28,050 nt of DNA from a virus, in the IMG/VR virus record IMGVR_UViG_3300012210_000017, positions 1-28,050 of that record; one strand, 5' to 3'. Position 1 is the stretch's first letter. Each line of letters begins with the position of its first letter. The translations under genes and the position numbers were made by a program. The notes below the pieces were generated by a model that saw only the letters and a list, made by a program, of their open reading frames with translations, searched no databases and was not told the DNA's origin. Below are positions 1 to 28,050 of the stretch, in pieces.

Positions 1-340
1 CGTCACTGAGGCCGGCACGGAGGCCGGCACTGAGGCCGGCACCGAGGCCGGCACCGAGGCCGGCACCGAGGCCGGCACTGAGGCCGTCACTGAGGCCGGC
101 ACCGAGGCCGGCACTGAGGCCGTCACTGAGGCCGTCACTGAGGCCGTCATTGAGGCCGTCATTGAGGCCGTCACTGAGGCCGTCACTGAGGCCGTCACTG
201 AGGCCGGCACGGAGGCCGGCACCGAGGCCGTCACTGAGGCCGGCACGGAGGCCGGCACTGAGGCCGGCACCGAGGCCGTCACTGAGGCCGTCATTGAGGC
301 CGGCACTGAGACCGGCACCGAGGCCGTCACTGAGGCCGGC
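1..340. repeat. 12-bp tandem repeat array, 28 units, continuing past the left edge
   Basis: Twenty-eight exact 12-bp units occupy 1-336 with no length change, followed by a partial unit to 340. The unit is CG[G/T]CA[C/T][C/T/G]GAGGC, with one GAGAC variant near 307-312. Only positions 3, 6 and 7 normally vary. Thirteen units have T at position 3 and fifteen have G. Because the unit is a multiple of three, several frames stay open through the array. The minus-strand frame G-L-x-[A/D] joins an ordinary protein sequence with a start codon at 574, so the array is read as coding repeat rather than intergenic satellite. The array touches base 1, so its full length is unknown. Confidence 0.97.
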
Positions 341-574
341 AAATTTAGAAATCTTTGTCAGGACATGCAGAGCTATCGCCGCCGTCATCGGCGACGGCAT
401 CCAAAAAAACAGCGGCGCAGGCAGGTTGACAACTGCATATGCGTCAGTGATAGCCCGCTCAGCTGCCGCGTGATCAGCCGGCATGCAAGACGTTCCCTGT
501 GCCCACATCTCGGCGCGAAACTTTATCAGCAGTTCTGCCTGTACTGGCGTTAGACGTTCAATTTTCTTCATCAT
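1..574 (-). CDS. DUF6745-like protein with tetrapeptide repeats, partial (C-terminus outside window)
   Basis: The reading frame starts at the ATG at 574 (a second ATG is at 571, and an in-frame ATG at 640 without a ribosome site) and is open to base 1, giving at least 191 residues. Residues 1-79 are ordinary globular sequence: MKKIERLTPVQAELL near the start, then a PADHAAAERAI-type stretch, an AYAVVNLPAP stretch and FFWMPSPMTAAIA. This matches my memory of DUF6745 N-termini (LTPEQ, PADR-AEAA, a WxxSP motif). From residue 80 it becomes pure G-L-x-[A/D] tetrapeptides: GLSD/GLND (13) and GLSA/GLGA/GLRA (15). DUF6745 proteins of actinobacteria carry a similar period-four low-complexity stretch at this place. 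Function is unknown. It is the last visible gene of the minus-strand operon, and its neighbour at 701-1198 supports the family call. The start site has only a weak AGG upstream. Confidence 0.72.
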   Translation of the reverse strand, partial: MMKKIERLTPVQAELLIKFRAEMWAQGTSCMPADHAAAERAITDAYAVVNLPAPLFFWMPSPMTAAIALHVLTKISKFAGLSDGLGAGLSAGLNDGLSDGLGAGLSAGLRAGLSDGLGAGLRAGLSDGLSDGLSDGLNDGLNDGLSDGLSDGLSAGLGAGLSDGLSAGLGAGLGAGLGAGLSAGLRAGLSD

Positions 575-700
575 CCTGTGATTCCAATATTTTTCTGCCA
601 AACCCTTCGCCCAAGGCCTCACTGATCGCCCAAAGTTCATCGAATAAAATCAGACCGATGACGCAGGAGAGACGGTGAGAGCCATGGCATCATTCATAAT

Positions 701-1198
701 TCAATCTGCAACGATACGTGTTTCGGCACCCGCGCTCTCGATCTGGCGCCCGATCAAATAGCGGCCATGCTGAAGACGTATCCCGGTGTGCTCTTCGTGA
801 TTAATGACGACAGGTGCCTCCACCACGAGACAGCCGATGGCGAGATCCGTGCGGGTCATGATCCCGGCCGATACCATCGCACGGACCGCAGCCGGGTCAC
901 GGTACATGCGCGCGCTCGCGGTAATCTTCCGCGAAGCACCACCGAGTGCCTTGCGCAGCTTCGGATCGCGGGTGGCCAGCAATGGGTCACCGGTCTCACG
1001 CGGCTGTGCTTGGAAATTTTTCTGGCGCATATCGATCGCGTGGTGATGCCCGCTCACCTCGCCTTCCTGCAGGATCAGGCGTCCGTCGATGGGCTTGATC
1101 TCGTCGACCGTGGAAATCTTGATCTTGTCGGGAATCGGGACAATCGAGACATCGCCCTGAAACGCGCAACCTTTGGTCTTATCGAAATCGTGGATCAT
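701..1198 (-). CDS. small His-motif protein, usual partner of DUF6745 genes
   Basis: 165 residues with a clear AGGAGA site about eight bases before the ATG. Near the N-terminus is a QGDVSIVPIP strand (residues 14-23), then DGRLILQEGEVSGHHHAI (residues 39-54, three adjacent His). The C-terminal half carries APVVINHEEHTGI (residues 128-140) and ends GRYLIGRQIE...RIVAD. From memory, the same order (QGDV, GxxxGHxHAI, HEEH, GxYxVxRQREY) occurs in short hypothetical proteins next to DUF6745 genes. The spaced His motifs suggest a small cupin-like metal-binding barrel, which is inference. About 60 residues (59-121) rich in Arg, Lys and Ala lie between the two His motifs, so this copy may carry an insertion. 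It lies directly upstream of the repeat gene at 574, same strand, with a 126-base gap. Confidence 0.72.
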   Translation of the reverse strand: MIHDFDKTKGCAFQGDVSIVPIPDKIKISTVDEIKPIDGRLILQEGEVSGHHHAIDMRQKNFQAQPRETGDPLLATRDPKLRKALGGASRKITASARMYRDPAAVRAMVSAGIMTRTDLAIGCLVVEAPVVINHEEHTGIRLQHGRYLIGRQIESAGAETRIVAD

Positions 1199-1231
1199 TA
1201 TCGTCGTCTCCTATGCAGCGGAATTCTGCGG

Positions 1232-1501
1232 TTAAGAATGCTTACGCGAATCCCGCGCGTGATCAAATGCCGCTGCCTGCCGGTCATAGTTCTGCGGCGG
1301 GTCGTCATAGAAACCGGCCTCGCTCAGAAGCTCGTTCGTCACGTCGGTGACTTCGGTACCGCGCACATGATGAATGAAGGCGATCTGGCCATATTCCTTG
1401 TGCCGGATACGGTCTATGACGTTGGCCCGCGTGATCTCCGGATCAACGATCGATTCACGTCCACGCCGGCCGTAGTCGATCATTACGATAAGATATTCCA
1501 T
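1232..1501 (-). CDS. hypothetical protein, 89 residues
   Basis: The start MEYLIVMID at 1501 is chosen over an upstream in-frame ATG at 1621 because AAGGAG lies seven bases before it, and because the longer form would overlap the next gene and has an atypical Arg-rich N-terminus. The protein is mixed charged, with an N-terminal beta-strand-like YLIVMIDYG and a polar C-terminus. I do not recognise a family. It ends 33 bases before the His-motif gene at 1198, so co-transcription is likely. Confidence 0.7.
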   Translation of the reverse strand: MEYLIVMIDYGRRGRESIVDPEITRANVIDRIRHKEYGQIAFIHHVRGTEVTDVTNELLSEAGFYDDPPQNYDRQAAAFDHARDSRKHS

Positions 1502-1566
1502 GGCACGCTCCTTGATTGGAGGATAGACCCGGAACAGCGCGAGATGGCGACGGCGATTGTGTGGCG

Positions 1567-1857
1567 TCACAGCGGATGTCCCATGAACTCGCCATCGTCG
1601 CTGGCCGGTGGGCCGTCGCAACGCGGCGGAAAAACGATGTGTTGCTGATAACTGAACTCTGGCGCAAGCTCGCCTTTATCGAACTGGCCAATTAGGCCGG
1701 CGCCATCCCGATCGATAATGCGAACCTCGGCCCACGCCTGCCATCTCGCCGACCACATCTGCGCAACTCGCAAGGCATCTGCAGCATGTACAAATTTGCC
1801 GAGAAGATCGCCAGGATAGGCGATGACGTGAAATGGAGTTCTCTTGAACTTGGCCAT
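1567..1857 (-). CDS. hypothetical protein, 96 residues, first gene of the left operon
   Basis: GGAG stands five bases before the ATG at 1857. The sequence begins MAKFKRTPFHVIAYPGD and has aromatic, moderately hydrophobic central helices (AQMWSARWQAWAEVRIID). No family is recognised. As first gene after the divergent control region (1860-1969), it should be regulated by whatever binds the two palindromes there. There is a 65-base gap to the next gene. Confidence 0.65.
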   Translation of the reverse strand: MAKFKRTPFHVIAYPGDLLGKFVHAADALRVAQMWSARWQAWAEVRIIDRDGAGLIGQFDKGELAPEFSYQQHIVFPPRCDGPPASDDGEFMGHPL

Positions 1858-1882
1858 ATGCGCTCCTGTCTGACGCCGAACA

Positions 1883-1899
1883 GTTGCACACTACGCAAC
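1883..1899. promoter_or_regulatory. palindromic operator candidate 1
   Basis: GTTGC, seven bases, GCAAC: a perfect five-base dyad of 17 bases. The same arms and spacer length recur at 1942-1958. It lies 26 bases upstream of the minus-strand start at 1857. Confidence 0.7.
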
Positions 1900-1941
1900 A
1901 CAACGCAAGAGGGGAAAGAAAAATAAAATACGTTGACGCCG

Positions 1942-1958
1942 GTTGCTAAATATGCAAC
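1942..1958. promoter_or_regulatory. palindromic operator candidate 2
   Basis: A second GTTGC-N7-GCAAC, centred 59 bases from the first and ending 11 bases before the ATG at 1970 of the HTH gene. It covers an alternative ATG at 1952. The size and symmetry fit a dimeric Cro/CI-type protein, most simply the product of the adjacent gene. No convincing -35/-10 pair could be fixed in this interval. Confidence 0.7.
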
Positions 1959-1969
1959 GGCTATCAGCC

Positions 1970-2161
1970 ATGAAAATCAATCTCACCAAGATGCTGTCCG
2001 ACAAGAATATTTTGAAGGCTGAGTTGGCGCGGCGGCTCGGGGTCAACAAAAGCCAGATCACGCGATGGGAACAAATTGGTATTCCGGCTGAGCGCGCGGT
2101 TCAGATCGAGCGCAAAACTGGGATACCCAGAGCAAAATTGAGGCCAGACCTTTATGTCTAA
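1970..2161 (+). CDS. Cro/YdaS-like helix-turn-helix regulator, 63 residues
   Basis: The protein begins MKINLTKMLSDKN. Its HTH is AELARRLGVNKSQITRWEQ (residues about 21-39), followed by IPAERAVQIERKTGI and a C-terminal RAKLRPDLYV. The LRPDLY ending and the PAERA helix are typical of Cro/YdaS-type phage repressors. In-frame ATGs at 1952 and further upstream exist, but the first lies inside operator 2. No Shine-Dalgarno is clear for either. It diverges from the 1857 operon across two identical palindromes, so autoregulation and control of that operon is the natural inference. The stop overlaps the next start at 2154. Confidence 0.85.
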   Translation: MKINLTKMLSDKNILKAELARRLGVNKSQITRWEQIGIPAERAVQIERKTGIPRAKLRPDLYV

Positions 2162-2903
2162 ATTGCCAAACCCCTGGATCGATTACCATTCCGCCACCTC
2201 CCAGGCGGAAACTGCGGCCGCCGTACCGGCAACACCCCGCCCCGAGGCGGCCGCAGTCCCTATTGCGAGTTCTGACGGCGGCATGAAAGAATTGCCCGCC
2301 AGCATCCCGGACTATAACGGGGTTAAGTCGCCCGCTCTGGTCACAGCGCACGGACTGTCGGGAAAATCATGTCCGTTAAGCCAGAGCGAGACTGGCCCGT
2401 CAGAAGCCTTCCCGAGTTCATCCGCACTTGATCCGATAGTGACATGCCGGATTATGTCGCAGGTGGAAGCGCAGCGGTACGAATTGACGTGCCTCAAAAC
2501 TGTCGGAGCGACTGTAAGCGCCCGCTGCGCAGATATTCAACCTTCACCCGCGCTGGGTCACGGCTCCCAACCTCCGGGACGGAGCGAGCTGATATCGTCA
2601 GCTCCTGGCGCGGGTGATCCGGTCGTTACGTCACAAACGCCCTGTGCTGATGATGTGATGGCCGGACAAATTCAGAGTTCTGGCGCGGATGATCCTAAGG
2701 TCACCCCATTCAACGACATCGTCGCCGGCATGATCGCGCAGCTCTATCGTGAGGATAGTGAGACCGGCGGGGATTGGCACGAGACCGGGTTTAAGCCAGA
2801 CATGAGCGCTATTGCGGATGCTCTCGACATGCCCGCGTTCCTCGCCGACCCGAGCGCGGAGTTCCTCGCGGCAATCCAGCAGGTGACGGGGTTCTCAAGA
2901 TGA
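2154..2903 (+). CDS. hypothetical protein, 249 residues, low-complexity centre
   Basis: It starts eight bases inside the upstream HTH gene and ends with an ATGA overlap at 2900, so it sits firmly in an operon. Residues 1-180 are rich in Ala, Ser, Pro and Gly and look disordered. The last 60 residues (from about PFNDIVAGMIAQLYRE) look folded and helical, with acidic and aromatic positions. I do not recognise the family. The C-terminal part may be the functional domain with a variable linker in front. Confidence 0.7.
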   Translation: MSKLPNPWIDYHSATSQAETAAAVPATPRPEAAAVPIASSDGGMKELPASIPDYNGVKSPALVTAHGLSGKSCPLSQSETGPSEAFPSSSALDPIVTCRIMSQVEAQRYELTCLKTVGATVSARCADIQPSPALGHGSQPPGRSELISSAPGAGDPVVTSQTPCADDVMAGQIQSSGADDPKVTPFNDIVAGMIAQLYREDSETGGDWHETGFKPDMSAIADALDMPAFLADPSAEFLAAIQQVTGFSR

Positions 2904-3220
2904 GCTGGAATGACGATAGCTGGAAAGATTCGTACGACGAATGGAAGCTCCGATCGCCATATGACGATGGCCCCGAATGTGATCACGAGGAATATGATAT
3001 CGATATTCTGGACGGACGCTGCCGCTGTAGTTGCGGACATAGTTGGTACGCGAGCAACGAGGAAATTAATGCCCAACTTGAGCTCCAAGCCGATTACCAG
3101 GAAGAGATGGATCTCGAGAACCGCCGGCAATGGTGGCGCGATCTCTGGTCGAAGATTTCCAGAGTTTTCCACCTATTTCGTCAGCCGATCAAATCCAATG
3201 ATGACGACATTCCTTTCTGA
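2900..3220 (+). CDS. small Cys/His-cluster protein, possible zinc binder
   Basis: 106 residues. The N-terminus is very acidic and Trp-rich (MSWNDDSWKDSYDEW). A metal-binding-like cluster follows: C27-x-H29 and then C41-x-C43-x-C45-x-H47 (RCRCSCGHSWY). The C-terminal half is helical and charged, with RRQWWRDLW. The cluster suggests a zinc ribbon or knuckle, but the spacing is not one I can assign. ATGA overlap with the gene before and eight bases to the next start. Confidence 0.72.
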   Translation: MSWNDDSWKDSYDEWKLRSPYDDGPECDHEEYDIDILDGRCRCSCGHSWYASNEEINAQLELQADYQEEMDLENRRQWWRDLWSKISRVFHLFRQPIKSNDDDIPF

Positions 3221-3228
3221 GGTTTCAA

Positions 3229-3756
3229 ATGACTGATGCCGGCTTCACTATCGACGGCCACCGCAATCGCAACAACACATGGACGCCGCCGCAGGATGAG
3301 ATGCTCAAGCGTCTGATTGCCAGGGGCATCTCACATACCGATGTGGCGGCGCGGATCAACAAGACATTCGGCACAACCTACACGCGAAACTCGACCATCG
3401 GAAGGTCATCGCGCAAGAAGTTCAAATCGAAAATCCCGGTCGGCGGCCACAAGAGCAAGAAGCGGCGCGGCCTTAAAAAACAGGCGAAACCGGAGAGATC
3501 GGAGCGAACCATGTTCAAGCCGATGAGTGGCCCGAAGCTGATTCCGGCCGAGTTGGCGCCACCGCAGGTCATCGAGATCGAGCCCCGGCGCGTCACGCTG
3601 CTTGAGCTGCGAACGGGGGAATGTCGTTGGCCTATTTCTGGTTACCCCGTTGATGAGCCTTTATATTTCTGCGGGCTCAATGCCGAGATCGACAAGCCGT
3701 ACTGCTGGCATCACTGCGCCCTTGCCTATCGGGCACCGGAGCCGCGACGGCGATGA
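3229..3756 (+). CDS. GcrA-like transcription regulator
   Basis: 175 residues. The N-terminal GcrA DNA-binding region is visible: TWTPPQDEMLKRLIARGISHTDVAARIN (one Trp, then a recognition-type helix), followed by TRNSTIGRSSR, where classical GcrA has TRNAVIGK. A basic linker (residues 65-95) precedes the C-terminal RNA-polymerase-contacting type domain: LLELRTGECRWP, FCGLN and PYCWHHCALAY. In Caulobacter, GcrA binds sigma-70 and adenine-methylated GANTC promoters. A phage copy could redirect host transcription or drive its own promoters (inference). GAGG six bases before the ATG supports the start. The stop overlaps the next start. Confidence 0.9.
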   Translation: MTDAGFTIDGHRNRNNTWTPPQDEMLKRLIARGISHTDVAARINKTFGTTYTRNSTIGRSSRKKFKSKIPVGGHKSKKRRGLKKQAKPERSERTMFKPMSGPKLIPAELAPPQVIEIEPRRVTLLELRTGECRWPISGYPVDEPLYFCGLNAEIDKPYCWHHCALAYRAPEPRRR

Positions 3757-4163
3757 GACGTTGTGTCCAACAAAAGAATAATGCTATGACCGTTATCCAA
3801 TTACCCATGAGTCCTTCTACCAACAACCTGTTCGTTAACAAAGGTCGCGGCCGGATCGACAGCCCGAAATATGCGGCGTGGAAATCACAAGCTGGCTGGT
3901 ATTTGCGGCGCCAGAAGCCGCCGCGGATCAAAGGCCCGGTCTCCATTCTGATCGAGGTCAGCTCGCGCGAGAGCAACGATACATGGGATCTTTGCAATCG
4001 TGAGAAGGCGGCGATGGATCTGCTCGTGACCCACGGCATCATCCAGGGCGATCACCGGCCGATCGTGCGTGAATTTATGATGCAATGGGCTGATTGTGAT
4101 GGCGTTCGGATCACAATACTGCCGCGCGATGAAATATCCTCAACGGAGGAGGCCGCCGAATGA
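3753..4163 (+). CDS. RusA-like Holliday-junction resolvase, altered active site
   Basis: 136 residues from the overlapping ATG at 3753; a second in-frame start, MTVIQLPM at 3786, fits the family length better. Family signs are LPMSPSTNN near the N-terminus, then D79-L-C81-N82-R-E-K85-xxx-D89 and GIIQGD100. Aligned by hand with E. coli RusA (catalytic D70, D72, D91), D79 matches D70, D100 matches D91, but D72 is replaced by C81. The expected role is cutting branched DNA during phage replication or packaging. Whether the Cys form is active is unclear. ATGA junctions on both sides place it in the plus-strand operon. Confidence 0.8.
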   Translation: MRRCVQQKNNAMTVIQLPMSPSTNNLFVNKGRGRIDSPKYAAWKSQAGWYLRRQKPPRIKGPVSILIEVSSRESNDTWDLCNREKAAMDLLVTHGIIQGDHRPIVREFMMQWADCDGVRITILPRDEISSTEEAAE

Positions 4164-4379
4164 GCCAGACTTGGACTATTTGCCCCGACTGTGGGGTCGG
4201 CCCAGGCGCCCGATCATTTGCGGCGCTGTCCTCGCTCTCGCGAGGCTCATATCTATCGCTGTGGCGCGCGTAAATCTCTTCACGACGCACATGAGGCGGT
4301 TAAGCGTGGGGAATATAAAAATCTTCTGCCGTTGGGAGATTCAACCCGAACACCAAGTAGGCCGCCGAATGAGGATTGA
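4160..4379 (+). pseudogene. frameshifted zinc-finger-like small gene
   Basis: The ATG at 4160 overlaps the RusA-like stop (ATGA) and reads MSQTWTICPDCG, then loses sense and stops after 37 codons. If one base is dropped from the GGGG run at 4193-4196, reading continues in the other frame as SAQAPDHLRRCPRSREAHIY, then RCGARKSLHDAHEAVKRGEY, ending at 4379. The joined product has C-x2-C followed by two more Cys, a plausible zinc finger of about 72 residues. This could be a sequencing indel, a real inactivating mutation, or programmed slippage at the G run. Evidence favours one broken gene rather than two small ones. Confidence 0.5.
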
Positions 4380-4962
4380 CACCGTCGCAGCGCTGTTCGT
4401 CGAAACGGGTGGATGCTATTTCGGGCTCGACGGCGTCGATCCTTGGGATCAGGCGAGGGATGCGCGCTTCTACCGTGGGCCATATCCTATCGTCGCGCAT
4501 CCGCCATGTCAGCGCTGGTGTCAGATGGCGCCGGTGAACCAAGCTAGATATGGGCATAAAATCGGCGACGATGGCGGAATTTTTGAATCTGCATTGCGGG
4601 CTCTGATTCTTTGCGGCGGCGTCATCGAGCATCCAGCTTTCTCTCTGGCATGGAAGGCGTTTGATCTACCTCGCCCTGACGCGTCGGGCTGCTGGATCCG
4701 TCAAAGCGGATTTTCAATCGCACACGTCGAGCAGGGCCATTATGGACATCCGTGCCGCAAGGCGACGTGGTTGCTCGCACATGAACCTGTAAGGTTACCG
4801 GAACTTATTAGAGGAAAATCTAAATCTGTTGGCTGGATCAGTACCGACCGCCCAAGACATGAGTTGGCCGCCATGGGCATCCGGCATATTCAACGAAAAG
4901 AGGCACGGGCCACCCCGTTGCCGTTCCGCGACCTTCTGCTGTCGATGGCGAGAACCCGATGA
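4369..4962 (+). CDS. PPCQ-motif protein, C5-methyltransferase-like fold
   Basis: The start MRIDTVAALF at 4369 gives 197 residues; longer in-frame starts run over the RusA-like gene and read unnatural sequence. Motifs resemble the cytosine-C5 methyltransferase core: ALFVETGGCYFGLDGVDPWD (residues 8-27) like the SAM loop, AHPPCQRW (43-50) with the PCQ catalytic motif, and GGVIEHP (83-89) at the place of the ENV motif. A GHYGHPCRKATWLL stretch and FRDLLL near the C-terminus follow. At under 200 residues it lacks an obvious target-recognition domain. I recall similar unannotated proteins in other phages. Activity is inference. It overlaps the next start. Confidence 0.7.
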   Translation: MRIDTVAALFVETGGCYFGLDGVDPWDQARDARFYRGPYPIVAHPPCQRWCQMAPVNQARYGHKIGDDGGIFESALRALILCGGVIEHPAFSLAWKAFDLPRPDASGCWIRQSGFSIAHVEQGHYGHPCRKATWLLAHEPVRLPELIRGKSKSVGWISTDRPRHELAAMGIRHIQRKEARATPLPFRDLLLSMARTR

Positions 4963-5423
4963 TGAGGATTGACAGCGGCCAACGCGGTCCCCTAAATGGC
5001 GGCGCCGGCCAAGTGTTCAGCTTGACCGGCGCAGATCGAGACTGGTTTACCGGACCAATCGACCATTCAAGTGCACTCTTAGCACTTCCCCGTCCGAAAT
5101 CCAATCCCCCCTCGTTTTCTGCCAAACCCTGGACAAACCCGTCCATCGGGCCAAGGTCCGCGAGCCTACCCAGGGCTGTTGCGGGTTCCCGCGGCAGAAT
5201 CTCAAAAAGAGCGGGCTCCGGTGATAATTACGACCCGCAGGCCAGGCGCGCTGCTGACGGATCGGTGGCCGCTATCCCGCGTCGAGCGGACATAATGACG
5301 GAGAAGGCCACCGCCGTCCCCTGCCAAGGTTGTCTTGATCCGTCTATGCCTCTCCAGCGACTCGTCTCAAGTTTCAGGCATCGGCTTTGCTTTCACCGGC
5401 AAAGCTATGCATCCGCAATCTGA
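4959..5423 (+). CDS. doubtful low-complexity ORF, 154 residues
   Basis: The ATG at 4959 (or 4962) overlaps the preceding stop, which favours translation, and the next 13 bases repeat the start of the upstream gene (ATGAGGATTGACA at both 4369 and 4962). The product is rich in Pro, Ser, Arg and Gly with no recognisable fold, and codon choice looks unlike the neighbours. If it is not a gene, 4963-5463 is a 500-base region holding only a seven-base inverted repeat at 5384-5405 (GCTTTGC, eight bases, GCAAAGC). Confidence 0.35.
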   Translation: MMRIDSGQRGPLNGGAGQVFSLTGADRDWFTGPIDHSSALLALPRPKSNPPSFSAKPWTNPSIGPRSASLPRAVAGSRGRISKRAGSGDNYDPQARRAADGSVAAIPRRADIMTEKATAVPCQGCLDPSMPLQRLVSSFRHRLCFHRQSYASAI

Positions 5424-5463
5424 ACTCAGTTTCATCGGCAAGCATCAAAGAAGGAATGAGCAC

Positions 5464-5643
5464 ATGAACGCATTGATTTTCATCGCACCGCATGAGCGCC
5501 ACGAAGCGATCGAGGTCTACCGCGACAGGCTTACCGAAGATCAGATTTCAGAGATCGAAGATGCTCCTGAAACGGCTATTGTGCAGTTGAATTTTGGCAT
5601 CGGATCGCCGGGTACAAAGGTAATTGTTATTGAGGAAGGCTAG
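5464..5643 (+). CDS. hypothetical protein, 59 residues
   Basis: AGAAGGAA stands about eight bases before the ATG at 5464, which is preferred over the far-upstream in-frame start at 5335. The product begins MNALIFIAPHERHEAIEVY and ends GTKVIVIEEG, with a short alpha/beta-looking pattern. No family recognised. Confidence 0.62.
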   Translation: MNALIFIAPHERHEAIEVYRDRLTEDQISEIEDAPETAIVQLNFGIGSPGTKVIVIEEG

Positions 5644-5652
5644 ATCCATCGT

Positions 5653-5700
5653 AGAGAGATTTCGAAGCGGCCCCCGCGACGGCAAGCAAGAAATCTCTCT
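5653..5700. promoter_or_regulatory. perfect 11-bp inverted repeat before a strong ribosome site
   Basis: AGAGAGATTTC at 5653-5663 pairs exactly with GAAATCTCTCT at 5690-5700 around a 26-base GC-rich loop. GAGGAGG follows immediately at 5701-5707. There is no T tract, so a translation-control or mRNA-processing hairpin is more likely than a terminator. Confidence 0.55.
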
Positions 5701-5768
5701 GAGGAGGTCTGAATCGTTTGCGTCGGAGTTGCGGGAAAAGAATGCAACTGGTGAGGAAAGAAAATCAG

Positions 5769-5966
5769 ATGACCGAAACGAAAGCCGAGGACCTGTGCGA
5801 AACTGCTTTTGCTCTCTCATGTCATGAGCAATTCAGGTTGGCGACGCTTGTAGCTGAAAACGTTGGCTATGTATTGGTGGCAGAGACTGAGCAGCGGCTC
5901 GCCCCTGATGTCATCTGGATCGATGGCGAAAGATACAAGCTGATCAAGGAAGAATATCCAGGATGA
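5769..5966 (+). CDS. hypothetical protein, 65 residues
   Basis: The ATG at 5769 has GAGGAAAG about eight bases upstream. An in-frame TTG at 5718, placed ten bases after the GAGGAGG that follows the 5653-5700 hairpin, would add 17 residues, so the start is uncertain. The sequence begins MTETKAEDLCETAF and ends LIKEEYPG. It stops inside an ATGA overlap with the next gene. No family recognised. Confidence 0.62.
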   Translation: MTETKAEDLCETAFALSCHEQFRLATLVAENVGYVLVAETEQRLAPDVIWIDGERYKLIKEEYPG

Positions 5967-6130
5967 CCAAACGCATCACCGATGAGGAGTTCTGGGCGCG
6001 GGCGGCCTGTGCCGCGCTGGGGCGATCCGGAGACGCCAAATTGGCCGCATCCATCTCTGACTACGCGCTCAAGGAGTTTCGCCAGCGCTTCCCCATTGAG
6101 GATGTATTTCCGCACGTTAAGCAACGCTGA
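5963..6130 (+). CDS. hypothetical protein, 55 residues
   Basis: The start overlaps the previous stop by ATGA, with AGGA just upstream. The product reads MTKRITDEEFWARAACAAL, then a helical region ending FPIEDVFPHVKQR. It looks like a small all-helical phage protein. It has an exact junction upstream and a strong GAGGAGG for the following gene directly after its stop. Confidence 0.65.
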   Translation: MTKRITDEEFWARAACAALGRSGDAKLAASISDYALKEFRQRFPIEDVFPHVKQR

Positions 6131-6147
6131 ACCGAGGAGGAATGAGC

Positions 6148-6324
6148 ATGAGCGATGATTTCAACCACAGATTCACGCATTGCCTGCTGATCGCAGTGCT
6201 CGTTGTCATGACCAGGGACGATGGCTGGTATGGCCTCCATGCGCCGCTACTGATCACATGCGCATTCGCATGGGCCTCCGGATATCCGAGGCTCCGGAAA
6301 TGGATGGAAAGGAGATGGGCATGA
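6148..6324 (+). CDS. small membrane protein, 58 residues
   Basis: GAGGAGG at 6134-6140 is seven bases before the ATG at 6148; an ATG at 6142 is too close to it. The product MSDDFNHRFTHCLLIAVLVVMT has a hydrophobic helix near the N-terminus and a second short one around APLLITCAFAW, then a basic tail. It ends in an ATGA overlap with another membrane protein. A lysis or superinfection role is possible but not shown. Confidence 0.65.
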   Translation: MSDDFNHRFTHCLLIAVLVVMTRDDGWYGLHAPLLITCAFAWASGYPRLRKWMERRWA

Positions 6325-6740
6325 GCATCAGCCGGTCGCAGTGGAAGTTGCTCGGTGTGATGCTGCTCGGCATCGCAGTTTTTGTGGTGCTGCCACTCGC
6401 TCACAGTATCTACGAGCAGCAGCACAGAGTGCTGCAGATGGCGCCAGCACGCCCCATGACCCGCGAGGACGTGGTGTGCGACTGGCCAAACCGGACGATC
6501 AGGCTTAAGCCTGGGATCTACGATTGGTCGGTCATTCGCGCTGTGGAGCTGTGCGGATGGATAGTGGATGGCGAGGGCACCATCACCATCAACGGATCTA
6601 GCGCTACGACGACGGAAGGGCATGTGGAGACCCCTGCTGCGACTTTTAGCGGCACTCCTTCGCAGTGGAAGGTGCCGGACCAAGCCCCGCCCTGCTTCTC
6701 GATCGGGCACGCGCTCAAGCTCGCGGGGGACTGCAGGTGA
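6321..6740 (+). CDS. membrane-anchored hypothetical protein, 139 residues
   Basis: AAGGAG six bases upstream and the ATGA overlap fix the start at 6321. Residues about 9-28 (KLLGVMLLGIAVFVVLPLAH) form one membrane anchor or uncleaved signal. The rest looks exported, with three or four Cys (VVCDW, ELCGW, PPCFS, GDCR) that could form disulfides in the periplasm. No family recognised. It is the last gene of the plus-strand early block; convergent genes begin ten bases later and I see no clear terminator between them. Confidence 0.7.
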   Translation: MSISRSQWKLLGVMLLGIAVFVVLPLAHSIYEQQHRVLQMAPARPMTREDVVCDWPNRTIRLKPGIYDWSVIRAVELCGWIVDGEGTITINGSSATTTEGHVETPAATFSGTPSQWKVPDQAPPCFSIGHALKLAGDCR

Positions 6741-6749
6741 GGCTAGTGG

Positions 6750-6995
6750 CTAGGAGGGCGGCCCAGCCCGCAGCGGCTCGCTCAGGAACGCGTGAAATTC
6801 CCGGAACATGACGTGGAGGTCCGCCGGAGTCAGCAGCACGTGCGGGCACGCCATGAGCCTACAGGCATGGTCCAGCGCCAGCTTCCGCAGCTCGATATCG
6901 CTGATCCGGGCGTTCAGGTCAGCCCGGAACCTGGCCTGCAGCGCGGCGTACTGCTGCGCGTTGAGCGGCTTGTTGTCGTTCACGTCATCCCCCAT
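6750..6995 (-). CDS. hypothetical protein, 81 residues
   Basis: Last gene of the minus-strand small-gene operon. The start at 6995 overlaps the preceding gene by 11 bases. The product is helical (NAQQYAALQARFRADLNARI) with a Pro/Gly end. No family recognised. Confidence 0.65.
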   Translation of the reverse strand: MGDDVNDNKPLNAQQYAALQARFRADLNARISDIELRKLALDHACRLMACPHVLLTPADLHVMFREFHAFLSEPLRAGPPS

Positions 6996-7188
6996 TCATC
7001 GGCGGCTTGCGCATCATCGCCGCCTGCAGCTGCATCAGCGTCATGCTGGTATGCATGTTCATGTAAAACAACAACTCCCGCTGCTCGGTCGCCGACATGG
7101 CCCGGAACATGGACGCTTGGCCCCGCATGAACGAGTCGCAGTTCATGCGGTAGTCAGATAACATCGCGGCCGGCGTGATGCCGCTCAC
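6985..7188 (-). CDS. hypothetical Met-rich protein, 67 residues
   Basis: The start at 7188 overlaps the upstream stop by ATGA. Unusually rich in Met (about 12 of 67), with predicted helices such as ATEQRELLFYMNMHTSMTLM. Function unknown. Confidence 0.66.
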   Translation of the reverse strand: MSGITPAAMLSDYRMNCDSFMRGQASMFRAMSATEQRELLFYMNMHTSMTLMQLQAAMMRKPPMNGG

Positions 7189-7430
7189 CTCAGAGCCTCA
7201 TCGATCATTTCTTGCCACGTCTCATAAGGAGCTCCATGACTGGAGAGAGTTCCGAGTTTGGCGGCCGTCAGAAGCATCGCCTCTGACGGCTCCCGCATCA
7301 CCGCGATCGCCGCGCGAGCATCTGCATGGAGCTTCTCTCGCTCGTAGGGCTTTGCCTCAGACCATGGATGCATACTCACTGAATATTGTTCCCACAGGGC
7401 CTTGGCCACCCGCTCCACCATCTCGCTCAT
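7185..7430 (-). CDS. conserved-looking small phage protein, 81 residues
   Basis: The product begins MSEMVERVAKALWEQY and contains ADARAAIAVMREPSEAM and a final YETWQEMIDEALR. I recall this pattern from many rhizobial phages and prophages as an uncharacterised protein. Both ends form ATGA junctions, so it is translationally coupled to its neighbours. Confidence 0.78.
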   Translation of the reverse strand: MSEMVERVAKALWEQYSVSMHPWSEAKPYEREKLHADARAAIAVMREPSEAMLLTAAKLGTLSSHGAPYETWQEMIDEALR

Positions 7431-7600
7431 TCCCGTATCTTTTCGTTGAGGCCTGAGACTTGAACGGGCGGATAGAGCGATTGCAAGATGATGTCCAAGG
7501 CGGCGCGCCGGATTTCCTGGTCCCTGGTTTCATGAGCGATTTCGATTAGCCTGAATTTTTCGTGCAGGCTCAAGCGCTCAACAAATTCAATTTCGCTCAT
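7427..7600 (-). CDS. hypothetical protein, 57 residues
   Basis: Reading back from CAT at 7598-7600 gives MSEIEFVERLSLHEKFRLIE and so on to KIRE and a TGA that overlaps the next ATG at 7430. Both junctions are exact four-base overlaps, which is the main support. The protein is a charged helical peptide without a recognised domain. Confidence 0.68.
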   Translation of the reverse strand: MSEIEFVERLSLHEKFRLIEIAHETRDQEIRRAALDIILQSLYPPVQVSGLNEKIRE

Positions 7601-7794
7601 CGTTTCAGCCTCCCGATGTCGCGCATGGCCGTCTCCAGCGCCTTTTTCGTCGTCATGTACTGGTCCAACTCCGCTTGCCTAGCGGTCCTGGCGAGGAGAT
7701 CAACGGCGGCCGTGATCGCCGCATTGTACGAATCGATCGCCAGCCGCTCGACGGTCTCGACCGAGAATTTGTGGCGTGGAACCTCGGTGGTCAT
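7597..7794 (-). CDS. hypothetical protein, 65 residues
   Basis: ATG at 7794 is chosen over the in-frame GTG at 7803 because it overlaps the upstream stop exactly (ATGA). The product starts MTTEVPRHKFSVETVERL and is helical, ending METAMRDIGRLKR-like. No family recognised. Confidence 0.68.
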   Translation of the reverse strand: MTTEVPRHKFSVETVERLAIDSYNAAITAAVDLLARTARQAELDQYMTTKKALETAMRDIGRLKR

Positions 7795-7937
7795 GGTAGC
7801 CACCCCGGATCAAGTTCGTGCACCTCGGCCTCAAGCTCCTCAATCCGCCGCTCCAGCCGCCACAAATGCAGGGCCTGTATGATGACAACGACGCCAAGGA
7901 CGATCACCGCGATAGAGAGCGCAAGCATATCGTTCAT
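7791..7937 (-). CDS. 48-residue membrane peptide with coiled-coil tail
   Basis: Starts at 7937 with MNDMLALSIAVIVLGVVVII, a single strong membrane helix, followed by HLWRLERRIEELEAEV, a short coiled coil, and ends DPGWLP. Upstream and downstream junctions are both exact ATGA overlaps. The shape resembles small i-spanin or holin-accessory peptides, but the context is not a clear lysis cassette, so no function is assigned. Confidence 0.7.
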   Translation of the reverse strand: MNDMLALSIAVIVLGVVVIIQALHLWRLERRIEELEAEVHELDPGWLP

Positions 7938-8125
7938 ATGGCGCTTACCTCACGTGGCCAAGACGCGGCGGGAGAACCAAGATCCGGCACGAAGATAATC
8001 TCCATGCAAAGTTCCGTGCTGCTCCCGTTAGCTATCCACTTCCGGATGAGCCAGCCATGTTCGAGCCGAACCCGCTCCATACAGCCTGCGGCGCCCTCTT
8101 GATTGTCCATGAACCAACCCATCAT
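7934..8125 (-). CDS. hypothetical protein, 63 residues
   Basis: Starts MMGWFMDNQEGAAGCMERV and overlaps its neighbours by ATGA at both ends. It is beta-rich in appearance (HGWLIRKWIANG). No family recognised. Confidence 0.65.
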   Translation of the reverse strand: MMGWFMDNQEGAAGCMERVRLEHGWLIRKWIANGSSTELCMEIIFVPDLGSPAASWPREVSAI

Positions 8126-8529
8126 CTCATCACCTCCACCCGATCTAACGGCTTGGTCCGGCTCGCAAATGCCTGCGCGATGACCTGCAGCGAGTGACGA
8201 TCCTCCGGCCGCATGTCTTGCATGTAGCGCACAACCGTCCCCACAATCGGGTGGCTGAGTATTTTCATCATCGAATCAACAGCTTCCTCATCGTGCTTCA
8301 TCCCGACCTCACCGAGCAGCGCGCTTGAGGTCGTGCCCAGCATCACCGCGATGCGATGCAGCGTGAAGGCCGGCGGGTGCCCCTGGCCGGTCTCGTACAG
8401 CGCGAGCTGATTGATGGATATCTCGGCGCCCTTGGCCACGATACCGCAGGGGCGGTTGAGGTGCAGCCGCCTCGCCCGGATGCGGGAACCGAGGCGGCGG
8501 AGCGCGTCCATGGGCCTACGCCGGGGCAT
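8122..8529 (-). CDS. XRE-family helix-turn-helix regulator, 135 residues
   Basis: An N-terminal XRE-type HTH spans roughly residues 11-70: LGSRIRARRLHLNRPCG, AKGAEISINQLALYETGQGH and PPAFTLHRIAVMLGTTSSAL. The C-terminal half is a helical domain (EEAVDSMMKILSHPIVGTVV, MRPEDRHSLQVIAQAF) typical of dimerisation or effector regions of short phage repressors. Its place in the middle of a coupled operon of small genes suggests regulation of that operon or of the 9414/9661 divergent promoters. Overlaps the preceding gene by 14 bases. Confidence 0.85.
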   Translation of the reverse strand: MPRRRPMDALRRLGSRIRARRLHLNRPCGIVAKGAEISINQLALYETGQGHPPAFTLHRIAVMLGTTSSALLGEVGMKHDEEAVDSMMKILSHPIVGTVVRYMQDMRPEDRHSLQVIAQAFASRTKPLDRVEVMR

Positions 8530-8770
8530 GGGCTATCCCAAGTTCAGACAGCAATCGGTCAATATCCTTAACGTAGAGGTATTTTCCGTCAGCCAGGATG
8601 TTGCGAGCATTCCTGAGACAGGAGACGATGCGGTCGTAATCATCCTGGATGGATGCGATTTGCGAGGAGAACGGCTCACCGATGCAGTCGCAAGACAGGC
8701 TTGACCCCTCACCCATACGGAACATGAGGTGGCCAGCGGCAATTCCAATTTTGATCGGGCGGCGCGGCAT
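8516..8770 (-). CDS. hypothetical protein, 84 residues
   Basis: Starts MPRRPIKIGIAAGHLMFRMG at 8770 with a TGATG junction to the gene before it. Contains SLSCDCIGE and a helical C-terminus (DRIVSCLRNARNILADGKYL). No family recognised. Confidence 0.66.
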   Translation of the reverse strand: MPRRPIKIGIAAGHLMFRMGEGSSLSCDCIGEPFSSQIASIQDDYDRIVSCLRNARNILADGKYLYVKDIDRLLSELGIAHAPA

Positions 8771-8991
8771 CAGCGCTTCCTAGGCTTCCTAGCGTCCTTG
8801 ATGGCGTGGTAAAAGGCGCCCCACATCGGCGTGCCGCGTACTGGCATGCATTTTGAATACTCCCCAATCGCCACTTGAACCTCACGTGGTCTAATGTAAG
8901 ACTGGGGGTGCGTCAAGGGGCCCGACGGCCGATGGGCATGCTGCATTCGGAACAGATCAGCCGTGACGCACGCAGCTCGCGCAACGTGCAA
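8770..8991 (-). CDS. hypothetical protein, start uncertain
   Basis: The frame is open from an ATG at 8991 (73 residues), but that start overlaps the zinc-ribbon gene by 79 bases. A GTG at 8874 with GAGG five bases before it would give 34 residues ending AFYHAIKDARKPRKR. The TGATG junction with the next gene makes the stop credible. Only the C-terminal part is safe. Confidence 0.45.
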   Translation of the reverse strand: MHVARAACVTADLFRMQHAHRPSGPLTHPQSYIRPREVQVAIGEYSKCMPVRGTPMWGAFYHAIKDARKPRKR

Positions 8992-9137
8992 TCAAGCGAC
9001 CCCACGTGTCCGCACTCACGGCAAGTCAGCAGCCAAGCCTTTGACTCATCAATCGCTTCTTCCATCTTTTTCTTGCGGCGCCAATGATATAAGCCCGCCG
9101 GGTTGTAGATCCGGTTCCGACGTTGCGTTCGCTGCAT
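8913..9137 (-). CDS. zinc-ribbon protein, 74 residues or shorter
   Basis: Two Cys pairs form a classic ribbon: LLTCRECGHVG and RLICSECSMP, separated by about 17 residues. The first 24 residues from the ATG at 9137 overlap the upstream gene deeply; starting at MEEAIDESKAW (9065) reduces the overlap to 17 bases and gives 50 residues. Likely a nucleic-acid or protein-binding accessory factor. Confidence 0.72.
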   Translation of the reverse strand: MQRTQRRNRIYNPAGLYHWRRKKKMEEAIDESKAWLLTCRECGHVGSLDCTLRELRASRLICSECSMPIGRRAP

Positions 9138-9414
9138 TGAAGCGCCTCACTGATTCAAGTGTCATCCGTCGTTGCTCTTGCACACACGGTCTCACGCTCC
9201 CCTTCCCATCGATCCTCATCTGAGCACGGGTGCGAAGATGAGCCAGCTTGGCCAGCCTCGCCCTATGAAGATCAACCCGCGCCTCACGCAACCAATTCAA
9301 CACACTCTGGGCCGACACATCGGCAATCAGAGCCGCTTCTGCCAAGCTTGATATTTCACCACGCTTCACAAGCATCAGGATGTGAGATTTGAGCGGATGA
9401 CGAGGTGCCGGCAT
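9049..9414 (-). CDS. helix-turn-helix protein, first gene of the small-gene operon
   Basis: 121 residues beginning MPAPRHPLKSHILMLVKRG. An HTH is visible at SSLAEAALIADVSAQSVLNW followed by LREARVDLHRAR (residues about 22-53), similar to short phage and transposon-type HTH proteins. The C-terminal 50 residues look disordered. There is no Shine-Dalgarno, and the ATG lies seven bases after a candidate -10 box, so the message may be leaderless. It diverges from the HTH gene at 9661. Confidence 0.78.
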   Translation of the reverse strand: MPAPRHPLKSHILMLVKRGEISSLAEAALIADVSAQSVLNWLREARVDLHRARLAKLAHLRTRAQMRIDGKGSVRPCVQEQRRMTLESVRRFNAANATSEPDLQPGGLISLAPQEKDGRSD

Positions 9415-9421
9415 GCTTGAT

Positions 9422-9451
9422 ATCTTATCCAGTGCGTTTTTTCGATGTCAA
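9422..9451 (-). promoter_or_regulatory. promoter candidate for the 9414 operon
   Basis: On the minus strand: TTGACA (9451-9446), 18 bases, TAAGAT (9427-9422), then seven bases to the ATG at 9414. The predicted start of transcription coincides with or abuts the start codon. Confidence 0.65.
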
Positions 9452-9660
9452 GGTGATTTGATCCGGTTCCATAATTTGTCAGCAGATGGCAGTAGTGAAA
9501 TCATTGAAGAATTTCTCCGATTTGACAGCCAAACCAAAATCAGCGCAATCTCATCGCGCGTCCCGCATTACGCCCGCGCGCACCCCCTCTCTTCTCTCCT
9601 CAAATCTTCACCCAAGTAAGGAAGCCCCCTCCACGAGGGGCCACGCGGAAAGGTCACGTC

Positions 9661-9882
9661 ATGCTCTCAGACTCCGACATCGTCCGAAGGCTGATCGCCC
9701 TTCGACATTCGCCAGTCGTCGAAAGAAACGCTCGAAGGGCGCTGTCCATGAATGCCCTATCAATCGCGACCGGCCTCTCGCGCATGCAACTCTATCGCAT
9801 CGCCAAGGGCGACCAAATCGGCCCAAGAGCGCGGGAAAGACTCAGTGAGGCAATGACCTGTAACGTAATATTTGGTGCATGA
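9661..9882 (+). CDS. small helix-turn-helix DNA-binding protein, 73 residues
   Basis: GAAAGG seven bases before the ATG supports the start. The protein has an HTH at ALSMNALSIATGLSRMQLYR followed by IAKGDQIGPRARERLSEAM (residues about 27-65), in the lambda-repressor-like style. It diverges from the 9414 operon; the 246-base gap contains the minus-strand promoter above and a small hairpin (CCCCT, five bases, AGGGG, 9626-9640) just before its ribosome site. Probably a second regulatory switch. Confidence 0.8.
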   Translation: MLSDSDIVRRLIALRHSPVVERNARRALSMNALSIATGLSRMQLYRIAKGDQIGPRARERLSEAMTCNVIFGA

Positions 9883-10277
9883 CGGCAATTGCCTCTCCAT
9901 GGGCTATTTCGTGTTCCAGAGGCGTTTTTCCCTCGATTTCGGTCCGTTTTGGCCCCTCAAAGCTCGTTTAGACCCTGGCTAGCCACGCGTGAGGCGCATA
10001 GCTTGACGGTTCTCGCCGACATCACACAGGCTAACCCATTGATATCGTTGGTTAACGTAAATAATGTTCCATAATCGATGTTATGCGATCTGTGATGTTT
10101 GGTAGTGACCACGTTGAAATCGTTGAATAATTCGGTTTCTGTACGGATTTCCGGCCTGGCGCGCGGCCGGCGCAAAACTCGATGGGTCGCGAGAGTTCGA
10201 CCGGAGGGCGCCACACACGCAGTACCCCCCAAAAATAAATGAAACCGTGCTGATCATCGAGATGTGCTACGGAAGCA
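9883..10277. other. 395-base noncoding region before the packaging genes
   Basis: I see no convincing gene on either strand. AT content is higher than its surroundings at 10020-10140. It holds the promoter candidate at 10039-10067. Its position directly before the terminase makes it a place to look for late-gene control or a packaging site. Confidence 0.55.
10039..10067 (+). promoter_or_regulatory. promoter candidate for the terminase operon
   Basis: TTGATA (10039-10044), 17 bases, TAATGT (10062-10067). A second overlapping reading is TTGGTT (10048-10053), 16 bases, CATAAT (10070-10075). Either would leave a leader of about 200 bases before the gene at 10278. Confidence 0.5.
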
Positions 10278-10466
10278 ATGATTTTCTTGGAAACGATCGA
10301 GAAACGAATGCCGTGTTCTGAGCCTGAATTGGCGCGATTGAAGCGTGAAGCGGCTGTTCGGCGTTACCGTGATCGGGAGGATTTACGCGGCAAGCTTCTG
10401 GATTTGCTGGGGTTTGTGGCGGGCTGGAGAAAGCGGATGAAGCCTCCGCTGAGGCCGCGAAAATGA
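10278..10466 (+). CDS. small basic protein before the large terminase, possibly small-subunit-like
   Basis: 62 residues from ATG 10278, or 52 from ATG 10308 (MPCSEPELARLKREAAVRRY). Strongly charged and helical (RDREDLRGKLLDLL) with a basic tail. It ends in an ATGA overlap with the terminase start. The position is where a small terminase subunit is expected, but the length is short and no HTH is clear, so this is only a positional suggestion. Confidence 0.6.
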   Translation: MIFLETIEKRMPCSEPELARLKREAAVRRYRDREDLRGKLLDLLGFVAGWRKRMKPPLRPRK

Positions 10467-12310
10467 CCGACATCGAGACCGCGGACGAGGGCGGCGCGTT
10501 CCGGCTGGAGTACCAGGGGGTCGCGCCGTTTCCGACTGAGCGGTTCATGGCGTTTCTGGCCAAGTTGAAGGTCCAGAGCAAGGATTATGGGCTGGTTCCG
10601 TTCCGGCTGCTGGGCTCTCAGCGGTATGTGCTGGACAACATCGTGGACGGGCTGGCGCGGGGGGTGACGACGTTTGTCATCTTGAAGAACCGGCAGGCTG
10701 GGATCTCGACGTTTTTCCTGGCGCTGGACATGTTTTGGGCCTTTGAGCACAAGGGTCTTCTCGGCGTGTTCATGACGCACAAGGAGGATGCTCGGGATGA
10801 TTTTCGGGCGACGGTCGAGGTGTTCTTTGCTGAGACGCCGAAGCAGTTCCGGATCAACTATGTCCGGCACAACCGCAATCTGCTTATCCTCAAGAACGGG
10901 TCTCGCTATCGGTATTTGATTGCGGGGACCTCGGAAACCAAGAAGGGCGGACTGGGGCGCGGCGGCGCGGCGAACTATCTGCATTCGACGGAGACGGCGT
11001 TCTATGGGAATGGCGACGATCTCGGAGAATTTCGCTCGCAGATGAGTTCGCTGTATCCGCACCGGCTGCAGATTTACGAGTCGACGGCGAACTCGCTGAA
11101 TTTTTTTTCCGACATGTGGGACGAGGCGAAGTCGGACCCGACCAAGTGCGCGATTTTCATCGGATGGTGGCGGGATGAGCGGAACCAGTTTCCGGTCAAA
11201 CATCCGTTCTTCGACAACTACATGCCGGAGGGGATCAAGACCTCGTTGACGCCGCTGGAGCGCAAGCGGGTGCGGGAGGTGCGGGAGCAGTACGGGTTTT
11301 CGGTGTCGCTGCAGCAGATCGCGTGGTACCGCTGGCACTTGACGAGTGAGAAGGGCGGCGACCAGTCGCTGATGGACCAGGAGTATCCATGGACCGACGA
11401 CCACGCGTTTCAGGCGACGGGCTCGAAGTTCTTCACGGTGGAGGCGTTGACCGACTGCATGCGGTTTGCGAAGAAGCGGCCGTTCCAGACCTTCCGCTAC
11501 AAATTGGGGATGAAGTTCGATGAAACCGAGGTCCGACAAGTCAAGGACGTGCGCGCCGAGCTGCGGATCTGGGAGCACCCCTCCAAGTTCGGATACTACG
11601 TGCTCGCCTGTGATCCGGCTTACGGATCTAGCGACGATGCGGACCGAACTGCTATCTCGATCTGGCGGTGTTATTCCGACTGCATGGTTCAGGTCGCCGA
11701 ATATTGTTCGACGCAGCCGAGCACATATCAGTGCGCTTGGGTCATGGCCCACCTCTGCGGCTACTACGGGCAAACGTGGTCGATGCCGATCATGGAGATC
11801 AACGGACCGGGCCAAGCCGTCTTCGACGAATTGAACAAGGTGCAGAAGATGGCGTCCGAGATCCGGCCGACCGACGAGAACGCGCACATCCGCAACATCC
11901 TCAAGAACATGCGGCACTATTTCTACCGGCGATTGGACAATCCCGGCGGTGGCGAGATGCTGTACCAGTGGCGGACCACGCACGATCTCAAGACCCGCGC
12001 GATGAATCAGTTCAAGAACGCGATCGAACTGCACCGGATGGTGCCGAAATCGATGCCGCTGCTCGAGGAGATGCAGCGCATCACCAACGAGGGCGGCTCG
12101 ATCGGGGCGGAGGGTCGCGGCAAGGACGATCGCGTGATGGCGGCGGCGCTGGCGTGGCAGGCCTACAACACGTGGGTTCAGCAGAGGGTGAAGAATCTGG
12201 GGCTGACGCTGGCGAAGTCTGTGGAGATCGAGGAGAAGGGTGGCACGCCGCCGACCGAGCGGTTGATTACCGAGTATCTCAAGCGGATGCAGATTTCCGT
12301 TCCGCAATAA
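10463..12310 (+). CDS. terL: phage terminase large subunit
   Basis: 615 residues, normal for the family. The ATPase region shows a Walker-A-type loop KNRQAGIST (75-83) in the context TTFVILKNRQAGISTFF. An acidic strand, AANYLHSTETAFY (169-181), stands at the Walker B place. The RNase-H-like nuclease is marked by YYVLACDPAYGSS (D384), PIMEINGPG (E445) and GRGKDDRVMAAAL (D555/D556). It packages DNA into procapsids by docking on the portal. ATGA coupling to the small upstream gene. The portal gene, normally downstream on the same strand, is on the opposite strand here. A long antisense frame covers this gene but is a shadow. Confidence 0.96.
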   Translation: MTDIETADEGGAFRLEYQGVAPFPTERFMAFLAKLKVQSKDYGLVPFRLLGSQRYVLDNIVDGLARGVTTFVILKNRQAGISTFFLALDMFWAFEHKGLLGVFMTHKEDARDDFRATVEVFFAETPKQFRINYVRHNRNLLILKNGSRYRYLIAGTSETKKGGLGRGGAANYLHSTETAFYGNGDDLGEFRSQMSSLYPHRLQIYESTANSLNFFSDMWDEAKSDPTKCAIFIGWWRDERNQFPVKHPFFDNYMPEGIKTSLTPLERKRVREVREQYGFSVSLQQIAWYRWHLTSEKGGDQSLMDQEYPWTDDHAFQATGSKFFTVEALTDCMRFAKKRPFQTFRYKLGMKFDETEVRQVKDVRAELRIWEHPSKFGYYVLACDPAYGSSDDADRTAISIWRCYSDCMVQVAEYCSTQPSTYQCAWVMAHLCGYYGQTWSMPIMEINGPGQAVFDELNKVQKMASEIRPTDENAHIRNILKNMRHYFYRRLDNPGGGEMLYQWRTTHDLKTRAMNQFKNAIELHRMVPKSMPLLEEMQRITNEGGSIGAEGRGKDDRVMAAALAWQAYNTWVQQRVKNLGLTLAKSVEIEEKGGTPPTERLITEYLKRMQISVPQ

Positions 12311-12333
12311 AAACGCCCCCATTGCTGGGGGCG
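12307..12333 (-). terminator. rho-independent terminator, minus strand
   Basis: Stem CGCCCCC (12314-12320) and GGGGGCG (12327-12333), loop of six. Read on the minus strand it is followed by GTTTTTATT, a proper U tract; on the plus strand no T run follows. It therefore ends transcripts coming from the minus-strand mini-gene and portal side rather than the terminase message. Confidence 0.82.
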
Positions 12334-12365
12334 CTGAGGATGAATGGGAGGAGGCGTTCTGTTCG

Positions 12366-12413
12366 TTACTTCCGGCGGGACTTGCGTCCGCCGCGGCGAT
12401 GCTTGCGCTTCAT
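12366..12413 (-). CDS. 15-residue Arg/Lys-rich mini-gene
   Basis: The ATG at 12413 is preceded by AGAAGGAG with six bases between. The peptide is MKRKHRRGGRKSRRK, then TAA: eleven Arg, Lys or His among fifteen residues. The unit has a promoter candidate about 80 bases upstream and a strong terminator 33 bases downstream, all on the minus strand. The composition suggests nucleic-acid binding, comparable in charge to tiny packaging peptides such as protein J of microviruses. That comparison is by composition only, not homology. Confidence 0.6.
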   Translation of the reverse strand: MKRKHRRGGRKSRRK

Positions 12414-12490
12414 GGTGGTCTCCTTCTGGTTGGAAGGCGGTCGGAATCGGGGTTCGCCCGACACGCCCGTTTGTCAGTCACACGCGCGCG

Positions 12491-12519
12491 ATGCTAGCCG
12501 AGGCGATTGGAACTTGCAA
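12491..12519 (-). promoter_or_regulatory. promoter candidate for the mini-gene
   Basis: On the minus strand: TTGCAA (12519-12514), 17 bases, TAGCAT (12496-12491). Predicted transcript about 175 bases long, ending at the terminator at 12307-12333. Confidence 0.5.
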
Positions 12520-12558
12520 GGCGTCTTGCGGCTTATCCTATTGCGGAGGACCGAGCCT

Positions 12559-12765
12559 ATGATTGCGCCCGTCGTCAGCTTCCTGATTTACCTCTGCCTT
12601 CTGGCCATCGTGATCTACCTGGTGATCTGGGTTTTGACCGATGTCATCGGGCTGCCGATCCCGCCGAAGGTCATTCAGCTGCTGTGGGTGATTGTCGCCC
12701 TGGTCGCGATCCTGTGGCTAGTCCAGATGGTGCTTCCGAACGTACCGCATCTGCGCCTCGGTTAG
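12559..12765 (+). CDS. two-helix membrane protein, holin-like
   Basis: GGAGG about nine bases before the ATG at 12559. 68 residues: helix one within VVSFLIYLCLLAIVIYLVIW, a short loop with LPIPPKV, helix two within LLWVIVALVAILWLVQMV, then a short tail. Size and two-helix form fit class II holins and also the small Thivi_2564-type membrane proteins I recall, whose role is unknown. No endolysin is visible next to it. Its end overlaps the convergent portal gene by four bases. Confidence 0.72.
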   Translation: MIAPVVSFLIYLCLLAIVIYLVIWVLTDVIGLPIPPKVIQLLWVIVALVAILWLVQMVLPNVPHLRLG

Positions 12766-14522
12766 GCCGGTGCGCCGCGGCCCTTGCCGTTCGGCTTGGC
12801 GCCGGGCTCCGGCATTCCCATCTGCTGGCGCTTCAGCGCGGCTTGCGCGGCGCGCTTCTGCTTGGCGCGCAGACCGTGGATCAGGTTGTCGCGATTCGGC
12901 GGGTTGAGCAGCCGGATCAGGTTTTCCTGGTCGATCGCCTGCGCCTTGAACAAGAGTGCCGCCAGCTCCTTGCTGTCATCGGCGAACAGCGGCGAGTGCG
13001 AGTGACCGGCAACCTTGAGCGAATAGCGGCCATGCATGTTGGCGTAGAAGAAGGGATCGCCCGGCTTGCCGTCTTCCTTCGGGTCCGGCGTGATCGCCTC
13101 GTCGTTGTTGCGCATGTTGAGCTTGAACGCGAGATTGCCGAGGCGGACGAGCGGCGACTCCAGCCGGATGGCGGCCTTCTTGATCCGACCTGATCCGGTG
13201 GTCGCGAGCTGCTTGGCGTGGCCGCGCGAGCGCACGCCGGCCTCGCCCTTGCCCTCGATGGTCTGGGTAAGACCCGAGGCTTCGATGAAGAGATTCCCGA
13301 TCGACATGTAGTCGGCGAAGATGTCGGGCGGCATCTCGGGGTAGAGTTCCTTGATCTGGGCCTGCGGAAGCTGGTCCATGACCCACGTATCCTCGCCGCC
13401 GAACGCCTCCATCTTCTCGTCCGACAGGCCCATGAACCCGCTTCCAACCCGCGGCGGATAGGCCTGGCGGCCGAGGATGTCGTGGATCTGCTCCAGCCGC
13501 TCGTTCGACCAGTTCTGCAAGGGAATTAGCGATTCGATATGGGCCTTTCCCCAGAAATATTCGTACGCGTCGTACGGCCGAACCAGCGTGTAGGGGTGCT
13601 CGCGCGGGAAGAATGGATTGCAGGACGTGTTGTAGAACGGCTCCTGCTGCGCGCGTTGGGCACCGAACTGCTTGGCGTTCTTGAGCGCTGATATGGTGGC
13701 CTTGGAATCCGAGATGATGGTGTCGGGGTCGACGATGAAGAACACCCGGTAGTCGCTTAGCTCGTCATCCCAGATCGTCAGCTCGTGGAAGGGGACAAGC
13801 GGGCGATCGACCTTGGCGTGATACGAGGGCCGCGCGATGTAGGAGGGATTGAGCGAGCCGGTGACATTGCCGGCGAGGTTCTCCCCGCCGGTCGAAGCAA
13901 TGATCATACGGGTGATCATCTCCGGGAACGGTGATTCGAACGGCGTGTTGACGACGTTGAGCTTGTCGATCTTGCCCGAGAGGCCGGCGCGCGCCAGGCG
14001 CTGGCACGCATTGTCATAATCGATGTGATAGGTGTGAACCATGGCCGGCTGGGATTCGAGCTCGGTGATCTCCTCCGAGAACACGCCGAACTGCCACGGC
14101 ATCACGATCTTGCAGGTCGCATCCTCGTTGATGTCGGACCATCCGATTTTCAGGATCATCGAGTCGTAGACGAGGCTTCCGATGATGGCGTCGCCGAAGA
14201 AGTCGAACAGCCCGGCATCGCGGAAATCGTCGTTGAACGAATCCTGCGCGGCCATGTACTGCTTGACCATCTCGTCCGGCGAGTTGAGCGGCGCCGAGAG
14301 CGCGAACTGCGCGTGATCCTGCGAATAGAGGAACGAGGACACAAGATCGAGATGCGACTCGATGCGGTTGTAGAGGATGTCCTGGTCGGACGCGGATCCG
14401 TAGAGCCAGAACTGGCGGCGGCGGTCGTAGAGGTCCTTGCGATCCTTGCGCGACTTCAGGCAGACATCCAAGGTCCAACGGATGAACTCCGGCAGTTTCG
14501 CGGGATCGTCCGGGATAATCAT
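12762..14522 (-). CDS. phage portal protein
   Basis: 586 residues, a normal portal length. Features: an N-terminal RKDLYDRRRQFWLYG clip-type region, SHLDLVSSFLYSQ, central GLFDFFGDAIIGSLVYDS, HPYTLVRPYDAYEYFWGKAH, then ESLIPLQNWSNERLEQIHD, which resembles the long stem helix of portals, and a disordered Pro/Gly/Lys tail. It forms the twelve-subunit ring through which DNA enters. It lies between terminase and capsid as expected but on the minus strand, coupled by ATGA to the zinc-ribbon gene at 15004. This inversion is unusual. Confidence 0.88.
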   Translation of the reverse strand: MIIPDDPAKLPEFIRWTLDVCLKSRKDRKDLYDRRRQFWLYGSASDQDILYNRIESHLDLVSSFLYSQDHAQFALSAPLNSPDEMVKQYMAAQDSFNDDFRDAGLFDFFGDAIIGSLVYDSMILKIGWSDINEDATCKIVMPWQFGVFSEEITELESQPAMVHTYHIDYDNACQRLARAGLSGKIDKLNVVNTPFESPFPEMITRMIIASTGGENLAGNVTGSLNPSYIARPSYHAKVDRPLVPFHELTIWDDELSDYRVFFIVDPDTIISDSKATISALKNAKQFGAQRAQQEPFYNTSCNPFFPREHPYTLVRPYDAYEYFWGKAHIESLIPLQNWSNERLEQIHDILGRQAYPPRVGSGFMGLSDEKMEAFGGEDTWVMDQLPQAQIKELYPEMPPDIFADYMSIGNLFIEASGLTQTIEGKGEAGVRSRGHAKQLATTGSGRIKKAAIRLESPLVRLGNLAFKLNMRNNDEAITPDPKEDGKPGDPFFYANMHGRYSLKVAGHSHSPLFADDSKELAALLFKAQAIDQENLIRLLNPPNRDNLIHGLRAKQKRAAQAALKRQQMGMPEPGAKPNGKGRGAPA

Positions 14523-15004
14523 GCCTTGTGAGACCCCTCAAACGCGGTGTTGCTGCGCATGTTTGGGAGGCCCTTTAATGCACCGGGTCCGAGAGCTTGC
14601 CCGATTCCGGCGCTGGCCTTGACGTTGAAATGATTCGTGGTCGGGACGCACTGCGCGCCCGAGGGGTTCTCGTTCGTCATGGATGAGCGTGGGTCGACCT
14701 GCGCCGCGAAGCCGCCGAAATTGATGGGTTGGCTCGCTCCAGGGGCGGCTTGCGGCAGACGCACCTTCTTGGCCGCACGCCCCTCCTCACCGGAGTTCAT
14801 GTCGCCCATCCGGAAGATGTCGGCGAGCGCGCGCAGCTCAGTGTCTGCCGATTTGGCCGCGCCGCCGATATGGCCGCCGTTTGGTCTCCAGGAAACCCTC
14901 ACGCACTTGCATTTCGGGCATTCCGGGTTTGGTTCGTATGAATCAAACCACGCCGCGCAGGCGCGATTTTCGCAAATCCATGAGCGTTGGATGCCAATCG
15001 ACAT
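14519..15004 (-). CDS. zinc-ribbon protein preceding the portal
   Basis: 161 residues. The N-terminus has C11-x4-C16 and C29-x2-C32-x-C34 (WICENRACAAWF, PECPKCKC), a rubredoxin-like ribbon. The remaining 120 residues are low-complexity and likely disordered. ATGA-coupled to the portal, so it may be a portal-associated or assembly factor (inference from position). The ATG lacks a ribosome site and lies six bases after a -10 candidate. Confidence 0.72.
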   Translation of the reverse strand: MSIGIQRSWICENRACAAWFDSYEPNPECPKCKCVRVSWRPNGGHIGGAAKSADTELRALADIFRMGDMNSGEEGRAAKKVRLPQAAPGASQPINFGGFAAQVDPRSSMTNENPSGAQCVPTTNHFNVKASAGIGQALGPGALKGLPNMRSNTAFEGSHKA

Positions 15005-15010
15005 GTCGCC

Positions 15011-15039
15011 ATTTAAGGCAGAACGCCGCCTATCCGCAA
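15011..15039 (-). promoter_or_regulatory. promoter candidate for the portal operon
   Basis: On the minus strand: TTGCGG (15039-15034), 17 bases, TTAAAT (15016-15011), then six bases to the ATG at 15004, so a leaderless message is predicted. Confidence 0.55.
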
Positions 15040-15060
15040 GAAGCGTGTTTCTTGAGGCAG

Positions 15061-15089
15061 TTGACAGGGGAACCTACGGTGATCTATCA
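15061..15089 (+). promoter_or_regulatory. promoter candidate for the structural operon
   Basis: TTGACA (15061-15066), 17 bases, CTATCA (15084-15089), then eight bases to the ATG at 15098, which has no Shine-Dalgarno. Probably the main promoter of the long plus-strand virion operon. Confidence 0.62.
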
Positions 15090-15097
15090 AGTTCGCC

Positions 15098-15550
15098 ATG
15101 CCCGATCCGCAATCCCCTCTCTCAGCCCCGCCTGAACCGCCCGGCGGCGGCATGCCGGGTGCTGGCGGCCCGGGCGCGGCGGTGCCAAAATCGCCGATCG
15201 GCGGTCCCGGGGGGCCGGGGGGCTCGCCGATGCTCTCGCCCGGCGGCGGCGCCGGCAACAAGGCGGCGGCCATGCAGCAGGTCAAGGTCGTCATTCCGGC
15301 CCTGCTGATGGCCTCGATGGCCTTCGAGTCCGGCTCGAAAGAGCAGCAGGCGCTGCTGCGCGCCATCCAGTCGCTCAATCCGATCTTTGGCAAGGCAGAA
15401 GGCGCCAACATGGTCCCGGCGGGCCTTGTCTCGCTCGCGCAAGCCAGCAAACAGGGGCCGCTCAGTGCGGCCCCGCCGCCTGGCCTGGTCAGCAACAACT
15501 CACCGCCGCCCGGCATGGGCGGTCCTCCCGGCGAGGGAGCCGCGGCATGA
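15098..15550 (+). CDS. Pro/Gly-rich hypothetical virion-region protein, 150 residues
   Basis: First gene of the structural operon. Both ends are Pro/Gly-rich and disordered; the middle (QQVKVVIPALLMASMAFESG and QQALLRAIQSLNPIFGK) is helical. Possibly an assembly factor; no family recognised. The start lacks a ribosome site and sits close to the candidate promoter. Confidence 0.72.
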   Translation: MPDPQSPLSAPPEPPGGGMPGAGGPGAAVPKSPIGGPGGPGGSPMLSPGGGAGNKAAAMQQVKVVIPALLMASMAFESGSKEQQALLRAIQSLNPIFGKAEGANMVPAGLVSLAQASKQGPLSAAPPPGLVSNNSPPPGMGGPPGEGAAA

Positions 15551-15581
15551 CTTCCAAGAGCCTATAGAAGGATATTCTAAA

Positions 15582-15791
15582 ATGGACTATCTCAGGCCTA
15601 AGGTCAGAACAGGAAACCTCTCCACGCGCTCCATGGAGAATGGAATCTTCAAAAATCCTCCGGTCTACACCCAGCTCGGCGGCTTCACGTCGAGCACGAA
15701 GCTGACCGACCCGTCCGGCCACCGCTACAAGACCGGCGGCATGACGCTGGAGCGAGGCGGACCGAGCGCGCAGCGCGGAAAGCCCATCTGA
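15582..15791 (+). CDS. hypothetical protein, 69 residues
   Basis: AGAAGGA about nine bases before the ATG at 15582 selects this start over longer in-frame ones. The product starts MDYLRPKVRTGNLSTRSM and is polar, Gly- and Thr-rich. Likely a minor virion-region protein. No family recognised. Confidence 0.7.
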   Translation: MDYLRPKVRTGNLSTRSMENGIFKNPPVYTQLGGFTSSTKLTDPSGHRYKTGGMTLERGGPSAQRGKPI

Positions 15792-15794
15792 TCC

Positions 15795-16349
15795 ATGCCC
15801 GAGCTCCAGCGCACCAAACGCGGCCTCGATCTGGCGACCGCCGCCGATCTCGCCGACCTGTTCCACGAACTCAGCCACGACCCGAAGACGCGCAAGATGA
15901 TGGCCGCGGCGGTGAAGGCCGCCAAGCCGGGCTCGTCCTATGAGCAGGCCTTCTCGGACATCGCCGTGGAGGATCGTTTCGAGGCCTTCAAGGCCGACCA
16001 GGAGCAGAAGGAACTTAAGCGCCAGAACGACGAGATCCTGGCGCGGATGAACGCGAGCCGCGCCGCGCTATTGTCCGGCGGGCCCGACGGGAAGGGCCGC
16101 AAGTACGAAGAGGCCGATGTCAAGAAGATCCAGGAGCTGATGCAGCGCAAGGGCATCAGCGACTACGACGATGGCGCGACGCTTTACGCCGCTACACAGC
16201 CGCCGCTCGATCCGAACCCGAACCGGGAGATTCCGGAGCACGGCGCGACCTGGGAAATGCCCGAGTTCGCCAAGTATGCGCCGGACCCGAACAAGGCCGC
16301 GCGCGACACCGCGACATCGATGATCACCGAATTCATGAGGAAGAGGTAA
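15795..16349 (+). CDS. putative scaffold-like protein before the capsid gene
   Basis: 184 residues, mainly charged helix, including a coiled-coil segment (EDRFEAFKADQEQKELKRQN). It lies immediately before the major capsid gene, the usual place of a scaffold in short-tailed phages, and its composition (Lys/Glu/Ala-rich, no Cys) fits. The call is by position and composition only. Confidence 0.68.
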   Translation: MPELQRTKRGLDLATAADLADLFHELSHDPKTRKMMAAAVKAAKPGSSYEQAFSDIAVEDRFEAFKADQEQKELKRQNDEILARMNASRAALLSGGPDGKGRKYEEADVKKIQELMQRKGISDYDDGATLYAATQPPLDPNPNREIPEHGATWEMPEFAKYAPDPNKAARDTATSMITEFMRKR

Positions 16350-16353
16350 GTAG

Positions 16354-17364
16354 ATGCCGCAACTTGGCTCAGGCATTATCCCGGCTTCGGGCGCAATCGC
16401 GGCAGAACTATCCTCGGTGGTTCGCCGGGCCTACATGCCGCGCGTTTACGTGCAGCTCTGGAAATCCGCGCCGCTGATCGCGGCTCTCCTCGCCTCGGCG
16501 CAGGTCGCCTCCGGTGGCCTCTCCCCGATCACGGCGCCGCTGCAGGGCGCGCCGATGGTGTCGGGACAGTGGGTCGACTATTCCGGCTCGTTCCAGCAGC
16601 CCGGCGTGCAGCCCGGTATTCAGAACGCCGAATTCAACCTCAAGGCCTTCGTCTCGACGATCCCCTTCCTCGGCATGGAAGGCCTGGTCCAGCTCGATTA
16701 CTCGGTGGTGCCGCTGATCGAAGCGCGCATGAACGATTCCACCAACGTCACGATCGACACCTTTGCGACCTCCTTGTTCAACAACGTGGCCAATCAGCAG
16801 CAGCTGATCGGACTTCCGGCCGCGATCGACGACGGCAGCTTCGCGGTGAGCTACGGCGGGGTGTCGCGCACCGCCAACCCGTTCTGGAAATCGACCTATG
16901 TGCACGGCGCCGGCAACGTCACGCCGACGCGAAACCTGATGCTGCAGTACATCTCGCAGGTCTCCAAGACCACGGGCGAGATGCCGACCATCGGCATCAT
17001 GGGCTTCGGAACGTGGACACTGCTGGCGCAGGATTTCACTTCACAGGAGCGCTACAACATCACGCCCGGCAACGCGTTCGGCGCCGACAAGAAGGCGGAA
17101 GCGCTGTTCCGCGCGCTCGATGTCGCCGGCGTGCCGTTCTATGCCGATCCGTACTGCCCCGAGGGCGTGCTGTATCTGATCAACACCAACTATCTCTCGC
17201 TCTTCCTGCATGAGCGGGCCGCGTTTTCGTTCACCGGGTTCGAATCCACGTTGCCGAACAACCAGCTAGGCTACATTGGGGCGATCCTGAGCCTTTTGGA
17301 GCTGGTTGACGTGAAATGCAAGGCCCACGGCAAGTTCGATGGGCTCGCGTTCCTGAACATCTGA
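16354..17364 (+). CDS. phage major capsid protein
   Basis: 336 residues, within the range of HK97-fold capsid proteins. Recognisable parts: an N-terminal AELSSVVRRAYMPRVYVQLW region, MVSGQWVDYSGSFQQPG, and the central LIGLPAAIDDGSFAVSYGGV followed by SRTANPFWKS (about residues 151-180), a pattern shared by many phage capsid proteins. The C-terminus (ALDVAGVPFYADPYCPEGVL, YLINTNYLSLFLH) fits the fold. AAGAGG seven bases before the ATG. It follows the scaffold candidate and precedes the decoration-type genes. Confidence 0.9.
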   Translation: MPQLGSGIIPASGAIAAELSSVVRRAYMPRVYVQLWKSAPLIAALLASAQVASGGLSPITAPLQGAPMVSGQWVDYSGSFQQPGVQPGIQNAEFNLKAFVSTIPFLGMEGLVQLDYSVVPLIEARMNDSTNVTIDTFATSLFNNVANQQQLIGLPAAIDDGSFAVSYGGVSRTANPFWKSTYVHGAGNVTPTRNLMLQYISQVSKTTGEMPTIGIMGFGTWTLLAQDFTSQERYNITPGNAFGADKKAEALFRALDVAGVPFYADPYCPEGVLYLINTNYLSLFLHERAAFSFTGFESTLPNNQLGYIGAILSLLELVDVKCKAHGKFDGLAFLNI

Positions 17365-17374
17365 GGTCGTATCC

Positions 17375-18556
17375 ATGCCCAGAATTGGCGGCGCATACCC
17401 GTTTCCCTCCGCTCAGGTCGCCGAGGGCGGCGGCATCATCGTGATGCCCTCGGGCGGCGTCAACTACATGCAGCCCGGCGAGTGGGCGGTGACGACCGGA
17501 TCGACCACGGTGTTGCAGTGGTGGGACCCGATCAACCAGACGTGGCGCGGCTATCAGGATCCGGCCGGCGATGGTCAGTACATATCCTCGGACGGCTACA
17601 ATTACCGGCTCATCAACCTGTCGGGCACCGTGACGGGGGCTGCGATCACCGCAGCCGGATCCGGCGGCACCAACGGCATCGGCGCAACGGCGACGGGCAC
17701 CACCGTGGTCCTGACCGGGCCCACCGCGGGCATCGGCGCGACCGCCTATGCGATCGTCGGCGGCTCGGTTCAGGCTCCGACCATCACGCAGGCCGGCTCC
17801 GGCTTTGTGCAGCCGCCCCTGATCGTGATCGATCCGCCGCCGCCCGGTGGCGTGCAGGCCACGGCGGTTGCGACGCTGTCGGCCTCCGGCACGATTTCGG
17901 CCATCACCATGGTCAATGTCGGCGCCGGCTATGCGGCCTCGCCGACATTCTATGTCATCCCCCAGCTCGGCTACTACGCGGGCGGGCCGTCCGGGTCGTT
18001 TGCCGCGGCGGCAAGCCCCGCGCCCGGCCTCGTATTCCCGGCCAACGCCGTGCCCGGCAACCAGAACATCGGCGCGACGGGCACGCAGCTGACCTCGCAG
18101 GCCCTGACCGGCTCCGGCACCCTGACCGGAATCGTCATCGTGATCGGCGGCACCAACTACAGCGGGACCACGATTCCGACCGTGACTATCGCAGGCGGCG
18201 GCCTGGTCGGCGCGACCGCGATCGCGATCATGTCGCTGTCCCTGATCTCGGTGACGCTCGGCTCCGGCGGGTCGGGCTATGGCGCGGGCGCCGCGCCGCT
18301 GTTCGAAACCTCGCTCGGTCTCGTGGCCGCCTCCTCCAACAACAACGTGTTCGTGCCGCGTCCCGGTCGCGGCGTCGCCGTGGTCACGGGCGGCGCGGTC
18401 GCCTCGTTCACGATCGAGGACAACGGCTTCGGTTTCCAGAAGGTGCCGACGGTGGCCGTGATCAACGCGTCCGCAATCGCCGCGACGCAGGCCACCGGAA
18501 CGGCCGTGGTCGGCGGCGTCAACGACACCTCCATCCTCCAACCGCGGGTTCAATAA
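17375..18556 (+). CDS. Gly-rich beta-repeat virion protein, likely decoration or fibre
   Basis: 393 residues. The first 80 residues are a distinct domain (GGGIIVMPSGGVNYMQPGEW, TVLQWWDPINQTWRGYQ). The rest consists of degenerate repeats of about 40-45 residues with the pattern G-x-G-[YF]-x3-P-x-[VI] followed by GGxxGATA, for example AGSGFVQPPLIVI and GGTNYSGTTIPTVTIAGGG. The same module occurs in genes 20941 and 22094. Position right after the capsid suggests a capsid decoration protein or head fibre. GAGG eight bases before the ATG. A long overlapping frame is a shadow. Confidence 0.78.
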   Translation: MPRIGGAYPFPSAQVAEGGGIIVMPSGGVNYMQPGEWAVTTGSTTVLQWWDPINQTWRGYQDPAGDGQYISSDGYNYRLINLSGTVTGAAITAAGSGGTNGIGATATGTTVVLTGPTAGIGATAYAIVGGSVQAPTITQAGSGFVQPPLIVIDPPPPGGVQATAVATLSASGTISAITMVNVGAGYAASPTFYVIPQLGYYAGGPSGSFAAAASPAPGLVFPANAVPGNQNIGATGTQLTSQALTGSGTLTGIVIVIGGTNYSGTTIPTVTIAGGGLVGATAIAIMSLSLISVTLGSGGSGYGAGAAPLFETSLGLVAASSNNNVFVPRPGRGVAVVTGGAVASFTIEDNGFGFQKVPTVAVINASAIAATQATGTAVVGGVNDTSILQPRVQ

Positions 18557-18759
18557 TGGCGCATCACCGGAGCGACGCGGTCAAGGCCGCGATCAAGGCG
18601 GCCAATGAGGCGGGATCGAGTGAAGGGCTGACAGATATTGATCTGCAGGCCCACGTGTTTCTTGCGGCGTTCGATGCGGCCATTGCCGCTACGGATGTTG
18701 CTCCGGATGAGCCTCCGGCGGCTGAGGTCGACACGACAAAGACGGGAGGACCCTCATGA
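18556..18759 (+). CDS. hypothetical protein, 67 residues
   Basis: Start MAHHRSDAVKAAIKAANEAG at 18556 shares a base with the previous stop (TAATG). Acidic, Ala-rich and helical. An in-frame open stretch extending far upstream is a shadow of the repeat gene. Ends with an ATGA overlap. No family recognised. Confidence 0.74.
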   Translation: MAHHRSDAVKAAIKAANEAGSSEGLTDIDLQAHVFLAAFDAAIAATDVAPDEPPAAEVDTTKTGGPS

Positions 18760-18944
18760 CTCAATATGTGATTGGCAACGGCTTGGCCGGCGCGGGATCG
18801 CTTGATGTCATCGAGCTTCGCGTGATCTCCAACCTCTTGCAGCGCGAAATGTCGAGCCAATCTCAAGGCGATGATTTGCGCGTGCTTCGAAACGACCAGG
18901 CCTTTGAGCTCGGTTTCGTCCCGCCGGTGGTTCCCGGCAACTGA
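18756..18944 (+). CDS. hypothetical protein, 62 residues
   Basis: Starts MTQYVIGNGLAGAGSLDVIE with an ATGA overlap, and ends FELGFVPPVVPGN. Possible small virion protein. Followed by a small hairpin. Confidence 0.7.
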   Translation: MTQYVIGNGLAGAGSLDVIELRVISNLLQREMSSQSQGDDLRVLRNDQAFELGFVPPVVPGN

Positions 18945-18945
18945 T

Positions 18946-18963
18946 CCCGCGCGTCTCAGCGGG
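18946..18963. other. small hairpin between virion genes
   Basis: CCCGC, eight bases, GCGGG, directly after the stop at 18944 and before the ribosome site of the gene at 18982. No T tract, so not a convincing terminator; it may affect mRNA stability. Confidence 0.3.
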
Positions 18964-18981
18964 TAACAATGGAGAGAGAGA

Positions 18982-19596
18982 ATGCCGGTTATCTTTGGCC
19001 AAGTTGGCGCGCCCAGCAACACGTCGGCTGCTGACGGTTCGAATCAGCCCATCCTGCAGGGCAAGGCGGCGGAAGGTATTGTCGCCGAGCTGCACGGAAA
19101 GTTCTACACCGCCGCCTATCGCAACCGCCTGTTTTTCGGTTCGGCCTTGATTGCCGGCGTCACCATCCCGGTCAACACCACCACCGCGCCGACCTTCACG
19201 CTGTTCAATCCGCTCGGTTCCGGCGTCAACCTTGAGCTGGCGTCTCTCGATATCGGATGGCCTGCCGGCGCAACGACCGTGGTTGGCACGATTCTTGGAT
19301 CAGTCTCGACGCAGACTCCGACCTCCACCACCGCTGGCGGTACCACGATCGCAGTCCCGATCGGCGCTGGCGGCGTGGCCCAAGCCAAGCTGTTCACCGC
19401 GGCAACTATCAGCGCGATTACCACCCACATCCCGCTGATTACGCTGTCGACGGTAACGGAGACCATGAACCCGGCACACGTCGACTTCGATGGCAGGATT
19501 GTAATCGCCCCTGGCGGCCTCATCACCCTGACCTCAACTCCTGTCCAGACTGGCGTCGCCATTCCCAGCTTCTGCTGGGCCGAATGGCCGCAGTAA
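18982..19596 (+). CDS. virion structural protein, probably decoration type, 204 residues
   Basis: GGAGAGAG precedes the ATG. The protein is almost entirely beta-type: Thr, Ala, Val and Gly with few charges (TTTAPTFTLFNPLGSGVNLE, TTIAVPIGAGGVAQ). It ends SFCWAEWPQ. I recall similar proteins downstream of capsid genes in phages of alphaproteobacteria, without known function. Its size and composition fit a capsid-surface or neck protein. Confidence 0.75.
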   Translation: MPVIFGQVGAPSNTSAADGSNQPILQGKAAEGIVAELHGKFYTAAYRNRLFFGSALIAGVTIPVNTTTAPTFTLFNPLGSGVNLELASLDIGWPAGATTVVGTILGSVSTQTPTSTTAGGTTIAVPIGAGGVAQAKLFTAATISAITTHIPLITLSTVTETMNPAHVDFDGRIVIAPGGLITLTSTPVQTGVAIPSFCWAEWPQ

Positions 19597-19609
19597 ACGA
19601 GGTGATGTG

Positions 19610-19915
19610 ATGGCCCTCCACGGACAGTCTCTCAACGCTGCGACCACAACCGGTCCGGGGACGGCCATCCATTTCGACGTGCCGAATTTCTGGCACAGCA
19701 TGTGGATTCAAACTACAGGCTCTCCGGATACGGCAGCTGTTGTGGTTGAGGGCACCTTGAACGGGACAGATTGGTTTTTTCTGTTTCAGGTCACTGCCCC
19801 AGCCACCATAGCCGGCACCGGCTCTGTATTTCCGGTCATTGCAATTCGCGCCAACCTCATCACCTTGGCTGGCGGAACATCGCCAACCGTAACCGTCTGG
19901 TTAGCGGCAGCATAG
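19610..19915 (+). CDS. small beta-rich virion protein, 101 residues
   Basis: ATG at 19610 with GAGGTG upstream; a GTG at 19607 is in frame. The product is beta-sandwich-like (AIHFDVPNFWHSMWIQTTG, AAVVVEGTLNGTDWFFLFQV). Such short domains often sit on capsids or tails. No family assigned. Confidence 0.72.
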   Translation: MALHGQSLNAATTTGPGTAIHFDVPNFWHSMWIQTTGSPDTAAVVVEGTLNGTDWFFLFQVTAPATIAGTGSVFPVIAIRANLITLAGGTSPTVTVWLAAA

Positions 19916-19924
19916 GATACGAAC

Positions 19925-20260
19925 ATGGCCGCCACAGGCGCAACACTGCCCGTCGCATGGGGCACCCCGGTCGGATTGACCTCGGGTGCCGTCCTGCCTT
20001 CGAATCCGTCGCGATCCGCGCTGGTCTTCCGCAACGTGTCGACCAGCGTCTCGATCGCGATCATCCCGGCACTGGCCAACATCGCGACGGTGCAGGGGGC
20101 TTATGTCGGATCGAGCGTCGGCGTCGCCATTATCAACGGCGCAGGGTCGATCACCCTGCAGCCGGGCGATATCTTCATCATCGATACGCTCCAATGCACC
20201 ACGGCGTGGAACGGCATCTCGTCGGGCACCGGCGGCAATCTTACCATTCTGGAGTCCTGA
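19925..20260 (+). CDS. small beta-rich virion protein, 111 residues
   Basis: AGGA about eight bases before the ATG. The product contains SRSALVFRNVSTSVSIAIIP and a central GSITLQPGDIFIIDTLQ, a pattern typical of short phage structural beta-domains. It may be related in fold to the gene before it. Confidence 0.72.
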   Translation: MAATGATLPVAWGTPVGLTSGAVLPSNPSRSALVFRNVSTSVSIAIIPALANIATVQGAYVGSSVGVAIINGAGSITLQPGDIFIIDTLQCTTAWNGISSGTGGNLTILES

Positions 20261-20261
20261 C

Positions 20262-20483
20262 ATGCCGCATCGCTACACGACCGAAGAGCGCTACCTCGGC
20301 GATTACGGCGAGGATCGGCTCTCACCGAAGATCACAAACACCGAGCTTGGCAAGAAGCTGAGGCCGCCGCATACGCCCAACCCGAGCGTGCGAGAGACCA
20401 CCGGCGGGCGCGGCGCGATGTGGGAGCAGGAGCAGGGCCGCCGCAAGCGCACCATGCTGCCCGGCCGCTTCTTCAAGGATTGA
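20262..20483 (+). CDS. basic hypothetical protein, 73 residues
   Basis: GGAG at the end of the preceding gene is seven bases before the ATG at 20262. The product begins MPHRYTTEERYLGDYGEDRL and is polar and basic with an RRKRTMLPGRFFKD end. Looks disordered. Function unknown. Confidence 0.72.
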   Translation: MPHRYTTEERYLGDYGEDRLSPKITNTELGKKLRPPHTPNPSVRETTGGRGAMWEQEQGRRKRTMLPGRFFKD

Positions 20484-20487
20484 AGCC

Positions 20488-20937
20488 ATGGAACGACCCG
20501 ACCTCGGCGCGCCCGATCTGCGAATCCACTACATCAAGGTGACGAATAACCTCGATGTGCCCTTTACCGATCGGTGGGACGGCATCCCAATTCAGCTGGG
20601 GCCCGGCAAGTCCGACAATTTCCAGCTCGAGATGGCGAACCACTTCTTCGGCTATTTCTACGGCGTCGATCGCGAAGTGATGTTCCGCCATACCTGCAAG
20701 CGTCAGGGCTGGAACACGATCTTGCATCTCAAGGTCGGCGATAACGGCAAGTCTCTGGCGCAGGACATGTTCGACAAGATCGAAATCAAGCCGGTGGTCT
20801 ACAAGATGGTGGAGGTTGCCGCCCCGGATATCGACGCGCCGATCCCGGCCGATCCGGAAGTGCCGAAAGAGATGCCCAAGGAGACGATTGCGGCCGGTGA
20901 CGACGACCTGCCCGCGCGCAAGCCGAGGGGCAAATGA
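20488..20937 (+). CDS. hypothetical virion-region protein, 149 residues
   Basis: AAGGA eight bases before the ATG. The N-terminal 110 residues are a folded beta-rich domain (LRIHYIKVTNNLDVPFTDRW, HFFGYFYGVDREVMFRH). The C-terminal 40 are an acidic Pro-rich tail. It precedes the adaptor gene. No family recognised. Confidence 0.75.
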   Translation: MERPDLGAPDLRIHYIKVTNNLDVPFTDRWDGIPIQLGPGKSDNFQLEMANHFFGYFYGVDREVMFRHTCKRQGWNTILHLKVGDNGKSLAQDMFDKIEIKPVVYKMVEVAAPDIDAPIPADPEVPKEMPKETIAAGDDDLPARKPRGK

Positions 20938-20940
20938 TGG

Positions 20941-21897
20941 ATGCTGCTGTCCGATTACACAACGCAGGTTCAGTTTCTGGTTCATGACCAGACCAACGCC
21001 GATTTCACCCAAGCCGAGCTGACCAATGCCATCAACAACGCCCGCAAGGCGGTTGCGCTCGATTTTCATTGCGTGCGCAAGCTCTTCATCGGGCCGCCGA
21101 CGAACGCGCCGTTCTCTCCGCTCTACAAGCCGGTCTCTGTGATTCCGAACGTCGAGGCCTATCCGCTGCTCTCGGCGAACGGCAACAACTCTCAGATCGT
21201 CGGCTGCAACGTCACGGCGGGCGGCACACTCTACAGCCCGAACACCGTGGTGACGATCGCCGCCGGTCCCGCTGGCTCAGTGCAGGCGACCGCCGTCGTC
21301 GTCGGGCCCGGCGTCGGAACCGGCGTCATCACCGGCATCAACATGACGCAATGGGGGCAGGGCTATACGCCCGGCACGTTGCCGACCGTGACGATCACGG
21401 ATATCGGCGGGGGCACCGGCGCGACTGCGACCGCGATTGCGTTCAACAGCGTGTTCAACGTGATCTCGATCTCGTACATCTGGGGCAATCAGCGCTACAT
21501 GCTGAAATATCGCGGCTTCACGCTGTTTCAGGCCTACATGCGCTCGCTCCTGACCTTCAATCAGCGCGCGCTGATCTGGACCATTCATCAACAGTCAGGG
21601 ATTGTGCTGATCCAGCCGCCGCCTGATCAGCCCTACGTCTCGGAATGGGATGTGCTGGCCCTGCCGCAACCGCTGGTCAATCCAACGGATGTCGACACCG
21701 ATGTCATCGACCCGTGGGCCGATGCGGTGCAGTACTGGGCCGCGATGCTGTGCCTCAACAAGCTGCAGAATTTCGAGCAGGCCGAACACTACTTCAAGCT
21801 CTATTCCGCGCGGGTGCCGAAGATCATCATCGGCGCGGGCGGAACGCGGATTCCAAACCCGTACAATCGCTCGTTCCAACGGCGCGTATCGAGGTGA
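20941..21897 (+). CDS. head-to-tail adaptor-like protein with an inserted beta-repeat module
   Basis: 318 residues. The N-terminus LLSDYTTQVQFLVHDQ followed by ADFTQAELTNAINNARKAVA is the usual helix pair of podovirus-type neck adaptors (P22 gp4-like and relatives). The C-terminus has helices (WADAVQYWAAMLCLNKLQ, AEHYFKLYSARVPKII) that fit too. Residues about 83-168 are different: a Gly/Thr/Val-rich stretch with GGTLYSPNTVVTIAAGP, GQGYTPGTLPTVTITDIGGG and TGATATA, matching the repeats of genes 17375 and 22094. The module seems inserted between two strands of the adaptor. Confidence 0.78.
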   Translation: MLLSDYTTQVQFLVHDQTNADFTQAELTNAINNARKAVALDFHCVRKLFIGPPTNAPFSPLYKPVSVIPNVEAYPLLSANGNNSQIVGCNVTAGGTLYSPNTVVTIAAGPAGSVQATAVVVGPGVGTGVITGINMTQWGQGYTPGTLPTVTITDIGGGTGATATAIAFNSVFNVISISYIWGNQRYMLKYRGFTLFQAYMRSLLTFNQRALIWTIHQQSGIVLIQPPPDQPYVSEWDVLALPQPLVNPTDVDTDVIDPWADAVQYWAAMLCLNKLQNFEQAEHYFKLYSARVPKIIIGAGGTRIPNPYNRSFQRRVSR

Positions 21898-21901
21898 GAC
21901 A

Positions 21902-22093
21902 ATGGATCATCAATGTCATTCATGGAGTAATTCATTCGGGCCGCTGCATTTTTTTAGAGCTAGCGACCTTATACACGGCCATCGAGTCGAAGCCTTTTTC
22001 GTGCTGACAATATGGGGGGGGGTGGAAGTTTCCTGGAGTTCTAGGCGTCGCATCAAATGGCTATACCCTGACGGGAGGTTTGATCCTCCTTAA
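21902..22093 (+). CDS. orphan small ORF, 63 residues
   Basis: GAGGTGAG before the ATG at 21902, and a TAA immediately followed by the next ATG. The product begins MDHQCHSWSNSFGPLHFFRA and is rich in His, Trp and Phe, unlike the beta-rich neighbours. A run of nine G (22014-22022) lies inside it, where indels would break the frame. Base composition is more mixed than in the flanking genes. It may be an inserted accessory gene (moron) or only spacer with an accidental frame. Confidence 0.5.
   Translation: MDHQCHSWSNSFGPLHFFRASDLIHGHRVEAFFVLTIWGGVEVSWSSRRRIKWLYPDGRFDPP
22074..22089 (+). promoter_or_regulatory. hairpin covering a ribosome-site-like GGAGG
   Basis: GGAGG (22074-22078), six bases, CCTCC (22085-22089), ending four bases before the ATG at 22094. 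The only Shine-Dalgarno candidate of the hub gene would be paired in this stem. Confidence 0.4.
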
Positions 22094-24295
22094 ATGCCGC
22101 CACCCGGATCAGCCCAGCGAGCAGCCTCCAAGTTCATCGTCTTCGAGCAATTCGAGAAGATGAACACGGCGAGCGTGCGCCAGGCGCTCAATGAGAAAGA
22201 ACTGTCGTGGCTGGAGAATCTGCAGCCGATCGCGCCGAACAACCTGACGACGGTACCGGGTCCGCTCGGCGCGATCACCACAATTTCCGAGACCATCACC
22301 TCTCAGTTTTACGCCAACGTCAGTGGGCTGGACTGGATCGTGTCATTTTCCTCGGTCGGAAGCGGGTGGGTCACGCACATCGGGGACAGTCGATCGACGC
22401 GATTTGCGCCGCCCGGGACCTTTACGAGTCCGGACGCAACCGTGTGGCAGGGCCAGCAGCTTCTGATCAACGATCCGACTGCGGGCTATTGCCTCTGGAA
22501 CAATCTGGGCAACATTCAGATTTTCGTCCGTCAGGGCGGCGTCTCTCCGGTCATCACGCTGACCAACGGCGGCTCTGGTTACACCTCCGTGCCTGCGGTC
22601 GCGATCAACGGCGGTTCCGGCATGGGCGCCACCGCCGTTGCCACCATCGGCACACCGCAGGTCACCGCGGTGAACGTCATCACCGGCGGCACGCAATACG
22701 GCCCCGCCCCGGGCGTGGTGTTCAGTGGTGGTGGTGGCTCCGGTGCAGCGGCGACAGCCAATATCGACCCGCGCAGTATTCAGTCGGTGACCGTCGTCAG
22801 CCCCGGTCAATACTTCGCCGGAACACCGTCTCCAACCGTGACTGTCACAGGCGGCGGCGGCTCAGGTGCCTCTCTTGTATGCGGCGGTCTATTGTTCAAC
22901 GGTGCAATATTCTATGTCAGCATCATCGGCATCAACAATCCTGGCTCCGGTTATACGTCCGCGCCGACGGTTACTATTTCCGGAGGCTCTGTTTTCCCAG
23001 GCCATGATGCTACCGCGATTTGTACCGTCGGAGACGGCCGCGTGTTATCAGTCACGGTGACCAATGGCGGCGGTGGCTATACCTCAGCACCGGCGGTCTC
23101 GTTCACGGGCGGCGGCTCAGGATCAGGCGCCACGGCCGCCTCAACCGTCGGCGGCACGAGCGTCACGTCGATAGCCCTGACCAATCCGGGCGCCGGATAT
23201 CTCGCGAGCGATACTCTGACGGTGGCTTTCTCAGGTGGTGGTGGCTCCGGCGCGGCAGCAACCGCGCATGTCTGGCCATTCGTCACCGGCGGCCCGACAC
23301 TCGCCGTGTTCGACGGACGAGTATGGCTCGGACATGGCCATATCGTGCAATACACCGGCACCGGAGGGTTCGACGATTTTTCCGCGGCCGGGGCCTCGGC
23401 GTTTTTCTCGATCAACGACAATGATCTCGTGCATGCCGTGACCGCTCTGCGCAATTTCAACAACTACCTGTTCATCATGGGCGACCAGTCGGTCAAGCAG
23501 ATCGGCAACATCTCGCTCAACAATGCCGGAAACGTCACGCTGTTCACTGTTCTGACCTTGTCGTCCGATCAGGGCACGATCTATCCGCTATCGTGCGGCT
23601 CGTTCAACCGCATTTTCATGTTCGCAAACTCGAACGGAATCTATGCGGTGCTTGGCGCCAGCGTGCAGAAGATCAGCGACGACCTCGACGGCATCTTCCG
23701 GATCAATCCGACGACGGGCCAGTCTCTGATCGATTTCAGCCAGCCGATCCAGGCGGCGATCGCCGACATCAACGGCATTCATCACATCGCGTTTCTGGTC
23801 CGCTACAAGGACCCGCTGGCGTCAACGCGATCGATCCTGCTCGTCTTCAACGGCAAGCGGTGGTTCGTGGTGTCGCAGGGCAATGCGCTGGTCACGGTTG
23901 TCACCGCGTCAGATCTGACCAGCGGCAAGACCGTGACATATGCCAGCTCAGGATCTGATATCACGGTCATTCTGGGGGAGCCGAGGAATCCCGTCACGTT
24001 CAAGGCGCAGACGGCGCTGACCCATCACGGCAACGCGGTGCAGCGGAAACAGATGCTGGCCGCCGGAACGGCGCTGACGACCACCGGGAGCGGAAGCGTG
24101 ACCGTGAACTTCGACACCGAGAATGGCACTGTGGCCAAGGCCTACACTCTGGCGACGGGATTCCAATTGCCGAGCGGGCATTCCGGTGTCGGCGGCTCCG
24201 GTCGCTATCTGGGCATGACCATCACCGGAACGCTGGCAGGCTTCACGTTGAACAACGCTGAATTGGAATACATTGAGACGGCGCTATGGAGCTAG
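22094..24295 (+). CDS. large neck/hub (tail stabilisation) protein with beta-repeat insert
   Basis: 733 residues. Residues 20-60 (NTASVRQALNEKELSWLENL, QPIAPNNLTTVPGPLGA) resemble the start of P22 gp10-like hub proteins found in many podoviruses. Residues about 151-393 are five to six repeats of roughly 40 residues with the pattern GGSGYTSxPxVxI followed by GGGGSGAxATA. Residues 394-733 return to a propeller-like domain (LAVFDGRVWLGHGHIVQYTG, FMFANSNGIYAVLGASVQKI). Probable role: plugging the neck and carrying surface-exposed repeats. The next gene starts two bases after its stop. Confidence 0.78.
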   Translation: MPPPGSAQRAASKFIVFEQFEKMNTASVRQALNEKELSWLENLQPIAPNNLTTVPGPLGAITTISETITSQFYANVSGLDWIVSFSSVGSGWVTHIGDSRSTRFAPPGTFTSPDATVWQGQQLLINDPTAGYCLWNNLGNIQIFVRQGGVSPVITLTNGGSGYTSVPAVAINGGSGMGATAVATIGTPQVTAVNVITGGTQYGPAPGVVFSGGGGSGAAATANIDPRSIQSVTVVSPGQYFAGTPSPTVTVTGGGGSGASLVCGGLLFNGAIFYVSIIGINNPGSGYTSAPTVTISGGSVFPGHDATAICTVGDGRVLSVTVTNGGGGYTSAPAVSFTGGGSGSGATAASTVGGTSVTSIALTNPGAGYLASDTLTVAFSGGGGSGAAATAHVWPFVTGGPTLAVFDGRVWLGHGHIVQYTGTGGFDDFSAAGASAFFSINDNDLVHAVTALRNFNNYLFIMGDQSVKQIGNISLNNAGNVTLFTVLTLSSDQGTIYPLSCGSFNRIFMFANSNGIYAVLGASVQKISDDLDGIFRINPTTGQSLIDFSQPIQAAIADINGIHHIAFLVRYKDPLASTRSILLVFNGKRWFVVSQGNALVTVVTASDLTSGKTVTYASSGSDITVILGEPRNPVTFKAQTALTHHGNAVQRKQMLAAGTALTTTGSGSVTVNFDTENGTVAKAYTLATGFQLPSGHSGVGGSGRYLGMTITGTLAGFTLNNAELEYIETALWS

Positions 24296-24296
24296 A

Positions 24297-24647
24297 ATGC
24301 CTCAATTCTCTCCAGACATCGTGAACTTCGGCGACGTTGCGGGCTACGGCGCCTTCGATATTGGCCACGCGCGCGAGCACATGCAGTTTGTGCAGGCCTT
24401 GGCGACCGCGACACCGGCTGTCCTGATCCCGGATTTTGATCTGATGGTATTTTTGACCGCCGCCGAGGCGCGGCCCTCGATCGTTCAGTCGCACGCGCAG
24501 GCGCATCAGCTGCTCCGGGGTGCTCTTGGCCTCACCGGCTCCGACCTCTCGACGGTCAACCTCGACAATGAGGGTGAATTCAACGACTGGAGTGGCTATC
24601 ATCGGCAAGAGCACGCCGTGATCCGGCAAGCCCTGGGGATAATCTGA
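24297..24647 (+). CDS. hypothetical virion-region protein, 116 residues
   Basis: GGAG seven bases before the ATG at 24297 decides between starts. Helical, with several His (HAREHMQFVQAL, VQSHAQAHQLLRGAL, GYHRQEHAVIRQALGI). Repeated Hxx[EQ] positions might bind metal or only form a helical bundle. No family recognised. Confidence 0.72.
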   Translation: MPQFSPDIVNFGDVAGYGAFDIGHAREHMQFVQALATATPAVLIPDFDLMVFLTAAEARPSIVQSHAQAHQLLRGALGLTGSDLSTVNLDNEGEFNDWSGYHRQEHAVIRQALGII

Positions 24648-24955
24648 TGTTTGGCAGTGATTTCTTCGCCCAATTCGGTATTCCCGCATTCCCGCTGCAG
24701 GGCATGGATCCGCAGGGCGGCGCGCTGGGCACCAACGTCCCGCCGCAGATCGATCCGAGCGGAAATCATACCTCGTCGCCGCCGGCTGGACAGCCTCCTG
24801 CAAGTCCTCCGGCCTCAGGCGCCTACAATCCCCTCGCTCTCGGGCCATTGTCGCCCGGCGGCGGTGCCGCGGGCGTGTCACAACCAACCCCGCCCGAGCA
24901 AGCGCCCGCGCCCGCCGCCGGCATCGGCTCTCAATTCGGCAAACCGGGGCTTTAG
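24647..24955 (+). CDS. Pro/Gly-rich protein, 102 residues
   Basis: Shares a base with the upstream stop (TGATG). After MFGSDFFAQFGIPAFPLQG the product is a Pro, Gly, Ala and Ser-rich disordered chain. Its place among the ejection-protein candidates suggests a minor virion protein. Confidence 0.68.
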   Translation: MFGSDFFAQFGIPAFPLQGMDPQGGALGTNVPPQIDPSGNHTSSPPAGQPPASPPASGAYNPLALGPLSPGGGAAGVSQPTPPEQAPAPAAGIGSQFGKPGL

Positions 24956-24957
24956 CC

Positions 24958-25644
24958 ATGGCCGACAACAGCCTCGACAACCTCGCGATGGGCAGTTCGA
25001 CCGGCGGCGACCCGCTTAATCTGAACTCGTTCACGAGTGGCGGTAGTTCATCATCCGGAGGCTTCAATCTCGGGTCGGCCGGCGCGCTCGGGGTGGGGGC
25101 GCTTGGCCTTGGGGCCATCCTCCGTCAGGGCGAGGGAGCGTTGCCAGGCCAGTTCGGGCAACTGCAGGGCGAGGTGCCGTGGTTGCAGGGCCAAGCCCGC
25201 ACGGTCTCGGGGCAAGGGCAGGGGCTGGTCACCCAGGGCCAGGAGGCGCTCGGCATGGCGCAGCGTGGCGAGCTCACGCCCGCGCAGCAGGCACAGCTGA
25301 GCAAGTACGGCACCGGCCTCACCAATCAGGCGCGGCAGCAGTACTACAACATGGGCCGCAACCCGGACAACGACACCTCGTTCATCAGCCAGACCGCCAA
25401 CATTGACACGCAGATCAACGCGATGGCTCAGGCTGAGATTCAGAGCACGATCCAGCTCGGACTTGGCGAGATCAGCGGCGGATCGTCTCTGATCGGGCAG
25501 GGTCTCGGATTTGAGAATGCGGCCAATCAGGTGCTGCTGCAGGCCGGACAGGCGCAGCTGCAGCAGGACAAGAACTACTCTGATTCGTTGACCAACGTCT
25601 TTGGCTCGATCGCCAAGATGGCAGGGAGCTTGTTCGCGCTATGA
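24958..25644 (+). CDS. putative ejection (internal virion) protein, 228 residues
   Basis: The N-terminal 35 residues are Ser/Gly-rich. A Gly/Ala/Leu hydrophobic segment (LGSAGALGVGALGLGAIL, about residues 38-55) could insert into membranes. The rest is Gln-rich helix with little charge (QGQARTVSGQGQGLVTQGQ, NAANQVLLQAGQAQLQQ). This resembles short-tailed-phage ejection proteins of the gp7/gp14 kind in composition and position. Coupled to the next gene by ATGA. Confidence 0.68.
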   Translation: MADNSLDNLAMGSSTGGDPLNLNSFTSGGSSSSGGFNLGSAGALGVGALGLGAILRQGEGALPGQFGQLQGEVPWLQGQARTVSGQGQGLVTQGQEALGMAQRGELTPAQQAQLSKYGTGLTNQARQQYYNMGRNPDNDTSFISQTANIDTQINAMAQAEIQSTIQLGLGEISGGSSLIGQGLGFENAANQVLLQAGQAQLQQDKNYSDSLTNVFGSIAKMAGSLFAL

Positions 25645-27053
25645 GCAACACCGATGTGATCAATCCCGGCGAACCGTTCCGGATGCCCGACCAAGCCGCC
25701 GTTGACGATTGGCGCCGCAGCACGCCCTTGCCATCGGCTGGATCGCTTGCGCCGCAATCGCCGCTCTCCGTGATGGGCCAGCCGCCCACGCCGACTGCGG
25801 GACAGCCGCCAAAGCCCTCCCTCAATATCCCCCCCATGCCGCAGATGGGGCAGCAGCAGAAGCCGCCGCAGGCCCCCGACGCGAAGGACTATCAGAAAAA
25901 CTCGCTTGCCTGGGCCTCGGCGTTCGCCGTGCTCGGCGCAGTGGCCGGTCGCTTCACGCGCATGCCCGGCGGTGCCGCGCTTGCCGCATTCGGCGGCGCG
26001 CTCAAGGGCTGGCAGGAAGGCAATTTGCAGGCCTATGAGCAGGCCGCGCAAAAATGGGAAAAGAAAAACAATACCGCGCTGGAGAACAACCGTCAGGTGA
26101 TGGAAAAATACAAGCTCGCTCTGGACAACCGCAAGATGAGCATCGACGAGCAGATGAGCCAGATTCAGCTGATCGCCGCGCAGTACCACGACCAGATCAC
26201 CTATGACGCGGCGGCCGCTAAGAACTACACGATGGTTGCGCAGATTTACGAGAAAAACATGGAGTTCACGCAGAAGGCGCATGATGCGGGCGCCAAATTG
26301 CAGGAAAAGCGCGACGAGCAGAAGCAGAAGAACGAGCAGAGCGCCTCCTATTGGCTATCTCCCGAGGGCCAGCAGCGGGTGCAAACGCTCTCTCCGTCAC
26401 AACAGGCCGGCGTCAAGCAGCTGATCGACATCTACGCGAAAAAGGGAGTCGGAAAATCCGCCATCGCGCAGGATCGTCAGCAGTTCATCAACGAATACAC
26501 GGATGAGCACGGCACCGCGCCGACATCGAAAGAAATCAATGCATGGGAAGGTGAGAGATCGGGCATAATCACAGAGGGCGGCGCGATCGGACGGCGCGCG
26601 GGCGGAATCTCCATTGCGGTGGACGAGGCGCATCAGACCATTCCGAACGTGCTTGCCGCCGCCGAGAAAAGCGCGGGCAAGGGCCTTGCCACGTGGAACA
26701 AGATTGAGAACAAATGGAACATCGAGAAGGGCGACGAGAATTTCGCCTTCTATGTCCAACAGATGAACTCTCTCATCAACCTCTACGGACGCGTCATCTC
26801 CGGCGGCGGCAAAGGCACGGTCTCCGATCTTGAGCACGCGCGCGAGATGCTCAATCCCAACATGCCGCTATCTGCGGTGAAGGGGTCTCTTCGAGGATTC
26901 ACCACCGAGGTCGATATCGCCGAGAAGGCCCCGGACAGAGTGCGCGCAAGGATGCGCGGCGATCAGGGGGGGGGCGGCGGTGGCTCGACTCAGACGCCAA
27001 ACTCAGGCGGCGGCGGCGATAACGGTTGGGGCAAGGCGGAGGTCGTAAAGTAA
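25641..27053 (+). CDS. putative ejection (internal virion) protein, 470 residues
   Basis: The N-terminus is Pro-rich. A hydrophobic Gly/Ala segment follows (WASAFAVLGAVAGRF, GGAALAAFGGAL), then a long coiled coil with many Gln, Lys and Glu (residues about 125-235, including QEGNLQAYEQAAQKWEKKN). After a small domain with NIEKGDENFAFYVQQM, the chain ends in a Gly-rich tail containing a run of nine G in the DNA near 26967. These traits fit a channel-forming ejection protein. It is joined to the next gene by TAATG. Confidence 0.7.
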   Translation: MSNTDVINPGEPFRMPDQAAVDDWRRSTPLPSAGSLAPQSPLSVMGQPPTPTAGQPPKPSLNIPPMPQMGQQQKPPQAPDAKDYQKNSLAWASAFAVLGAVAGRFTRMPGGAALAAFGGALKGWQEGNLQAYEQAAQKWEKKNNTALENNRQVMEKYKLALDNRKMSIDEQMSQIQLIAAQYHDQITYDAAAAKNYTMVAQIYEKNMEFTQKAHDAGAKLQEKRDEQKQKNEQSASYWLSPEGQQRVQTLSPSQQAGVKQLIDIYAKKGVGKSAIAQDRQQFINEYTDEHGTAPTSKEINAWEGERSGIITEGGAIGRRAGGISIAVDEAHQTIPNVLAAAEKSAGKGLATWNKIENKWNIEKGDENFAFYVQQMNSLINLYGRVISGGGKGTVSDLEHAREMLNPNMPLSAVKGSLRGFTTEVDIAEKAPDRVRARMRGDQGGGGGGSTQTPNSGGGGDNGWGKAEVVK

Positions 27054-28050
27054 TGCCGACCTACCAGATCAAGGCGCCAGACGGGAACACCTATAAGCTA
27101 GACGGCCCCGAAGGCGCGAGCGACGATCAGGTTCGCGAGCAAGTTCTGAAGCAGCATCCGAACGCCGGTTCAGCTCCGGATCGCAGCGTTACCGACAAGC
27201 TCCTCGGAATCGGAGGCGAGCGCTACCAGACATTTCCGGAGCGCGCTGTTCGCGGCTTGGCCGATCTTCCTCGCAAATTGATCGATGCTGCACAGTCCGC
27301 CCCCGCCGGCTCTCATGAGGCCTCTCAGGCGATGGTCGGCCCGGCGTTTGAAACCGCGCTTGCGACCACCCCATTGAGCCCGGCCATGCGCGGCGCAGCG
27401 GCCGCCACTGGCGTGGCAGCTCCGACGGTCAAGGATATCGAGAGCGCATCTAATGCGGGATACAAGGCGGCGAGGGAGTCCGCCGTTCCGATCGAAGCGC
27501 AAGCGGTGAACGATCTTGCAAAATCACTGTCTGACGGTTTGACCAAGGTCGGATACCGCGACTATCTCGCGCCAAAGACGTTCCGGGCCGTGGAGGAATT
27601 GAAGGCTCTGCCGAATCCGACTTACCAGGATATCGAGTCGGTGCGGCAATTGCTCCAGAGGGCGGGCGCCGATCCTGTCGAAAAAGACGCGGTCCGTCGT
27701 GCGATAGATGGCCTTGACGATTTCATGGAGACCTTGCCTGAGGGGGTTGGCAACCTCTCGAAAGAGGCGCGGGGTAACTGGTCGGCAAAACGCGGCGCGG
27801 AGACGATCGAGGAAGCGCTTGACAAGGCCGAACGGCAGGCCGGAAGCGCGCACAGCGGGGCTAATACTGACAACGCGATCCGCCAACAGATCAAGTCGAT
27901 CCGAAATAACCCGAAAAAGTCGCGCGGCTTTAGCGAAGAGGAATTGGCGCAGATGGACGCCATTATCCACGGCTCTCCGGGCGGTAATTTGATGCGCACG
28001 GGCGGCAATCTGCTCGGCGGCGGCGGTGGGCTCGGGGCTGCCGTGACGGC
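27053..28050 (+). CDS. large internal virion/ejection protein, partial (C-terminus outside window)
   Basis: Open from ATG 27053 to the right edge, at least 332 residues. The start MPTYQIKAPDGNTYKLDGPE followed by GASDDQVREQVLKQHP is a short N-terminal domain I recall on many large phage ejection and virion-enzyme proteins, where it may act in packaging into the head. A helical region (PTYQDIESVRQLLQRAGADP, EEALDKAERQAGSA) follows and a Gly-rich hydrophobic stretch begins at the very end. Any enzymatic domain would lie beyond the window. Confidence 0.78.
   Translation, partial: MPTYQIKAPDGNTYKLDGPEGASDDQVREQVLKQHPNAGSAPDRSVTDKLLGIGGERYQTFPERAVRGLADLPRKLIDAAQSAPAGSHEASQAMVGPAFETALATTPLSPAMRGAAAATGVAAPTVKDIESASNAGYKAARESAVPIEAQAVNDLAKSLSDGLTKVGYRDYLAPKTFRAVEELKALPNPTYQDIESVRQLLQRAGADPVEKDAVRRAIDGLDDFMETLPEGVGNLSKEARGNWSAKRGAETIEEALDKAERQAGSAHSGANTDNAIRQQIKSIRNNPKKSRGFSEEELAQMDAIIHGSPGGNLMRTGGNLLGGGGGLGAAVT

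Follow-up and report, generated by a model that had tools for sequence, protein, structure and literature searches.

The window, by which the whole of the analysed stretch is meant, comprises the full 28,050 bases of a virus fragment, the left end of which is occupied by a 12-bp tandem repeat, and the question raised by this locus is whether the repeat, which could pass for a noncoding satellite, is translated and, if so, into what kind of protein. The array extends over positions 4..341 with 28.2 copies, 90% matches and no indels (TRF). On the minus strand it belongs to a frame of 190 codons (2..571), which starts from an ATG at 571 preceded by 'cacagga' (an alternative ATG lies at 574), runs through 78 residues (338..571) and then through 28 uninterrupted G-L-x1-x2 units (2..337) up to the edge of the record. 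The original prediction of at least 28 perfect units following an ordinary N-terminus is thereby borne out, with 79 residues before the units if the ATG at 574 is used. According to the translation and codon counts, the framework codons GGC CTC are constant except for one GGT, the single synonymous framework change, while x1 is encoded by AGT, GGT, CGT, or AAT (Ser, Gly, Arg, Asn) and x2 by GAC or GCC (Asp, Ala); the 28 units comprise 10 SD, 3 ND, 7 GA, 3 RA, and 5 SA, and Trp is missing from this alphabet. Other frames are also open across the array, e.g., 2..553 on the plus strand, so openness by itself is no proof of coding, and the frame was assigned because its N-terminus has homologues. 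There is no sequence to the left of base 1, and the C-terminus of the gene lies off the record.

The 78 N-terminal residues form a conserved domain defined by alignment and homology, with the pattern LTxxQ...ADRxxAExAIxxxYxxxGxxxPxFxWxxSP. They are 60% identical to those of the closest relative, L001, which likewise has a GLxx array, 45% identical (E 4e-9) to a complete protein of a Caudoviricetes genome, and 36% identical (E 2e-4) to a complete prophage protein of Mycobacterium abscessus. Both complete database proteins are built in the same order, i.e., the N-domain, a tetrapeptide array, and a PF20530 (DUF6745) domain, PF20530 being thus the C-terminal domain of relatives that share the N-terminus and the array of the window gene. 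Another candidate relative, L002, was dropped as a chance antisense match. The L001 contig (G001) ends inside its GLxx array, and its opposite end opens with further GLxx units that lead into PF20530 (E 3.8e-30); a broad GLxx DNA pattern matched only these two ends among the viral contigs, and the window's units, sought there as an exact DNA pattern, had no match. This contig is probably a circular genome cut within the array, and it offers the best available evidence, by sequence comparison, for a DUF6745 end of the window gene, whose own C-terminus remains unseen. Every one of the 32 complete members in the alignment matched PF20530, both the 26 that have arrays and the six array-less chromosomal ones.

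The interpretation of the satellite as the repeat region within a DUF6745-like coding sequence is thus supported by the homology of its N-terminus to array-bearing PF20530 proteins, and we regard it as virtually certain, as far as homology can tell, that the window gene encodes a DUF6745-type phage protein. The profile search with PF20530 gave no match in the window protein or anywhere in the 28,050-base record. An HMM comparison of residues 1-79 with PF20530 had been proposed as a check, the lack of a match counting as refutation; no match is obtained, because the Pfam model covers the C-terminal domain only and leaves out the N-terminal one. Such a test would have misled, though the idea behind it was right. 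Apart from the missing N-terminal domain, the Pfam entry describes neither a tetrapeptide array nor a partner gene.

In phages and other mobile elements, the DUF6745 gene is the larger of two genes that make up an accessory module. In the window, the second gene (701..1198, minus strand, 165 aa) is located directly upstream of the DUF6745-type gene on the same strand and is matched by phrog_27831 (PHROGs E 3.3e-10), as are partners at other loci; its motifs are QGDV...GEVSGHHHAI...HEEHxxIRL..GRYLIGRQ...RIVAD. A partner gene was found before or after DUF6745 at about 45 loci by neighbour clustering and at 140 loci by HMM. The HMM, derived from viral partners, identified a gene adjoining DUF6745 at 76 of the 80 bacterial loci and also placed the pair in Microcystis phages, Deinococcus, and Mycolicibacterium and Nocardia plasmids. 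Among 296 evenly sampled Actinomycetota genomes, nine contain DUF6745 and nine the partner, eight of them shared (p = 6e-14), and in these eight the two genes lie within about 1 kb of each other. No convincing Pfam match was obtained for the partner, nor does it have a relative of solved structure, and profile searches against PDB sequences with the partner and the C-domain gave best E values of 0.64-0.73. No description of the association of phrog_27831 with DUF6745 was found. The two genes form a close pair, of unknown function, that occurs in phages, plasmids, and bacterial chromosomes. It is worth adding that chromosomal pairs and Deinococcus plasmid pairs (L062, L108, L109, L111) are located beside an STM4011-STM4015 radical-SAM/hydrolase cluster, a location seen in one actinobacterial group and in Deinococcus. 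Moreover, in the two Deinococcus proteins leucine-rich repeats are fused to a portion of the C-terminal DUF6745 region, and the genome of one Candidatus Obscuribacterales member (G005) shows an unusual expansion, with 11 PF20530 matches over many contigs.

A scan of viral contigs with the commonest unit DNA (CAGCTC NGG GRC) revealed 76 stretches, most of which are DUF6745 genes whose end domains have diverged; other members have alternative frameworks, SL, DSL/ASL, GL, and QV. Since the QL arrays were mostly collected by DNA pattern, the predominance of CAG-CTC is partly due to ascertainment and the framework frequencies are biased. Unlike the array-bearing members, those of actinobacterial chromosomes have a non-repetitive middle between the end domains, as do those of Microcystis phages and Nostocales plasmids; the Microcystis phages, considered as a natural copy-number series, were rejected for lack of an array. 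In the tree of the end domains, the array-less state requires three changes, each forced by well-supported branches, and the frameworks are interleaved, indicating that the array was repeatedly lost or gained and the framework repeatedly changed. All three array-less lineages retain the N- and C-domains, and the actinobacterial and Microcystis phage ones the partner as well, which implies that the array is dispensable for some versions of the function.

Because 12 is a multiple of three, copy number was expected to be free to change without a frameshift, and this holds among relatives with identical or nearly identical flanks. Genes of an M. abscessus prophage comprise 46, 19, and 62 units (L004, L014, and L015, respectively). 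Four records of this one gene, the fourth truncated at 20 units, show 0, 0, or 10 differences across 851 bp 3' of the array, and the three that include upstream sequence do not differ in the 600 bp before it. In five further pairs (L131/L186, L168/L179, L167/L169, L151/L176, and L130/L145) the arrays diverge internally while the flanks are 99.4-100% identical over hundreds of bases. Units are therefore gained, lost, and reshuffled in frame far faster than the flanks mutate.

Such differences could have been created by short-read assembly of a repeat. Many contigs do terminate within the array, and at least six have it at both ends (e.g., IMGVR_UViG_3300046813_000129 and 3300044703_000050), and in a long-read assembly of Nocardia farcinica with two copies, set aside here, one copy is frameshifted. 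Nevertheless, the first difference falls at unit 2 (24 bp) between L015 and L004, at unit 9 in L131/L186, and at the fourth unit from the end between L004 and L014, i.e., in several cases no more than about 110 bp from the unique flank, a distance that short reads span, which makes misassembly unlikely. In addition, none of the 28 units of the window array breaks the reading frame, and isolates, plasmids, and numerous metagenomes all show the pattern, so that an assembly artefact is hardly credible. The contigs with the array at both ends are likely to represent circular genomes that were split within it. The array explains why many viral contigs, probably including the window, stop inside such genes, and completeness estimates may be too low for phages broken in this way.

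What is preserved during this turnover can be read from the codons, counted in 87 arrays with a total of 1,563 units (a few contigs were counted twice; duplicates were removed for the statistics on alleles, order, composition, and synonymous expectation). At the L, x1, x2, and s positions of the unit there are 16, 9, 9, and 7 synonymous deviants, respectively, against 10, 831, 556, and 17 non-synonymous ones, the L and s codons being nearly invariant and x1 and x2 varying almost solely by amino acid. When distinct alleles are counted once per array, six are synonymous and 197 non-synonymous; the expectation from single-base changes is 24.4% synonymous, which for 6/203 gives p = 2e-17. This value assumes independent alleles and is weakened by shared ancestry, although its direction is not in doubt. 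The common alphabet is Trp, Arg, or Gly at x1 combined with Asp and either Gly or Ala at x2, its codons (NGG and G[A/C/G]C) being linked by single-base steps. Trp, Arg, and Gly are all found in 60 of the 66 arrays with at least 10 units. Arg is encoded only by AGG in 45 arrays, only by CGG in 33, and by both in 2, indicating that within an array one Arg allele has been copied rather than mutated afresh.

These counts bear on the simplest reading of the locus, a near-neutral coding minisatellite in which slippage acts on a permissive linker and the variation merely reflects the mutational accessibility of the NGG and GRC codons. The single-base steps joining the common codons, the rapid change in array length, and the chromosomal forms that manage without an array all suit it. 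It fails to account for the scarcity of synonymous alleles, for the rarity of Ala, Val, and Glu at x1 of the QL arrays in spite of their mutational accessibility, and for the re-creation of the same alphabet by different framework codons in different phages. Slippage would also leave identical neighbouring units, and these show no excess (239 vs. 254.5 expected; lags 2 and 3 deviate weakly). This reading, which we hold to be improbable, fits the codon data worst among those that accept the array as real. Selection on the peptide is strong, and fast in-frame turnover accompanied by selection at the peptide level can be considered highly probable. The window array obeys the same logic as the other arrays, with a different alphabet.

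The peptide selection limits the residues allowed at two positions and not their pairing. The counts on which a coupling between these positions had been proposed are exact, Asp occurring with Ser or Asn in 13 of 13 units and Ala being the sole companion of Gly and Arg (10 of 10), and the coupling in the window array is significant (p = 0.004, shuffle test on interior units). Of the two explanations offered, amplification of founder units is favoured over selection on the pairing, since other arrays have no coupling or a different one: the closest relative contains R-D, G-D, and W-D units besides G-A and W-A, and in the pooled arrays x1 and x2 are independent (e.g., 166 W,D units observed vs. 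162 expected). The coupling is thereby ruled out as a structural rule and is most simply taken as a local feature left behind by a small number of founder units.

Unit order looks near random and composition nearly uniform. Repeated words of units are longer than in shuffled arrays in only 9 of 52 cases, which for most arrays rules out that they were generated mainly by tandem duplication of a higher order. The composition of x1 (W 28%, R 30%, and G 41%) is similar across unrelated phages, with a dispersion of 1.4-2.0 times the binomial value; the fraction of Asp is more scattered (dispersion 3.2), which counts against a tightly held composition.

The order and composition data weigh on the possibility that the array is a recognition arm engaged in an arms race, its units forming, like those of TALE or LRR arrays, a surface that specifically binds a factor of the host or of a rival phage, with reshuffling changing or hiding the target in counter-defence or superinfection exclusion. 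Consistent with this, the arrays differ among phages with identical flanks, non-synonymous diversity is kept at two positions only, and in annotated phages the DUF6745 gene sits among early or accessory genes, with ERF, RepA-like, and integrase neighbours. A recognition code would, however, favour particular orders and a lineage-specific composition, while the order looks random and the composition is near constant across unrelated phages. Moreover, neither the end domains nor the partner have a match to any defence-system model in PADLOC, and the sole match of the window protein is to Specificity_I (HsdS), driven by the array and confined to residues 69-138 (E 3.2e-14). We therefore regard recognition as an unlikely, though not negligible, function.

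The match to HsdS points to a different precedent. The TAEL repeats of the type I HsdS subunits of EcoR124I/II have a 12-bp unit encoding four residues, just over one helical turn, and change their copy number in frame (PMC3874165). The arrays of the window family are alike in having 12-bp four-residue units and in-frame copy change, and differ in their extent, since HsdS combines two or three identical units with target-recognition domains, while the DUF6745 arrays run from about 10 to >60 units, each with two variable residues, and recognition domains are absent. The window gene was rejected as an HsdS gene, the profile match being limited to the array region and the complete relatives matching PF20530. 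The array could still be a ruler, only the length of a helix between the end domains being of importance; the HsdS precedent (PMC3874165), the 12-bp unit whose length changes remain in frame, and the predicted helix all speak for it. A pure spacer, however, would not hold Trp, Arg, and Gly together in 60 of 66 arrays, nor is it reconciled with the rejection of synonymous variants and the acceptance of only certain non-synonymous ones, and a range of about 14 to >60 units is too broad for it. A ruler is accordingly quite unlikely, more so than a recognition arm.

The helix itself is uncertain because the confidence of the AlphaFold2 models is low. In the window protein, the N-domain was predicted with pLDDT >90 over most of its length and the array as one 105-residue helix at 55-75; in L005, both end domains reached >90, while the array was weakly helical at <50. 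The fold search gave no PDB match at E <= 0.001; the best VIA-align result, Z 3.3 over 58 residues, is meaningless, and the viral fold library gave back DUF6745 itself. The deca-GX3 helices of Yae1/Lto1 (PF09811) resemble the window array in having a small residue at each fourth position. The array was not accepted as PF09811, since it scored 25.5 bits, below the cut-off of 27.5, and PF09811 is not a variable array and its end domains are unrelated.

The explanation that we put forward is a variable multivalent arm within the two-gene module. A globular N-domain and a globular DUF6745 C-domain are linked by the array of L-x1-x2-s units, which is inferred to form a long, mainly helical arm acting through many weak contacts of Trp, Arg, and Asp side chains, either in self-assembly or in multivalent binding of a partner. 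Multivalency is inferred because the order of units is free while the residue types and their rough proportions are maintained; composition and length of the arm would accordingly outweigh unit order. New arms may arise when 12-bp units recombine homologously or slip against one another, selection would discard those of wrong composition, and the turnover would keep the framework codons uniform. The lineages that do without an array and the lack of Trp in the window's own alphabet speak against this explanation. In the absence of functional evidence, we consider this explanation as a whole to be evenly balanced between right and wrong; the multivalent function assigned to the arm, judged separately, is tentative and leans somewhat towards doubt.

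Diversity-generating retroelements likewise cause local non-synonymous diversification of a phage gene amid conserved surroundings; the DUF6745 arrays differ from their targets in that the variation lies in repeated units, uses fixed alphabets, and is not adenine-directed. The arrays were rejected as targets of such an element, since the first base of x1 takes three bases per array and AGG and CGG occur together in 2 of 80 arrays. A bolder reading, possible and slightly more doubtful than the multivalent function alone, is that of a portable module generating diversity without a reverse transcriptase, in which a 12-bp alphabet of about six units with a set composition would be reshuffled in populations, placed in unrelated proteins, and used for multivalency through the two-gene system. 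One case suggests that the array could be transferable from gene to gene: L124 (8983-10011) and L160 (1-212), from IMGVR_UViG_3300050014_000410, have QL[W/R][D/G] array DNA in a protein without a DUF6745 N- or C-domain, with only Trp and Arg at x1.

Coding minisatellites are known; no description was found of a phage protein family with arms composed as near-random words in a three-by-two amino-acid alphabet that differ among phages whose DNA is otherwise identical, and a search of the open-licence literature on DUF6745, phage tetrapeptide or hypervariable repeats, the unit peptides, and the STM4011-4015 cluster revealed nothing relevant. The family is a natural library of order-shuffled, composition-matched repeat proteins, in which the effects of composition, length, and order can be separated.

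Two further features of the window lie outside the module. A portal-like gene (12762..14522) and its neighbour (14519..15004) are encoded on the minus strand, between the plus-strand genes for terminase (10463..12310) and the major head protein (16354..17364). The region 22094..24295 codes for a 733-aa protein with Gly-rich repeats of the SGYTSAPTVTISGG type, which matches several families of phage structural proteins.
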